Origin: Gracilibacillus oryzae
GTDB taxonomy: Bacteria; Bacillota; Bacilli; Bacillales; Amphibacillaceae
Assembly (NCBI RefSeq): GCF_009498735.1
Contig: NZ_ML762424.1
Coordinates: 213,194 to 268,403 of the forward strand
Direction: 5' to 3'
Length of the DNA stretch: 55,210 nucleotides
The translations under genes and the position numbers were made by a program. Of this stretch, positions 1 through 55,210 are shown one piece after another (the stretch's first letter is position 1; each line of letters begins with the position of its first letter). The notes under the pieces were generated by a model. That model had not been told where the DNA came from. It saw only the letters and a list, made by a program, of their open reading frames with translations, and searched no databases.

Positions 1-443
1 GCAAGGATTATCATTGTCCAGACATCTGAACGAACCATTGCAGCCGCCTGACCGTAGATAAAGCTGTCCAGTCCAGCCTGGTTTCCTCCTGCAGAACGAT
101 TTACAATGGTCAGCAGCATGATTCCCAGTCCGTAAAACACAGACAGAATCATGCCCATTGCCGTATCTTCTGTAATCCTTGTCGTTTGGCGGATTGCCTG
201 AATAAAAGCCGCCCCCAGCAATGCACTAACAGCTGCTCCAGCGATTAGAATGTATAAATCTTTTTCTGCAAATAACATATAGGCAATAACAACACCAGGG
301 AGAGAAGCATGAGCCAATGAATCACTCATCAGGCTCTGCTTCTTCCAATAAGCTAAACAACCAATCGTACCAGCTGCAATTCCCAGAACCATTGTACTTA
401 TAAGCACCCACTGAGTATTACTCGTTAACAGGGCCGACCACAT
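1..443 (-). CDS. mntC: Metal ABC transporter permease, partial (MntC/ZnuB/TroC family)
   Basis: This is the first ~147 residues of an integral membrane permease for Mn2+ or Zn2+ import; the gene runs off the left edge. The ATG at 443 is followed by a hydrophobic helix, then the family signature GCLAYWKKQSLMSDSLAHA with SLPGVV just after, then further membrane segments. It overlaps the 3' end of the ATPase gene by 26 bases, so the two are probably translationally coupled. It should form the membrane channel fed by the lipoprotein encoded at 1190-2242. The family is clear. Manganese rather than zinc is inferred from the MntR-like box upstream of the operon. Confidence 0.9.
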   Translation of the reverse strand, partial: MWSALLTSNTQWVLISTMVLGIAAGTIGCLAYWKKQSLMSDSLAHASLPGVVIAYMLFAEKDLYILIAGAAVSALLGAAFIQAIRQTTRITEDTAMGMILSVFYGLGIMLLTIVNRSAGGNQAGLDSFIYGQAAAMVRSDVWTMIIL

Positions 444-1188
444 GATTGTCTTCCTTCCTGGAGGTAATCCACTTCATATTTCCGCCATATGTTTCGGCAA
501 TATTATCAGGTGTAAAAGTATCTTCTGTTTTGCCATGATGGATAACCGTTTTATTTAAAAGAAGCACATGATCAAAATAGTCTTCCACTGTCTGCAAATC
601 ATGATGGACAACAAGGACGGTTTTCCCTAAGAACTTTAATTCCTGCAAGATTTTCATGATCGCTCTTTCCGTAGCTGCATCTACACCCGCCAACGGCTCA
701 TCCATAAAATATAAATCTGCATCCTGTACTAATGCACGTGCGAGAAACACTCGCTGCTGCTGGCCGCCGGAAAGCTCGCTGATCTGTCTGTCAGCATAGC
801 TTTCCATCCCCATTTTTTTCAAAGATTCATAGGCTTTTTGTTTGTCCTTACGTGTTGGTCTTTTCAGCCAGCCTACATTACCATATAGACCCATTGTCAC
901 AACATCCAGCGCATTTGTAGGAAAATCCCAATCAACCGAACCGCGCTGAGGAACATAACCGATTTTCTTTTTTGCCTTTTTAAGCGGCAGACCGTAAAAT
1001 TCCTTCTCACCAGTCAATGCTGGATGAAGATCCAGAAGCGTCTTTATTAGCGTAGACTTGCCTGCACCATTCGGACCGACTACTCCTGTTAATGAGCCAA
1101 CTTCTACTTCGAAATTAATATCATATAATACTTTATTTTTTCGATAAGAGGCAGCTAAATCTTGTACCTTTAGTGCTGGCTGTGTCAA
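418..1188 (-). CDS. mntB: Metal (Mn/Zn) ABC transporter ATP-binding protein
   Basis: This 256-residue cytoplasmic ATPase powers the metal importer. Walker A is GPNGAGKST at residues 38-46. The ABC signature LSGGQQQR and the Walker B stretch LYFMDEP follow in the usual order, and the switch histidine is in VVHHD. The length is normal for the family. The stop codon of the binding-protein gene lies just 1 base upstream and the permease start is inside its 3' end, giving the order binding protein, ATPase, permease as in mntABC(D) of Bacillus subtilis. The C-terminal ~15 residues are hydrophilic and variable. Confidence 0.92.
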   Translation of the reverse strand: MTQPALKVQDLAASYRKNKVLYDINFEVEVGSLTGVVGPNGAGKSTLIKTLLDLHPALTGEKEFYGLPLKKAKKKIGYVPQRGSVDWDFPTNALDVVTMGLYGNVGWLKRPTRKDKQKAYESLKKMGMESYADRQISELSGGQQQRVFLARALVQDADLYFMDEPLAGVDAATERAIMKILQELKFLGKTVLVVHHDLQTVEDYFDHVLLLNKTVIHHGKTEDTFTPDNIAETYGGNMKWITSRKEDNHVVGPVNE

Positions 1189-1189
1189 A

Positions 1190-2242
1190 TTACTCCTCCC
1201 CTTTATTCAAAGCTTCATAGATTGTATTTACATTATGACGGTACATTCCAAGGTATGTACCCTCCTCTGATTCCGGATCTCCCATTGCATCAGAAAATAA
1301 CTCGCCGCCAAGTGAAAGTTCGATACCCTGATCTGCTGCACCTTGAATTACCGCCTCAATTGAATCAGGATTAATACTGCTTTCAACAAAGATTGCTGGT
1401 ACATTATATTCTTGAATAATCTGCACCGTATCATTGATATCTGAGACACCGATTTCATCTTCTGTACTTAATCCTTGCAGTCCGATCACTTCCATATTAT
1501 GCATCGCACCAAAATAACCAAATGCATCATGGGCAGTTACCAGTACTCGTTGTTCTTCCGGTATCTCCTGCAAGACTGCTGCTTCTTCTTTCACTTTATC
1601 TAATTCAGCAAAATATGTTTGTTTATTTTCTTCAAAATAATCAGCATCATCTGGTGAGAATTCTTTTAATTCATCCACAGCTGCTTCTAACGCCTGTTTC
1701 CAAAGATCGATATCAAACCAGATATGCGGATCCACTACACCCTCTTCATCTTCTAATAAAGAGTCTTCTGGAATGGCCTCACCAATTGCTAAAACCGGCT
1801 TAGAGTTTCCAATTTCTTCGAACATTTTCTCCATATTGGCTTCTAAATGTAAGCCATTGTAAAAAATCAGATCTGCTCCATCTACTGTTGTAACATCACT
1901 TTGTGTTGGATTATATAAGTGAGGGTCAACAGATGGTCCCATTAAACTTTGAACATTTACACGATCTCCACCTATCAAGGATAATGGCTCCCCGATTTGG
2001 GCAATTGTTGTTACAACGTTAATTTTCTCACTGTCTGAGTTGGAATTCTCTGTGTCATTACTTGATTCATTGGCTGCAGTTTCAGTAGGTGTTTCTTCAC
2101 TTGCATCATCTGCTGCTGTTTCAGTTGGTGTTTCATTATTTGATTCACCGTTAGAATCACCGGACGTGTCTGCGTTATCACCACATGCTGCCAAAAACAG
2201 TACAAAACCTGCTACCAGTATAAAGCTGAATATTTTTTTCAT
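1190..2242 (-). CDS. mntA: Metal-binding lipoprotein of ABC importer (ZnuA/TroA/MntA family)
   Basis: This 350-residue secreted lipoprotein captures the metal ion at the membrane surface. I start it at the ATG at 2242, which has GGGAGG 8 bases upstream; the open frame extends 10 codons further without a ribosome site. The signal peptide ends in the lipobox LAAC. An acidic Thr/Glu/Ser-rich linker of about 40 residues follows, with ETPTETAA present twice. The binding-protein core then shows DPHLYNP, DPHIWFD and TAHDAFGYF, which hold the metal histidines of this family, and LGGELFSDAMG near the end. Residues alone do not separate Mn from Zn; the upstream operator favours Mn. Confidence 0.9.
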   Translation of the reverse strand: MKKIFSFILVAGFVLFLAACGDNADTSGDSNGESNNETPTETAADDASEETPTETAANESSNDTENSNSDSEKINVVTTIAQIGEPLSLIGGDRVNVQSLMGPSVDPHLYNPTQSDVTTVDGADLIFYNGLHLEANMEKMFEEIGNSKPVLAIGEAIPEDSLLEDEEGVVDPHIWFDIDLWKQALEAAVDELKEFSPDDADYFEENKQTYFAELDKVKEEAAVLQEIPEEQRVLVTAHDAFGYFGAMHNMEVIGLQGLSTEDEIGVSDINDTVQIIQEYNVPAIFVESSINPDSIEAVIQGAADQGIELSLGGELFSDAMGDPESEEGTYLGMYRHNVNTIYEALNKGEE

Positions 2243-2290
2243 ATTTTTCCCTCCCGTTTTTCCCTTATACAACTTTTTGTTACAAGTAAA

Positions 2291-2319
2291 AATTTAATGG
2301 ATAATTTTCCTTTTGTCAA
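2291..2319 (-). promoter_or_regulatory. Sigma-A-like promoter of the metal importer operon
   Basis: On the minus strand a perfect TTGACA (2319-2314) is followed after 17 bases by TAAATT (2296-2291). The predicted start is about 45 bases ahead of the lipoprotein ATG. Confidence 0.6.
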
Positions 2320-2340
2320 GTAAATTTCTTAAACGATAAT

Positions 2341-2360
2341 AAGTTTCCTTGAGCAAACTT
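2341..2360 (-). promoter_or_regulatory. Candidate MntR operator
   Basis: The minus strand reads AGTTTGCTCAAGGAAACTT, close to the B. subtilis MntR boxes as I recall them (TTTGCCTTAAGGAAACT type). It has the half-sites GTTT and AAAC about the centre. It lies about 22 bases upstream of the -35 element rather than on top of it, which is an odd place for simple repression. A weaker similar stretch overlaps the -35 itself. Confidence 0.55.
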
Positions 2361-2426
2361 TTTTCGAACGATTTAATCATATGCCGCAAATAACAGATAT
2401 GTGAGATTTCATTAACTTTTTTACAC

Positions 2427-2465
2427 AAAAAAAACTAGAGCCATTTTTCAATGGTTGCCCTAGTT
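2427..2465 (-). terminator. Rho-independent terminator of the gas vesicle operon
   Basis: The minus strand folds AACTAGGGCAACCATT against AATGGCTCTAGTT with a short GA-rich loop, followed by a run of eight T. It lies 24 bases after the gvpU stop. Confidence 0.85.
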
Positions 2466-2488
2466 AGAAAAACGATAAGCTTAATCTT

Positions 2489-2884
2489 TCAGTTGGAGCT
2501 TGAGGTGGATTCAGCGATCTTTCCCAGAAAGAAACCATCAATATCGCTTAAATTTCCCCGCCACAGTATTTTGCCTTTTGATGGTGTAGATTTGCTATCA
2601 CCGCAAAATACTTTCGTATGCTTTAAGTGAATATAATGAGCAGGTTCTTCAACATGTGATTCTGCTCCTTCACTTGCATGCATTAACTGTTCACTGATTT
2701 TCTTTGAGATATCATTTCCATCTTCGAACACTTCACTTAGTTCGGAAAAATATTCCTGTGCGGAAATGGTTGTACCTGAAACGATCGCTCCTTTGACATT
2801 TAACGTAATATCCAAGTTGAGATCATTTTGGTTAGCTGCTTTGACAAAAAAAGCAAGAATGTCATCACTTGTCTCCTTACTCAT
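2489..2884 (-). CDS. gvpU: Gas vesicle protein GvpU
   Basis: This 131-residue cytoplasmic protein is the last gene of the gas vesicle operon, just before the terminator. It begins MSKETSDDILAFFVKAANQ, has an AAGGAGTG ribosome site, and its length and final position match GvpU of Priestia megaterium. There GvpU is a non-shell accessory protein that has been linked to clustering of vesicles. No catalytic motif is visible. The assignment rests on resemblance and position together. Confidence 0.85.
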   Translation of the reverse strand: MSKETSDDILAFFVKAANQNDLNLDITLNVKGAIVSGTTISAQEYFSELSEVFEDGNDISKKISEQLMHASEGAESHVEEPAHYIHLKHTKVFCGDSKSTPSKGKILWRGNLSDIDGFFLGKIAESTSSSN

Positions 2885-2890
2885 TTTATT

Positions 2891-3496
2891 TCACTCCTTA
2901 TTTCTCTGTGTGTTTGTATCATCATTATTGGAAATGGCTGTTGTCATTGATCCGGAATCCTCGGATTGGTTATCATTCATCGAGTTCTCCTTTTGATTAG
3001 ATGAGAAATTCTGATTGTTGCTGTCAGCATGCTGACTATTCTGGGCTTTCGGAGAATTATTACTTTCCTCTTCGTTGCAGGAAGCTATTTTATTAAGTCT
3101 TTCTTCAAGATTCTTCAATCTTTCTTGAAGCAACTTGTTTTCTTCTTTTAATTCCATAAAACTCTCTTCATTCACTAATTCTGTTGTCACATTATCATCC
3201 GATTCCTGATCTGAATCGTTTTTGCCGTTTGAAAAGACGTTAGCATCTTTGACACGCTGGTATGCTGCTTGGGATTTCTTTTTCCCGGCATCCTTCAGCT
3301 TTGAAACTTTTCCTTTTGCTGCTTTTCCAAGATCCAGCCCTTTTTCCTTCCATTCTGAATCATTGATTCCGGCAATAAGCTTTTTCCTGTTCTCCGGTGT
3401 TGCGAGATAGCCGATGGTCGCACCCAAGACACCTCCAGAGATCGTTCTTGTGAGCGGCATTTTCTTATTCTCATTTACTGTTTGTTTTTCAGTCAT
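2891..3496 (-). CDS. gvpT: Gas vesicle protein GvpT
   Basis: This 201-residue accessory protein has a glycine-rich hydrophobic stretch near residues 20-35 (SGGVLGATIGYLATPENR) like YtxH-family proteins. A lysine/alanine-rich helix follows, then a coiled coil at about 112-137, and a long Asn/Ser/Gln-rich tail of low complexity. Its layout repeats that of GvpP at the other end of the operon, suggesting the two are related. The stop codon of gvpJ overlaps its start. The role in assembly is not defined; it may coat or link vesicles (inference). Confidence 0.8.
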   Translation of the reverse strand: MTEKQTVNENKKMPLTRTISGGVLGATIGYLATPENRKKLIAGINDSEWKEKGLDLGKAAKGKVSKLKDAGKKKSQAAYQRVKDANVFSNGKNDSDQESDDNVTTELVNEESFMELKEENKLLQERLKNLEERLNKIASCNEEESNNSPKAQNSQHADSNNQNFSSNQKENSMNDNQSEDSGSMTTAISNNDDTNTQRNKE

Positions 3497-3813
3497 TATT
3501 CCACACTCCCAATGTTTGTATTTATTCTTTCTTCCAGTTGATTCAGTCGTTCCTTAAGCTGTCTGTTTTCTGCTTCTAACACCTTATTATTTTCATTTGC
3601 TTTTGAGCTTAAATAGGGATCCGTCTCCCACCAATCCATCCCAATTTCCTTGGCTTTATCGACAGAGGCAACTATTAATCTTATTTTTATTGTTAATAGT
3701 TCCACGTCTGCTATTCCAACAGATATATCACCTGCTATTACGACACCTTTATCGAGAATTTTATCCAACACATCAACAATCGTGTTGGATTGTACCGGAT
3801 GTTCGACAGGCAT
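3496..3813 (-). CDS. gvpJ: Gas vesicle minor shell protein GvpJ
   Basis: This 105-residue protein belongs to the GvpA fold family. Residues 11-52 (from IVDVLDKILDKGVVIAGDI) align with the GvpA core, including the DKILDKG helix and the amphipathic strands. A C-terminal coiled coil rich in Glu/Leu/Asn, absent from GvpA, follows. GvpJ is thought to take part in nucleating the conical end caps. It has a GGAGGTG ribosome site, and its stop overlaps the start of gvpT. Confidence 0.9.
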   Translation of the reverse strand: MPVEHPVQSNTIVDVLDKILDKGVVIAGDISVGIADVELLTIKIRLIVASVDKAKEIGMDWWETDPYLSSKANENNKVLEAENRQLKERLNQLEERINTNIGSVE

Positions 3814-3835
3814 ACACTCTGCACCTCCATCTCAT

Positions 3836-4120
3836 TTACATAAGTTTGCCTAATGGTCCTAAATCTATATTTAAATCTTCTGCATCCAATCCAAATATGT
3901 TCTTCAATTCTTCCATTTTTTCTTCTAAATTCATTAAAGCAACACCAAGGTCTTCAATCTGCTCCTCTGTTAAATTGCCACCTTCCACTCTCCTCATGGC
4001 ATGACGTTCCACAATTTGTCTCAAGAGCTCGATTACTGTCAAGACCAGCTGTGCAAGTCCATCTTCGGCATTATCTGGATCAAGATTAATCCGGCCGGTG
4101 TTCTGATTCGCTTGTTGCAT
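3836..4120 (-). CDS. gvpK: Gas vesicle protein GvpK
   Basis: This 94-residue helical protein begins MQQANQNTGRINLDPDNAEDG and carries the GvpK core LAQLVLTVIELLRQIVERHA and the LTEEQIEDLG stretch. I start it at 4120, where GGAGGG lies 8 bases upstream; the open frame extends 28 codons upstream without a ribosome site. It overlaps the end of gvpS by 35 bases, so its expression is likely coupled. GvpK is conserved in nearly all gas vesicle clusters and acts in assembly. Confidence 0.9.
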   Translation of the reverse strand: MQQANQNTGRINLDPDNAEDGLAQLVLTVIELLRQIVERHAMRRVEGGNLTEEQIEDLGVALMNLEEKMEELKNIFGLDAEDLNIDLGPLGKLM

Positions 4121-4361
4121 CAGACAATTCCCTCCTTTGCGTGTCCAATAATTGAGAAGATAAGACACTTGGATTATTTTCACGAGCTTGCACCAGCTTT
4201 TCAACGGATGAGATCAACACCCGTAAATCTAAATAAACAAGGTCTACTCCTGCTATGGAAATAATCAGGTCTCCTTTAATTGCAATTCCTTTATCCAGTA
4301 TCACGTCTAAAATATCAATCAATGCGATATCTTTGTTTTCGACAGATTCCCTTATCGGCAT
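4086..4361 (-). CDS. gvpS: Gas vesicle minor structural protein GvpS
   Basis: This 91-residue member of the GvpA family has its core at residues 13-55: LIDILDVILDKGIAIKGDL followed by IAGVDLVYLDLRVLISSVE. The short C-terminal tail is Ser/Glu-rich. Minor GvpA homologues such as GvpJ, GvpM and GvpS are believed to form the tips of the vesicle. The gene lies between gvpL and gvpK as in Priestia megaterium. Confidence 0.9.
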   Translation of the reverse strand: MPIRESVENKDIALIDILDVILDKGIAIKGDLIISIAGVDLVYLDLRVLISSVEKLVQARENNPSVLSSQLLDTQRRELSDATSESEHRPD

Positions 4362-4371
4362 CTTTATCCCC

Positions 4372-5178
4372 TCACTTTAAACCTGCAAAGTGATATGCTG
4401 GCCAAGGTCCTGTTAATTCTAATGTAAAGCCTTTATCTGCAAATGCATTTTCCTTTTGTTCCATTTCTCTGAGAAATGATTCAACATGTGGCTTTTCAAG
4501 GAAATATATACTGTTCCAGCACATATTCTCCTTACGGCCTGTCATTTCTTTGCTCCAATTCATTTTGACGGTTGCATCTGTTGCGTACTGTTTCATCTGG
4601 CCATGTATGTCTTCACAAATGTTGTTCTTTTCCTTATCCAGTTCTTCCTCAATTAAACTGTCTATTTTTTTCATTTCAAAGAAACGGCGACCTGGTGACA
4701 GCTGGCTGATTTCTTTTTTCTTTGCTCCTACTACAGAGCTGTTGTTGCTTATCTCTTCTTTTAATTGCGCATCCTCACAATAGATTTTCAGATTCCACTC
4801 TTCTCTTCCTTTGATCTGCTCTAAAGCTGTTTCCATCTGCTTCATTTTTGGCTCCACTGTCTGATGCAATCTTGCTTCACTTTTATAAATTGTACAGAAT
4901 TTTAATGGAATTAACGTATATTGCTTATAAAGATTCATGATTGTATGATGGTGATGCAAAGCTTTTTGCTGAAGCCACTTTATATCATTTTCTGTCTTTT
5001 CCTGGAGCGCCTGCTCTGAAAATTCTGTTTCATCCAGCGCACAGACTACGGCTTCCATATTACCTGCAGAAACCGTATATATACTAGTTTCACCATCAAA
5101 TCCTTTCATTTCTGATAAGGGATTTTGTTTCGCTTCAATTCCCGGGATAAATCCGTATAGATAGATTAATTGCTCCAT
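4372..5178 (-). CDS. gvpL: Gas vesicle protein GvpL (GvpF/L family)
   Basis: This 268-residue protein begins MEQLIYLYGFIP and ends with the family hallmark LTGPWPAYHFAGL, also present near the end of GvpF here (YSGPWPAYNFV). GvpF/L proteins have two alpha/beta domains and bind GvpA during assembly. Its two-domain length equals that of GvpF, so the two are paralogues in one operon. A GAGGTGG ribosome site precedes the start. Confidence 0.9.
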   Translation of the reverse strand: MEQLIYLYGFIPGIEAKQNPLSEMKGFDGETSIYTVSAGNMEAVVCALDETEFSEQALQEKTENDIKWLQQKALHHHHTIMNLYKQYTLIPLKFCTIYKSEARLHQTVEPKMKQMETALEQIKGREEWNLKIYCEDAQLKEEISNNSSVVGAKKKEISQLSPGRRFFEMKKIDSLIEEELDKEKNNICEDIHGQMKQYATDATVKMNWSKEMTGRKENMCWNSIYFLEKPHVESFLREMEQKENAFADKGFTLELTGPWPAYHFAGLK

Positions 5179-5187
5179 ACTGCCACC

Positions 5188-5445
5188 TCACTTTTTCCTG
5201 CTTGCCATGTCCTGCCACTGCTTCATTTCGATCAGTTTTGCCTGTTCATAGCGATACAGCAAGTCCTCTTCCTTATTTTTGTAATCATCTTCCGCAACCT
5301 CTCCTTGCTCATACATTGTTTGTAAATGGATAAGTTTGCGCTGAATTGTTGGAAGGTCATATAATTCTTTTTCCGCTTCTTCCTTCACTTTTTCTCCTAT
5401 TTTGACCATGACATTCATTGGTGCTGTCACTATCTTGTGGAGCAT
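5188..5445 (-). CDS. gvpG: Gas vesicle protein GvpG
   Basis: This 85-residue, highly charged, mostly helical protein starts MLHKIVTAPMNVMVKIGEKV and carries the GvpG pattern of an amphipathic N-terminus then a heptad-like helix ending in RYEQAKL. The start at 5445 has AGGAGAG upstream; six more upstream codons are open but lack a ribosome site. It sits between gvpF and gvpL as usual. GvpG is required for assembly and probably acts with GvpF and GvpL. Confidence 0.88.
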   Translation of the reverse strand: MLHKIVTAPMNVMVKIGEKVKEEAEKELYDLPTIQRKLIHLQTMYEQGEVAEDDYKNKEEDLLYRYEQAKLIEMKQWQDMASRKK

Positions 5446-5449
5446 ATGA

Positions 5450-6217
5450 TCAACTCTCCTCAACCGTTAATCGAATATTGACAAAATTGTAAGCCGGCCA
5501 TGGCCCGCTGTATTTAAAATCAACTTTATCCTGCCATTTTTCATGTGCTGCATTTACAAGCTCATCAAATTCTGCTTCTTTCTCGCGATCAACTAAAAAG
5601 GAAGCATTTAAGAGCATTTTCTCTCCAACAGGATCATTTACCTTGGCTGCTTCTGCGCTTCCCTTAAGCGGAGTATAAATATCCTCTTCTATTTCACGGA
5701 TAATTGATGAAAAGATCTCCTGTGTTGCCCCGCCTAACTGAATCTTGTCATAGTATCCTGCCATTTCTGTTTTGCCGCGCAATTGTCCAGCCAGCTGTCC
5801 TACTTTTTCATTTGCATAAACTTGCGATTTCAGCCAATCAGTTTTTCCTGTAACCTTCAGACCAAGCTCCATTTTCCCTTTGATTGCAGGGAATAGTTTT
5901 TCAAACTGGGGATAAAGGTTCTCAAGTAAAACTTCTACGTCTTCGACTGAATGAAATACATTTCCAAAGCTAATCGGAATAACCGTATCTTTGTCAGCCA
6001 TTACCTTTGAAACAAGCTGTTGATGCATCAACAGGTTTTCCTTATTGGGATGAAAGATCTTCATCGGCACTTCAGCCGCAACCATTGCTGCATCCTTATA
6101 GTGAATGGTAAAAACAAACCTCTCTTGATTATCAAAAAGAATGGGGGCAAACTCTTCTTTTTCATCAGTCTGTACAGCACAGAAAATATAGATACCTTTC
6201 TCTTGTTCCTCTATCAT
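5450..6217 (-). CDS. gvpF: Gas vesicle protein GvpF (GvpF/L family)
   Basis: This 255-residue GvpF/L-family protein begins MIEEQEKGIYIFCAVQ and ends with the shared SGPWPAYNFVNIR motif. Known structures of the family show an N-terminal ferredoxin-like domain that binds GvpA and a C-terminal helical domain, suggesting a chaperone or cap role. It follows gvpN by 6 bases and precedes gvpG by 4, so the three are cotranscribed. Confidence 0.9.
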   Translation of the reverse strand: MIEEQEKGIYIFCAVQTDEKEEFAPILFDNQERFVFTIHYKDAAMVAAEVPMKIFHPNKENLLMHQQLVSKVMADKDTVIPISFGNVFHSVEDVEVLLENLYPQFEKLFPAIKGKMELGLKVTGKTDWLKSQVYANEKVGQLAGQLRGKTEMAGYYDKIQLGGATQEIFSSIIREIEEDIYTPLKGSAEAAKVNDPVGEKMLLNASFLVDREKEAEFDELVNAAHEKWQDKVDFKYSGPWPAYNFVNIRLTVEES

Positions 6218-6223
6218 TTTTTA

Positions 6224-7141
6224 TCACCTTTCTCTTTCCTTCAGTTTCCTGCAGCATTCCAGGATAAGATCATTTGTCTCTGTAATCGAAAGTTCTAATC
6301 CCTGCATTACAGAGTGGCCTAGCACATCTTGACAAAGCTGTTGAAAGTCCCGGTCAGTTCCGTCGACAGGTATATCATCCATTTTCACCATCTGTGCTAT
6401 TTGGAGCGATGTTCTGAGGCTGGGAGCTCCTTTTCTGTCACCGAATTTCTGGCGCAAATCATCAACAATCTCTGAGATTACTTCTGCCGCTTTCTTATCT
6501 AACCCCAGTTTTTCACTTATAATGACAGCTTCTTGATCTTTATCCTTAAAGCCAACATGTAATGTTATCAATCTATCTAATAATGCTTCTTGCGTTTGAT
6601 AGACTCCTGCATATTCCTGAGGATTACTAGTAAAGATCATCGAAAACTTGGGATGTACTTTTATGAAAGGCTCTGTTAATTTTGAACCATATAGTGGCAG
6701 GACTCCTTCTTCCAGAATGGAGAGAAAGATATTATTTGTTGCTGGCTGAGAACGGGAAAATTCATCATAAATAAGGGTATACCCGTGTTTGACTGCTTCT
6801 AGTAAACGTCCATCTTTCCATGATTCTGTTACGGTCTCATTCTTTTTATAAACAGACCGGACATACCGGTCAACTACCTTTTCACTTGTATATCCATTAA
6901 AAGTTCCGATTAAATCTCTATTGTTTAATTCATGATTACCATGCATCAGCATAACTGGCCGTTTAATCTTTTTAGCCAATGCTAACGCGATCGACGTTTT
7001 ACCAGAACCAGAGGGACCTGTAAAATGAACAGGATAACCTGCTTTAATATATTGTACAGATCTGTTTATTAATGATTTCGTTGCGTTATCTTGGATTAGA
7101 GCTTTGTAGTCTGTCGTCACTTTTTCATTTAAAACGGTCAT
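6224..7141 (-). CDS. gvpN: Gas vesicle AAA+ ATPase GvpN
   Basis: This 305-residue MoxR-type AAA+ ATPase has Walker A GPSGSGKTS at residues 42-50, Walker B LIYDEFSRS, the sensor-1 stretch FSMIFTSNP and an arginine at LLDRLITL. It is the only evident nucleotide-hydrolysing enzyme of the cluster and is needed for full-size vesicles in known systems. The start has a GGAGGGATC ribosome site. Length and motifs are complete. Confidence 0.93.
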   Translation of the reverse strand: MTVLNEKVTTDYKALIQDNATKSLINRSVQYIKAGYPVHFTGPSGSGKTSIALALAKKIKRPVMLMHGNHELNNRDLIGTFNGYTSEKVVDRYVRSVYKKNETVTESWKDGRLLEAVKHGYTLIYDEFSRSQPATNNIFLSILEEGVLPLYGSKLTEPFIKVHPKFSMIFTSNPQEYAGVYQTQEALLDRLITLHVGFKDKDQEAVIISEKLGLDKKAAEVISEIVDDLRQKFGDRKGAPSLRTSLQIAQMVKMDDIPVDGTDRDFQQLCQDVLGHSVMQGLELSITETNDLILECCRKLKERER

Positions 7142-7162
7142 CTTCTGATCCCTCCATTATTT

Positions 7163-7429
7163 CTAGCTCTCTACACCGACCGCACTCCGATAACGTACCT
7201 CCACTCTCTTATACGCTGTTATCTCTTGGTCTTCATCCAGTAAAACTTCATATGTGCCCAGCATTTCATCTTTGGCATATTTTTTCATATATTCTTTTTC
7301 TTCCACTACTTCTATCTTTATCTTCCATCCACCTTCCTCCATTTTTTCTACGGAAGTGATCTTATGTGGAGGAGCGACATTCTCCAAGAAAAATTCATTA
7401 ACATTTTTCATGATTTCTTTTATTTTCAT
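7163..7429 (-). CDS. gvpR: Gas vesicle protein GvpR (GvpO-like)
   Basis: This 88-residue protein, rich in Lys and Glu, begins MKIKEIMKNVNEFFLENVAP. Its middle (GGWKIKIEVVEEKEYMKKYAKDE, shown here in part: GGWKIKIEVVEE) resembles the GvpO/GvpR family, in which a conserved WKIxVEVxE core is typical. The predicted fold is a small alpha/beta domain. It lies between gvpB and gvpN as in Priestia megaterium and is separated from gvpB by a stable hairpin. Confidence 0.85.
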   Translation of the reverse strand: MKIKEIMKNVNEFFLENVAPPHKITSVEKMEEGGWKIKIEVVEEKEYMKKYAKDEMLGTYEVLLDEDQEITAYKRVEVRYRSAVGVES

Positions 7430-7456
7430 ACCTTACCTCCTCGTAACGATGGGAGA

Positions 7457-7475
7457 GAGGGCTATAGAAGCCCCC
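7457..7475 (-). promoter_or_regulatory. Intercistronic hairpin after gvpB
   Basis: The minus-strand transcript can fold GGGGGCU against AGCCCUC with a 5-base loop. No T run follows, so it is more likely an mRNA-stabilising or partial attenuating element that raises gvpB relative to the downstream genes than a full terminator. Confidence 0.5.
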
Positions 7476-7481
7476 TGACTA

Positions 7482-7745
7482 TCAGACACTAAACGATGCT
7501 TCTCCTCGTTCATTTTGCTGTGCTGGTAAACCTTCTTCTTCCACCTCATCTCTTAACAGGCCTACTGCTTCTGCATATCGCAGCCATGTGTCAACACTTG
7601 CGATAACTACTCTTGCTTCCACTGTTAGTATCTCAATCCCAACTACGGATACTCTAGCAAATGCATCAATTACAATACCCTTGTCTAAGATTCTGTCAAT
7701 TACCTCTGCTAAACTTGAACTGTCTGTTGTTTTTTGGATAGCCAT
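7482..7745 (-). CDS. gvpB: Major gas vesicle shell protein GvpB (GvpA family)
   Basis: This 87-residue protein forms the ribbed shell. The core [20 protein letters not shown], then [20 protein letters not shown], is almost invariant across bacterial GvpA/GvpB, and the tail [12 protein letters not shown] is also canonical. It ends in an acidic extension of about 20 residues. The ribosome site is AAAGGAGA. Because the gvpA-like copy at the head of the operon is broken, this is the only intact main shell gene in the window. Confidence 0.96.
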
Positions 7746-7772
7746 ATTTAATTCTCCTTTATTGTAAAGATT

Positions 7773-8165
7773 TTAAGAGCTGATTTTTTTGATATTCCCT
7801 GATGACTTAATTTCCGTCGAACTTTTGATATTATTTGCACCTTTGATATCTTTTGAGCTCTTAATATGTTGAATTCCCTTCAAATCCTGATAGCTTTTTA
7901 TCTGACGGTTATTGTTACTTGAAGAAATACGCTCTTGCAAATTTTCTCCTGCTTTCTTCACACTGCCCAGTTTTTCACGAGCAGAAAGCAGGGCATCCTG
8001 CACTTTCATTGTTGCCTCTTCGGCATTCTCGCGTACCTTATCTTCCATTCCTTCTTTTGCCTTTTCCTTTAGTTTGTCTTTTGCTTTTTCTTTTAACGAA
8101 TCCGGCGCCTTTTCGAACGCTTTTTCTGCCATTTTCACAGCCGTTTTTTTAACTGGATTTTTCAT
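7773..8165 (-). CDS. gvpQ: Gas vesicle protein GvpQ
   Basis: This 130-residue accessory protein is basic and helical for its first ~85 residues, with many Lys/Glu/Ala repeats (KEKAKDKLKEKAKEGMEDK). Residues 89-130 are seven successive six-residue units of the pattern [I/L]-K-[S/G/K]-x-x-x (IKSYQD, LKGIQH, IKSSKD, IKGANN, IKSSTE, IKSSGN, IKKISS). Such hexads could form a short beta-solenoid (inference). Position between gvpP and gvpB identifies it as GvpQ. Its function is not established. Confidence 0.8.
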   Translation of the reverse strand: MKNPVKKTAVKMAEKAFEKAPDSLKEKAKDKLKEKAKEGMEDKVRENAEEATMKVQDALLSAREKLGSVKKAGENLQERISSSNNNRQIKSYQDLKGIQHIKSSKDIKGANNIKSSTEIKSSGNIKKISS

Positions 8166-8176
8166 AAAATCCTCCT

Positions 8177-8599
8177 TTACCGAACCGGCTGATCATTCGC
8201 TTTTAGCAGTTCTTCGAGCTTTTGCTCTATATTTTCCAACCGTTGATTTATTTGCCTGTTCTCTTGTTTTATCTCTTCATAGTTCGCATCTTTTTCCTTT
8301 TCATTCCCTTCAGACTCTGAACTTGAAAATTTCTTTTTTGCCTTGTGCAAATAGTCAGGTGCAGCTTGCTGGACTGCTGCTATTGCCTGTTGCGTAATCA
8401 GCTGCTGCAAATTCCGACCAAGTTCTTTGGTTATTTTTTGTCCAGTCTCTGAAACCTGAACCTTGTGATAAAGGGTTTGTACAGTTCCAGGATTGGATAA
8501 TAATCCAACACCTGCACCTGCCACTCCACCCAGCAAGATATATTTTATCGAGTTTGAACTACCGTTATCACTTGCATGATGAGTCTTTTGCTCAGCCAT
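8177..8599 (-). CDS. gvpP: Gas vesicle protein GvpP
   Basis: This 140-residue protein has a glycine-rich hydrophobic stretch at residues 20-40 (YILLGGVAGAGVGLLSNPG), a Gln/Ala-rich helix, and a C-terminal coiled coil (QENRQINQRLENIEQKLEEL). The layout matches GvpT, and both resemble YtxH-like proteins at the N-terminus. It is the first intact gene of the operon, with a GGAAGGTG ribosome site. Function in vesicle formation is unclear and it may be dispensable. Confidence 0.8.
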   Translation of the reverse strand: MAEQKTHHASDNGSSNSIKYILLGGVAGAGVGLLSNPGTVQTLYHKVQVSETGQKITKELGRNLQQLITQQAIAAVQQAAPDYLHKAKKKFSSSESEGNEKEKDANYEEIKQENRQINQRLENIEQKLEELLKANDQPVR

Positions 8600-8681
8600 C
8601 CGTTCACCTTCCTTTATTACTCAAAATGTTAAACGCATATTTTCTTTTAAGAAGGACCCTTGCTGCTTTTGCCCACTTCCA

Positions 8682-8798
8682 TTAATTATCCGTATTCACT
8701 GTAACTTCCCTTTCCACTAAAGGTAATAAAACACGTGATACATCTGTAAACACATTAATGACAAAGCCTATATCGAGAATTCTGTCAATCACCTCCGC
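8682..8798 (-). pseudogene. gvpA: Decayed gvpA remnant at the head of the gas vesicle operon
   Basis: The minus strand encodes [19 protein letters not shown] and then SRVLLPLVEREVTVNTDN before a stop. The first 9 residues are identical to GvpB (AEVIDRILD) and the next stretch is a diverged version of the core. A TAA lies directly before the Ala codon in frame and no start with a ribosome site exists, so the N-terminus is gone. The 3' half no longer matches. Its place ahead of gvpP is where gvpA sits in Priestia megaterium. It is probably not translated. Confidence 0.8.
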
Positions 8799-9346
8799 TT
8801 AGTATGGGCTTTACAAAAGATACCTCTAATCTTCAAATGGCAAAAACCATTATTGAGGTTAATTATAACTACCACGCACATCCCCCTTGAAACATCAATA
8901 GGATAAAGATGGAATTTAACTGGCTAATTTTCCAACTATTTTTACAATATTAGAACATTTTGTAATATAAAATCTTAGATACAACGCGTGCTTACTACTG
9001 ACAAATCAGCATTTGTTACAGATCACTTACTTTTATTATTTATTTGTTACAGGGCAGGTATTGGATCCAAAAAATAAAACATCCATGGACTCCAATGCAT
9101 TATGCGAGAAAACACCGAACAGGGACAGCAGAGAACCTCGAATAGTGGTAAACATGCACAAAAATAATAAAATATGTTTTCATTTTTTTCTAAAGGGTAC
9201 TAATGAAAAGGAAGCTTACCTTGCTTCTTTATACCTAAAATCATAATGGGAAGGGGTAACGATCAGATTAAAAAGCGGTCAAACTGACCAAACCAGCATG
9301 TTTCAACAAAGGATGATGGTAGATATGAACCATTATTTATATCCTA
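8799..9346. other. Intergenic region between gas vesicle operon and lipoprotein gene
   Basis: I see no convincing gene here. The leftward gas vesicle promoter must lie in its left part; a TATAAT on the minus strand at 8867-8862 is the best -10 candidate, with no good -35. The 77-codon open frame at 9013-9246 has biased composition and no ribosome site. Confidence 0.5.
8862..8867 (-). promoter_or_regulatory. Possible -10 element of the gas vesicle operon
   Basis: The minus strand carries a perfect TATAAT about 65 bases upstream of the gvpA remnant. The only -35-like hexamer nearby (TTTCAA, 19 bases away) is poor, so an activator or another sigma factor may be needed. Confidence 0.25.
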
Positions 9347-9375
9347 TTGAAAAATGTGGAAATTGTATTTATTAT
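9347..9375 (+). promoter_or_regulatory. Promoter of the DUF1307-type lipoprotein gene
   Basis: TTGAAA at 9347-9352 is followed after 17 bases by TATTAT at 9370-9375, about 40 bases before the ATG. Confidence 0.55.
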
Positions 9376-9414
9376 TAAATTCTATTAAACTTAAAAAGAG
9401 AGAGGAACTGCAAA

Positions 9415-10101
9415 ATGAAAAAATGGATGATATTTTGTATGGCATTACTGATCAGTATTACACTTGTTGCTTGTAATTCCAGTGAAACAGGCAATACTGA
9501 AGAGGATGCAGCTAATGAAAATGAAACTAACGAAACGGCAGAAAATGAAACTAACGAAAATGATACTGCTGAAAATACAGACAACGAGACTGCTGAAACT
9601 CCAGAAAATACTGATGAGAATGCAGAACAAGAAGAGACAACGAATGAAGAGGAAAGTGAAAACAGTAGCGCAACGGATGAAAGTGCTGCATCTGAATTAA
9701 ATATTGATCCAACCGGAGAAAACACCGTCACACTGAAAATGGAACAAAATGGAGCAACATCTACCCTTACATATTACGCTCAAGGTGACAAGGTAATTGA
9801 GCAAACAGCAGAAAGTGTTCTTACTTATGCTTCTATCGGCCTTACAGGTCCTGAAGAAGCGGAAGCACAATTTGCGGAAGCTGTAGCAGGTTACCAAAAT
9901 GTTGAAGGTGTAACACATAGCATTGATTACCAAGAAGATAAGCTAATAGAATCCACGAAAGTAAACTATGATACAGCAGACCCTGAGCAGATTGCCCAAT
10001 TAACAGGTTCTATGGTTGAAGGAGATACAAGCAGAGGTATCAGTCTCCAAAGATCGGTTCAAATGCTGCAGGAACAAGGATATGAAATCGTAGCAGAATA
10101 A
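9415..10101 (+). CDS. Lipoprotein with DUF1307 (YehR-like) domain
   Basis: This 228-residue exported lipoprotein has a signal peptide ending in the lipobox LVAC with Cys20. Residues 21-100 are an extremely acidic Glu/Asn/Thr linker made of repeats of the NET and NEN type. The C-terminal domain from about 102 (ENTVTLKMEQNGATSTLTYY) resembles DUF1307, found in YehR-type lipoproteins of unknown function. The gene stands alone between its own promoter and a strong terminator. A GAGAGAGG ribosome site precedes the ATG. The acidic linker would suit a high-salt surface (inference). Confidence 0.75.
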   Translation: MKKWMIFCMALLISITLVACNSSETGNTEEDAANENETNETAENETNENDTAENTDNETAETPENTDENAEQEETTNEEESENSSATDESAASELNIDPTGENTVTLKMEQNGATSTLTYYAQGDKVIEQTAESVLTYASIGLTGPEEAEAQFAEAVAGYQNVEGVTHSIDYQEDKLIESTKVNYDTADPEQIAQLTGSMVEGDTSRGISLQRSVQMLQEQGYEIVAE

Positions 10102-10107
10102 TAATTA

Positions 10108-10146
10108 GAAAGCTTTTCACCCCTGATGGTGAGAAGCTTTTTTATT
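10108..10146 (+). terminator. Rho-independent terminator
   Basis: AAGCTTTTCACC pairs with GGTGAGAAGCTT around a 6-base loop and is followed by TTTTATTT, directly after the lipoprotein gene. Confidence 0.9.
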
Positions 10147-10435
10147 TGTAAGGAAATGTCTTTTCGCAAAAAAACTTTACTAATCATCAAATCCACAAGC
10201 TGAATTGAACATAAAGTTTGGACACAGTTTCAAATTTGTGCATTTTTACAGTCAAATTTATTCATTCGATATAATCTAATTATCCTATTTTTATTGAAAT
10301 TCATTATTTTATGTTTAGTTTTTCTCTGGTAAAATTAATACTAAATTACTATATGAGAAAATTTATTAATTTAAAGTGTTATAGTTCAGCAGAAGTCTTA
10401 AGAAAAAATCTACTAATATGGGAGGCTTGTTTTTC
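10147..10435. other. Intergenic region with no gene seen
   Basis: This AT-rich stretch precedes the stalk-domain protein gene. It must hold that gene's promoter, but I see no pair of boxes strong enough to name. It ends in the GGGAGG ribosome site at 10420-10425. Confidence 0.4.
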
Positions 10436-11980
10436 ATGCAATTACCAATAAGGATTAATTTTATCTATACTTTGTTTATGACTTTTTTTGCTTCATTTCT
10501 ATTTATGAATACTTCCGCTTCAGCTGCAGGTATTCAGGAAACTATAACAGAGGAGGAGGAATATTCTCCATCTGCTTCAGTGGTATTTGTTGATGGTATG
10601 AAAGTTAACTATCCTGTCAGACCGATTATCAAGGATGGAACTACTTTAGTCCCCTTAAGAGAAACATTTGAATCACTGGGGGCGACTGTAAAGTGGAACG
10701 AGGAAGAAAGATCTGTCTTTGCAACGAAAGGAAACAAAGATCTCTACTTAAAAATCAATTCTCATAAAATTATGATAAATGAACAACCACGGCAGATATC
10801 TGTTCCGCCAGTTATTTACAATGGCAAAACGATGATTCCTTTACGATTGGTTGGGGAAGCATTTGGCGGAACGGTTGAATATGATCCGGAATCAAAGATA
10901 ATTACTATTACAATGTCAGATCTTACAGCTGATTTTCTAACCAAAGAACAAGACAATATTTCGAACATTAGAAATGTAAAAGAAGTAAGAATGAGCGGTG
11001 ATAGAAGATTAATGCTAAGTGATAATCCGGAAACGTTAAACTCTAAAACTATTAAGCAGGAAAATGCTACTTTATGGAATGATATCGTCAAAGAAAATGG
11101 AGAATCAGTAGACCACCGTGTAGTTGGCTGGCACATGAATAAATTACATAAAGAAATAACGGTTGGAATTACGATCGAAAATTTATCTAAAACCAATACG
11201 ATTGAAGTAAGAAAATTAGAAGGCATTCATAAAATCAGCTCAAACAGCTGGTATGATTATGACATCGGTCTACCCATTTCTGAATCTGTACTAAATAATC
11301 AATTGCAGCCTGTAAATCTAAGTACGAATAAAGCTGAATCAGGAGAAACAATAATGTTAGGCAGTTTCGAAATAAAACCAAATGAAATGATAGGATTTTT
11401 ACAAGATTTTTCTGTTACCAAAACCTCAGGAACAGGGGAGTTAAATTATGTTATAAGAACAGTAGTAAGTCAGAATAATAGTGACTTAACACAAATAAAA
11501 TCAACACCTGTACCAGCTGATCGAACGAACATGCATCCAAGAGGGGTGTGGCGCAGTTCAGAACTTATTGCTGTCTTGCCAACTTATCATGTCCAGCAGG
11601 ATGGGGAGTTATCTTACAACATATCAAATGGCATAACAGATAACATTTTCAATGAAGAAAACAGCTTGACAGAAAATGCCTCATCCATTTCAAACAAAGG
11701 ACATTATGGTGCTGTTTATAAAGTGAAATTACCTTATATTAATCATACGGATAAAGAAAAAACAGTTAGAGTGAGGATTGCCAGCAGAGGCGGATCCTAT
11801 AGCGGTACGGTTAAAACAAAAGACGGGGTATTTAACATCTCCGCCTTAGATCCAAATACAGAAGTCGTTAATGTCATTGATTATACAGTAGAGAAAAAGG
11901 AAGGTTCCATAGAACTAGATATTATGCATTCAGGCGGGTCATATTTGCCGAGTTCGATTAACATTGCTGCAATTAAATAA
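10436..11980 (+). CDS. Secreted protein with copper-amine-oxidase-N-like stalk domain
   Basis: This 514-residue exported protein starts at the ATG at 10436, 10 bases after GGGAGG; the earlier in-frame start overlaps that site. A signal peptide occupies residues 1 to about 31 (ending SASAA). Residues ~45-160 form a copper amine oxidase N-like domain with its two LVPLRETFESLGA / MIPLRLVGEAFGG half-repeats, a wall-associated module common in Firmicutes and not an oxidase. The remaining ~340 residues match nothing I recognise. They look beta-rich with Ser/Asn/Thr, consistent with a surface or matrix protein. No LPXTG anchor is visible. Confidence 0.7.
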   Translation: MQLPIRINFIYTLFMTFFASFLFMNTSASAAGIQETITEEEEYSPSASVVFVDGMKVNYPVRPIIKDGTTLVPLRETFESLGATVKWNEEERSVFATKGNKDLYLKINSHKIMINEQPRQISVPPVIYNGKTMIPLRLVGEAFGGTVEYDPESKIITITMSDLTADFLTKEQDNISNIRNVKEVRMSGDRRLMLSDNPETLNSKTIKQENATLWNDIVKENGESVDHRVVGWHMNKLHKEITVGITIENLSKTNTIEVRKLEGIHKISSNSWYDYDIGLPISESVLNNQLQPVNLSTNKAESGETIMLGSFEIKPNEMIGFLQDFSVTKTSGTGELNYVIRTVVSQNNSDLTQIKSTPVPADRTNMHPRGVWRSSELIAVLPTYHVQQDGELSYNISNGITDNIFNEENSLTENASSISNKGHYGAVYKVKLPYINHTDKEKTVRVRIASRGGSYSGTVKTKDGVFNISALDPNTEVVNVIDYTVEKKEGSIELDIMHSGGSYLPSSINIAAIK

Positions 11981-11995
11981 ACATCACTGTATGCT

Positions 11996-12024
11996 CCCCC
12001 GCTTTGATTAGTAAAGCGGGGGAT
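11996..12024. terminator. Hairpin terminator between convergent genes
   Basis: CCCCCGCTTT pairs perfectly with AAAGCGGGGG around a 7-base loop, 15 bases after the stop of the rightward gene and 70 bases before the end of the leftward oxidoreductase. The T runs on either side are weak. Confidence 0.6.
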
Positions 12025-12095
12025 TTCAGTACAGAAACTTGACTTAATGGCATAGTTAGGCAATGCTCTATACCTTTGTGATTTATTGGTTTCTT

Positions 12096-13085
12096 TTATA
12101 ATTGATGACGTGTAAGTACAACTGTTTCTTTTTGTTTATCTGATTGATAAGCAGCTTTTACAACTTCCAATGTTCTCAAGCCATCTTCTCCTGTAATAAA
12201 CGGTTTCCTGCCTTCTTTTACACATGCAATAAAATCATTGACCAATCCTTCATCCATATCCTCTGACCATGGCTGTTGCTGTACTTTTCCATCTTTATCA
12301 TTATAGAATAAATTGTGCTGTTTAAATGCATCTACAGATAAGGTCCCCTCTGTTCCTACAACTTCCATTGTCACATCTCCCCATGTTGGGTATGTTTGTG
12401 GACGGGACCAGCTTGGATCGATGGAAACAATCACACCTGATTCCAATTCCAGCAAAACTTGACCGCAATCTTCCACTTGGATGTCATAAAAGCGTGTGTC
12501 AAACTCTGCATAAACATTTCTCACTTCATCTTCTAACATCCAGCGAAGTAAATCCATAATATGAACAATATGATCTGTTGCAGACCCGCCCCCGGACAGT
12601 TCTCTTTCAATAAACCAGCCTCCAGGCATTTGTCCATGGTTAGTTGCATTTACGGCAATAATCTCACCAATTTTCCCTGCTTTAATAATCTCATTCACTT
12701 TTTGGATGGATGGTGCGAATCTTACTGGATAAGCTACTTGCAAAATTACATCATGCTCATTACATGCATTAATCATTTCGATCGCATCGTTAATTTCTGT
12801 TGCAATTGGTTTTTCACATAAAATATGTTTTTGGTAACTCGCTGCCTTCAATACATGTTTTTTATGATTCACATTTTCTGAACAGACGATCACAGCATCA
12901 ATGTCTGATTGCAGCAGCTGATCTAAATCGGCATAATAAGTTGACCCAAATTGTTCCGCCATTTTATGTCCTCGTTGCTGATCTTCATCCCAAATACCAG
13001 CTAATTCTGTTTCTGGATTATTCACCAAAGCAGAAGCATAGCTCAAAGCATGCATATGGGCGAAACTGATGATGGCTATTTTCAT
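12096..13085 (-). CDS. Gfo/Idh/MocA family oxidoreductase
   Basis: This 329-residue NAD(P)-dependent sugar or inositol dehydrogenase-like enzyme has an N-terminal Rossmann half. The usual GxGxxG is replaced by FAHMH (residues 8-12), while the nucleotide acidic residue is in GIWDED. The catalytic EKP motif is at residues 91-93, and the C-terminal half has the GGGSATDHIVHIMD region with His172/His175 in the usual catalytic area. It starts inside the stop of the gene before it (ATGA overlap), so the two are coupled. The substrate cannot be read from sequence. Neighbours suggest carbohydrate catabolism. Confidence 0.85.
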   Translation of the reverse strand: MKIAIISFAHMHALSYASALVNNPETELAGIWDEDQQRGHKMAEQFGSTYYADLDQLLQSDIDAVIVCSENVNHKKHVLKAASYQKHILCEKPIATEINDAIEMINACNEHDVILQVAYPVRFAPSIQKVNEIIKAGKIGEIIAVNATNHGQMPGGWFIERELSGGGSATDHIVHIMDLLRWMLEDEVRNVYAEFDTRFYDIQVEDCGQVLLELESGVIVSIDPSWSRPQTYPTWGDVTMEVVGTEGTLSVDAFKQHNLFYNDKDGKVQQQPWSEDMDEGLVNDFIACVKEGRKPFITGEDGLRTLEVVKAAYQSDKQKETVVLTRHQL

Positions 13086-14029
13086 AGGATAACACCTTCT
13101 TTCAGTTCAACAGGCTGTCCTGTTGAGACAGATTTCTTCACAGCATCTGTTATCTTAACCGCCTTTATTGCATCTTCTGTCGTAACGATTGGTTTTTGTG
13201 ATTGTTTTATTACTTGCACAACATGGTCTAATTCTCTTTGTATAGCTGTTTTTCCCAGAATCTGCTCTTCAAGAGCAATGTCTGCTGCACCTTCCACAAC
13301 GATCGGCTGGCTATTTTTACTATCATTTTCTAACATTCCTTGATTTCCGGTAAGTTCAAAACTCATTTGTTTTTCACTGCCCGCCCAGGATAACTCCACA
13401 TGGGAAAATGTTTGATCTTCATGTCTTAAATCAATAAGTGCATATTCAACGGGAGATCCGTCTTTACGTTGCTTTTGAACTTGTTTTGCAATCACTCGTT
13501 CCACCTCACCAAATGTCCAGTACAACCAGTCGAACACAGGGGCACCAAGCTCTAAAAAGATGTCAGCGTTATCTCCAGGGTGTTTGTCTTTTGATGAGAT
13601 TCGATTAACTCCAGTTCTACCAAGCTGACCATTTTCAACATGTTTCCTAGCCTCTAAAAACTCGGGAGAGAAACGGATCGTATTCCCAACATATAAACCT
13701 ACCATTTTATCTTTACATTCCTTATAAAGGGTTGCTGCTAGATTTGCGTCTGTTGCAAGAGGTGTTTCCGTAAAAATATGTAACCCCTCTTTATAAAGCT
13801 GGCGGATCATATCAGGTTTCACCTGAGCCGGGACACATAGATCCACAAGATCTACATCCATGGAAAGTATATCTTCCGGTTTATGTACTAACTTATGTTT
13901 TAATTCTTTTGGAATTTGATTACTGTCAACTCCCTCTGTAAGTAAAATGGCAGCAATATCCACATGCTCAATCTTCATCCATTCATGCACACGTTCATGA
14001 TTTTCACTAATGATAGCTAGGTTGATCAA
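13082..14029 (-). CDS. Divergent Gfo/Idh/MocA family protein, catalytic Lys missing
   Basis: This 315-residue relative of the next gene is placed from a TTG at 14029, which has AAAGAGGTG 7 bases upstream; a GTG 33 bases earlier gives 326 residues but touches its own ribosome site. The N-terminal nucleotide motif is degenerate (IISENHERV). The family EKP motif reads ETP at residues 88-90, so the catalytic lysine is replaced by threonine. The C-terminal half keeps the fold (GAPVFDWLYWTFGEV) but lacks the usual His. It may be a non-catalytic partner subunit or act on a different chemistry (inference). Confidence 0.75.
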   Translation of the reverse strand: MINLAIISENHERVHEWMKIEHVDIAAILLTEGVDSNQIPKELKHKLVHKPEDILSMDVDLVDLCVPAQVKPDMIRQLYKEGLHIFTETPLATDANLAATLYKECKDKMVGLYVGNTIRFSPEFLEARKHVENGQLGRTGVNRISSKDKHPGDNADIFLELGAPVFDWLYWTFGEVERVIAKQVQKQRKDGSPVEYALIDLRHEDQTFSHVELSWAGSEKQMSFELTGNQGMLENDSKNSQPIVVEGAADIALEEQILGKTAIQRELDHVVQVIKQSQKPIVTTEDAIKAVKITDAVKKSVSTGQPVELKEGVIL

Positions 14030-14095
14030 AATATACACCTCTTTCGAAGATTTATTATTCACTCCAATTCTATCTTACTATTTTTTTATCGTTTA

Positions 14096-14109
14096 TGTAA
14101 ACGTTGACA
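14096..14109 (-). promoter_or_regulatory. cre-like or LacI-type operator before the Gfo/Idh pair
   Basis: The minus strand reads TGTCAACGTTTACA, a near-palindrome that misses the CcpA cre consensus at one position. Its right part (TTTACA) can serve as a -35, followed after 18 bases by TAAGAT on the minus strand. Binding would block that promoter, consistent with catabolite repression or a local LacI-family regulator. Confidence 0.5.
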
Positions 14110-14194
14110 TATTAACAGATAAAGCGAGACTTTGATCAGTGGGGTTTTTTGTATCCCCACTATCCGTTTATCGATTGTGAAAGTTTGGAAGAAG

Positions 14195-14230
14195 TAAAAA
14201 AAACTGTCGAGTATAGATGTTCCTCGACAG
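14195..14230 (-). terminator. Rho-independent terminator of the SDR gene
   Basis: On the minus strand CTGTCGAG pairs with CTCGACAG across an 11-base loop and is followed by eight T. A second hairpin without a T run in line, AGTGGGG/CCCCACT, sits beyond it at 14138-14161. Confidence 0.85.
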
Positions 14231-14281
14231 CCTATAAAGTTTACCTTCAGGAATTAATGAATTAACTAAGCAGTGTTTTGT

Positions 14282-15031
14282 TTATTTCGTGTTTGTAAAC
14301 CCACCATCGATACGTATTACTTCACCATTAATATACTCCGCCTTTGAAGTTAATAAAAATGCAACTAACTCTGCTACTTCTTCAGGAGTACCTAACCGTT
14401 TTTGCGGTATCCCGCTTGTAGCATTTTCTTTCATCTTAGGATTCTCTTCGTAAAATTCTTTAACCATCGGAGTTTCTGTTGGTCCTGGCGCAATGGCATT
14501 TACACGTAACCCGTCTTTCGCATACTCTGCAACCATACTTTTTGTCAGACCGATAATCCCATGTTTTGTAGCAGAATAAGTAACAACAGAATCCTGACCG
14601 ATAACACCAGCACTTGATGCTGTATTAACAATGGAACCTCCACCATTTTTCATCATTTGTTCAGCTACATAACGTACCCCGTATAATGCTCCAAGTAAAT
14701 TAATTCCGACAATCTTTTCAATTTCATTAATTTCTGTTTCTAAATAGTACTTCCCGCTGCCCGAAATACCAGCATTGTTAAAGAAATAATCGATGGAACC
14801 AAAATGCTCTACCGTTTTATCAACATAGTTCTTTACATCTTCCTGTTTAGATACATCTGCCTTGATAAAAATAGCGTCAGCTCCGAGCTTTTTGACCATT
14901 TCTACTGTTTCCTTACCACCTTGCTCATTAATATCCACAACAGAGATGTTCACTCCATCTTCAGCTAAGCGTGTGGCAGCTGCTTGCCCTAAACCACTGC
15001 CAGCTCCTGTAATAATGGCTGCTTTTGTCAT
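14282..15031 (-). CDS. SDR family NAD(P)-dependent oxidoreductase
   Basis: This 249-residue short-chain dehydrogenase is started at 15031, which has TGGAGGAATC upstream; five earlier codons include that site. The cofactor motif TGAGSGLG lies at residues 8-15, NNAG follows in the fourth strand, and the catalytic Ser and Tyr-x-x-x-Lys (YSATK) are present. An Asp at the end of strand 2 (SVVDIN) favours NAD+. It resembles glucose 1-dehydrogenase and 3-oxoacyl-ACP reductase-like enzymes; the substrate is unknown. It is transcribed alone, ending in its own terminator. Confidence 0.88.
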   Translation of the reverse strand: MTKAAIITGAGSGLGQAAATRLAEDGVNISVVDINEQGGKETVEMVKKLGADAIFIKADVSKQEDVKNYVDKTVEHFGSIDYFFNNAGISGSGKYYLETEINEIEKIVGINLLGALYGVRYVAEQMMKNGGGSIVNTASSAGVIGQDSVVTYSATKHGIIGLTKSMVAEYAKDGLRVNAIAPGPTETPMVKEFYEENPKMKENATSGIPQKRLGTPEEVAELVAFLLTSKAEYINGEVIRIDGGFTNTK

Positions 15032-15182
15032 GTGAGATTCCTCCATTTTAATATATTTCTTTATAAGTATCTCTCTTTTATGATTGTATAAACCGTTTTT
15101 CTCAAGTTGACTTATTTAACACAATTCAATTTTTTAACATTTTCATTTAACTTCAGATTAGTAAGGAAGCAAACAAGGAAAA

Positions 15183-15213
15183 GACATAAGCTCGAAAAAT
15201 CGAACTTATGCCA
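15183..15213 (-). terminator. Likely terminator of the rhamnogalacturonan lyase gene
   Basis: On the minus strand GCATAAGTTCGA folds onto TCGAGCTTATGT around TTTT and is followed by a T-rich tract (TCTTTTCCTTG). It lies just after the lyase stop codon. Confidence 0.6.
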
Positions 15214-15223
15214 AATAGTTTTT

Positions 15224-18200
15224 TTATTGAGTATAGAATACAAGCTCAGCAATATTACTATGCCCGCCATCAGGGCTAATATATCGGAAATAACGATAGG
15301 TTTCTTCAGATGTTATGTCCACGGCATTCCATCCAGCTTCCGGTTCTGAAGTGATCGTATATAGATCAACAAACCCTTCATCTGAAGAAACATTTGATCC
15401 TTGGATCTTCCCTCCAGTCATTCGATCGGTGAAACCAGTTCGTGGAAAGAATCTGACTTGAGTAAGCTCTACTTGATTCCCTTCACCAGCGTCCATACCT
15501 GTGTAACCGCCATTTGCTTCCTTATAGTCGAAGAAAGTATTGGTATCGCCGTCAAATGCTTTATCATACTCTGTCCCTTCTGACCATGGCGGGTTTGTTC
15601 CAAAAAGATCTCCTGTTATTAATTCCAACTGGTTCGAGATATCAATGACCAGCTCACCAACAACTCCGGATCCATCTGTCGCCTCTGCAATCACTTTAAC
15701 TTCCCCATTTAAACCTGCCTTATTACCTGACAACACTCCATCTGAAGTAATAGTAGCAATGTCCGTATTTGACCCATCCAGATCAGTGACAGACCATTCA
15801 ACAGTTTGCGTCGCATTTGCTGGGAAAACCTGTGACGTTAATTTTAATGTCCCGCCATTTGAATTAATGGACTGCACACCATCTTCACTGTTCACTGTAA
15901 TATTGGCAACATCATCATACAAATCGACAGACTGGCCTATATCAATCATTGACACAACTTCCTTACTAGTACTTGTATAGGCAATATCCGTAAGAGTAAT
16001 GTCAGTAGTCAACGCTTCTGTTTCTTTCGCTTTCATATTTACTTTAAACAACTCTGGATCATGAAAAAAGCGACTTGGTGCACCTTCAACCATAACATGT
16101 ACCTCACCTGGCTGCTCAGAATCATGAGTTATTTTCACCTTTTTGACTAAAGGATCAACAGAAACAAACTCCACTTGTTCTGGATCATAGTTCAGCTTCA
16201 TTTCAATAGAGCGGAGATTATCTCCTTCACCGCTAATCGCATAGGTAAGACCAAACGAATCACCTGCTTTTACCGCCTCTGCTTCTTGAACAGATAAATC
16301 AGGCTCCAATGTTCGAAGATTAAGCACATCGGAGCCAACAAAGATCTCCCCATTCGCAGAAGTAATACTAACTCTTACTTCCGTTTCACCGATTTGTCTT
16401 TCAAGGGCCCTGGCAAAGTCTCTACGCTCCATTTTCACTTGATACCCTTCATTTACTGCTGAAATTTCCCCTTTAACTTCTTCACCATTGATAGAAAGTT
16501 TGGCAGAATCACCATCTACTAAGTCCGCAGCATTATCTGGAACTTTCACCTGAATAGTAAGATCTCCTTTTAACTTTCCAGCCAGTTTTTCAGGATTTAT
16601 TTCGACAGTTGATGGAACAATATAGTCTGCGTCTGGTTGTGGTGCTTCCTCCATGTCATTTCCTAAAAAGTAGCCTGTATGTGGTGGTTGGTTGTAAGCA
16701 GCATTTTGCCAAGCAATTCCTAAGCGATAAACTGGATCATGCATAAGTGTTGGAATCCTGTGTTCTGTTAGATCGGTTGTTGTATAGAGACGCAGTTCCG
16801 TACTCTCAATATCTCTTACGATAATTTCTTCCCGCCAGTCACCAACGATATCCGCTTGTAATGCCGGATTTCCTTTTGTTCCATTGTTAGAAGTAGTTCC
16901 TTCCAATGTGAGAATGTTGTTAAGCTCTCCATTTTCGTAATCCCATTTATCTATTCTTGGTGTACCAATGCCGATCTCGTAATTTGTCCAGTCATGGTCC
17001 AGCAGTTCACGTGATAAATCGCCGTCCCACCAGATGGCAAAGTTCGAACTAGGAATATTATCACCTATTTTCTCACCTTCAGCTGTATAAATACCGCCTT
17101 TACGGTCATTCCATTCTCCAGCAACGGCCCATGCTTCTGCACCAGGATACCTGGGATCCACATCAGATGATACTCCCCGTCCGGTATCAGCACCTGTATG
17201 CACACCCCAAATCACTTCGCCTGTCTCCCCATCACGGAACGATAGACCGTATGGTGAATTAGATGATTCATGCACTTGGAAAACTTCTAATCCCGGTCGA
17301 GCTGGATTTAGATCACTTACATGCATCGCATCTCCATGTCCCCAGCCTGTTGCATGCAGACCGCTGCCATCATGATCCACTGCCATTGCTCCAAAGATAA
17401 TTTCATCTTTCCCATCTTCATCTACATCAGCAATACTTAAATTGTGATTTCCCTGACCTGCATATGCCTCATTACCAGCATCATCACTATCAAACGTCCA
17501 CAGTTTTTTCAGCTCGCCATTTCTAAAGTTAAAAGCAGTGAGCATTGTTTTTTCATAATAACCCCGTGTCATTACTATGCTAGGCTTCTGTCCATCAAGG
17601 TAAGCAACGCCTGCAAGGAATCGGTCTCCCCTGTTACCATAGGTGTCTCCCCAGTCCCCCATATTTCCCCGGGCTGGTGAAAAGTCTGTTGTAGCAAGTT
17701 CTTCACCTGTTGCTCCATCAAAAACAGTTAAGTATTCAGGTCCTTCCAAAATATATCCAGAATTGTTACGGTAATCCGCTTCCGGATCTCCTATTACATT
17801 ACCAGCAGCATCTGTTGCACCATCTGCTGTTCTTAGTGTAACTTCAGCTTTGCCATCACTATCAAAATCATAAACTAAAAATTGGGTATAATGAGCTCCA
17901 GCTCGAATATTTTTACCTAAACCAATTCTCCAAAGTTTTGTACCATCTAATTCATAAGCATCCAGAAAAACTTCGCCAGTATAGCCTTCGTGTGCATTAT
18001 CTTTTGCATTGGACGGTTCCCACTTTAAGACGATTTCATATTCACCATCACCATCAAGATCTCCCACACTTGCATCATTTGCATGATAAGTATACTCTAC
18101 CCCATCAGGAGTTGTGCCGCCTTCTGGTCTCTGAAGCGGAATGGAGTGATATTGGTTACCCCATACTTTCACTTCGTTTGATTCATTAACCTCTTCACCA

Positions 18201-18547
18201 CCAGAGATAACGCTTACATTATATGTCGAATCAGTTGTTCCTTCTTTATCTAAATAGTTTGTGCTTGTTGTTATTGGCTCCTCATTTACCTTTTCGCCAT
18301 CTCGATAAAGGTTAAAAGCAACATCCTTTGAATCTGTTCCTAGTAAACGCCAGCTCACAAAGATGCCGTCATTTGTATGAACAGCTACCACACCTCTTTC
18401 CAGGTACTCCATTTGGTATGGTGTTTCTCCAGCTTCATTTGCATGAACGGATGGCAAAGAAATTGTGCCAGCAAATGATGTAGCAAGTACCGCAGCACTA
18501 ACGATAACTGCACTTTTCTTCCATCGTTTCTTCCATTGTCTTAACAT
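15224..18547 (-). CDS. Secreted rhamnogalacturonan lyase (PL11) with cohesin-like, Ig-like and discoidin-like modules
   Basis: This 1107-residue exported enzyme should cleave the rhamnogalacturonan I backbone of pectin by beta-elimination. Residues 1-36 are a signal peptide (VHANEA). The PL11 catalytic beta-propeller spans roughly 40-630, with repeated DxDxDG calcium-binding loops such as DLDGDGEYE, DFDSDGKAE and DVDEDGKDE, and the closing HDPVYRLGIAWQNAAYNQPPH. A linker Ig-like region, a cohesin-like domain (about 755-890), a Big_2-like domain and a C-terminal F5/8 type C-like sugar-binding domain follow. The ribosome site AAGGAGG is strong. No anchoring motif is seen. B. subtilis YesW is the nearest well-known relative, without these extra modules. 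Confidence 0.88.
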   Translation of the reverse strand: MLRQWKKRWKKSAVIVSAAVLATSFAGTISLPSVHANEAGETPYQMEYLERGVVAVHTNDGIFVSWRLLGTDSKDVAFNLYRDGEKVNEEPITTSTNYLDKEGTTDSTYNVSVISGGEEVNESNEVKVWGNQYHSIPLQRPEGGTTPDGVEYTYHANDASVGDLDGDGEYEIVLKWEPSNAKDNAHEGYTGEVFLDAYELDGTKLWRIGLGKNIRAGAHYTQFLVYDFDSDGKAEVTLRTADGATDAAGNVIGDPEADYRNNSGYILEGPEYLTVFDGATGEELATTDFSPARGNMGDWGDTYGNRGDRFLAGVAYLDGQKPSIVMTRGYYEKTMLTAFNFRNGELKKLWTFDSDDAGNEAYAGQGNHNLSIADVDEDGKDEIIFGAMAVDHDGSGLHATGWGHGDAMHVSDLNPARPGLEVFQVHESSNSPYGLSFRDGETGEVIWGVHTGADTGRGVSSDVDPRYPGAEAWAVAGEWNDRKGGIYTAEGEKIGDNIPSSNFAIWWDGDLSRELLDHDWTNYEIGIGTPRIDKWDYENGELNNILTLEGTTSNNGTKGNPALQADIVGDWREEIIVRDIESTELRLYTTTDLTEHRIPTLMHDPVYRLGIAWQNAAYNQPPHTGYFLGNDMEEAPQPDADYIVPSTVEINPEKLAGKLKGDLTIQVKVPDNAADLVDGDSAKLSINGEEVKGEISAVNEGYQVKMERRDFARALERQIGETEVRVSITSANGEIFVGSDVLNLRTLEPDLSVQEAEAVKAGDSFGLTYAISGEGDNLRSIEMKLNYDPEQVEFVSVDPLVKKVKITHDSEQPGEVHVMVEGAPSRFFHDPELFKVNMKAKETEALTTDITLTDIAYTSTSKEVVSMIDIGQSVDLYDDVANITVNSEDGVQSINSNGGTLKLTSQVFPANATQTVEWSVTDLDGSNTDIATITSDGVLSGNKAGLNGEVKVIAEATDGSGVVGELVIDISNQLELITGDLFGTNPPWSEGTEYDKAFDGDTNTFFDYKEANGGYTGMDAGEGNQVELTQVRFFPRTGFTDRMTGGKIQGSNVSSDEGFVDLYTITSEPEAGWNAVDITSEETYRYFRYISPDGGHSNIAELVFYTQ

Positions 18548-18607
18548 AAAATAAACCTCCTTAGAATGGATTGAAAATAAGTAACTGGCTTCGTTCCCTT
18601 CATGAAA

Positions 18608-18688
18608 TTAAGTATTTGGTGGTGGTATCTTTAATTTTCTAACGATAGCCAAAACAGCAAGTTCACCTCCTTTCAATACATTAATCAT
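18608..18688 (-). CDS. Possible 26-residue peptide upstream of the lyase gene
   Basis: The frame starts ATG at 18688 and encodes MINVLKGGELAVLAIVRKL plus KIPPPNT. The ATG has no ribosome site, but a near-perfect AAAGGAGGTGA lies inside the frame, 12 bases before an in-frame TTG that would give MAIVRKLKIPPPNT. A perfect ribosome site with no longer frame behind it suggests a real short translated leader 60 bases ahead of the lyase gene. It may be a leader peptide or a free small protein. Confidence 0.35.
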   Translation of the reverse strand: MINVLKGGELAVLAIVRKLKIPPPNT

Positions 18689-18881
18689 TTGATGTATGTG
18701 GGTATTGACTTGAGTCATCTATTGATTTGATTTAATTATATGGAGCTGGCAGTAACCTGAACATCTGCAATATGTTGTTGTAAAATCAATAGGGGCATAT
18801 TTCATCGTTGATTCTTATGAAGGAAAAACATTATCAGTTTGAAATTTTTCTAATAAATTGTTTGCAAATCCACCTGCTTTT

Positions 18882-18897
18882 TAGGTAGCGCTTACAT
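18882..18897 (-). promoter_or_regulatory. cre-like site upstream of the lyase gene
   Basis: The plus strand reads TAGGTAGCGCTTACAT, one mismatch from the cre consensus WTGNNARCGNWWWCAW. It fits CcpA control of a polysaccharide-degrading enzyme. It is about 335 bases from the start codon, so the promoter would have to be far upstream too. Confidence 0.4.
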
Positions 18898-18926
18898 AAA
18901 TGTGTTAACAAAAAATAGAATAATTA

Positions 18927-18944
18927 GTTAAAATAAATTTTAAC
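18927..18944. promoter_or_regulatory. Perfect 18-base palindrome, possible operator
   Basis: GTTAAAAT and ATTTTAAC flank a central AA, located just beyond the cre-like site. This could be an operator for a local regulator of the lyase. Confidence 0.3.
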
Positions 18945-19076
18945 AAAGATTTAGTATACAAAATATATAAAAAACAGAGAAAAAGATTTAAAAATCAGAT
19001 ATTTCTATGTGCCAATCTATCAAAATTGCAAATCTATTTAAATCAACAGGTTGTGAGAATATTAAATAATGAAATT

Positions 19077-19112
19077 AGCGATCCTTGAATTTTATCAAGA
19101 ATCGCTATATTT
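19077..19112 (-). terminator. Terminator of the interrupted tRNA-Val gene
   Basis: AGCGATCCTTGA and TCAAGAATCGCT form a stem with one mismatch around a 6-base loop. On the minus strand it follows the tRNA 3' half by 22 bases. T runs on both sides are modest. Confidence 0.6.
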
Positions 19113-19128
19113 AAAGGGCTATAAACAA

Positions 19129-19174
19129 TGATTCCGACTGGTCTCGAACCAGCGACCTCCACCCTGTCAAGGTG
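19129..19174 (-). other. Prophage attachment site: 3' half of tRNA-Val(GAC)
   Basis: Read on the minus strand, this stretch has CACC-TTGACAG-GGTG (anticodon stem and loop with GAC), a variable loop GAGGTC, the T arm GCTGG-TTCGAGA-CCAGT, and the acceptor strand CGGAATC plus A. The 5' half (D arm and acceptor 5' strand) is absent: the sequence to the right is not tRNA-like. No CCA is encoded. A 3' tRNA half next to phage genes is the classic mark of integration in a tRNA gene. The intact tRNA should lie at the other prophage end. Confidence 0.85.
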
Positions 19175-19279
19175 ACAAAGTACAAATGTACACGTTTTGA
19201 TAAGTTAGAAAACCCTTGTTATGAAAGGTGATTAAACCGAATAAACTAAGAACATTAATGTTAGAAATGTAAATGTTGG

Positions 19280-19306
19280 TCGGCAGGATGTCGGCAAGTT
19301 TCGGCA
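19280..19306 (+). repeat. Three TCGGCA repeats about one helical turn apart
   Basis: TCGGCA occurs at 19280-19285, 19291-19296 and 19301-19306, about 105 bases inside the attachment site. The spacing of 11 and 10 bases places them on one face of the helix. They could be integrase arm sites or an operator. Confidence 0.45.
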
Positions 19307-19359
19307 CGCAAAATTAATATATTTATCATAGTCTAACTTCTAATGGCACCCATCAGTAA

Positions 19360-20325
19360 TTACTTTAATTCAAACTCTTCGAGGTCTAGATATAAGTCAT
19401 CTGGTACACCTTTATGAGTAACACTATATCTAATAATGCCAAGGTATGGTCGAAATTCAATATTTTGTTGATCTGGATTAGTATTATAAATTAAGTTAAA
19501 TATCTGAACATTTTCAAACTTATTCTCGTTTAGTGCATTAATTTCCGTAACATCATTGACGTACCAAAAATACGACAAATTCGGATTCGTAATAGTTTCA
19601 ATATCTCCGAATCTTTGACCTTCAAACAATGGAAACTCAAAAAGCAAGTCATCATATGTTAACAAAGGGGATGGATTTGACAATTTGTGGTTTACAACTT
19701 TTTGTGGATCATTTAAAAAATCTACTACACCTTGTATTTCTTTATTTGGAATATGAAATAACTTATTAGCAACTAATAATAATCCTGATTTATTTTCATT
19801 ATTTATTAATTCTATAGGTTCCACAGATGTTAATTCATTCTTATTCATTTCATCAAATCTCTGTTTTATAGTACTTCTTATGTTAACTGGATAATTATTC
19901 ACTATATAAAAACTAATATTTAATTTTTCATTTTTTATTTCTTTTAAAATCTCTAATTTCATTGTTATTTTTTTTTTGAAATATTCCCTATATCTTGGGG
20001 AGAATCCGTAATATTCACCTGAATACATCCAATAATTCCCTTTTTTCAAAGGGATATAATTATCCGATTCATTTACATTCCATTTATAGGAGTCTTTAAA
20101 ATCATATTCAATTTTATTGACCTTAGTGATCTCAGCAGCTTCTATTTGCGCTTCTGCCGCCTTTATAGCTGCTTCCATTTGAACTTTACTTGATTCATTT
20201 ATTGCTTTCAATTGAAATATTCCAGCCACAATAACTGTTATAACCGCCACAATTATGGGAACAATTATAGATGTTATAGTTTCTTTGAACGATAAATCCC
20301 ACTTCATTTTCCTTTTATTATCCAT
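19360..20325 (-). CDS. Membrane-anchored protein of unknown function, prophage accessory gene
   Basis: This 321-residue protein has one N-terminal membrane helix (about 15-40, ITSIIVPIIVAVITVIVAGI). An Ala/Glu/Gln helix with the repeat EAAIKAAEAQIEAAE follows. A C-terminal domain begins near 90 with PLKKGNYWMYSGEYYG, reminiscent of exported domains with a PLxxGNYWxY motif, although there is no signal peptidase site. It is the gene nearest the attachment site, where lysogenic conversion genes usually sit. I do not recognise the family. Roles in superinfection exclusion or envelope change are guesses. Confidence 0.6.
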   Translation of the reverse strand: MDNKRKMKWDLSFKETITSIIVPIIVAVITVIVAGIFQLKAINESSKVQMEAAIKAAEAQIEAAEITKVNKIEYDFKDSYKWNVNESDNYIPLKKGNYWMYSGEYYGFSPRYREYFKKKITMKLEILKEIKNEKLNISFYIVNNYPVNIRSTIKQRFDEMNKNELTSVEPIELINNENKSGLLLVANKLFHIPNKEIQGVVDFLNDPQKVVNHKLSNPSPLLTYDDLLFEFPLFEGQRFGDIETITNPNLSYFWYVNDVTEINALNENKFENVQIFNLIYNTNPDQQNIEFRPYLGIIRYSVTHKGVPDDLYLDLEEFELK

Positions 20326-20550
20326 TTACCTACCCCTCGTATTGTCTATTAATTATTTTGTTTATGGAGTATTTAAGGAGGAATAGGCGCCATTAATAGT
20401 TTCTATTTAAATATTACATATTTCATTAATCCCCTTCAATATATTATGAATTTTATATTTAATAACTTTTTATTCTATACATTGATTCTTGACTAATGTT
20501 TGTATTTCATAGTAATTAAGGAAGCGCCTATACGATTTGTAGCTTTTCTT

Positions 20551-21534
20551 CTATAAACTTTCACAAGCCAATCCGTTTCCATCACCGTCTAATCGATGTG
20601 GATCACCTGGTCCTGCTGCTTCAAAGAAAGCTTGTGCTTCTTCGTGCGAGTTAAAGTCTCCACAGTCTCGGTCTGCTCCGTTTGGATTATACGGACCGTT
20701 GTAGCCACTATTGTTACCTTCTTCTACAACAGGAGTAGTAACAGGTGGAACAACTACTTCAACAGGATCACCATCTAATACAAATAATACTCTTGTACCA
20801 TCTGGATACTGTTCTAATTGATTCCCTACCCAAGCACCAGCACCACGATTATCAGATGGTTCTACGTATTTAACACTAGCGCCTTCTCCACCTTCTTCAC
20901 ACATAGCCATAGGGAATTCATCTCTATCGTAGCCATCTCTTGTTGGAATTCCAGCTAAAGAATCGTTTCGATTTTCATCTGCTCCGTTACGATCAATTGT
21001 ACAGATAGCTGATTCTCCGTTTGCGATAGCTTCTTCAATATGTGCAGCAGTTTCTGGATATTCGCTGACAGGGAAATGTAATGTCACATCGTAAGTAGCA
21101 ATGACCTCACCATTATATGTAATATCCACTGTTCTAGTAGAAGCATTCCAGCCTACATCTGCCCCAAGAGATTCGCTTACAAATCGTAACGGTACCAACG
21201 TGCGAGCATTTTTAATTTGTGCCGGTACATCAATGGTTACAGTCTGACCATTTACTTTTGTATACTTCGATCCAATTTTTAACCATATATCTATGTCGTC
21301 TTTTTCAGCTGTTACTACTCGATTTTTAGCATCCCAGCCTACATCTGCCCCCAATGCCTCAAATATCCCACGTAATGGTACAAGCGTACGTCCATCTTGA
21401 ACGATTGGTGGTTGATCATAATATTGTTTCTCTCCATTAATTAAAATGGATACTCCATCAGCAGCTGATACACTGATTCCAGAAAAAGTGGAAATCATAA
21501 CAAGTGCAATTAAGGCGTTTAGTAGCTTCTTCAT
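20551..21534 (-). CDS. Secreted NucB-type deoxyribonuclease with stalk and excalibur domains
   Basis: This 327-residue exported protein has a signal peptide (ending VSAADG). A copper-amine-oxidase-N-like stalk domain follows at ~27-140, with [13 protein letters not shown] and [13 protein letters not shown] half-repeats. A NucA/NucB-type nuclease domain occupies ~150-265 ([20 protein letters not shown] and then [15 protein letters not shown]). A Pro/Thr/Val linker leads to an excalibur calcium-binding module at the end with [10 protein letters not shown]. NucB enzymes degrade extracellular DNA. It is read leftward with the accessory end of the prophage, and a GGAGGG ribosome site precedes it. 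Phage carriage of such a fusion is unusual. Confidence 0.82.
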
Positions 21535-21604
21535 AAATTTTCCCTCCTAATAATATAATAAATAAAATTGTTCACCAAAATAGTAAGTAAATAACCCCTA
21601 TAAT

Positions 21605-21895
21605 TCAGACATACTTGTTTTTATCACTTGGATACAACATCGTTATGCGACAATAGTTATAGCCTGGATCAAAATTTCTTATACTAAAATGTCCTGTTGT
21701 TATTTGATCCCACACACTATAGATATAACACTGCATATCAAATAGATCTGCTGGCAAGTTAAATATCTCATCTTCATGGTAAACGTATGTTTTATCATGT
21801 AAATGGTCATGAACTCTAATAATGATTAATTCTGTCTTTTTGTCATACTTTGTTTCTATTTTATAACGATCCGATCTGTTAATAAATGAATCCAT
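21605..21895 (-). CDS. Small prophage protein of unknown function
   Basis: This 96-residue protein is started at 21895, where GGAGGGGGAG lies just upstream; the longer open frame has no ribosome site. It begins MDSFINRSDRYKIETKYDKK and ends YNYCRITMLYPSDKNKYV. No membrane helix or known motif is visible. It points away from the rightward gene at 22039, so the two share a divergent regulatory region (21896-22038). Confidence 0.55.
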   Translation of the reverse strand: MDSFINRSDRYKIETKYDKKTELIIIRVHDHLHDKTYVYHEDEIFNLPADLFDMQCYIYSVWDQITTGHFSIRNFDPGYNYCRITMLYPSDKNKYV

Positions 21896-22038
21896 TCTCC
21901 CCCTCCTTCCTTTTAGATAGTTCATAATATCTATATTCGACATAATAATAAATAATCCTTGTAGGAATCTGTAATTTTTTTGGTATTGCATTAATTTCTC
22001 TATCGGATATATAATAAGAACAAATGTTCTAAACAGGG

Positions 22039-22416
22039 GTGGAAAGGTTGAAAAATTTAGATAAAGATGAATGGCAAATTGCTTCGCGGTTTTTATTTGT
22101 GGATCTAACTTTGAAAGTGATCGATCGAGATCTAAAAATGCTGAAAGAGTCATCACCATTTAAAATTAGTGAGCCGTATATTACTCTGTTGGAGAGAACA
22201 AAGAAGATTGGTACTGCTGAAAGAAAAGCATTAAAGAAGAAAATGTATCAGGAGAATATTGGGGTAGTTCAAAACAAAAAAGAGGAATCCTTTACCTATT
22301 ACTTATTTTCTTGCAAAGGGGCAAAAGAAGAAAGAAGTTATTTTAATCCAAATATAAAGAAAAAAGTGGAGAATATATTGGATGAGTGGATGAAACAAGA
22401 TAATAAGATGGCTTAA
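22039..22416 (+). CDS. Conserved-looking phage or Bacillus protein of unknown function
   Basis: This 125-residue protein is placed from a GTG at 22039; a TTG at 22048 behind AGGGGTGGAAAGG is equally possible. It is charged and helical, with FKISEPYITLLERTKKIG in the middle and a C-terminal YFNPNIKKKVENILDEW. Short proteins of this look occur in Bacillus prophages, but I cannot name the family. It is the first of three rightward genes in an otherwise leftward prophage. Confidence 0.55.
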   Translation: MERLKNLDKDEWQIASRFLFVDLTLKVIDRDLKMLKESSPFKISEPYITLLERTKKIGTAERKALKKKMYQENIGVVQNKKEESFTYYLFSCKGAKEERSYFNPNIKKKVENILDEWMKQDNKMA

Positions 22417-22548
22417 GTTAACTTCCCTCTAATCAGTTAAATTCATAATTTCTAAAATAATATAGATAATTTTTCCCAATAAAGGTATTATGAACTATAT
22501 GGAAAATAAGAGACATAAAAATCTTTAATTGTTTTAGGGGTGGAAGAA

Positions 22549-23445
22549 ATGGAAGTATTGATACCAAGTAATTTCAATAGATTTACTATGTACGATCTAC
22601 TATCTTCAGTTATAGACAATGACTTAAATCCGAAAGACACTGTGATTTCCTTTAACTTTACTAAGTTGAAATTTATTGAACCAGCAGGAGTAACAATTTT
22701 AAGTAATTTATTCGAATGGTTACATAAACGAGGGGTTTCTTCCAGAATCATTTATCCAGAAAATTGTTCTGGCAAAAAAAATCCAATACAATTCCTTGAT
22801 GACTCCAATTTTTTTATGAGATATGCAGGCAAAAATCTTACTAGGAATCCAAATCCTCGACCGACTACAATTCCATTAAAATTAGTGGCGTATAGCGACG
22901 GACCCAGGTGGCTAGAAAGAGAGTTTTCTTTTTGGTTATCAAACCAGCTAAATATCCCTCTGACATCCTTAGCCACTATTAGAATTTGTTTTGGTGAAAT
23001 TTTTAATAATATCCGAGATCATGCACAAGAAAATATAGGTTGTATATTTGCTCAGCATTATCCTGGTTCTAATGAAATTAAGATCACCATATCGGATTTC
23101 GGAGTAGGGATACCTGAGAACATACGCAGAGTAAGACCATCTTTACAAGACGATGAGGCAGTAATGATAGCAACAACAGAGGGGTTCACTTCACAAACTT
23201 CACCTAGAAACTTAGGTGCTGGTTTACACACTTTGATTGAGAACGTTGTGAAAAATAATAACGGATCTGTTCACATACACTCAAATTATGGTATATTAAA
23301 CTGTACAAAGGGTATAGTTAGTAATGAAGTGGAAAAGTTTGCTTCCCTAAAAGGGAGCTTTTACCCAGGAACACTAATTGAAACTATCCTTAAAACAGAT
23401 AGTATTCAAAATATAACTGATATTGAGGAGGAGTTCGAATGGTAA
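22549..23445 (+). CDS. STAS-like / GHKL ATPase fusion protein
   Basis: This 298-residue cytoplasmic protein starts at the ATG at 22549 behind AGGGGTGG. Residues 1-75 look like a STAS-type domain (VISFNFTKLKFIEPAGVTIL). Residues ~110-245 form a GHKL/histidine-kinase-like ATPase: N box E150, N153 and H158 in GEIFNNIRDHA, G1 box DFGVGIP at 183-189, G2 box GAGL at 223-226. There is no dimerisation or phospho-His domain, so it is not a classic sensor kinase; it resembles anti-sigma kinases of the SpoIIAB/RsbW kind. It overlaps the next gene by 7 bases, which encodes a separate STAS-like protein. Confidence 0.8.
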   Translation: MEVLIPSNFNRFTMYDLLSSVIDNDLNPKDTVISFNFTKLKFIEPAGVTILSNLFEWLHKRGVSSRIIYPENCSGKKNPIQFLDDSNFFMRYAGKNLTRNPNPRPTTIPLKLVAYSDGPRWLEREFSFWLSNQLNIPLTSLATIRICFGEIFNNIRDHAQENIGCIFAQHYPGSNEIKITISDFGVGIPENIRRVRPSLQDDEAVMIATTEGFTSQTSPRNLGAGLHTLIENVVKNNNGSVHIHSNYGILNCTKGIVSNEVEKFASLKGSFYPGTLIETILKTDSIQNITDIEEEFEW

Positions 23446-23741
23446 TAAAAATAGCTAGCCACGTAGAACGTTGTTACTCCAACGAAGAAGGCAAAATAAT
23501 ACAAAACTTAATTAAATCTAATTTAGAAAAAAATGTCTCTTTAACGCTTTCGTTTGAAGGAGTTTCAGGTGTTACTTCATCTTTTGTAAACACTGCCTTT
23601 ATTGAGTTGCTTGATAACTATAATTTTGATTTTATAAAGGCAAACATTAAGTTTATCCACACTACAAAACAAATAAATAAAATGATCAAAGAGAGATATG
23701 CTTTCGAAGTAAAAAAAAGAAATGAGTTAGTCATTGCTTAG
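23439..23741 (+). CDS. STAS-like protein (DUF4325-type)
   Basis: This 100-residue protein resembles the DUF4325 STAS-like family. Its central LTLSFEGVSGVTSSFVNTAF at residues 35-54 has the serine-rich turn (T46, S47, S48) where anti-anti-sigma factors carry their phosphorylated Ser. It is translationally coupled to the GHKL ATPase gene, with a GAGGAG ribosome site inside that gene's end. Together they look like a partner-switching pair. Whether it controls transcription, defence or lysogeny is unknown. Confidence 0.75.
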   Translation: MVIKIASHVERCYSNEEGKIIQNLIKSNLEKNVSLTLSFEGVSGVTSSFVNTAFIELLDNYNFDFIKANIKFIHTTKQINKMIKERYAFEVKKRNELVIA

Positions 23742-23757
23742 AATACTCTTATAACGT

Positions 23758-23791
23758 AAAAGTTGCCATCATTTTCATGATGGCAACTTTT
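23758..23791. terminator. Strong bidirectional terminator
   Basis: AAAAGTTGCCATCA pairs perfectly with TGATGGCAACTTTT around a 6-base loop, giving T runs in both directions. It separates the rightward STAS cassette from the leftward amidase gene. Confidence 0.92.
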
Positions 23792-23827
23792 ATAGTTAGT
23801 TAACCAATCAATATATTGTAAACCTGC

Positions 23828-24787
23828 TTACTTAGATTGTTCTACTCGCCCTTCTAATTCGGCAACTCGATTCTTAAGTGGATTAATTTCATACTCACGA
23901 ATCTTTTCAGCAAAACGATCTAAAACTTCTGCAGCTTGTTCCCTGGTTAATGGCATTTTAGGATTTGAACCGTCAAAATAACCTTGCATTACTTGTTGTT
24001 TCCACACATCTTTTGCCCACTCTGAAGGTTGATCAGATGTAGATGGTTTATCCTGTTTCTGTTCAAATAACCTTTTCATTTCATGCTTTAATTCATCAAT
24101 TTCCTTTTGTAATTCCTTTTCTGCGCTCACGCTTAACCCCTCCTCTTTATTTTTTGGTTCAGATGTCGCCGTTTCTACTTTCTCGCTCTTCGGTTGTACT
24201 CCAAAGTACCGGCATACAAGAGCGTAATGTACATAAGATAGATTGTCGAGTTGTTCTGGATCAAGTAAATATTGTTTTAATTCTTTGGGATTCGTAAAGA
24301 AAAAACTTTCCGTTAACAATACCGGCATGTTTGTTTCTTTTACCACATAGAATTCTGACCATGTTCCTGGAGTACATGGGTATGTTCCATTACTCCATAA
24401 CGGATACCTGAAGGCCTCCATTTCCTCTTTATATAAATTTGCTAGATGTTTTCCTTCTTCGCTGTTATACCAATAGAATCCAGCAGCACCTTTTGCAGTT
24501 GCGCTCCCTGCATTGGAGTGAATAAAGATTGCTGTGTCTACTTTATGATAGTTACAATATCTTACCCTTTCAGAAAGAGACATTTTGCGTTTTCCACCTT
24601 CTTGGGGAAACAATACTGTAATATTGGAGTGTTCTCTCAATAATTTCACTGTATCTTTTGCGATTTCATAATTCGAGTCGAATTCTTCATATTCTCCATC
24701 AGCATCTAAGTTAGTGAAAATACCTTTTCCCCCGGTCAGTTCCCATGTGTCATGGTTGTGTCCAGCAAATATTGCGACTTTACTCAT
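23828..24787 (-). CDS. Phage endolysin, N-acetylmuramoyl-L-alanine amidase
   Basis: This 319-residue lysis enzyme cuts the peptide from peptidoglycan. The N-terminal Amidase_3 domain (1-200) has the zinc and catalytic motifs AGHNHD, SNYEIA, FIHSNAG and LTESFFFTN. A Lys/Glu linker and coiled coil (~200-245) follows, then an SLH-like segment (WAKDVWKQQVMQGYFDG, TREQAAEVLDRF) that may bind the wall. There is no signal peptide, so export depends on the holin. Its start overlaps the holin stop by one base (TAATG). Confidence 0.9.
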   Translation of the reverse strand: MSKVAIFAGHNHDTWELTGGKGIFTNLDADGEYEEFDSNYEIAKDTVKLLREHSNITVLFPQEGGKRKMSLSERVRYCNYHKVDTAIFIHSNAGSATAKGAAGFYWYNSEEGKHLANLYKEEMEAFRYPLWSNGTYPCTPGTWSEFYVVKETNMPVLLTESFFFTNPKELKQYLLDPEQLDNLSYVHYALVCRYFGVQPKSEKVETATSEPKNKEEGLSVSAEKELQKEIDELKHEMKRLFEQKQDKPSTSDQPSEWAKDVWKQQVMQGYFDGSNPKMPLTREQAAEVLDRFAEKIREYEINPLKNRVAELEGRVEQSK

Positions 24788-25062
24788 TATTGACCACCTT
24801 CTTGGTGTTTGGTTTGGACTATTAACTGGTGGACAAACACTGCAACACCAGCAGCAATTATACCTTGTATTACCCCTTCAACAGAGAATCCGACAACAAA
24901 TAGTGCAGCAACAATACCGGCAATTAATATAGCCCATACTATAAACCAGTCTGGGAAGCTTGGTGTATTTTTCAAGAACATTCCCAACACCCATAAAGCT
25001 GCAATTACAATTAGCATTTCCGGTGCAACATACTCCATTAATTGATTAAATTGATTTTCCAT
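24787..25062 (-). CDS. Phage holin
   Basis: This 91-residue membrane protein starts at 25062 behind AAGGAGGAATT; a longer frame reads through that site. Three hydrophobic helices are visible: MLIVIAALWVLGMFL, WFIVWAILIAGIVAALFVVG, and GIIAAGVAVFVHQLIV. The layout and KNTPSFPDWFIVW motif match the phi29-type holin family. It forms the lesion that lets the coupled amidase reach the wall. Confidence 0.9.
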   Translation of the reverse strand: MENQFNQLMEYVAPEMLIVIAALWVLGMFLKNTPSFPDWFIVWAILIAGIVAALFVVGFSVEGVIQGIIAAGVAVFVHQLIVQTKHQEGGQ

Positions 25063-25078
25063 TCTTAATTCCTCCTTT

Positions 25079-25378
25079 TTATTGTCCAAAGAATTGAAAA
25101 AGCGCATAGATGATTACGGTTAGTAATCCTCCTGCGCCGGTAATATTGATAATAACTTTCCATAAGTTTGATAATTTTGTTTTATTAGTATTCAGATGAT
25201 GATCAATCAAAGTGTTCAGTAACTTTTTTTGTTCGTCATTACTTTTTTGCACGGTAGTTTTTACTTCTTTCATTTCGTGCGAAAAGCTTGCAAACGTATT
25301 TTCTAGCGTTGTTATTCGCCTTTCATGATCCTGCCAGATAGGCATATTTTCCATCCCCTCGTCTGTTTGATTAGACAT
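25079..25378 (-). CDS. XhlA-like holin-associated protein
   Basis: This 99-residue protein is started at 25378 behind AGGGGGTA; an ATG 9 codons later (MENMPIWQDHE) behind GAGGGG is an alternative. A coiled-coil N-terminal region (ERRITTLENTFASFSHEMKE) precedes a single C-terminal helix (VIINITGAGGLLTVIIYALF). This is the layout of XhlA of B. subtilis PBSX, which works with the holin and amidase in lysis. Confidence 0.8.
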   Translation of the reverse strand: MSNQTDEGMENMPIWQDHERRITTLENTFASFSHEMKEVKTTVQKSNDEQKKLLNTLIDHHLNTNKTKLSNLWKVIINITGAGGLLTVIIYALFQFFGQ

Positions 25379-25527
25379 CCCGGTACCCCCTATGACTTGT
25401 AATATAATTGCGATGCATGCAATATCTATAGATTCTGTTTGGTTATCTCTGTATAATGTTGCTAACACCATGCGAACCTATGCCGTATGGTGTTACAGAG
25501 GTGAGCACTACCCCTCGTTTTTGACAT

Positions 25528-25551
25528 AAAAAAATACACCTATTGAGGTGC
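25528..25551 (-). terminator. Terminator between tail and lysis genes
   Basis: On the minus strand GCACCT folds on AGGTGT around CAAT and is followed by a run of T. It overlaps the stop codon of the small gene at 25540, so it may reduce read-through from tail genes into the lysis genes. Confidence 0.65.
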
Positions 25552-25680
25552 TTGTTCTGTGATTAATTCTTCCTGTCCTAATTCTGTTAAAACTTCAGCA
25601 ACTTGTGGCTGGATTAAACTTGGTACTTCGGCATACGTTTTATAACCGCGCACAATTAGAGTAGCATAAATTACGTCCAT
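25540..25680 (-). CDS. CD1375-like small phage protein, copy 2
   Basis: This 46-residue protein begins MDVIYATLIVRGYKTYAEVP and follows GGGAGGTG at 25680. The pattern IYAxLIxxxxKTxxxVP is that of small proteins found between phage tail-fibre and lysis genes (CD1375-like/XkdX-like). A longer frame upstream (to 25740) has no ribosome site. Its neighbour at 25724 is a relative, so these are tandem copies. Confidence 0.65.
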   Translation of the reverse strand: MDVIYATLIVRGYKTYAEVPSLIQPQVAEVLTELGQEELITEQAPQ

Positions 25681-25723
25681 ATCTTGCACCTCCCTTCCAA
25701 GTATAAATGCGTAATAGATTCGC

Positions 25724-25834
25724 TTAATTAGATTGATCATCTAGGATCGCCTGCACTTTTTCTCTTAAATTGCTAGGTACATCATCGATTGTTTTTAGTT
25801 CTTTCTTGATTAATGCTGCATAGATCTTATCCAT
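25724..25834 (-). CDS. CD1375-like small phage protein, copy 1
   Basis: This 36-residue protein begins MDKIYAALIKKELKTIDDVP and ends LDDQSN. GGGAGGGAG precedes the ATG, which overlaps the stop of the upstream gene (TAATG). It matches the next gene in the IYAALI...KT..DVP pattern. Its function is unknown; such minigenes sit after tail-fibre genes in many Firmicute phages. Confidence 0.65.
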   Translation of the reverse strand: MDKIYAALIKKELKTIDDVPSNLREKVQAILDDQSN

Positions 25835-26067
25835 TAATTGCTCCCTCCCATCATTTGCTCGTAAATGTCAGTTAAGGCTAACATTGTATTTGTATTATCC
25901 CGTTCTAGCTGCAAGTTCTTTTCGTATTGATCCGTTAATGCAAGCATGAGACTCGTATTTTCAGACTCAAGTCGTTGTATTTTCTCCTGGTCTGTCTCTT
26001 CTCCCATAACCTTTTCAGGAGGACCAAAAGATCCATCGGCTAATCGTTTACGTCTAACTACTGGCAT
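25834..26067 (-). CDS. Small coiled-coil phage protein
   Basis: This 77-residue protein starts MPVVRRKRLADGSFGPPEKV. Two similar helical repeats of about 20 residues follow (ESENTSLMLALTDQYEKN and ERDNTNTMLALTDIYEQM), consistent with a short parallel coiled coil. It is coupled to the fibre gene upstream and to the minigene downstream by TAATG overlaps. Small proteins of this position are common after phage fibres; it may be a trimeric fibre accessory or chaperone. Confidence 0.65.
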   Translation of the reverse strand: MPVVRRKRLADGSFGPPEKVMGEETDQEKIQRLESENTSLMLALTDQYEKNLQLERDNTNTMLALTDIYEQMMGGSN

Positions 26068-28115
26068 CAGCTAAGCACCCCACTTATTCGTTTTATCCCC
26101 TTATCACTTGTCACACTGGTTCTAGTCAAGGTCAGCTTTAAAATAATATTCTCAGCCTCCACTCCACCATTATCAAAAGTGAATTCATCTTCCTCTATTC
26201 CATCAGTTACAAAAGCTGTGCTTTCTAATGTCATTGGCTGGTAGCTTTCCGGATCTCCATTCATCCCCATATGGATTTGAGCATCTACAACTAAGTCACC
26301 TGTTTCACGTTGGATCCAAAGGACGGCACCAGATGCAGTACCATTAGGAGGCGTTAATTTATATCTAGCTACAGATGTGAGCAATGGTTGGTTATTTTCA
26401 ATTTTCGTTACGGATAAAGTCTTGCTAGTAATCGCTCCGTAACTGTCTACTGCCTGCACAGTAATGGTGTTTTCACCTTCATTCAGCCTATCTAACGTTA
26501 CTTGAAAAGAAAATGACCCGCTACTACCGTTATAAACTTCGGTAAACGAGCCATTTTCAATCTTATATTTTACGATTACATTGTTGTTATCTGGATCTGA
26601 AACACTACCGCTGATGGTGACTGCATCACTATCGATTAAATCAGTACGTGTACTAAAATCATCTATCGTTAATGTGGCCGGACGGTTTGGTACTACATAA
26701 AAGCTTCTTACTTCTTCTTCCGATTTACCGCCTTGATCATCTTCTACCCATACCTTTAACACATGTTGGCTACCTTCAGCTAAGTCACCAGTTACTGCAG
26801 TATCACCGTTATATAGCTTCCCTTGTTTAAATGTTAATACACGATTAAAAGGAAAGGTTGCTCCATCAGATATTTTTACTGTGATGGCACGAACTTCACC
26901 ACTATTAATTTGATATTTAACTGTTGCTACATTTCCGCTGTCTACATCTTGTGCAGAACCACCAATAGTAAAGGTATCACTTTCATATAAGGTTCTATTA
27001 TCTGTTGTATTAAGTGTTAATGTCGGATTGTTGTTTGTCGTGTATGTTCCAGTATATTCAACACTTATATATGTCTGATAAATAAGTGGGGGCCTATCAC
27101 CAAATACTCCACTAAATGTCGAATCAAAAAGAGTAGAAGAATTATATCCGCCATCAACTAAATTCACTGGGTTACTCCAGTTATTCCCTGAATCGCTTGA
27201 TTTAACTAAATACGTATTTCTGCCTGATCTGTAATGGTCATAAAGTACAAATAAGTTATTTTCTTTGTCTACGGTAATACTAGGTACAGAGGAAGTGTTG
27301 TCTAAATTTTCACTGATAATTCTTTCGCTGGTCCAAGCAACTCCACCATCTATTGATTTTGAATACATTATTACCCATGTTCTTCCCCTTCCTCTCCACG
27401 CTACATGAATGGCACCATCCTTATCTACTACTGTGGATGGAGATGTTTGTTCAAAGTTGCCATCATCATAAGCGCTATAGACGATTGTTTCATTCCACGA
27501 TGTACCATAGGATCTTAGTGCTTTAATGTAATGGATAGAGTTATTTGACTGAAATAATATTATAGGGTAGCCGTTTCTAACAACTATAGAAGGTTTATCA
27601 TTATGATAACCACTAAAGGTACTGTCTGTTAATTGCTCAACTCCGCTCCACGTACTACCCCCATCCGTTGACTTACTGTAAAAAATATTAAAATTGTTCG
27701 GATATGCGCTTGTTTTAGCACTCCATGTTGCGTGTAAATATCCGTTTGTTGGGTCGATTGCTAAAGATACACTATTAACTGAATGAAGACCCCAAGCAAT
27801 ACCAGTTGTACCTGAGGTACTCCCATCCGGATATATAGTAATAAGCCTAATTGCGTCTGTTCCTGCAACATATATATAATGTACATTATTCCCTTCAGCC
27901 GCCAAGCTATAATAAGGGTAGTTTGAACTAGTGACCTCATCTCCTAAAAATGACCATATACTACCGTTGTCAATGCTTTTATAAAAATATACTCTTGAAC
28001 TGTTAGTAGCTAAATTTTTAAATAGCCCAGCAACTAATGTTCCATTTTCTAACCTTACTAATCTCCTTCCACCATTGCCTTCTGTGCTATATGGCTGATT
28101 TACTACTGTACTCAT
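26067..28115 (-). CDS. Tail protein with sialidase-like BNR propeller and Ig-like repeats
   Basis: This 682-residue protein has at least four Asp-box motifs SxDxGxxW in its first ~320 residues (SIDNGSIW, STDGGSTW, SIDGGVAW, SSDSGNNW), marking a sialidase-type beta-propeller. Three cadherin or Ig-like repeats follow (~350-575), with the DRTLYESDTFTIGGSAQDVD and LIDSDAVTISGSVSDPD themes, and a C-terminal domain of about 90 residues. It belongs to the late tail operon and probably binds or trims surface sugar. I cannot confirm the catalytic Arg triad or Tyr of true sialidases, so it may bind only. Confidence 0.75.
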   Translation of the reverse strand: MSTVVNQPYSTEGNGGRRLVRLENGTLVAGLFKNLATNSSRVYFYKSIDNGSIWSFLGDEVTSSNYPYYSLAAEGNNVHYIYVAGTDAIRLITIYPDGSTSGTTGIAWGLHSVNSVSLAIDPTNGYLHATWSAKTSAYPNNFNIFYSKSTDGGSTWSGVEQLTDSTFSGYHNDKPSIVVRNGYPIILFQSNNSIHYIKALRSYGTSWNETIVYSAYDDGNFEQTSPSTVVDKDGAIHVAWRGRGRTWVIMYSKSIDGGVAWTSERIISENLDNTSSVPSITVDKENNLFVLYDHYRSGRNTYLVKSSDSGNNWSNPVNLVDGGYNSSTLFDSTFSGVFGDRPPLIYQTYISVEYTGTYTTNNNPTLTLNTTDNRTLYESDTFTIGGSAQDVDSGNVATVKYQINSGEVRAITVKISDGATFPFNRVLTFKQGKLYNGDTAVTGDLAEGSQHVLKVWVEDDQGGKSEEEVRSFYVVPNRPATLTIDDFSTRTDLIDSDAVTISGSVSDPDNNNVIVKYKIENGSFTEVYNGSSGSFSFQVTLDRLNEGENTITVQAVDSYGAITSKTLSVTKIENNQPLLTSVARYKLTPPNGTASGAVLWIQRETGDLVVDAQIHMGMNGDPESYQPMTLESTAFVTDGIEEDEFTFDNGGVEAENIILKLTLTRTSVTSDKGIKRISGVLS

Positions 28116-28693
28116 TAAACCACCTCACTAATTTTTAAAGTGTATGTTCCCCACTGGCCAAATGCTAACTCTTCCTCTTCGATATTGACTAATGAATTTG
28201 ATCTTGATATAAAAGCACCTTTTTTATAACTATTTGCTAAAGGGGAAACAGTTATGGTATCTTCACCTACCGATGTAACCTCTACACTTTCCTGTTGTTC
28301 ATCATCGTAAATCGCCACGTATTCACCGGCATTAAATGGAACGTTATCTAGTTCTATGTTGGTTGTACCAGCTATATAAGCATTTTGTGCAACTGCAGTA
28401 TCTATATCCATTTCCAATGCTTTGGCATCACCCTCTAACGCATCATAAAATATACCATTGTTAATTGGGGATCGCCCTACCATTTCCAATTCGACTCGCA
28501 TTCGCTCCAAGTCATTAGCATACATAACAAGCCAGTTATAAGCGTTGTAAATACCTTCTTCTATATTGTTTGCACGACCAGCTGTGAAACGTGTTCCTTC
28601 CTGGATTGTTTGTCCATTTTCGATGTCTACGATGTGATCACGCCAATTGGTCCTAATGTATGGATTTTTATTCAACGTAGCCAATTGCACCAC
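28115..28693 (-). CDS. Tail protein with fibre-attachment motif and duplicated C-terminal domain
   Basis: This 192-residue protein has an N-terminal NWRDHIVDIENGQTIQEGT segment like the start of the large fibre at 29771 (EWKNRVTDGEGNILQEGT), probably a baseplate-attachment motif. Its last ~75 residues are similar to the C-terminus of the LamG protein encoded at 28699, sharing the ITVSPLANSYKKGAFISRS pattern. It likely forms a short fibre or adaptor. The stop overlaps the start of the propeller gene by one base. Confidence 0.65.
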   Translation of the reverse strand: MVQLATLNKNPYIRTNWRDHIVDIENGQTIQEGTRFTAGRANNIEEGIYNAYNWLVMYANDLERMRVELEMVGRSPINNGIFYDALEGDAKALEMDIDTAVAQNAYIAGTTNIELDNVPFNAGEYVAIYDDEQQESVEVTSVGEDTITVSPLANSYKKGAFISRSNSLVNIEEEELAFGQWGTYTLKISEVV

Positions 28694-28698
28694 TCCTT

Positions 28699-29769
28699 TT
28701 AAATTATTGATACACTGTAAGTTATTCTTGACTTAAAGGACAGTTTGTCATTTACTTCTGCAATGGATCGCCCCACAATGGCATTTCTTTTATATGCATT
28801 CTGTAAAGGGGTGATCGTTAATTCATTGCCATTAATATCTATAATCCGCACTACTTCTGAATGATCTCCGTCATTAATGGAGATTTCTTGTCCAATAAAA
28901 AAACCAGCTGCATTTGCAACTGATAGAACCGCAAACCCTGTATTCATTTCAGATTTAGTTAATGTTTGAGTGGCATGTAAAGCCATACCGCTATGTGTAG
29001 TGAAATTAGTATGATTGGTTACCGGTCGATAAAATTCCACCAATTCTCCTGTAGAGTTAACAATAAAACCTCTAACTTTCCGATACTTATTTCCATCCCA
29101 TATTGAGATTTCATCTAACTGCGACTTTTTCCATGTGGGACCATGAAGGGTACCAATTTTATTATTAGAAGTATTATCATTAATTACTTCACCAACGCCC
29201 TCATTCATTAGCCAATTGCCAATTAAATTTGCTTCACTACCACTTAATTTTTGCCACATGGTTTCTTGTATTTCTTGCTGAGTTCTAGCAACATTCCACA
29301 TTCTAGCGTTGGTTAAATAACCATCAAAATAATAACCACTATATGTGGAAGCCCATCTACCAATTATTACACTTAAATTGGTTAAATCTACAGTCTTATT
29401 TAATACTCCAATTATTTCTCCATCTTTAAAAATTGTTATCGTATTATTTCTATAAGATATAGCTAAATGCATCCATTTTTTTGATTGTACAGTAGTATAA
29501 ATATATGTCCTTGAATTAGTAGCATTATAATCACTTACTCCATCGCCATGATAGATTTGTACTCTATCTGGTTTATTAGGAATAATATTTAAACCTTTAT
29601 TAAGACTATGATTAAAATTCCCTATCACTGATGTATGTTCATCAAAAGAATTAACAAAACATTCAATCTCAAATGTTACTTCAGATAATTCTCCATAGGC
29701 ATCAATTGAAATATAATCATTATTACCATCAAAATTTAGATAGCTGTCACCAATCTGCACATTTTTCAT
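28699..29769 (-). CDS. Tail protein with LamG/concanavalin-like lectin domain
   Basis: This 356-residue protein has an N-terminal lectin-like beta-sandwich at ~1-205. Motifs are YLNFDGNNDYISI, WMHLAISYRNNTITIFKDGE, IGRWASTYSGYYFDGYLTNA and ARMWNVARTQQEI, all typical of LamG_3 domains. A middle connector (GPTWKKSQLDEISIWDG) and a C-terminal domain shared with the next gene follow. It is a good candidate receptor-binding protein. Codon use is AT-rich, like the neighbouring fibre genes. Confidence 0.75.
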   Translation of the reverse strand: MKNVQIGDSYLNFDGNNDYISIDAYGELSEVTFEIECFVNSFDEHTSVIGNFNHSLNKGLNIIPNKPDRVQIYHGDGVSDYNATNSRTYIYTTVQSKKWMHLAISYRNNTITIFKDGEIIGVLNKTVDLTNLSVIIGRWASTYSGYYFDGYLTNARMWNVARTQQEIQETMWQKLSGSEANLIGNWLMNEGVGEVINDNTSNNKIGTLHGPTWKKSQLDEISIWDGNKYRKVRGFIVNSTGELVEFYRPVTNHTNFTTHSGMALHATQTLTKSEMNTGFAVLSVANAAGFFIGQEISINDGDHSEVVRIIDINGNELTITPLQNAYKRNAIVGRSIAEVNDKLSFKSRITYSVSII

Positions 29770-29770
29770 A

Positions 29771-31273
29771 TCACATCACCTTAAATACAATATCATTTGG
29801 AGACACTGAAGGAATATCAGATTCGCTGTAAGATACATGAATTTTACCAGCGTTAGATGATATAAAATTACTATCATTTGCTAAGTCACTAGTATTATGC
29901 GGGATGGTAGGCTTGCCTGTTAATTCACTATATTTACCGCTAAATTCTGATTTATTATTCCATTTTAATTTTTCTGCATCTGTTACAAAACGATGTGTAG
30001 AATTTTGTAATATATCAGTAGGATAATGGTCATGTTGGGACGGCGGAAAATTAGCAGGTACATCAGTTAAATGATTGTATGAACCACTAAAGTATGATAT
30101 TTCCCTCCAATTTCCCCACTCCGCATTACTTGTACCTACCCTATATAAAATACCATTTGTTCCGTATACAATTTGTCTAGGATAGCCACCTGAACCATCT
30201 TTCCAAGGGGTGTATGTTTCAAGGAAACAATAGGTTCCACTTACAAAATCATCTACATGGATAATGCTGGTCCTTTTAAACTCAACTTGCAATGATGTTG
30301 ATACTTCAGACATTTCCATATATTCTAATGGAGTATAATCTACATCTCTCGTATCTTCCCCTTGTATAAAATTATGAGTATGGGTTGAAAGCAGAGTGTC
30401 AATTTCATTTTTCGTATACTTATCTAAATCCGTTATATCTGACTCAGTGTGAGTATGTCCTGTATTACTTTTTCCTCTTAGTTTAGTATCTACTTGTTCC
30501 TTTGTATACTTATCCAAGTCTGTAATATCATCTTCCACATGTTTATGGCCAGTATTAGATTTACCAGAAAGTTTAGTTTCCACTTCAGATTTAGTATATT
30601 TATCTAAATCTGTAATTTCACTTTCTGTGTGACTATGTGCTTCAGGTGGATATTCACGAGGTTTATTGACAATATTAGACCAATCAATAACTAAATCTAC
30701 ACCTTCTGCCTCAGATGTTTTAATAAAGTTTGTACCATCATGCACATATTCTGCCCACCCACTATTAACAGTTGGATCGGCAGAAGCGTCAATAACCATA
30801 ACACGTAATCCCTCAAATTTATCTAAGGTATCCCGCGCTGTAATATCTGCTGCTATTTTTATTTCCTTCAGATTATTAGGTAATTGACTACTATGAATAA
30901 TACCGTTGTTATCTAACGTTGCTGTACCATTAGGTTTCCCTTTTTCATTTTGTAAGCTTTGAATATTGCTTTCATTAGTAGATATTTTATTTCCATGACC
31001 AGATAATACTCCTTCATTAGAGGTAATACGTAACTCATGATCATCAATTTCTTTTTTATTAGATGTTATTCTTATTTCATGGCCATCTATCTCTTCTTCC
31101 ATTGACGCTAATTGATTGCTATGCTGGGATATATTTTCTGATTCTTCTGATAACCTAGTAAGTTCTCCTTCAATCTTATTCATATTATCAGCATGAATAG
31201 GTGTACCTTCTTGTAATATATTCCCTTCACCATCTGTAACTCTATTTTTCCATTCCGTTGGAGTATAAGCCAC
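29771..31273 (-). CDS. Long tail fibre with HxH repeats and knob-like domain
   Basis: This 500-residue fibre has the EWKNRVTDGEGNILQEGT N-terminus. A coiled coil with repeated HEIRITSN units runs to ~110. Residues ~213-300 are three 30-residue repeats of the form DITDLDKYTKxExxTKLxGKSNTG, each preceded by HxH (HSH, HKH, HTH). A pyocin-knob-like region follows (TYCFLETYTPWKDGSGGYPRQ and then EWGNWREI), with another HDH later. HxH motifs bind iron in T4 tail-fibre tips. It is probably the principal host-binding fibre. Confidence 0.8.
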   Translation of the reverse strand: MAYTPTEWKNRVTDGEGNILQEGTPIHADNMNKIEGELTRLSEESENISQHSNQLASMEEEIDGHEIRITSNKKEIDDHELRITSNEGVLSGHGNKISTNESNIQSLQNEKGKPNGTATLDNNGIIHSSQLPNNLKEIKIAADITARDTLDKFEGLRVMVIDASADPTVNSGWAEYVHDGTNFIKTSEAEGVDLVIDWSNIVNKPREYPPEAHSHTESEITDLDKYTKSEVETKLSGKSNTGHKHVEDDITDLDKYTKEQVDTKLRGKSNTGHTHTESDITDLDKYTKNEIDTLLSTHTHNFIQGEDTRDVDYTPLEYMEMSEVSTSLQVEFKRTSIIHVDDFVSGTYCFLETYTPWKDGSGGYPRQIVYGTNGILYRVGTSNAEWGNWREISYFSGSYNHLTDVPANFPPSQHDHYPTDILQNSTHRFVTDAEKLKWNNKSEFSGKYSELTGKPTIPHNTSDLANDSNFISSNAGKIHVSYSESDIPSVSPNDIVFKVM

Positions 31274-31286
31274 TTGTTATCACTCC

Positions 31287-31592
31287 TTAATTACCTTTTT
31301 CTTTAATAGTTAATTCAAATGCAAAAACTAAAACTAATCCATCTTCCGCTTTATCAATCTTATATGGTTTTATTGCTAATACTTCATTCATGTTTGTTAA
31401 TAATTGTGCTTCTTCCACATGCCCTGTTTCAGTTTCCAGGTAAAGATATTTCCGAAGTTCGTTACCTTCTTGAATTGTTCTGAATATATCGTAATTTACA
31501 TATTGACCATTTAATTTTACTTTTCCTCGTTTAATTAATTCATTCCAATAATTAATTGTTTTTTCAATGAATATTGGTTGTACAACCGCCAT
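31287..31592 (-). CDS. Small tail-region protein
   Basis: This 101-residue protein begins MAVVQPIFIEKTINYWNELI and lies between the YmfQ-like tail protein and the fibre. It is predicted alpha/beta with no membrane segment. Position suggests a fibre-linking or assembly role. I do not recognise the family with confidence. Its start overlaps the upstream stop. Confidence 0.6.
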   Translation of the reverse strand: MAVVQPIFIEKTINYWNELIKRGKVKLNGQYVNYDIFRTIQEGNELRKYLYLETETGHVEEAQLLTNMNEVLAIKPYKIDKAEDGLVLVFAFELTIKEKGN

Positions 31593-32353
31593 TATATTTC
31601 CCCCTCTCCTACATAAACCTCACCAGCGCGTTTATATAGCACATCATTATTTCGATATTCTTCCGTTAACATTACGTTTATCTGTTCTTCTTCTACACTA
31701 ATTTGAGAAGTGTTGAAAGTATTGCAGATAGGATAATATACATCGAAGCCATATGCGTTTTCCTGTATATCAAGAGGTGATCTCGACAACCCACCTGGCA
31801 TGCCTGCTGTTTGAAATGTGTTACAAATCTTATATGGGATGTCAAATGAGTAATCGCGGCTTGTTAATACTAGACTTTCTCTTTCCGCTTTTATCATCCA
31901 ATAAATTCTTACTCCGTCCTGTACTACTCTATTTATCCATGGACTTGGGATCATAGAAGCATTTTCCGATAAATACAATTCTATAGCTGCAGGCTCATGA
32001 TCATACACATTAGATGTCCATGATTCTTTCAAACCGATGTAATCATTACCCATAACAATGCTCATAATCTCGTTAATTGTTTCAATATCACCCTCAGAGA
32101 AGTTCGCTTTGTCTTTGGTTTTTATCAGTAATCGGTATAAGTCATCATCTGCACCATAACGTGGTTGCCCTACTTCATTGCCGTAATTATCTAGTACCTT
32201 ACCAACAGCATTATCGATATCTTGATAGTGTTTTATTTTTCCATTGGTAACTTGAAATTCTTGCAATTCTTCCTCGAAAATTGAAATTAATTTACCAATG
32301 TTAGAATTAGGATTTTGGGTATAACGGTCTGTGATTTTCTTAATCATAATCAT
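31592..32353 (-). CDS. YmfQ/XkdU-like tail protein (DUF2313-like)
   Basis: This 253-residue protein is placed from 32353, where its ATG overlaps the stop of the baseplate J gene (ATGA). The longer frame begins inside that gene without a ribosome site. It sits exactly where the gpI/YmfQ protein sits after gpJ, and has the DxxxGxxLDxxGxxVGxxRxGxxDxxYRxxI motif (as VGKVLDNYGNEVGQPRYGAD). These proteins connect the baseplate wedge to fibres. Confidence 0.75.
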   Translation of the reverse strand: MIMIKKITDRYTQNPNSNIGKLISIFEEELQEFQVTNGKIKHYQDIDNAVGKVLDNYGNEVGQPRYGADDDLYRLLIKTKDKANFSEGDIETINEIMSIVMGNDYIGLKESWTSNVYDHEPAAIELYLSENASMIPSPWINRVVQDGVRIYWMIKAERESLVLTSRDYSFDIPYKICNTFQTAGMPGGLSRSPLDIQENAYGFDVYYPICNTFNTSQISVEEEQINVMLTEEYRNNDVLYKRAGEVYVGEGEI

Positions 32354-33489
32354 TGTGATACCACAACCTTTTCCCAATCCGTAACGGCTCTTTGTTTACG
32401 GTTAATCACAATATTATTGGAGTTATAATCAATGCCATCTATTGATACTTGAATTACTGCATCCTCAACACCAGCAACCGTTCCTGCGTGTGTCGCCACT
32501 TGAAATATAATGACGTTATCATTAATGCCTAAGCCATCATATTCGGTACCATCTTCATCTCGGCCGCCAATGTACTCTATGATTTTTGTTCTAACGGCAT
32601 CCAAATCCACATTTCCAGTAATCGTTGCATTGACATAAACATCAACCTCTTCAGGCCTTGTGAACCCAATCATCTGTGGCTGTTGCTTACTATCTGTCAC
32701 TTCGACATATGTCTCGCCAAATGATTGCATGCCACCAGCTTTATAACGCAGGATAGTTTGGGCAACTTCTTGATCATTACCTCCCCATACTAATGGTTCG
32801 ATGCTTTTTTTGGGTAATCCATTTAACTCTTCCATCGTTACGTTTTCATATAAGAAAGCATCAATGACCCCTTCAACATTAAGCAATTGAAATACAAGGC
32901 GATTTTCAGCTTTTTTTGTTCGGTCCAAACGTCTTTTAAATGCTAAATCGGTTTCTTTTTCTCTGCCGCCAGAGGTTGCTTCCGAATTTGTAACACTGTT
33001 CACTCCTACTCTTGGTGTGACAATGTCTGTTATACTATTAGCTTCCACGTTTCCATCTACGCCACGCTCTAATGCTCTGATCGGTACATTCACACTACCG
33101 TTCACAATAGTTGCTGTTTCTGTGGTTTGGAATTGGATTTTTCTAGCTGTTTCCACTAAAAAACCAGAGTTAATAACAGTGTTATCTTCTCCGGTTATGG
33201 TAAGCAATCCTCTTGCAAATAAAGCTTGTTGTCGTGTGGCTCCTTGTCGCTTAGCATTACGATCAAGTGCGACACCCTCTGAGGTTTCAACAAACCCAGC
33301 ATTATAGGCACTTTCTAAATCTTGAGCAAACAAAGACATAAACCATGCCACAACACGTATTAAAATACCGAGAAACTGCCGTTCAGAAAGATTCACATCT
33401 TCTCCGAACTTTTCCCTTGCTCTTTGTTCCATTGATGCGATAATGTCTGCATATCTTTTCCGCTTAAACCCTCTCTCATCAAGCAACAT
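32350..33489 (-). CDS. Baseplate J-like wedge protein (gpJ/XkdT)
   Basis: This 379-residue protein shows the baseplate J signature: an N-terminal helical part with AYNAGFVETSEGVALDRNA, the VPIRALERGVDGNVEANSI segment, GGREKETDLAFKRRL, and a C-terminal part with repeated ferredoxin-like folds (VDVYVNATITG, YIGGRDEDG). Wedges around the hub are made of this protein. Overlaps on both sides (11 bases with gp25-like, 4 with YmfQ-like) point to tight coupling. Confidence 0.92.
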   Translation of the reverse strand: MLLDERGFKRKRYADIIASMEQRAREKFGEDVNLSERQFLGILIRVVAWFMSLFAQDLESAYNAGFVETSEGVALDRNAKRQGATRQQALFARGLLTITGEDNTVINSGFLVETARKIQFQTTETATIVNGSVNVPIRALERGVDGNVEANSITDIVTPRVGVNSVTNSEATSGGREKETDLAFKRRLDRTKKAENRLVFQLLNVEGVIDAFLYENVTMEELNGLPKKSIEPLVWGGNDQEVAQTILRYKAGGMQSFGETYVEVTDSKQQPQMIGFTRPEEVDVYVNATITGNVDLDAVRTKIIEYIGGRDEDGTEYDGLGINDNVIIFQVATHAGTVAGVEDAVIQVSIDGIDYNSNNIVINRKQRAVTDWEKVVVSQ

Positions 33490-33841
33490 CCATCACCTCG
33501 CTTCCTTCGATGATTTCGTCATCTGCCACACATCTAAAGTCAATTTCAAGTAGTCTTATCCTTCTATCAAATGAAACATTCACCTCAATTACGCTTGTGA
33601 CTCTAGCCACTTGTTCTAAAGCTTCATAGATAACTTGAGTCGCTTCTTCCTCATCTACAGCCTTTTGCCTAAATGCTTCGTATCTGGTTCCGTGCAATGG
33701 ATCCAAAAACCATTCCATTAGATTGGTCTTTAACACACTTCTTATTTCCTGCATCAGTTCCTCTTCTTTTTCTACCCAAACAAAATCGCCATTTTCCATT
33801 ACAATATCACCGGTGTCTTCGTTGATTTTTAATGCCTTCAT
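33479..33841 (-). CDS. gp25-like baseplate protein (XkdS/DUF2634)
   Basis: This 120-residue protein has the gp25/lysozyme-like baseplate wedge pattern: ALKINEDTGDIVMENGDFVW, EIRSVLKTNLMEWFLDPLHG and a closing acidic tail. It corresponds to XkdS of PBSX and connects wedge to sheath. It overlaps the neighbours by a few bases on both sides. Confidence 0.85.
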   Translation of the reverse strand: MKALKINEDTGDIVMENGDFVWVEKEEELMQEIRSVLKTNLMEWFLDPLHGTRYEAFRQKAVDEEEATQVIYEALEQVARVTSVIEVNVSFDRRIRLLEIDFRCVADDEIIEGSEVMDVA

Positions 33842-34473
33842 TCTGTTTTCACCTTCTTACTAGGTGCTGGACTCTGATTCAATGGAGGACTTGTCACGCC
33901 ATTTCCACCTGGATCTGACCATGTATAAGCATGTGTATGGCTATCTAACCATTGTTTTAATTGATCACCTAATGGAACACCTTCTGTTGCATTCTCACCT
34001 AAATAAATATTGCTATCACTTTCGATTACTACCTCACCAGATTCTTTTATAACCACTTTGGACGTAAAGTCTTTCTTAGCAATAATCAGATCATTTTCAT
34101 GGCCTATTGGCAAAGGTACTTGGAATGTCTGGACACCTTGTGTAATAATGGCATCTGTAATGCTGAACTTTTCCTTTGCCCTTGGTTCCTGCTGCTCGCC
34201 AGTAGTAATCAATTCATCGATAGAACTTTCAGCAAATATGACAGTCACTAAATCCCCTTTTTGGTAAGGTGGTCGAATGATAAAATCTTTTGTATGAAAA
34301 TAGCTTACAGGCACATCAAATACTTCATCACCAGTTTGCATGATGGTGATATCTGCTTTCATTAGCGATGGATCATAATTTTCAATTCTCGCAATGGCAG
34401 CAGTATGCATGCCGTTTATTCCATCGCCAATCATTCCTTGTATAAATTGATTGAAATTACTCTTTTCATTCAT
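33838..34473 (-). CDS. Baseplate spike protein (gpV/Gp138 type)
   Basis: This 211-residue protein has an N-terminal OB-like region (GMHTAAIARIENYDPSLMKADI) and the PPYQKGDLVTVIFAESSID loop found in Gp138-type spikes. A C-terminal segment with beta repeats (KVVIKESGEVVIESDSNIYLG) follows, then the metal-binding-like tip SHTHAYTWSDPGG. It is predicted to trimerise at the tip of the tail tube and pierce the envelope. It lies between the hub and gp25-like genes as expected. Confidence 0.8.
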   Translation of the reverse strand: MNEKSNFNQFIQGMIGDGINGMHTAAIARIENYDPSLMKADITIMQTGDEVFDVPVSYFHTKDFIIRPPYQKGDLVTVIFAESSIDELITTGEQQEPRAKEKFSITDAIITQGVQTFQVPLPIGHENDLIIAKKDFTSKVVIKESGEVVIESDSNIYLGENATEGVPLGDQLKQWLDSHTHAYTWSDPGGNGVTSPPLNQSPAPSKKVKTE

Positions 34474-35255
34474 TCGACCACCTTCAATTCAGAATAAAAT
34501 TGACTAGCATCACATTTATGGGATCCACTTTTTATACGGAATTTACCGTTAGCAGTGGAGGATGCTATTGCCACTAATCCATCTGTAGTCATTCTGTGAT
34601 TTAATAATGCTGTAACGTTATATCCACTATTTTCTTCGTCTTCAAATCGCTCTGGTGTTCCTACAAGACCATGGTCTGAATCTAGTAAAAAGCCAATATC
34701 GTCACCCGCACTTTTCGGTCTTATAAATATTTTCTCGTTGAGAATATGGAGTTTTGCACCACAATCGCCAGCAATATTTTTTAAAACTTGTCTTAATTTC
34801 CCTCTAAATGTCCTCGCTCGTAAATATTGCACATTATTAGGTAAAACAAATGCTCCTATACTTAATCCTGTCATGCTCAAGAAACGATTTAACACTTGTT
34901 CTGCAGTAGTTCCTGCTGCAAATGTCTCAGATACATCTAAATCATTCCACGCTTCACTTGCATCAGTTGATGTGATAGTTGTAATCTTATCCACTCCTTC
35001 TTTTGAAGTAGATACATTTTGCACCGCTCCCAAATGGATTGATCCTACATCACCACGATAACCAGCGTTTAAAATCACTGGTTGATGTTTTCTAATTTGA
35101 TTTATGGTATTCTCTGATAGATTATAAATCTGTATCTCGGTATCATTGGATTCGGGATCATCACCGAAATTGACGGTAAAATAAACCGTAAATCCCGGGT
35201 ATTCAAAGGATAAACCACCAATCGATAATCTTATTTCCCGTTTAAAATTATTCAT
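34470..35255 (-). CDS. Baseplate hub protein (gpD-like)
   Basis: This 261-residue protein is started at 35255; three earlier codons overlap the upstream gene. It shows the gp27/gpD hub pattern: an N-terminal IGGLSFEYPGFTVYFTVNFG, the NLSENTINQIRKHQPVILNAGY strand set, and the ATINGTTAEQVL-like piece here as AAGTTAEQVLNRFL. The hub bridges tube and spike. Overlaps at both ends show coupling with the plug and spike genes. Confidence 0.75.
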   Translation of the reverse strand: MNNFKREIRLSIGGLSFEYPGFTVYFTVNFGDDPESNDTEIQIYNLSENTINQIRKHQPVILNAGYRGDVGSIHLGAVQNVSTSKEGVDKITTITSTDASEAWNDLDVSETFAAGTTAEQVLNRFLSMTGLSIGAFVLPNNVQYLRARTFRGKLRQVLKNIAGDCGAKLHILNEKIFIRPKSAGDDIGFLLDSDHGLVGTPERFEDEENSGYNVTALLNHRMTTDGLVAIASSTANGKFRIKSGSHKCDASQFYSELKVVE

Positions 35256-35550
35256 CGGCAGCATCCTCTATATATAAAAATACTGTGTCCATAAAGTTGT
35301 TATACGTGATCTCTGACTCATTTCCTGCTTCATCCTTTGGAATAATCGTGACATCAGGAAAACGTTCGTCAGCATACTCAAATAAAGGAATGCCATAGCT
35401 TAGTTTCTCACCATAGACAAGGACCTCATCACCTAGCATTAAACCAATCGTAAAGAAGTCATGCTCTGAATTATAATGGATCTCAAATGTATAGATATCC
35501 TCAAATCGCATTTCAAACCGATAAGGGATACGTTCTTTCTCGATAGGCAT
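35248..35550 (-). CDS. Baseplate plug-like protein (DUF6983 type)
   Basis: This 100-residue protein begins MPIEKERIPYRFEMRFED and carries FEIHYNSEHDFFTIGLMLGD and VYGEKLSYGIPLFEY, the pattern of short baseplate plug proteins next to Dit-like genes. I start it at the second ATG (35550), since the first overlaps the upstream stop. No catalytic residues are apparent. Confidence 0.75.
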   Translation of the reverse strand: MPIEKERIPYRFEMRFEDIYTFEIHYNSEHDFFTIGLMLGDEVLVYGEKLSYGIPLFEYADERFPDVTIIPKDEAGNESEITYNNFMDTVFLYIEDAADE

Positions 35551-35552
35551 AA

Positions 35553-35975
35553 TCATGATGCCTGCACCCTTCCTGCGTTACCAACATCTTTTACTTGCGC
35601 CCTTACTTCTGGTGCAAGTAAATCTACAGTGCTTGTCTTAACAATACGGACTTGTTTTAAAGTTAGTGAGAAATTAAACCCATTTGCTATGTCGGCATCC
35701 CGATCACTTGGGAAACTCTCAATCACTACTGTATTAATTCGACCCCGGCCAACATATGTCACAGGTTCTTTTTTCCTAAACAATTCTAATAGTTGAGCAT
35801 ATTTACTTGGTGCATCTTGACCTGTACACATTCCCGATATGTTGAAGGTAGTAGGTGTTGATCCAACATGATCAGCTATATCGTTTCCGTCTTCAACTGG
35901 ATGTTCCGTGATGGTATTTTTATAGTTATGCGATTCAGATAAAATAAAAAAAGACACATTGCCTAAACGTGCCAT
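35553..35975 (-). CDS. Baseplate/tail protein of DUF6046 (Dit-like) type
   Basis: This 140-residue protein starts MARLGNVSFFILSESHNYKN and contains the block TPTTFNISGMCTGQDAPSKY, followed by LLELFRKKEPVTYVGRGRIN, a pattern of Dit-like phage baseplate proteins (a split-barrel strand set). It follows the tape measure gene by 10 bases, the usual place for a distal tail or baseplate component. Confidence 0.7.
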   Translation of the reverse strand: MARLGNVSFFILSESHNYKNTITEHPVEDGNDIADHVGSTPTTFNISGMCTGQDAPSKYAQLLELFRKKEPVTYVGRGRINTVVIESFPSDRDADIANGFNFSLTLKQVRIVKTSTVDLLAPEVRAQVKDVGNAGRVQAS

Positions 35976-35985
35976 TGTATCACCT

Positions 35986-38022
35986 CTAATTCTTTGTCGA
36001 TGCTACTCTGATAAAATCGTTCATCAGAGATGGGAATAATCTTTCTAATTCTTCTCTGATATTAGTTCCCGCATTTTCACTACCGCCGTTTACTTCAATC
36101 CTTATATACGGGGAGAATACATTACTTGATTGTTGATCATGATAGGTGTTTGGTGTAATAGATTGTGATTGTGGATTATAACCATCGACAGTAGCATTAG
36201 CTAATTTATTACTGGCATTTTCGACTTCATTCGCTTTATCTAAAATACCAATCCCTAAACCTTCACCGTAAAAGGAACCTTGTTCGATAGCTACACGAGA
36301 AGGTGAATGAATTCCTAATGTATCAGTCACAACATCAGGTATATATTTATCAATGAATCCACTGATTTGCTCACCTAACCATGCGCCCATAGACTTAATA
36401 CCTTCCCACAATCCTAAAATAATATCAGTTCCCCATCCAACTGCATCCTCTTTCACACCAGTAAACCAGCCCGTTAAGTTTTCCCATAAAGTCGCAAATG
36501 GTTCTGATAACATTTCCCACGCACCGCTTACTACGCCACCTATTGCATTCCATAAACCATTCCAGATTAATAACAACCCATCTTTAATGGCTGTAAAGTC
36601 ACCGGTAAGCAATCCAGAGAAAGTCGCGATTAAACCCATTATAATATCTATTGCCCCACTAAATATGCTTGATATAGCTGTCCATGCTCCGCCTATAATG
36701 TCACGTACTAATGGCATGACAAACTGAATTGTGCCTTGAATGAAAGAAAAAGCTGTTTGAATGGCTTGCATGATCGTATCACCATGCGTTTGCCAAAAGG
36801 ACTGTATATGTGCTAACTGTTGGGAAATAAATGGCGCTATTAACGATACAACAAATTGTATGGTTGCCCATACTTCATCAAACGCAGTTTTCAAGACGCT
36901 AACAATATTATTAAAAATAATGGATGCATTATTATATATTTCTTGCCCATTCTCTTTCCAAAATTGGACTACTTCATTCCAAACACCTTCAATTACACCA
37001 GAAGCTTCAGTCATTCCACCTTCTACAACATCACCAAACCAACTAAATACATCACCTATGAACGTGAAGAAATCATCCAGAGTGTTTTGGATAGCCGGCA
37101 TATTGTCTTGCACAAGATCCATAACCCCTTGCAAAGCAGGTATGAATTTTATACCTAGTTCTGTTGCCACTCCACTAAAAGTAGAAGTGAGATTGTTCCA
37201 TTCTTGACGAAATTTCTCGGCTTGATTTAATTGATCATCATCAATGACATTCGCGCTATTTTTCATGTTCTCTAATTCTTCTGCTGTCATATTAAGCACA
37301 GGCGCTAACTCTTCCCCCGTTGTGCTTAATAGCGCAGTTGCTAATGCGTTTCTTTCTGTTTGGTTCTCCATGCCTTGCAATCCAGCAATAACTTCATCAA
37401 ATAATTGCCCTTGTGATTTTAATTCACCAGATGCATCTAAAACAGACACTCCTAGTTGATCAAACATTTCTGCACCCTCACCAGTACCACTTGCGGCTTC
37501 AACAGCTCTCTCAGCTAACATGGCCATATCTCCCGCTGCTGCTTCTCCAGAATGACCGAATGTTTTCATAACATGATCCCATTCTTGAAAAGCTTCGGTG
37601 CTCATACCAGTTACTTGTGCGTATTGATTTATTTCACTTGCTGCATTTGTTGCATGTGCCACTAATCCACCTATCGCTGCCCCTGCGCTTGCGATGGCTC
37701 CAATAGATGCGGCAGCTGCGCCTGCGATTGCTCCAAATCCTATTTTTCCTTTTTTGCCTGCATCATCCATGGAATCTCCTAGATCATCCATTTTTTTGTC
37801 CGTTTTTTTCATATCATCCATTAAGTCATCCATGCTTGATTCTGCACCAGAAAACGAATCGGAAAATTCATCACCTAATTTATCTGCTGATTTTGATACA
37901 TCTTTCAAATCCTCATCTAAAAATCCGATTGAATCAACAAGTGAATCGGTCATGCTATCAGCCTTACGTAACCCTCCATTGTCCACATCGAAACTAATAC
38001 CAACGGCTAAATCTCTTAACAA
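35986..38022 (-). CDS. Phage tail tape measure protein
   Basis: This 678-residue protein sets tail length. It begins with a long charged coiled coil (1-95, rich in DDLMDDMKK patterns). A Gly/Ala hydrophobic stretch follows (~96-125, GAIAGAAAASIGAIASAGAA), then a domain with EWDHVMKTFGHSGE, and several hydrophobic helices at 390-530 in WTAISSIFSGAI and WNGLWNAIGGVVSGAW. Typical repeats of the family are present. The short length implies a rather short tail. Confidence 0.9.
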   Translation of the reverse strand: MLRDLAVGISFDVDNGGLRKADSMTDSLVDSIGFLDEDLKDVSKSADKLGDEFSDSFSGAESSMDDLMDDMKKTDKKMDDLGDSMDDAGKKGKIGFGAIAGAAAASIGAIASAGAAIGGLVAHATNAASEINQYAQVTGMSTEAFQEWDHVMKTFGHSGEAAAGDMAMLAERAVEAASGTGEGAEMFDQLGVSVLDASGELKSQGQLFDEVIAGLQGMENQTERNALATALLSTTGEELAPVLNMTAEELENMKNSANVIDDDQLNQAEKFRQEWNNLTSTFSGVATELGIKFIPALQGVMDLVQDNMPAIQNTLDDFFTFIGDVFSWFGDVVEGGMTEASGVIEGVWNEVVQFWKENGQEIYNNASIIFNNIVSVLKTAFDEVWATIQFVVSLIAPFISQQLAHIQSFWQTHGDTIMQAIQTAFSFIQGTIQFVMPLVRDIIGGAWTAISSIFSGAIDIIMGLIATFSGLLTGDFTAIKDGLLLIWNGLWNAIGGVVSGAWEMLSEPFATLWENLTGWFTGVKEDAVGWGTDIILGLWEGIKSMGAWLGEQISGFIDKYIPDVVTDTLGIHSPSRVAIEQGSFYGEGLGIGILDKANEVENASNKLANATVDGYNPQSQSITPNTYHDQQSSNVFSPYIRIEVNGGSENAGTNIREELERLFPSLMNDFIRVASTKN

Positions 38023-38051
38023 TAAAATAACCTCCTTTCCAAGAGGTAAAT

Positions 38052-38077
38052 AAAAAAGACACCCTTATTTGGATGCC
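38052..38077 (-). terminator. Hairpin terminator inside the chaperone extension
   Basis: On the minus strand GGCATCC folds on GGGTGTC (two G-U pairs) around a 6-base loop, then six T. The stop of the frameshifted chaperone lies in the loop. It would limit transcription of tape measure and tail-tip genes relative to sheath and tube. Confidence 0.6.
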
Positions 38078-38319
38078 TTTTGATTCTTTTTCTTTTGTCT
38101 TTCTCGCTCCACCATTTCAGCATAAATTTCCATAGCGTGATTGAGCTCCATAACTTCATCATTCGTTAAAGTAGTAATATCAATTGTCACACCATTATCA
38201 GCTAGTATTGGTTTCCAAAACCACATGCGATCTTTCGCGCGCTTATAATAATAGGCTTTCTGCTGATCATGACTTTTACTTGAGTTTGAGCCCTCTAAGA
38301 AAGGTAGTGGCTTCTTGCA
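38065..38319 (-). CDS. Tail assembly chaperone, frameshift extension (T frame)
   Basis: This frame is open from 38319 to the TAA at 38065 and sits in +1 relative to the short chaperone at 38276-38548. It encodes SHDQQKAYYYKRAKDRMWFW and then ADNGVTIDITTLTNDEVMEL and a Lys/Glu/Arg-rich end, and has no start with a ribosome site before an internal ATG. Short G proteins joined by frameshift to T segments upstream of the tape measure gene are a hallmark of tailed phages. The overlap window (38279-38319) has TTT-C and GGG-C steps where +1 re-pairing is possible. Slippage is inferred; an alternative is reinitiation. Confidence 0.65.
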   Translation of the reverse strand, partial: CKKPLPFLEGSNSSKSHDQQKAYYYKRAKDRMWFWKPILADNGVTIDITTLTNDEVMELNHAMEIYAEMVERERQKKKNQKASK

Positions 38320-38548
38320 TCACTTCTTCATAATCCTCGAGATGTTCATCCCAATAATCCCAACTCACTTTCGGCTGCACGATGACGTTTTCCATTACAT
38401 ATTTTTGTAAATTTTCTTCATTTGGCTTGCCATCTTTTTCTCTCATTTTGTCCTTGTTTCGTACCCAATTTAAAACACCTGGATGCTGAAATGTATACTC
38501 TTTCCCATTTTCTGATTTATATTGTTTTTGTCGTGGTTGATTTGACAT
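38276..38548 (-). CDS. Tail assembly chaperone, short form (gpG-like)
   Basis: This 90-residue protein lies between the tube gene and the tape measure gene. It begins MSNQPRQKQYKSENGKEYTF and ends FLRGLKLK. It is acidic and helical in its second half, like XkdN-type chaperones. The ribosome site is GGGAGGAAT. A frameshift near its end would fuse it to the T segment. The chaperone binds tape measure and tube subunits during tail assembly and is absent from the virion. Confidence 0.75.
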   Translation of the reverse strand: MSNQPRQKQYKSENGKEYTFQHPGVLNWVRNKDKMREKDGKPNEENLQKYVMENVIVQPKVSWDYWDEHLEDYEEVMQEATTFLRGLKLK

Positions 38549-38562
38549 TATAAATTCCTCCC

Positions 38563-38955
38563 TTATTTCACTTCGTAATCAAATACTGTAATTGCAATTT
38601 CTCTTGTTTCGATTTCTCCACCAAAGGAACGACTGCCAGGATTAATGATTCTCGCTTCACTACCGCCAATTTGTTCACCTGTGTTTGAATCAATAACATA
38701 ACAAGGCTCAACTGCTTTGCGGTTATGTGCATCTGTTAAATATTTTAATGATGGTGATGTTTGCGCAAGTGTTGCTGTGATGGTTCCTAAGGTATTATGT
38801 GTTTCAGCAGTGCTGATTTCGCCTTGTGCACTAACGTGAGTAGTAAAGCTATCCTCTTGTTTTTCTGCTGTGATGTAAGTTCCATCGCCGAAACCGGTAA
38901 TGTAGACACCACCAAATACTAACGTACAATTTTCTGCGGCATAGGTTCTAACCAT
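38563..38955 (-). CDS. Tail tube protein (DUF3277-like)
   Basis: This 130-residue protein starts MVRTYAAENCTLVFGGVYIT and contains SFTTHVSAQGEISTAETHNT, matching the tube-type structural proteins that follow DUF3383 sheaths. It should polymerise into the inner tube. It has its own GGGGG-rich ribosome region and follows a terminator, so it could be expressed from an added promoter. Confidence 0.8.
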   Translation of the reverse strand: MVRTYAAENCTLVFGGVYITGFGDGTYITAEKQEDSFTTHVSAQGEISTAETHNTLGTITATLAQTSPSLKYLTDAHNRKAVEPCYVIDSNTGEQIGGSEARIINPGSRSFGGEIETREIAITVFDYEVK

Positions 38956-38980
38956 ATTCTCTACCCCCTATAATTAAAAT

Positions 38981-39002
38981 AAAAAAACGCTCTAATGCGC
39001 TT
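38981..39002 (-). terminator. Weak terminator after the sheath gene
   Basis: On the minus strand AAGCGC folds on GCGTTT around a 6-base loop and runs into seven T. It overlaps the end of the sheath gene. Such a partial terminator inside a late operon could tune expression of the tube gene. Confidence 0.5.
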
Positions 39003-40002
39003 ATACTTGTACAACTCCATTGATTCTTGTTTCATGTACTGCACCAGCTATTTCTGCAGTAAAGTTAACATCTGGCAAAATGCGATTCGCCCTATCATTA
39101 GCAGACACTTCACTTCTTGTTGGTGCTGATACACTATATAAAGGTACGCCGTCTGCATCATCAGCAATCATACCTTGTAAATAACCCTGCTTTAATGGTG
39201 ATTCAACACCAGTGATGATTTGCGCAATCCCGTTATTAGTGAAAGGAATCTTTTCATTTCTAACCAAGATACCGAATACAGATTCTTGAATTCTCATTTC
39301 TAAGAAGTCAATAGAACGCATGACATCAATCCATTCACCACTTGTAGTACGTCCGTCATACGTCATTAACACACCACCTTGTTCAATGTAGGTATTACCG
39401 CCACCTTCTTTGATCGTGCTGATTTCCGTTTCACTTGCACCACTTGCTACAACACCGTTGATTGTTTTGAATTTCCATGTGATAGAACCCGGATCAGTTG
39501 GTGCACATCTACCTACCCAACCCTCAGCAGGATAGCTTAATGGATCCTTATGGTACATAGGGATAGTTCGATAACCTTCAAATTGATCTTGTAAGGTAGG
39601 ATCATCTGTTGATACGAAATATAATTTTTTCTGAGCTTCTATCCAAGTTGATAGTGCAGTAATTTCCTCAATCCCTTGTTCCTCACATAACAAGAAATAG
39701 AAATCACCTTCATTATCATTTAATGCTGCTGTTAATGTTGTTGGATCACCTGTAGCCGCATCATACGTGACACCCAAAATAGCGATATCGACAGGCCTTG
39801 GTGTTTGCGCAAATATACGATTTGCCATTCTGTACGCTTCTGTATTTTCTCCATAATCTTCTGCTACAGCATCTAATGTGCGATACAACGTGTATGGCTT
39901 GTCTGTGCTTGTTGCAAGAATTAACGGGCGACCAAATCCAGCTTGTGTGATCTGCTGTGTTTCCCTTGTGATTATGACTTGCACATCTCTAATCGTGGAC
40001 AT
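39001..40002 (-). CDS. Tail sheath protein (DUF3383)
   Basis: This 333-residue protein is a contractile sheath of the DUF3383 type. It has the N-terminal strand MSTIRDVQVIITRETQQ, a middle domain with PVDIAILGVTYDAATGD and WIEAQKKLYFVSTDDP, and a C-terminal region MRSIDFLEMRIQESVF with NGIAQIITGVESPLKQGYL. It forms the outer layer of the tail that contracts on injection. It identifies the phage as a myovirus. Confidence 0.9.
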   Translation of the reverse strand: MSTIRDVQVIITRETQQITQAGFGRPLILATSTDKPYTLYRTLDAVAEDYGENTEAYRMANRIFAQTPRPVDIAILGVTYDAATGDPTTLTAALNDNEGDFYFLLCEEQGIEEITALSTWIEAQKKLYFVSTDDPTLQDQFEGYRTIPMYHKDPLSYPAEGWVGRCAPTDPGSITWKFKTINGVVASGASETEISTIKEGGGNTYIEQGGVLMTYDGRTTSGEWIDVMRSIDFLEMRIQESVFGILVRNEKIPFTNNGIAQIITGVESPLKQGYLQGMIADDADGVPLYSVSAPTRSEVSANDRANRILPDVNFTAEIAGAVHETRINGVVQV

Positions 40003-40006
40003 TATC

Positions 40007-40516
40007 TCACTCTCCTTTAATACTTATCACTCGATCATTTATTTCCACATAATCAATACGATCTGTTTGTCTCTGAATACTGTTTGTTGTACGTAACATG
40101 ACATCGAATCCATGTCTGAACTCGTATTCTGTTTCGATAAACACTGTTCTGTCCTGCACTTGCTCCACATTCACTATCACTACATCTAAGCGCTCATCTT
40201 CCAAATATCTGGGCAACAAAAAAGACACCCAATTCCGAAAGGAAATAGCTGCGTCTAAACATTCATCCCTATCTGTTGAATAAACAGTAAAGGATATGGT
40301 CATTGTCGGTTGTGTGGTGTGTGTTTCTATCTCCTTAGCGCCATCAAATGCGATATTTGGACCATGTGCTTGTTCAATATATGGTGATGTGAATTTATGA
40401 CTGACGAATGGGTATGGTGGCTTCTCTTTGACAGATTCCACATCGGTAAAATAGATTTCATGATCATCCCATAAGTGGGACCTTATAAATTCACTTATTT
40501 CACTGTGTCTGATCAT
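40007..40516 (-). CDS. Neck or tail terminator protein (LIC_12616-like)
   Basis: This 169-residue protein contains KPPYPFVSHKFTSPYIEQ, PTMTISFTVYSTDRDECLD and FRHGFDVMLRTTNSIQRQTD, as in the phage neck terminator gp12-like family. It should cap the tail tube and join it to the head. It lies just before the sheath gene as usual and overlaps the upstream gene by 17 bases. Confidence 0.75.
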   Translation of the reverse strand: MIRHSEISEFIRSHLWDDHEIYFTDVESVKEKPPYPFVSHKFTSPYIEQAHGPNIAFDGAKEIETHTTQPTMTISFTVYSTDRDECLDAAISFRNWVSFLLPRYLEDERLDVVIVNVEQVQDRTVFIETEYEFRHGFDVMLRTTNSIQRQTDRIDYVEINDRVISIKGE

Positions 40517-40865
40517 TTAAATTCACCTGCTTGCACTGATACACATAAAAATTGCTATAAGGTTTATATGGCCGTTTATTGATAATCTCATATTCTTCAA
40601 TCGGCTCACCTTCATCATCTAATGTTTGCACATGCGTGCCTTTGCTTAAATTGGCTTGTGTGATGATTTTCTTATCTTCGAATGTAAAAGTACCACCATC
40701 ATCAAAGCGTCTGTCTTCATCACTTAATGGCAGGATTGCGCCCCTGTGTTCTACTGGTTGCTTAGATGGTTCCACATAATGCCCATCCTTCCATCCACCA
40801 TCTGTTTCAATGATAGCTATGAAAGGTAAACTATACTTATCAATAATCAAATCAAAATTATACAT
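40500..40865 (-). CDS. Head-tail connector region protein
   Basis: This 121-residue protein begins MYNFDLIIDKYSLPFIAI and includes GGTFTFEDKKIITQANLSKG. Between tail completion and terminator genes, phages encode a head-closure or stopper protein of such length and beta content. I do not recognise the family, so the role is from position. Confidence 0.65.
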   Translation of the reverse strand: MYNFDLIIDKYSLPFIAIIETDGGWKDGHYVEPSKQPVEHRGAILPLSDEDRRFDDGGTFTFEDKKIITQANLSKGTHVQTLDDEGEPIEEYEIINKRPYKPYSNFYVYQCKQVNLNDQTQ

Positions 40866-41472
40866 TCGTAACCCTCCATGTGATCGACTGTCTTAGTCTT
40901 CCTGTATCGATCAAAGGATTAGAACTTCCTTTTGCTTCAGATGTTGCCCCGCTGTTTGGTGGTGATGACATATTTTTCATGGTTGCTTGAATTTTACTAA
41001 TTAAATATTCGCCTATTCTACCGTAATAATTCTCAACAGTTAGATTACCTTCCAATACTTGCACTAATAGTCTATCCGCCAGTCGCACTAACTTGTTTTC
41101 TTCTTCATCATAAGTGGAACGGATAAATGAACGCTCTGGAATAGTTACGGATTTAACCAGAACAAAATACACCTCGATCTGATCTTTTCCTTTTTCTTTC
41201 GCTAGCAGACCATTTCCATTTTCCGTCTCGATAAAGAATAAGTTATTGAAATCACCAGCACTTTTACCTTTTGCTTTCTTGTTAGCAGGTATCGTTAAAT
41301 ATTTAGACTTCTTAGGCTTAATGTCCATTCCAAACTCATTCACACTAGCAACCATTACCATGTGCTCGTCATCATCACCAAACACTCCGATTTCGACCTG
41401 TTTACTCTTCATTTCATGAATGATCTTCACTAGCTGAGGAATATTGTTGTCGTCTTTGATTTGCAATGCCAT
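40858..41472 (-). CDS. HK97 gp10-like / tail completion protein
   Basis: This 204-residue protein has VEIGVFGDDDEHMVMVASVNEFG near its start, VPERSFIRST-like piece TIPERSFIRSTYDEEENKL in the middle, and the C-terminal LIDTGRLRQSITWRV. These blocks are typical of phage tail completion proteins (HK97 gp10 and Mu gpG-like). Its start overlaps the upstream stop by one base. Confidence 0.8.
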   Translation of the reverse strand: MALQIKDDNNIPQLVKIIHEMKSKQVEIGVFGDDDEHMVMVASVNEFGMDIKPKKSKYLTIPANKKAKGKSAGDFNNLFFIETENGNGLLAKEKGKDQIEVYFVLVKSVTIPERSFIRSTYDEEENKLVRLADRLLVQVLEGNLTVENYYGRIGEYLISKIQATMKNMSSPPNSGATSEAKGSSNPLIDTGRLRQSITWRVTNV

Positions 41473-41807
41473 TAAATGACCACCAAACCTAAACCACCGG
41501 GACCAAGCGCCTTCTTCTCAAGGCGCATATATTCTTGCCCATACTCGGTGCTGCTCAATCCATCGCCTTGTGGTGCATTATAACTTTCGCTCATGTCCGT
41601 TAAGGATTGGCTGGTTGCTCGTCTATAATTCAGCGTCGCCATATGTGCAGCAAGATACCTAACAAGGCGCTCTCTATCTTCACTTTTGACAGAGAGCTTT
41701 GCAACTTCTGCTTCCGCATCCTCAATAACAACATCTAAGTCCTCGTCAGCCATTCTTTTTAAATGATGAGCAATGGCCCTTACTCTCACTTTATCTGTTA
41801 AAGGCAT
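41472..41807 (-). CDS. Head-tail connector (DUF4054)
   Basis: This 111-residue helical protein begins MPLTDKVRVRAIAHHLKRMA and has LVRYLAAHMATLNYRRATSQ, then YGQEYMRLEKKALGPGGLGL near the end, matching the DUF4054 connectors that bind the portal ring. I use the ATG at 41807, since the longer start lies within the region of the upstream stop. Confidence 0.8.
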   Translation of the reverse strand: MPLTDKVRVRAIAHHLKRMADEDLDVVIEDAEAEVAKLSVKSEDRERLVRYLAAHMATLNYRRATSQSLTDMSESYNAPQGDGLSSTEYGQEYMRLEKKALGPGGLGLVVI

Positions 41808-41821
41808 AGCGATTACCACCC

Positions 41822-42175
41822 TTATTCTTCATTGTCACTTTCGCCTTCTCGGATGACTTTAATCTGCTTATCGATAGCATCAATTACTGTCTTTCGGTCT
41901 TCATCCTCTTTCAGTGCTTCTAAAACTTGGATAGAGAATGTGTCTTGCACTAATTCAATCGCTTGTGATGCATTCAGATCAGTAATTTTACCGCCTGCTC
42001 CTTCTTGATCTTCCTCGTTCTTAACAACAACGATTTCTCCTTTGTCTACCAGTGTTTTATTGAGAGGATGGGATTTAAAAGTATCCCAATCCCTCTCACT
42101 GATATCATTTACCCCAGGAATAATAGCGACATTTTTACGGTGACGGACATATTTCCCTTTGTTATGAACTAACAT
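41822..42175 (-). CDS. Head region protein of unknown function
   Basis: This 117-residue protein starts at 42175 behind GAGGGGATGG; the ATG overlaps the capsid stop (TAATG). It begins MLVHNKGKYVRHRKNVAIIPG and ends in a charged helix with KQIKVIREGESDNEE. Small proteins of this kind follow the capsid gene in related phages. Function unknown; it may be a head fibre or connector. Confidence 0.65.
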   Translation of the reverse strand: MLVHNKGKYVRHRKNVAIIPGVNDISERDWDTFKSHPLNKTLVDKGEIVVVKNEEDQEGAGGKITDLNASQAIELVQDTFSIQVLEALKEDEDRKTVIDAIDKQIKVIREGESDNEE

Positions 42176-43059
42176 TAAATACCATCCCCTCTCGCAATAG
42201 CCATTGGATAACGAATAATGGTACCACCACAACGTTCTTCTACTGCAAATTTGTAATTAGGAAAGGCCCATTCTGGATCATGGCGTGTAATATCCATAGG
42301 TACTAGTAATTCAACCACTTCTCGGGATGAATCTAAAACAAGCATTGCATCTGTTTTGCCTTCACCAGCACCTGCTAATTCTGGTGCACGAACGATGGAT
42401 TGAAACCAGTTTTGATTTTGAATGTAATTACGAATCGTACCATTGTTGTATTCGTTGTATGGTTCTTCTAGTAATTCATATTGATCTGGTGGTAATACTA
42501 AAGTATCAACAGTATGACCTGGTAACTTTTCCACTTTTGCACGTAATGAACGAATGTCTGCAACGATTTCTTTACCAGTTTTATCTTCCCATCTAGCACT
42601 CGCAGATGCACCTTGTTCAACAGCAACAGTTTGAATACCTTCAGCATTTGCTAAGCCTTGGATATTGTGCACTGCATCGCCAATCCAAGTGATTTTATTT
42701 TCTTTCTCTGCAATTACACGACGGGCAACGCCTGCTTTTGTCGTTTCTAATGGCACATTTGCCATCTGAGCATTACGCAACTCCTGAACTGAATAACGGA
42801 ATCCGGTAACAATACTATAAATGCGTTGAAATACTCTACGCATATCTACATCTACTAATGGGATATCATCAGATAGATTACCCATAATTTTAGCAGCACC
42901 AGAACGAGTCATTACACTGTAAGAATACGTTTCTGCTCCTGGATCCACGTCTGATTTTACATCTAAGATTTGTCGTGCTGTTAGTTCTTCATATTTTGGT
43001 TCGTATAATGTATTGTCAATTGCTTCTAAGTCTCTATATTGAAAATTAACTTGTGGCAT
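42175..43059 (-). CDS. Major capsid protein (DUF2184)
   Basis: This 294-residue protein is the shell subunit. It shows the DUF2184 pattern: YEELTARQILDVKSDVDPGA, IPLVDVDMRRVFQRIYSI, the DTLVLPPDQYELLEEPYN strand, and a C-terminal VPMDITRHDPEWAFPNYKF. I start it at the ATG at 43059 with GGAGAGTGATAG upstream; an earlier ATG three codons before overlaps that site. It follows the cement-protein gene by 24 bases. Confidence 0.88.
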   Translation of the reverse strand: MPQVNFQYRDLEAIDNTLYEPKYEELTARQILDVKSDVDPGAETYSYSVMTRSGAAKIMGNLSDDIPLVDVDMRRVFQRIYSIVTGFRYSVQELRNAQMANVPLETTKAGVARRVIAEKENKITWIGDAVHNIQGLANAEGIQTVAVEQGASASARWEDKTGKEIVADIRSLRAKVEKLPGHTVDTLVLPPDQYELLEEPYNEYNNGTIRNYIQNQNWFQSIVRAPELAGAGEGKTDAMLVLDSSREVVELLVPMDITRHDPEWAFPNYKFAVEERCGGTIIRYPMAIARGDGI

Positions 43060-43083
43060 GGCTATCACTCTCCTATTTTCTTA

Positions 43084-43551
43084 TTATGGTAAATTGATTT
43101 CTAATTTTGCTAGTTCCCCAGCTACTGCAGATGATTTAAATTCCCCAACAACACCAGAGATAGTAGTTGCTTCTGTTCCTTCTGCTCGGAAATTACCAGT
43201 CGCACTATCACACACTGCTGCATCACCTTTTGATACTTCTTCCTCTACTTCCACCCATACGATACCTTTGCGTAAGAAAGAAACAGCATCATATTGCTCA
43301 TATGCCCCTTCGATATCATCACTGATATTGTTCACACGATATTCTCCAAACGTTTGTGCTAATGCAATACCTCGGAACGTACCTCCTGCATATGTCACTA
43401 CTTGCTCATCACCGGAGTATTCTACACCGACACCCCAGTTAATAGATTCTGCAGCTGCTCCACTATCTGCGCGTGTTTCAGGGTACTCTGCTAGACGACC
43501 TTTTCCAATAGATTCTTCCATGTATTGAGGATAAACTGTAATTCCTGGCAT
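43084..43551 (-). CDS. Capsid cement / structural protein (Gp24-like)
   Basis: This 155-residue, beta-rich protein begins MPGITVYPQYMEESIGKGRL and contains WGVGVEYSGDEQVVTYAGG, FRGIALAQ and SKGDAAVCDSATGNFRAEGT. Proteins of this type lie between protease-scaffold and capsid genes and decorate or seal the capsid. The family is likely but not certain. Confidence 0.75.
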   Translation of the reverse strand: MPGITVYPQYMEESIGKGRLAEYPETRADSGAAAESINWGVGVEYSGDEQVVTYAGGTFRGIALAQTFGEYRVNNISDDIEGAYEQYDAVSFLRKGIVWVEVEEEVSKGDAAVCDSATGNFRAEGTEATTISGVVGEFKSSAVAGELAKLEINLP

Positions 43552-44666
43552 TATTGATCACCTTTCTTTCTGTTTTTCATATTTAATCGCTCTTTACGTT
43601 TGTCATCCTGTGCCTTTTTATTTGCTGCAGAAGCATCGCCATGGAAACGCATGTTATTCTGTCCTGTTGATGTAAATCCATCTGCTTTCACACGGCTAAC
43701 TGTTGCATCATAAAAAGCATCGATGTATTCGTCAGACTTTTCATCACTTTTAAATTCGGGATTAACAGACTTGATAACAGACTCTTTAATTTCTCGGGGT
43801 GTTTTACCTTTGAAGTCAAAAGAATCACCTAAGAATTGTTTAGAATCACCTACAAGTTCCAATTTTTCTTCAATAGCAGCATCAATCGCTTCTTGATCTA
43901 CCTCTTTTTCTTGCGCTTCTTCTAATTGTTTTTCCAAAGTGCCCACCTGTCCTTCAAGAGCATCATGCTTCCCTTGAAGTTTTTGAATTTCCTTCTCCTT
44001 GTCATCTAACCTTTGTGCTTTTGTTTCCAATGCATCCATGCGTTGCTTAATTGCGCTGTCCACTTCAAATTCTTTTCCATCTAATTTAATTGTTGGCATT
44101 TTCTTTTGCCCTCCTTCATTTTTTTGAGTATCAATTTGCCAAGCATCTGAATCATTCCGTATACTAGCTTCGGGACCAACTCGACCACGTTCCACAACCG
44201 CAATATGGTTAGGATTAATGTCCGTTTGTCGATACGTATACGCTTGACCGTTATACGTTCCTTCATCAGCTATTAGTTCAGTCTCAAAACCTAGACTGAT
44301 TTCTTTTTTATCTCCACTTTCGATTTGATCAATCAGTTGTTGATCATAAACAGTAATCGTCACTACAACAGCATTACCTTCAACCCTAGAATCGGTGTGA
44401 CTCATACCTTTACCATAACGACTCATGTTGCCCACGTTCACTTTTTCGCTGGGGTGGCCATCTGTAATTGGCTTTGCTCTAATTCCTTTAATGACCCGAT
44501 CACTAAATATGTCATCTGGATGCTTTAATTCGTACTGTACAGATCCATCTGCACGTTGGTACGGATATACACCCGGTTTAGTGATTGATGCAGTAACTGT
44601 TAAGTAACCAGCATCATCACGATATGAATCTAATACCATTGCTTTGTCATAGCGCTGAATTTTCAA
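43551..44666 (-). CDS. Prohead protease-scaffold (DUF2213) protein
   Basis: This 371-residue protein is placed from a TTG at 44666 behind GGAGGTG; an ATG 21 codons earlier lacks a ribosome site and is hydrophobic. Residues 1-165 fit DUF2213: KGIRAKPITDGHPSEKVN, ISLGFETEL and INPNHIAVVERGRVG, the His/Ser patterns of a prohead protease. Residues ~190-265 are a long coiled coil (LETKAQRLDDKEKEIQKL) that fits a scaffold. The C-terminus is charged (NKKAQDDKRKERLNMKNRKK). It cleaves or guides the capsid during assembly. Confidence 0.82.
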   Translation of the reverse strand: MKIQRYDKAMVLDSYRDDAGYLTVTASITKPGVYPYQRADGSVQYELKHPDDIFSDRVIKGIRAKPITDGHPSEKVNVGNMSRYGKGMSHTDSRVEGNAVVVTITVYDQQLIDQIESGDKKEISLGFETELIADEGTYNGQAYTYRQTDINPNHIAVVERGRVGPEASIRNDSDAWQIDTQKNEGGQKKMPTIKLDGKEFEVDSAIKQRMDALETKAQRLDDKEKEIQKLQGKHDALEGQVGTLEKQLEEAQEKEVDQEAIDAAIEEKLELVGDSKQFLGDSFDFKGKTPREIKESVIKSVNPEFKSDEKSDEYIDAFYDATVSRVKADGFTSTGQNNMRFHGDASAANKKAQDDKRKERLNMKNRKKGDQ

Positions 44667-44725
44667 ATGTTCACCTCCTTCCGAAGCAAAATAAAATAAG
44701 CCACCCATATGAGCGACTTGATTAA

Positions 44726-45523
44726 TCATTGAATGTCCATTAATTCATCTTCTATTGGTTCAGCAACACAGCGACAGCCATAATCTGTACCAGGATAAAG
44801 ACCATTAGCACCATCTTTCCATGTGAATACCTTGCCATCTAAATCGGCATGTTCATCACGAACACGGTTATCTCCACTTGTGGACCATCTGAATTTTTTT
44901 AATCCTAGTTGTTGCTGCCTGGTTTTCGTTAAATCACCCAATATAGAGCCTGTTTGGTCACGTGCTATGAAACTTGCTCTTTTCTTGCTAACCTTCGATA
45001 CTTCCCTTATTTCCTTCGCCATTTCATTAATCGATTGGCCACGTCTTACACCTTGCATCACAATTGTTTCAACTTTATCGTGTTGATCTCTTGCGATAGA
45101 TTTAATCCAATTCACGTTATCTTTAATGGCTGTTTTCATAAAACCTTCTAGCCATGATTCTCTTGCAATTGGATCAACACCCCTAACAGAATTTATCTGC
45201 CTCTTGAGATTCGCTTTTTCATGTCGATTGATTCCTTTGACAAACTGATCAGCTATTGCTGTTAATAAAGCATTAGTAAATATAGAGTTTTCTGCCCTTT
45301 GTCTAAGCCTTTCAAGGATTATCATTATCTCATCTAGTGGACTATCATAAGTAAAATTGGTGCTATCCCCTATGATTCTTCTGTATTCATGAATAAGTGG
45401 CATTATTTCCTCAGACCACGCTTTGTAATTAGCTTTACGATCTTGCTCAATCAACTTACTTACTTGTTGGTACCATTGTCTGGTGAAATGATTTGGAAAT
45501 ATCGTCTTTGGCGGTTTCGTCAT
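44726..45523 (-). CDS. MuF/SPP1 gp7-like head morphogenesis protein
   Basis: This 265-residue protein binds the portal and enters the procapsid in related phages. Its C-terminal domain shows the PF04233 blocks: RASFIARDQTGSILGDLTKT, RQQQLGLKKFRWSTSGDNRVR and GLYPGTDYGCRC. I start it at the ATG at 45523 behind GAGGTGATTG. No toxin domain is fused to it. It is followed by a 59-base gap before the protease start. Confidence 0.88.
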   Translation of the reverse strand: MTKPPKTIFPNHFTRQWYQQVSKLIEQDRKANYKAWSEEIMPLIHEYRRIIGDSTNFTYDSPLDEIMIILERLRQRAENSIFTNALLTAIADQFVKGINRHEKANLKRQINSVRGVDPIARESWLEGFMKTAIKDNVNWIKSIARDQHDKVETIVMQGVRRGQSINEMAKEIREVSKVSKKRASFIARDQTGSILGDLTKTRQQQLGLKKFRWSTSGDNRVRDEHADLDGKVFTWKDGANGLYPGTDYGCRCVAEPIEDELMDIQ

Positions 45524-45535
45524 GACAATCACCTC

Positions 45536-46882
45536 TTATTCTTTATTCATCATCTTTTTCCACCATGGTTTCTTTTTCTGATCACGAACAAAGTTAATAC
45601 CATCATCCATTTCGTCATTAGTTAAATCTAAATCACTCATGCCATGATCACCAATACGGTGCTGCCTTACTTCATCTGGTGAAGCAACACCACGATCAAT
45701 ATAAATCGCATCCGTTTCAGCTTCAATTTTATTAATTTCGGCATCTGTCTTTTTATCAACGGACCACAGTGGATTAAAGGTTAATTCCCAATCAATAGAA
45801 GCAGGATCTAATCGCCCAAATTCCTCACTTTGCATAAGCAGCCTAATCAACCGCTCAAGATGTGGCTTCAATTCATTTTCCTGCTGCGCTTCTATGCGAT
45901 TGTAGTAATTAATGACATCGTACTGAGCACCAGTAATCGTTCCAGCTTCTTGCCCTTTAATAATGGATTTAGGCATTCTTAATTCACCAGATAACACTTC
46001 CCACACGAAGTCAATCAGATCTTTTACACCAGAAACGTTGGTAGACTCTTTCGTTAAATCCTCTTCTACACCTAATAAAGCTAATGCTTCTGTTCGGAAT
46101 GCAAAGTCTAATTCCATTTGTGCAGCAAGTTTTTCTTCTCGGCTCCATTGATCTACACCTGGAGATTTCAATTTCTTAAACGTCAGATCATAAAGTATCT
46201 GACCAACACTCCATTTAGTTGAATCGAAGATGGTATACGTATCAAATAATGGCTCCATAATTGATTGGCCTTCATATTCATCTTCTAGCCTTCTGGTAAC
46301 GTGATGAAATAGTCTGCTATGATGTACCTTGGTTTGCCCGAATATTTGCCCATTATGATCGACAATGCCAGAGTTATTACGTCTCATGATATCGAAATAT
46401 TCCACATCGCCATATCGTGTACTGAATACATCTTCATTGGTAATAAAATTAGACACTTTTAATCTTGAAAATGGATGTAAGTAATCGATAGATTTAATTC
46501 TATTAGGATTTAATTCATCTTTTAGATCCCAATTTCGTGTTTCTTTCGTTCCGATAGACACAAATCCATCACCATACAATCTCTCGTAAGCCAACATGCT
46601 CTTAAAGGCCTGTTTAGCATTCAGATCGCGTATTTTATCCTCTAATGCTTGTCTTAGATCGTCATCATCCAATTTTAATGTGAACCAGTTTCTTGTCATA
46701 TCCTCAGCTGGTATATCTACAATGTTTTGTACTAATCGATTGCCAGCATATAACTCTTTTAAATCAGTCAATGCTAACCTTCTTCTTGCACTAACTGTTT
46801 GCCTGGTTAAAGAATCTTTTTGATTTGCTTTTCCATGACCGCTTAAAAAGTCATGCCTTGTAACTACGTTTGCTTTTACCAT
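45536..46882 (-). CDS. Portal protein (DUF1073)
   Basis: This 448-residue portal subunit has NRLVQNIVDIPAEDMTRNWF near the start and SMLAYERLYGDGFVSIGTKE, then the SRLKVSNFITNEDVFS and SVGQILYDLTFKKLKSPG stretches of DUF1073. It forms the dodecameric DNA gate at one capsid vertex. Databases now link this family name to Acb1-like anti-CBASS proteins, but the size and place between terminase and MuF gene make it the portal. Confidence 0.88.
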   Translation of the reverse strand: MVKANVVTRHDFLSGHGKANQKDSLTRQTVSARRRLALTDLKELYAGNRLVQNIVDIPAEDMTRNWFTLKLDDDDLRQALEDKIRDLNAKQAFKSMLAYERLYGDGFVSIGTKETRNWDLKDELNPNRIKSIDYLHPFSRLKVSNFITNEDVFSTRYGDVEYFDIMRRNNSGIVDHNGQIFGQTKVHHSRLFHHVTRRLEDEYEGQSIMEPLFDTYTIFDSTKWSVGQILYDLTFKKLKSPGVDQWSREEKLAAQMELDFAFRTEALALLGVEEDLTKESTNVSGVKDLIDFVWEVLSGELRMPKSIIKGQEAGTITGAQYDVINYYNRIEAQQENELKPHLERLIRLLMQSEEFGRLDPASIDWELTFNPLWSVDKKTDAEINKIEAETDAIYIDRGVASPDEVRQHRIGDHGMSDLDLTNDEMDDGINFVRDQKKKPWWKKMMNKE

Positions 46883-46888
46883 GAATGA

Positions 46889-48172
46889 TCACCTCCAATT
46901 CTTGTAGCGTTCTAATATGCTTGATTGTGGACCAAATACAATGGTATTAACGAAGTAACGGTCTGCATCCATATGGTGATCATTTGCTTTAATTGGTTTA
47001 TCTTCACCACGCATAACCGCCTTTTCATCCCATGTATAAGAGGAATATTCTCTGAATGTTTCCTTGCAAATGTCATAATAAAAAATCAGCCCATCGTTTA
47101 AGGCTGACGCAACATTTCTTATTCCTTCTAACACATCATTCTTTGCTTCAATTACTCGATAACCCTCTTTTTTCAGTAATGTAATGAAAGATGATGCACT
47201 GGGATCAATCACAACCCCTTTAATATCATATCCTTCGATAAATTCCTTGAAATCAATCAGATATTCACTATCCGTTTTCTGTTTCCCTGTTGATCTTCCA
47301 TCATAATGATATTCTTTCAACTTGTACCACTTATCATGCAGCTTCCCCCACAATCCCAAGGCCATAGGATTGTGTGTACCATAATCGGCAGATACATAAT
47401 ATTTTTGGTATCTTCTTTCAACTGGTTTGATACTATGCTTCTCTGCACTAAACATATCGTAAATAACGCCTTCAGCTATCACCCATAGACCTAAAACATA
47501 TCGTTGGTAGAAAACACCTGAGAACATACGCTTATAACGTTCTATTATACGTTTGGATAAAGAAGGGTTGTCTTCCATCGTAAAATGCAAATGGATTAAA
47601 TTCTTTTCTTCCAACTTCTCTAAATATTCCTCTTTAAACCAATGATAAGGTGATTCCGGGTTACAGTTATACCAAAACTTTGAACCTTCCACAGAACAAC
47701 GTGCTTCTGCTTGGCTAACAAATGACTGTGGCATTAAGGCCACTTCATCAAAGAACATGCCAGCTAGCGTAATACCTTGGATAAGATCCTGTGACCCTTC
47801 ATCTTTACCGCCAAATATATAAAAATAGTTTGTTACACCATTTTTTGTGACTTCAAGATAATTCTCTGCTCGTTTATCTTTGACCTTATACCCTCTGGAC
47901 TTGAGCATCCTTTTTAAAGGTGTGACCACATTACGACGGAAGGAACCGATTGTTTTACCAGCCATACCTAAGTTCTCATCACTGAATGTCTCCATGGCCC
48001 ACATTATAAAAGATAAGGACATTACAACAGTTTTCCCAGCACGAACAGAACCATCACATATGATGCCATCTTTATCATTAACTGGTGATTTCCTATGCCA
48101 CCAGGTAAGCACCTTTTTCTGCTTCCTAGAGAATGGCTTAAATGAAAATAGTGCAGGTTTTTTCTTACTCAT
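46889..48172 (-). CDS. terL: Terminase large subunit
   Basis: This 427-residue packaging motor has an ATPase half with Walker A GSVRAGKTV at ~43-51, Walker B with catalytic Glu in GMFFDEVALM, and coupling motif FWYNCNPESP. The nuclease half has SADYGTHNPMALGLW, GVVIDPSASSF and HHMDADRYFV, the three acidic positions of the RNase H fold. It is of the PBSX type (phage terminase, large subunit, PBSX family). It overlaps the small subunit by 8 bases. Confidence 0.95.
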   Translation of the reverse strand: MSKKKPALFSFKPFSRKQKKVLTWWHRKSPVNDKDGIICDGSVRAGKTVVMSLSFIMWAMETFSDENLGMAGKTIGSFRRNVVTPLKRMLKSRGYKVKDKRAENYLEVTKNGVTNYFYIFGGKDEGSQDLIQGITLAGMFFDEVALMPQSFVSQAEARCSVEGSKFWYNCNPESPYHWFKEEYLEKLEEKNLIHLHFTMEDNPSLSKRIIERYKRMFSGVFYQRYVLGLWVIAEGVIYDMFSAEKHSIKPVERRYQKYYVSADYGTHNPMALGLWGKLHDKWYKLKEYHYDGRSTGKQKTDSEYLIDFKEFIEGYDIKGVVIDPSASSFITLLKKEGYRVIEAKNDVLEGIRNVASALNDGLIFYYDICKETFREYSSYTWDEKAVMRGEDKPIKANDHHMDADRYFVNTIVFGPQSSILERYKNWR

Positions 48173-48932
48173 CGCCCCACACTTCCTCTGCTGTACCGCC
48201 TAATGCTTCCATAAACCCGTCGTCTTCATATTCGATGTCATCTTCACCTTTGATCTTGGTGATTTCAGCTTTGGTCTTATCTATGGTTAATTGCATTTTC
48301 TGTATCTCCAGCAATCTATAATCATCATAATCTGCCATTTCTACAAACTGTTTAAGCATGCTTCTTAATTCAGCCATGGATCTACTTAGTGAATTCATGA
48401 AAGTAGCTTGTTTATCCCAAGCGAATTGAATCTCCCATTCTTCCTTTTCTATTTCCATTGCTTCACTTGTAGCAGTTTCTCTTTTTTTGACTTCTTTCGT
48501 CATGTCATATTTATCATCAACAAACATAATCTGTTGTGCTCGAATGATAGAAGCAAACTGCATTTGTATATTCATCCAGAGGATATCTATTGGAGACATG
48601 CTATTTACATCGTTCATTATCTCCATTGTTTCTTCTGGTAAGTATTTAGCGAATAGACCATGAGTAACTGCTGCACTGTTCCGTTTTGTAAATTGGTTTT
48701 TAGGGTTAGGATTACCACTTCTATTTTTTTGTGTTTTCTTAGTTGCAACTTTCTCTTTTGGGGTTGCAACCTTTTTTGTTTTGGTTGCATCCTTTTTCGG
48801 TGCATCTCTCGACCACTTTTCTCTACTTTTCCTGCTTTTTAATGTTCCCAGCTTAACATCATGCTTCTCAGCTAGTGCCTTCAATGTGATTTTGGTAGTT
48901 TCGTATTCAGTTTTTATTGCATTCCAATTCAT
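48165..48932 (-). CDS. terS: Terminase small subunit (PBSX/YqaS-like)
   Basis: This 255-residue DNA-binding subunit begins with a helix-turn-helix region (ALAEKHDVKLGTLKSRKSREKW). A Lys/Thr-rich linker with GNPNPKNQFTKRNSAAVTHG and LFAKYLPEET follow, as in YqaS-type small terminases, then a long helical domain for oligomerisation. It recognises the packaging start site. An interrupted palindrome lies 45 bases upstream. Confidence 0.9.
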   Translation of the reverse strand: MNWNAIKTEYETTKITLKALAEKHDVKLGTLKSRKSREKWSRDAPKKDATKTKKVATPKEKVATKKTQKNRSGNPNPKNQFTKRNSAAVTHGLFAKYLPEETMEIMNDVNSMSPIDILWMNIQMQFASIIRAQQIMFVDDKYDMTKEVKKRETATSEAMEIEKEEWEIQFAWDKQATFMNSLSRSMAELRSMLKQFVEMADYDDYRLLEIQKMQLTIDKTKAEITKIKGEDDIEYEDDGFMEALGGTAEEVWGDE

Positions 48933-48976
48933 TACATAGTCACCTACCCCCTAAACCTCAATTTCCTTAATCAATC

Positions 48977-49024
48977 ATTACAGAGCAGGAACTATCATTT
49001 GCTCCTATCATTTTGCTCTGTAAT
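48977..49024. promoter_or_regulatory. Interrupted palindrome enclosing a tandem repeat, upstream of terS
   Basis: ATTACAGAGCA at 48977-48987 and TGCTCTGTAAT at 49014-49024 are perfect inverted arms of 11 bases. The 26 bases between them on the minus strand are two 13-base units that share AAATGATAG. It lies between a terminator and the terminase genes, so it may be the late operon control site or part of the packaging signal. Confidence 0.45.
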
Positions 49025-49035
49025 CATGGACCAAT

Positions 49036-49060
49036 AAAAAAAGCACCCGTAATTGGGCAC
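49036..49060 (-). terminator. Terminator after the membrane-anchored insert gene
   Basis: On the minus strand GTGCCC folds on GGGTGC around AATTAC with a following run of seven T. Confidence 0.85.
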
Positions 49061-49081
49061 TTATTTTATAAAATATCATTG

Positions 49082-49789
49082 TTAAATCTCTTCTATATGT
49101 ACTAAATCTTCCTTCAGAAGTTTCTTTAACACTAGAATTTCTTGATTAATGCTATCTCTTGTTTTCGATATATCTTGTCTTATCTCTTTTTCCCTAATTC
49201 CATCAAAAATTATCATCTTTCTATCTATCAATATTTTATTTAACATTGTATCAATTTCTTTTGCCTTAAAGTATGTTTTTTCCGAGAAGTATAATTCAGA
49301 CAACAATAAATAATTATGCGACTCAATAAACATTTTCTCTGTTTCAAGGAAACTAATTTTTGTATATAGCTTGCTTAGTTCTTCTGATCCTGCACGTATG
49401 TCTTTTTTCCACAATTGAATAGCATCCTCAATTTTAAATTTTTCAATGTCACCCTCACTAAAAATTCTTCTAATATTCTTTTCAGTTGTCTTAGTGAAAT
49501 CTGGGTTTTCCACTATAATAGCTGTAATTCTTGATTGGGCTTTAACTAACATTGAAAAATACTTTGGATAAATCTCATGTCTCCTATTTGAATATAGTGA
49601 GAAGTCATGAAACCTTCTTTGGTAATGATACTTTTCTTGTTCAATTATCAAATTTAAGTCCGTTTTAAATTTCTCTAGTTTCTTATCAAATACGTGATTT
49701 AGACTATTCTTGATGATTAGTTGGATAATAAAAGTTAATATTGCAGTTGACACTACAGTTGACAAGAAAATTTCTAATATATTATTCAT
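49082..49789 (-). CDS. Membrane-anchored coiled-coil protein, prophage insert gene
   Basis: This 235-residue protein is started at 49789 behind GGGAGGAAC. One N-terminal membrane helix (LSTVVSTAILTFIIQLII) is followed by a long, mostly helical, charged domain. It includes KYHYQRRFHDFSLYSNRRH and EIYPKYFSMLVKAQSR. No enzyme motif is visible. Terminators lie directly upstream (49853-49873) and downstream (49036-49060), so it is an independently transcribed insert between regulator and terminase. Membrane-anchored helical proteins of this layout turn up in defence or exclusion loci, but the function here is unknown. Confidence 0.6.
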   Translation of the reverse strand: MNNILEIFLSTVVSTAILTFIIQLIIKNSLNHVFDKKLEKFKTDLNLIIEQEKYHYQRRFHDFSLYSNRRHEIYPKYFSMLVKAQSRITAIIVENPDFTKTTEKNIRRIFSEGDIEKFKIEDAIQLWKKDIRAGSEELSKLYTKISFLETEKMFIESHNYLLLSELYFSEKTYFKAKEIDTMLNKILIDRKMIIFDGIREKEIRQDISKTRDSINQEILVLKKLLKEDLVHIEEI

Positions 49790-49852
49790 ATATTTTAGTT
49801 CCTCCCTTCCGCCTACTATATTCGACAAAAAAATGGAATATCCTGCAATAAA

Positions 49853-49873
49853 AAAAGCACCCTAAAGGATGCT
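49853..49873 (-). terminator. Terminator after the Cse60-like gene
   Basis: On the minus strand AGCATCC folds on GGGTGCT around TTTA with one G-U pair, then seven T. Confidence 0.8.
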
Positions 49874-49882
49874 TGATTCTTT

Positions 49883-50101
49883 TTAAACTTCTTCCCCTAT
49901 TATCAACATAGCTGAATATCGAACTTCTTTGTCTTTCCCGACATCTTCAATAAATTCCGGGCTTACATCAGCGTCATAAACGACATACTTAATGTCTACT
50001 ACCTCTAAATTTCTATTTTTGCTTAGATACTTGTTCACTTCTTGTTCTAGCATATCAGCGTCTATTCCCTCAATAATTACTACCTTATTAGCTCTATGCA
50101 A
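49883..50101 (-). CDS. Small protein resembling Cse60 of Bacillus
   Basis: This 72-residue protein starts with TTG at 50101, 8 bases after GAGGAGGTG; an in-frame GTG overlaps that site. It reads VVIIEGIDADMLEQEVNKYL and EVVDIKYVVYDADV, then YSAMLIIGEE. This is the pattern of Cse60-like small proteins, known in B. subtilis from a sigma-E controlled gene of unknown function. Family resemblance is moderate. It is flanked by a terminator downstream and a 180-base AT-rich control region upstream. Confidence 0.55.
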   Translation of the reverse strand: MHRANKVVIIEGIDADMLEQEVNKYLSKNRNLEVVDIKYVVYDADVSPEFIEDVGKDKEVRYSAMLIIGEEV

Positions 50102-50202
50102 AAATAACACCTCCTCGTCTACTTAAATTCGACAAGAAGAAGTTAAATCCTGCAATATTCATCATTCTATATAGAGTATTTAATATATAACGTGCATATA
50201 TT

Positions 50203-50219
50203 TTAGACCGAAGGTCTAA
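50203..50219. promoter_or_regulatory. Perfect short palindrome in the control region of the Cse60-like gene
   Basis: TTAGACC and GGTCTAA flank GAA. No T run follows on the minus strand, so it is more likely an operator or an mRNA hairpin than a terminator. Confidence 0.3.
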
Positions 50220-50277
50220 TAAAAGAATACGTTCTCCCCTTATTATGTGCTCTTATACCCCTTCACTAAACAATAGT

Positions 50278-50299
50278 TTTAGGTGTCATTTAGGTGTCA
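50278..50299 (+). repeat. Tandem 11-base direct repeat
   Basis: The unit TTTAGGTGTCA occurs twice in direct succession and spans the stop codon of the HNH gene. It may be a trace of how that gene was inserted. Confidence 0.6.
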
Positions 50300-50816
50300 A
50301 AATGAAGTAACCATCTATTTCTGTCTTTTTATTTTTAATTTTGTCGGAAATGTAATTATTATATTTCCCTAAAAATCCACTAGCTTCCCTCTTGCTTCTG
50401 AAGTAATACTTTTTGCCATCTTGTTTATCGACCAAAATTACTTTATGCGCATCTATTAAATCATTATCAAATGCGTGATCCATGTTCTCTTTTCTTGTCA
50501 CCCACTCAAGATTAATTGATTCATTATTTAACCTATTCCCGTCTTTGTGATTCACTTCAGCCTTTGCTAATGGATTAGGAATAAATGCTTGCGCTACTAA
50601 CCTATGAACATAGACACTCTTTTCTATGCCGTCTTTATGCAATTTCACCGAAGCCGATTTATTTTTTATATTAATCTGTTCTGGAACTGTGAATTGTTCC
50701 CACAACACATGACCTGCGTGTATAGACTCTTTATATCCTCTTACTTCTCCATAACAACTAACTTCATACTTACCATTATATCCTTCTATTGGTCTCCATG
50801 ATTCATCAAGCAACAT
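50286..50816 (-). CDS. HNH endonuclease with NUMOD4 and NUMOD1-like domains
   Basis: This 176-residue protein starts near the ATG at 50816 behind AGAAGGG, inside the end of the upstream sigma-like gene (11-base overlap). The NUMOD4 domain (SWRPIEGYNGKYEVSCYGEV) is followed by the HNH_3 nuclease (VHRLVAQAFIPNP, VNHKDGNRLNNESINLEWVT), then a C-terminal DNA-binding NUMOD1-like helix (SKREASGFLGKYNNYISDKI). It is a free-standing homing endonuclease type. Its insertion after the regulator is probably recent or mobile. Confidence 0.9.
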   Translation of the reverse strand: MLLDESWRPIEGYNGKYEVSCYGEVRGYKESIHAGHVLWEQFTVPEQINIKNKSASVKLHKDGIEKSVYVHRLVAQAFIPNPLAKAEVNHKDGNRLNNESINLEWVTRKENMDHAFDNDLIDAHKVILVDKQDGKKYYFRSKREASGFLGKYNNYISDKIKNKKTEIDGYFILTPK

Positions 50817-51285
50817 ACTCATCCCTTCTGAATTTTTCTTTCGCTCTTCTTATGCTAGATTTTACAGTATTTATACTTATATTTAATTCTTCTGCTATCT
50901 CTTCATGTGTCCATTGGTACCCTTTAGCTAGCAAGAAGCATTGTCTTTCCCTTGTTGATAGTCTGGATATTTCTCGAACCAAAAATCTCTTTTGTTCTTC
51001 GCTTAGTTTCTTTTCTTCTGGAAATATGTCAAGTGACTGAAAAATATCCATATCCTTCACTAATGTATGTTGGTAAATATTCTGTTTGTCTGCTCCATGC
51101 ATATCCCCAGGTTCTCTTCCGGTCTTGAGCCATTCTATCGCTTCGGACATGGATCTGATCATGCTATTGTATTGTTTTCTATCCCATATATCATCTTCAG
51201 TATAACATAGCCTTTCCGCCATATCCCTTAATTCTCTGCGCCCTTCTTCATACTGAATGATCAATGCATCTGCCCAGTTATCCAT
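50806..51285 (-). CDS. Sigma-like late gene regulator (Xpf/ArpU-like)
   Basis: This 159-residue protein starts at 51285 behind AAGGGGTG. Its C-terminal third is a sigma-70 region 4 type helix-turn-helix: STRERQCFLLAKGYQWTHEE then IAEELNISINTVKSSIRRAK. The N-terminal part is charged and helical, with MSEAIEWLKTGREPG as in Xpf of PBSX, which switches on late genes. Its location between early and late genes supports the same role. The HNH gene starts within its last codons. Confidence 0.82.
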   Translation of the reverse strand: MDNWADALIIQYEEGRRELRDMAERLCYTEDDIWDRKQYNSMIRSMSEAIEWLKTGREPGDMHGADKQNIYQHTLVKDMDIFQSLDIFPEEKKLSEEQKRFLVREISRLSTRERQCFLLAKGYQWTHEEIAEELNISINTVKSSIRRAKEKFRRDEYVA

Positions 51286-51303
51286 ATATAGCACCCCTTA
51301 TAA

Positions 51304-51348
51304 TAAAAAAAGGACACTAACGAAAACGCCCCCGCTTCGTTAATGCCC
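51304..51348 (-). terminator. Terminator of the early operon
   Basis: On the minus strand GGGCATTAACGAA folds on TTCGTTAGTGTCC around an 11-base GC-rich loop, then seven T. It divides the early genes from the late regulator. Confidence 0.85.
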
Positions 51349-51372
51349 TTCGCCTGCTCCTGCAGGTAGAAG

Positions 51373-51579
51373 TTAATTCAATTGTTCATTATCAACGTGT
51401 GTGTAAGTAGTTTGTGGTTTAAAATCCTTTATTCTTCCACCTCGAAACTCCACATTTATTGTGCCATGCCCTGTTTGAGGTTGAAATATAGCTGCTTTTC
51501 CATCCTTCACCACAATGACCTGATCTTTTGTTGAATTGATCTCAAAAGTTTTTAATGTCTGTGTCTGTTTATTTTCCAT
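51373..51579 (-). CDS. DUF3954-like phage protein
   Basis: This 68-residue protein begins MENKQTQTLKTFEINSTKDQ and contains AAIFQPQTGHGTINVEFRGG, as in the DUF3954 family of short Bacillus phage proteins with no known role. Its start overlaps the upstream stop (TAATG), showing coupling. It is the last gene of the early operon. Confidence 0.75.
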   Translation of the reverse strand: MENKQTQTLKTFEINSTKDQVIVVKDGKAAIFQPQTGHGTINVEFRGGRIKDFKPQTTYTHVDNEQLN

Positions 51580-51971
51580 TAGACTTCATACCATCCTTTC
51601 CATTTATCCCATGCCAGCACACTCAACTTTAAATCGTGCTGAAACTCAAATATCTTCCGCTTGAGAGCAAATTCCTTCGTTATGTGCCCTTTTATGTCTA
51701 CTACCTCTATCGACCCGTCAGCGTACTCTATTAGAAAATCAGCAACATATTCTATTTTTCTAACAGTCTTGTTATCTTTCTTGTATGTTGGTTGCAATTC
51801 ATATCTTGGCTGCAGCTTAAAACTTTTAATTTCTCCTGCTTTCTTTCTGAGCAGCAATTCACCGTAATATTTCGCTTCTAACTTACTATCAAAAGTATGG
51901 CCGTCCACTTTTGTTTTGCGATTACCGTACTTGCTTTTGGTTCTTCTTTTCTTTTGTTGCCTTAAGATCAT
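51579..51971 (-). CDS. DUF1064 nuclease-like protein
   Basis: This 130-residue protein carries the DUF1064 pattern: SKYGNRKTKVDGHTFDSKLE then AKYYGELLLRK, KLQPRYELQ, and the active-site-like YVADFLIEYADGSIEVVDIKG with D, E and K arranged as in PD-(D/E)xK nucleases. Such proteins occur with recombination and replication genes and may resolve or cut branched DNA (inference). The N-terminus is very basic. Confidence 0.82.
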   Translation of the reverse strand: MILRQQKKRRTKSKYGNRKTKVDGHTFDSKLEAKYYGELLLRKKAGEIKSFKLQPRYELQPTYKKDNKTVRKIEYVADFLIEYADGSIEVVDIKGHITKEFALKRKIFEFQHDLKLSVLAWDKWKGWYEV

Positions 51972-51990
51972 ATGCTGAATTCCTCTTTAT

Positions 51991-52332
51991 TCATCCAACC
52001 ACTTCCTCATCATCTTCAATGTAAATGCCGTACAATTCGTTACCGCGCCCTTCTGCTCTTTTTCTTATACTTTGCGTACATAGTTGCTTTATTTCTCGAT
52101 TTGTCTTATTCAAAGTTACTGCCACTTCTGATACTTTTCCCCAGACAATAAATTGATCACCTTTATAAATAGCTACATCTCTTTCGCACTTTATTAAGTT
52201 AGGATTCTTAGCCCCTTTTGGCAGAGTTGCCGCATCTTCCATATCCCATCCTTGTCTGACTCTGCTCCTGTATAATCCATCATAAATTCCGTTTTCTTTT
52301 GCTATTGCTCGCCACTCATGAAACTTTTCCAT
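51991..52332 (-). CDS. Early phage protein with HTH-like region
   Basis: This 113-residue protein is placed from 52332 behind GGGAGTAAGG. It has EWRAIAKENGIYDGLYRSRV and RQGWDMEDAATLPKG, a segment found in phage DNA-binding proteins that resemble NUMOD/HTH helices. A second part with WGKVSEVAVTLNKTNREIKQ also suggests a winged helix. The specific role is unknown. It overlaps the upstream gene by 17 bases. Confidence 0.6.
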   Translation of the reverse strand: MEKFHEWRAIAKENGIYDGLYRSRVRQGWDMEDAATLPKGAKNPNLIKCERDVAIYKGDQFIVWGKVSEVAVTLNKTNREIKQLCTQSIRKRAEGRGNELYGIYIEDDEEVVG

Positions 52333-52702
52333 TTGCCTTACTCCCTGGTTTAAAAGCAAAAGGTTTTGTTATCTTGCCAAGTCTTGCTTGATGGTATAAT
52401 GCTAAAAAGATTTCATCCTCTAACCGTCTTTCTCGCTTAGCAATAGTGTTGATATCCACTCCACTATTCCAATCATCAGTGATACGTTCCAGCACATCTT
52501 TTTCAAAAGCTAATTCAAGATTTTCTAAACAAAACACCCAATCTTTTTTAGGATTTAACGTCAAAGGGTTTCCTGTTGTTCTCATGTTTTTTCCTCCCTT
52601 ATCACTCTTATAAAGCATCTGCAATGTTTCCTGTGCGTTTGGCACTGCTCTATCTCCCATGCTGCTTGTATCTGGTTTTGGCTTCGGCGGACTCCAGAAC
52701 AT
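52316..52702 (-). CDS. Early phage protein with helical DNA-binding-like region
   Basis: From the ATG at 52702, which overlaps the upstream stop, this gives 128 residues; a second ATG at 52585 behind the very good AAGGGAGG gives 89 residues (MRTTGNPLTLNPKKDWV...). The C-terminal half, WNSGVDINTIAKRERRLEDE then IFLALYHQARLGKI, resembles helix-turn-helix regulators. The N-terminal 40 residues (SPPKPKPDTSSMGD) are disordered. Both starts may be used. Confidence 0.6.
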   Translation of the reverse strand: MFWSPPKPKPDTSSMGDRAVPNAQETLQMLYKSDKGGKNMRTTGNPLTLNPKKDWVFCLENLELAFEKDVLERITDDWNSGVDINTIAKRERRLEDEIFLALYHQARLGKITKPFAFKPGSKANGKVS

Positions 52703-53037
52703 TAATTCCACTCCTTACTTGCTTCGAGTTGTTCTTTCGTGATTTCTATCCATGCAGCCTCATAATCTTCCAGCCATTTTTCTACGTCATAACTAATTAG
52801 TGAAGCATCCCCAAATCTTTCAATCATGTTCTGCTTATGCTCTCTTGATTCCTTGATGATGTTTTCCAAATCCTCTTGAGTTGGTTTTGTCTTATCGATT
52901 CTCCAAATTAGAAATGCATTCTGTATATCATCAATGTGTACATCTAATTCTTCATCATCCCAATCACCTGCATCTGGTCCATTTGCTAAGTAACGATCTT
53001 CCTTTGCTTTGTTTTTAAATGCTATTACTGGTATCAT
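52702..53037 (-). CDS. Small acidic early phage protein
   Basis: This 111-residue protein begins MIPVIAFKNKAKEDRYLANG and is rich in Asp/Glu (AGDWDDEELDVHIDDIQ), ending EITKEQLEASKEWN. It is helical and charged. I do not recognise a family. It is coupled at both ends to neighbours in the early operon. Confidence 0.65.
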   Translation of the reverse strand: MIPVIAFKNKAKEDRYLANGPDAGDWDDEELDVHIDDIQNAFLIWRIDKTKPTQEDLENIIKESREHKQNMIERFGDASLISYDVEKWLEDYEAAWIEITKEQLEASKEWN

Positions 53038-53465
53038 TCCGATTCCTCCAATAACTCAGGATTTTGATGTATATTACCGATGACTTCCATCTTTTTAGTA
53101 TTAAAGGTGTAACCTTGACCCCTAACTTTATATCCGCCTGTATCCTTATTCCACTTAACAACATCCCTGTCTAGTGGTTGTTTACCAAAAAGATAAGCTC
53201 CTCCACTAAAATCTTTATATTCTACAATATCCCCTTCATAAATCTCTGTTCCGTTCTTGTCTTTTAGGCCTGCATATTGACCGATTGATTCTCCATAGAC
53301 CTCGATCCAACCTGATTCTGTAAATAAGTAATATTGATGTTTCTTACCTATTTCTTTCGCATATTCTTCTGAAGATTCTATTTGATTAATTCCAGTACCG
53401 TACAACCACTGACTACCAACCATTTCTTCCACTGCATACCCACGAAACTTAATTGGTCTATTCAT
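53034..53465 (-). CDS. YopX-like phage protein
   Basis: This 143-residue protein starts MNRPIKFRGYAVEEMVGSQW and ends EVIGNIHQNPELL, with SIGQYAGLKDKNGTEIYEGD then IVEY in the middle. This is the YopX family pattern (PF09643) seen in many Bacillus and Staphylococcus phages. Function unknown. It overlaps neighbours on both sides by a few bases. Confidence 0.88.
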   Translation of the reverse strand: MNRPIKFRGYAVEEMVGSQWLYGTGINQIESSEEYAKEIGKKHQYYLFTESGWIEVYGESIGQYAGLKDKNGTEIYEGDIVEYKDFSGGAYLFGKQPLDRDVVKWNKDTGGYKVRGQGYTFNTKKMEVIGNIHQNPELLEESE

Positions 53466-53694
53466 CTAATCCCTCCAGTTCGTGATCATCAAAGTATTCC
53501 CACGCTACACCGCCATTGTCATTCTCCGTTTCTCCTATTGGCTCACCATCTATCATTGCAAAATATCCAGTCGGATAAAGTTCTACGCAATCTTTGTGAT
53601 ATACATCATCTTCAACAAGGATTACTGTGTCATCCCAATTGATTGGATCATTGCAAGACTCACATCGTTTTAACTTCTTGCTCACCTTAATCAC
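53458..53694 (-). CDS. Small phage protein with zinc-binding motif
   Basis: This 78-residue protein begins with GTG at 53694 or at a second GTG three codons on. It has a metal site CESC...HKDC at residues ~11-36 and an acidic tail (EYFDDHELEGLDE). The motif suggests a single zinc-ribbon or LIM-like half. Function unknown. The start overlaps the upstream gene by 4 bases. Confidence 0.65.
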   Translation of the reverse strand: MIKVSKKLKRCESCNDPINWDDTVILVEDDVYHKDCVELYPTGYFAMIDGEPIGETENDNGGVAWEYFDDHELEGLDE

Positions 53695-53855
53695 TCCCCC
53701 AGCGCTTCATACACCGTAATTTGATTTCTTTCAAAATCCTCTTGCTGCTTCGCTTTCAAATATTTTTCATAACAGACAGGCCCAAAACCTCGTTCCATGC
53801 TTTTCTTATCGATTAGCTTTCTGCCGCAAGTGGCACAAGCTCCGTTGCTTCCCAT
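53691..53855 (-). CDS. Small Cys-rich phage protein (DUF6011-like)
   Basis: This 54-residue protein begins MGSNGACATCGRKLIDKKSM and continues ERGFGPVCYEKY, so three cysteines and the ERGxGPVC block match the DUF6011 pattern. The ribosome site is GGAGGGATAG. The Cys set could bind zinc. It overlaps the downstream gene by 4 bases. Function unknown. Confidence 0.65.
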   Translation of the reverse strand: MGSNGACATCGRKLIDKKSMERGFGPVCYEKYLKAKQQEDFERNQITVYEALGE

Positions 53856-53873
53856 CGCTATCCCTCCTAAGAA

Positions 53874-54272
53874 TTAAACTCTTGTAATTGGTGCACATTT
53901 AACTGGTCGCACATTGTATTCGATGGTGTATGTCCTTTCATACTCTAAATTCGATCCACAAGATGAACATTCCGTTGTTCCATTATCACTAAGTTCAAAA
54001 GCATCTTGATCTTTATAACCGCAATAAGGACAAGTGAATTCGCTGCAGTCGTCTACATCATCTGGATCTTCATCTAATTCTGTTGGTTCGACACACAATA
54101 TATCTTTTTTAACGTTATACATGCAGTGTCTGTAACTTTTTCCATCTATGACGATAAATCCACCAAATTCTAAATCCTCGTACATTTTGATGTTTTCTAA
54201 GTTAGCTATTAGTTCCATTTCTTGCTCTCTATTTTTTAGTGATAGACCTAATTTATATAATCTGACTTCCAA
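53874..54272 (-). CDS. Phage protein with C-terminal zinc ribbon
   Basis: This 132-residue protein has an N-terminal part with LEFGGFIVIDGKSYRHCMYN and an acidic linker. A zinc ribbon follows with CPYCGYKDQ and CSSCGSNLEYERTY, two CxxC pairs about 22 residues apart. It probably binds zinc and may contact nucleic acid or RNA polymerase (inference). Its ribosome site is TAGGAGGGATC. Confidence 0.65.
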   Translation of the reverse strand: MEVRLYKLGLSLKNREQEMELIANLENIKMYEDLEFGGFIVIDGKSYRHCMYNVKKDILCVEPTELDEDPDDVDDCSEFTCPYCGYKDQDAFELSDNGTTECSSCGSNLEYERTYTIEYNVRPVKCAPITRV

Positions 54273-54305
54273 CCTGATCCCTCCTATAAGTCTTTTCTTC
54301 GGTAA

Positions 54306-55210
54306 TCACTGCTTTCTTAATCGATAGTCGGTACCTTCCACTTTGAATAATCGATCTCCACACATGCCAGACAATCTACTAAATGCTGCATAACCGATCT
54401 TTTCGCTCAATGTTCCTTCATCCTAATTGGAACTAAATATAATTGGCTTATTATTGCGATACCGTTCATTTATAATCTGGTAATAGAGTGATTCTTTCGC
54501 TTCCGACCATTTAGATTTTCCTAAGTCATCCCACAACAGCACATCAACTTTTAATGCACCTAACATCAACTTGTTGAATGTATGGCTGTCATCACTCATT
54601 CTTTTAGCATTGATAAGATCATCCATAAATGTGGCATCTGAAACACACAGCACTCTGCAACCTCTTTTGAACCGTGAACGTGTTTCGAGCATATTGTTTC
54701 TTGACTTCACATTCATTTCGATCTGATCTCGAACCTTTACCTTTTGCATAATCCACCGTGCAGCTGCAATCTGTAAATGTGTTTTTCCTAATCCATAACT
54801 ATTATGTTCTGCTTTTGCTCTTGATCTATGTTCTGGTGCAAGGCTCCTTATCCTTGCTTCACCCATCGTTGCGATAAATCCTATGCTATTCTGCTCTTGC
54901 TTCTCTTCAATGATTTCTTGTATGTTTCGCAAGTAATCCAAGATAGCTTGATAAAGAGTTTCTTGCACCTCTGAGTTAATCTCATAATTATCAAATTTTG
55001 CCTTTTTAAATTCATCAGGAATTAGTGCATTCTTAAATCTGTTTCTTAGATTTCTAGTTTCCTGGCAATGACATGGGCGATACACATCTTTCTCATAACC
55101 TAGTTCATCATCAAACACCCGATCTATAATTGAACCAGTATCTTTACAATCGTTACACTCAAATTCAAGTTCTTGCCCATGCTCGTTCTGCTTCTTCGAG
55201 TTCTCGCATT
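54306..55210 (-). pseudogene. DnaC/DnaI-like helicase loader, interrupted by an in-frame TAG; 5' end outside the window
   Basis: The frame is open from the right edge: a zinc-ribbon-like CNDC...CHC N-terminus, then Walker A GLGKTH and Walker B VLLWDDLG, and the sensor-1 stretch PIIFSSN. There it meets TAG at 54425-54423. In the same frame it goes on with DEGTLSEKIGYAAFSRLSGM and CGDRLFKVEGTDYRLRKQ to a TGA at 54306, exactly the usual end of such loaders, including the FSRL arginine-finger region. So a single nonsense codon, where Tyr is expected, removes the last ~40 residues. A sequencing error or suppression cannot be excluded. Confidence 0.75.

Follow-up and report, generated by a model that had tools for sequence, protein, structure and literature searches.

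A prophage of Gracilibacillus oryzae carries two overlapping genes that encode a putative STAS-GHKL kinase and a small free STAS protein. We put at about 60% the probability that this pair is a toxin-less, two-gene member of the CapK/VapK-CapS/VapS superfamily, a prophage accessory unit that serves as a switch responsive to DNA damage or single-stranded DNA (ssDNA) and exerts its output in trans. The architecture, the homology to VapK and VapS, the conservation of catalytic and acceptor residues, the absence of PIN and HTH parts, and the closed two-gene layout are features of the sequence itself; the kinase activity, the ssDNA trigger and the use of S47 as phosphoacceptor are putative.

Two related systems, VapK-VapS-VapC and CapK-CapS, were characterized in 2026 (Chambers et al., EMBO J 2026, PMC13373217), and the statement of the first-pass annotation that such pairs have no assigned function is thus outdated. 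According to that report, CapK is an HTH-STAS-GHKL protein and CapS a STAS-winged helix repressor, while VapK is a STAS-GHKL protein, VapS a STAS antitoxin and VapC a PIN toxin, with a VapS-VapC structure available as PDB 9z7o. CapK is activated by ssDNA in vitro, phosphorylation within CapKS is experimental, and the CapS dimer is broken by phosphorylation of its serine (PMC13373217). The phospho-mimic VapS S48E releases VapC, and VapKSC confers approximately 2 logs of protection against phage Bas42 that is abolished by VapK F54A, VapS S48A or VapC D28A; activation of VapK by ssDNA is predicted and supported by a mutant, not by in vitro work (PMC13373217). The VapKSC survey in that report retained only loci in which vapK, vapS and vapC occur together, and toxin-less pairs would therefore be absent from it. 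The main text of PMC13373217 does not use the words acidic, C-terminal tail, SSB or orphan, and our literature search, conducted outside bioRxiv and subscription journals, returned no earlier account in print of a toxin-less pair besides the relatives in PMC13373217 and passing annotations. A Paenibacillus larvae prophage list includes a STAS-like protein (PMC9341999).

The window, by which we mean the whole stretch of 55,210 nucleotides that was analyzed and from whose first letter positions are counted, contains the following features in and around the pair:

19128-19174, no strand: attL, a 47-bp perfect direct repeat whose mate (C1:278322-278368) lies outside the window
22039-22416, plus strand: gene 1, an open reading frame of 125 aa with a GTG start
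22417-22548, plus strand: intergenic stretch 5' of the kinase gene, where a promoter is expected
22540/22549-23445, plus strand: kinase open reading frame, 298 aa counted from the ATG at 22549
23439-23445, plus strand: overlap of the kinase and STAS genes, 7 bases
23439-23741, plus strand: STAS-protein open reading frame, 100 aa
23757-23772 and 23777-23792, bidirectional: terminator, a 16-nt inverted repeat with 100% complementarity and a 4-nt loop
23828-24787, minus strand: endolysin (Amidase_3, Pfam match), convergent to the kinase-STAS pair

The prophage spans approximately 46 kb (C1:232321-278368), its ends being set by the 47-bp att repeats, and the pair lies within it, in the endolysin-attL gap at a distance of 3.4 kb from attL. 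The first-pass annotation had described a phage-borne accessory slot holding three rightward genes, the last two overlapping by 7 bases, closed by a perfect bidirectional terminator, and all of these features were confirmed. We take the att repeat to resemble the end of a tRNA-Asp gene; ARAGORN reported zero tRNA genes in the window. The terminator separates the pair from the convergent endolysin and folds with approximately -23 kcal/mol on each strand (z of about -9), a value matched by 0 of 200 shuffles; a simple terminator scan overlooked this repeat. Within 22417-22548 the top sigma-70-like match does not surpass that of shuffled DNA, and no conserved operator is evident upstream of the pair. 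No VapC-like open reading frame was found in the window, the STAS gene being followed by the terminator and the convergent endolysin; its scanned neighbors include no restriction-modification (R-M) gene, and its kinase-STAS unit includes no sigma-factor gene.

In layout the predicted kinase follows VapK: STAS-GHKL, with no HTH. It comprises a STAS-like domain (residues ~1-105), a Bergerat ATPase (~106-290) and an acidic C-terminal tail ending in DIEEEFEW, and it matches phrog_3364 at 5.9e-47. The GHKL motifs reported earlier as complete (E150, N153/N154, D183-F-G-V-G-I-P and G223-A-G-L) are present, with the correction that the N-box asparagine is N154, conserved in 62/62 two-gene kinases, and not N153, where Asn occurs in 59/62. 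E150, N154, H158, D183, G187, G223 and G225 are invariant in all 62 of these kinases and G185 is retained in 61. No Pfam cut-off is passed (HATPase_c, 23.3 bits vs 26.4; HATPase_c_2, 20.6 vs 27.4), and the SpoIIAB model TIGR01925 is failed at 14.3 bits vs 135. A profile of 25 kinases searched against the PDB retrieves CheA (3e-5) and SpoIIAB (1l0o, 0.006). The N-terminal part of this profile finds RsbS as its best match (E = 0.04) and SpoIIAA at 0.55, and hhalign assigns a probability of 3% to its relation to the free STAS family. Thus the STAS assignment of the kinase N-terminal domain is weak by sequence, and we call the domain STAS-like because of the end-to-end similarity of the protein to kinases of VapK layout. 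In the acceptor loop of this domain, I-E-P-x, P45 is found in 55/62, and the domain is probably not itself a phosphoacceptor. At the column of F42, at least 55 of the 62 two-gene kinases have an aromatic residue, and 5/5 kinases of PIN-bearing loci have W or F; in a larger alignment, a five-row set that includes the PIN-less L163 has one Arg there. The presumed equivalence of F42 to VapK F54 was set by aligning other VapK-like kinases, not the Escherichia VapK or CapK sequence. Split kinase frames occur in 4/53 genome loci (L092, L112, L127 and L130), and the frame of phage JX01 is also broken.

The second gene encodes a predicted relative of VapS, and its STAS-like nature, also proposed in the first-pass annotation, is well supported. 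It passes the DUF4325 (PF14213) cut-off with 43.6 bits vs 23 (2.4e-11) and matches phrog_9989 at 3.4e-34; the matches of the two proteins to phrog_3364, DUF4325 and phrog_9989 therefore exclude chance as an explanation of the open reading frames. No function is listed for either PHROG, and DUF4325 is a fold label only. The lone STAS sequence gave an E of 0.5 against the PDB, whereas a profile of 22 homologues retrieves Escherichia VapS (9z7o) at E = 1.9e-12 and nothing besides it below 0.05. CapS is missing from the matches of this profile at E up to 10, in a PDB copy that may not hold 9z71-9z73. The VapS phosphosite S48 (residue 66 of the 9z7o chain, an 18-residue offset) aligns with S47 of the window protein, which sits in T46-S47-S48-F-V-N. 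Ser or Thr occupies the S47 position in 59/60 STAS proteins, and S48, F49 and N51 are found in 57, 60 and 59 of them. S47 is therefore the likely phosphoacceptor, and the Ser/Thr turn at 46-48 singled out earlier contains it. At 100 aa the protein ends near the STAS core and does not have the C-terminal extension (94-116) of VapS type. Fusion-like arrangements of the two proteins also occur: phrog_5816 (441 positions) matches the kinase and the STAS protein at separate places, and L161 combines a kinase part with a weak STAS part (1e-4). The earlier view of a pair of partner-switch type, with one STAS-like domain fused and one STAS protein free, is borne out.

Viral scans yielded 48 loci with the kinase and 33 with the STAS gene, and a collection of species genomes yielded 54 loci, one of which (L137) has neither gene by profile. 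Co-occurrence of the two genes, on which the first-pass annotation had staked its proposal, proved nearly universal: the STAS gene adjoins the kinase gene in 52/53 genome loci (L084-L136), the exception, L119, being cut by a contig end. The evolutionary distances of the kinases and the STAS proteins correlate (r = 0.59, n = 60; 0/1000 permutations as high). In a tree of the 81 kinases that remained after near-copies (90%) and short pieces were dropped, built by a quick method with a midpoint root, 62 kinases, the window's included, form one group whose support of 88 falls under the 95 mark. Next to it, four kinases from PIN loci form their own clade (support 98), six Bacteroidota pairs form another (99), and the remaining nine kinases, L163 among them, are deeper relatives. 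Among 398 genomes of the window's phylum, 12 have profile matches, and at least two have pairs of the window's type, a lower bound given that a maximum of 5 candidates was scored per genome; the window's type is thus rare there. Five plasmid records were retrieved, one of which, an S. agalactiae prophage-like record, holds most of the query. The lineage of toxin-less pairs spans several phyla, in prophages, at some restriction loci and on chromosomes.

A PIN gene lies 3' of the STAS gene in L004, L047, L138, L155 and L171. The PIN gene of L004, which is Javan172, lacks a GenBank annotation and matches under the Pfam cut-off. L163 has no PIN match. A VapC profile built from three PIN proteins found none beside the 62 rows and also missed the PIN protein of L095; Pfam, applied to 52 of 58 same-strand downstream open reading frames, found four PIN proteins (L155, L004, L047 and L095). 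The PIN gene of L095 was rejected as a VapC, belonging to an ordinary Phd-PIN pair ~1.2 kb downstream, behind an ABC gene. The STAS proteins of the five PIN loci measure 115-125 aa; in the lineage of the window, 55/60 rows have 93-103 aa, four are longer and one is shorter.

The two-gene lineage has further signatures at the junction of its genes and at its end. The kinase and STAS genes overlap by 7 bases in 40/62 rows. The kinase tail has a mean net charge of -5.3 over 14 residues, and a Trp falls within the last five residues in 61/62. The 7-base overlap does not force this Trp, since it is kept not only in 40/40 kinases with that overlap but in 16/16 with overlaps of 10, 13 or 16 bases and in 2/2 with none; it is lost in the single row with a 4-base overlap. 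The tail glutamates may double as the ribosome-binding sequence of the next gene. The Bacteroidota kinases and some kinases of PIN loci have acidic-plus-Phe/Leu tails instead. The tail presumably resembles those of SSB and T7 gp2.5, which are acidic and end in Phe. A terminator-like hairpin lies within 120 bp of the STAS stop codon in 21 of the 57 two-gene rows (of 62) that the count covers, vs 0.35 expected, and in 2/6 Bacteroidota pairs and 0/5 PIN loci.

Whether gene 1 belongs to this unit can be judged from its distribution. The gene 1 family is present in 54/61 related genomes (the window's own included), mostly as a single copy, with four copies in the window's own genome; the kinase, by contrast, is found in 2/61. 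One gene 1 copy adjoins an apparent comK and a signal peptidase gene, as judged by eye. A second, related prophage of the same genome holds a gene 1 relative alone in its lysin-end gap, directly 3' of a YolD-family gene and without the kinase pair. Same-strand members of the gene 1 family immediately 5' of the pair occur in the window, in L066, where a YolD gene again precedes, and in L094, which nearly duplicates a row whose flank is too short; in L080 and L088 they lie ~1.3 kb 3' of the pair. Among the 42 non-redundant rows (of 62 two-gene rows) with sufficient flank, 4 have a gene 1 relative within 2 kb. A scan of viral contigs returned no close relative, and gene 1 itself matches phrog_34234 weakly (1.4e-5). 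Gene 1 was accordingly rejected as a fixed third partner, being near the pair in 4/42 rows only and present alone in the same slot elsewhere. Of the three-gene cassette of the first-pass annotation there remains a real but occasional link (L066, L094, L080, L088); what stays constant is a unit of two genes rather than three. Gene 1 is probably an accessory gene of the same slot that sometimes travels with the pair, and a working link between them is doubtful.

The genomic neighbors of the pair bear on what it might control. In phage loci the pair adjoins a peptidoglycan hydrolase, of five types, in 10/10 scanned neighbors, a non-random sample made up of nine picked for a lysin-like look from 16 neighbors plus L003. 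In the Streptococcus phages opened, it lies between the lysin and paratox, and in L011 the nearest upstream gene is an integrase. These neighbors, together with the endolysin of the window, would be explained if the switch served prophage-internal control, tuning induction or lysis timing upon DNA damage. DNA damage is the signal for prophage induction too, the vapKSC-type operon of Javan172 adjoins an XRE/ImmA-like pair, and the gene table of Francisella phage KIRK places a 293-aa hypothetical protein and a DUF4325 protein directly after CI (PMC7924643). We nonetheless regard this explanation as unlikely: the lysin-att gap holds varied accessory genes, the second prophage having its gene 1 relative there without the pair; the pair occurs in both orientations relative to the lysin; and the 58 upstream and 70 downstream genes scanned are mostly housekeeping and few phage among the families listed (the first 25 of 73 and of 52, not tied to loci). 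A different target, host restriction, is suggested by the loci in which the pair stands last behind R-M genes: in S. ferus these are a ResIII and Eco57I-methylase set, in S. gordonii genes of HsdM and HsdS type. It is also suggested by Hymenobacter L135, whose type I-like genes run on the opposite strand, and by the position of 88/443 capKS loci after R-M systems (PMC13373217); the pair would then relieve or time R-M activity after DNA damage, a prophage copy acting on the restriction system of its host. However, restriction-type genes immediately 5' on the same strand occur only in three Streptococcus loci (L122, L125 and L130), in a search of all loci that covered relatives of those found at L125 and L130. 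Kinase frames at these loci are not all intact (S. gordonii, split; L130, broken), and the scanned neighbors in the window are free of R-M genes, all of which makes restriction control improbable. In S. 'caviae' a SNF2/PLD helicase lies directly upstream. The SecA and TRCF neighbors of L131 and L136 were rejected as defense genes, both being housekeeping.

Partner switching with a sigma factor of host or phage as its target, the classical role of such kinases and the model invoked in the first-pass annotation, draws on a fold and chemistry common to both and on the weak match of the kinase profile to SpoIIAB (1l0o). It fares poorly on the remaining evidence: CheA outscores SpoIIAB, the kinase lies far below the SpoIIAB model, the closest characterized relatives gate a toxin or a repressor rather than sigma factors, and no sigma gene neighbors the window pair. 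The single sigma gene among the 52 downstream open reading frames scanned probably belongs to L167, a sporulation-type locus outside the lineage. We therefore hold little expectation of a sigma-factor target. Least credible is the idea that the pair is a decayed VapKSC locus from which the toxin was lost. Its layout is that of VapKSC minus VapC and some copies are broken, but the two-gene kinases form a separate 62-row group across several phyla, their catalytic residues are invariant, close relatives show no loss of conservation at S47, E150 or N154, and the lineage has signatures of its own in its short STAS proteins, tail tryptophan and terminators.

We favor instead the DNA-damage or ssDNA-responsive switch with an output in trans. 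In all likelihood the pair works by analogy with VapK-VapS, the kinase phosphorylating its STAS partner on cue, with ssDNA as our best guess for that cue. In the proposed sequence of events, ssDNA arising from DNA damage or phage replication would enter the groove between the STAS-like and GHKL domains and contact F42, at the position taken for VapK F54 and CapK W68. Bound ssDNA would switch the kinase on, and the active kinase would phosphorylate the free STAS protein at S47. The phosphorylated protein would then drop, or pick up, a partner encoded outside the operon, so that the output would be the STAS protein itself or a factor encoded elsewhere. Given that members of the lineage are spread over phyla and found in prophages, by some restriction systems and on chromosomes, an alarm that arrests or defends the cell is the likeliest purpose, and the effector of such a DNA-damage or infection alarm would most likely be a widely conserved target or the STAS protein itself. 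A role in defense or stress arrest would account most economically for these contexts, with defense neighbors being few. More tentatively, the lineage could represent a third class of ssDNA alarm beside CapKS and VapKSC, in which the STAS protein would act on a conserved target in trans and the SSB-like tail of the kinase, an acidic run with a terminal aromatic residue, would either plug the ssDNA groove, to be displaced by genuine ssDNA, or hook the kinase into the SSB network at stalled forks.

These observations indicate that the DNA-damage kinase-STAS switch extends beyond the two outputs published for it, with a toxin-less and repressor-less lineage kept by phages and bacteria alike, and they provide PHROGs 3364 and 9989 with a candidate mechanism. 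The missing output becomes a concrete question, that of the binding partner of an orphan VapS, and the prophage setting raises another: whether such a pair is a prophage's ssDNA alarm against rival phages or a sensor of the state of its own host.

The pair can be compared with three known systems. It shares with VapKSC an HTH-less STAS-GHKL kinase whose gene precedes that of a small DUF4325 STAS protein with Ser/Thr at the phosphosite and, presumably, an aromatic residue at the proposed ssDNA contact (F42 in the window, matched by column). PIN-bearing operons of the VapKSC kind are also phage-borne (L004, L047). Unlike VapKSC, the window pair has no gene for the PIN toxin VapC and its STAS protein has no C-terminal extension to block one, whereas the kinases of its lineage bear an acidic tail with Trp and the pairs are often closed by a terminator. 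With CapKS it shares a kinase with STAS and GHKL parts beside a STAS substrate, a DNA-damage logic, and the location of some copies next to R-M systems; it differs in the absence of an HTH from the kinase and of a winged helix from the STAS protein (no Pfam match, E up to 1), and it is followed not by an immune operon but by a terminator and an opposite-strand lysin. The pair thus falls outside VapKSC, both toxin and toxin-blocking extension being absent, and outside CapKS. SpoIIAB-SpoIIAA and RsbW-RsbV likewise have, as PMC13373217 states, a GHKL kinase that targets a STAS serine, but the window kinase carries a fused STAS-like domain and scores far under the SpoIIAB model, and the pair has no adjacent sigma factor. 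By score, the two window proteins are direct members of PHROG 3364, PHROG 9989 and DUF4325.

Prophage genes lying between attL (19128-19174) and the GHKL kinase-STAS pair of the window include the following.

19360-20325, minus strand: 321-aa protein, encoded by the gene closest to attL
20551-21534, minus strand: secreted-looking protein, phage cargo near attL
22039-22416, plus strand: gene 1, upstream of the pair

The 321-aa protein has a hydrophobic segment at its N terminus and belongs to no clear family, and the secreted-looking product combines a copper-amine-oxidase-N-type domain, a NucA/NucB nuclease-like domain and an Excalibur motif. Relatives of gene 1 are encoded at L066 (5180-5869), one of the loci collected with relatives of the pair, and in a second, related prophage of the same genome (contig C23, 15267-15917). 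Phage lysis ends are a recurrent location of this family, and at two prophage-type loci a YolD-family gene precedes the family member. YolD proteins are tied to SOS-type polymerases. If gene 1 had a link to DNA damage, its position ahead of an ssDNA-type alarm would fit.

Among the collected loci, 4080-12699 of the Streptococcus gordonii locus L130 is a small defence cluster. HsdR-like, HsdM- and HsdS-type genes are followed by a broken kinase, an intact STAS gene, and a small gene with an XRE-type regulator, the last two resembling a HigB/HigA-type pair by eye and in a scan of the downstream ORFs. Kinase and DUF4325/STAS parts occur in a single protein at L156 (1914-3158, from annotation) and at L161 (1120-2406, from a weak profile match). 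At L151 (8408-9908) a short ORF, compared by eye, copies the start of the integrase-like ORF after it, as if the N-terminal part of the latter had been duplicated.

Operons of the vapKSC type (PMC13373217), in which a PIN gene accompanies the kinase and STAS genes, occur at the two loci below and on phages.

L155, Deinococcus gobiensis plasmid P5, 2527-4879: ATP-binding, STAS-like and PIN proteins
L138, genome in the window's family, 472-2403: vapKSC-type operon

The plasmid operon is preceded by an HTH regulator gene; that of L138, in which the STAS and PIN genes overlap, follows genes that look methylase-like and phage-regulator-like. In Streptococcus phage Javan172 (L004), an unannotated PIN-like ORF (6251-6781) lies directly 3' of the STAS gene and completes an operon of this type, which is flanked in the Streptococcus prophage by an XRE/ImmA-like pair and an integrase. 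L046 and L083 share the arrangement of an unannotated PIN-like ORF after the STAS gene, and L047 is a second case of a vapKSC-type operon on a phage.
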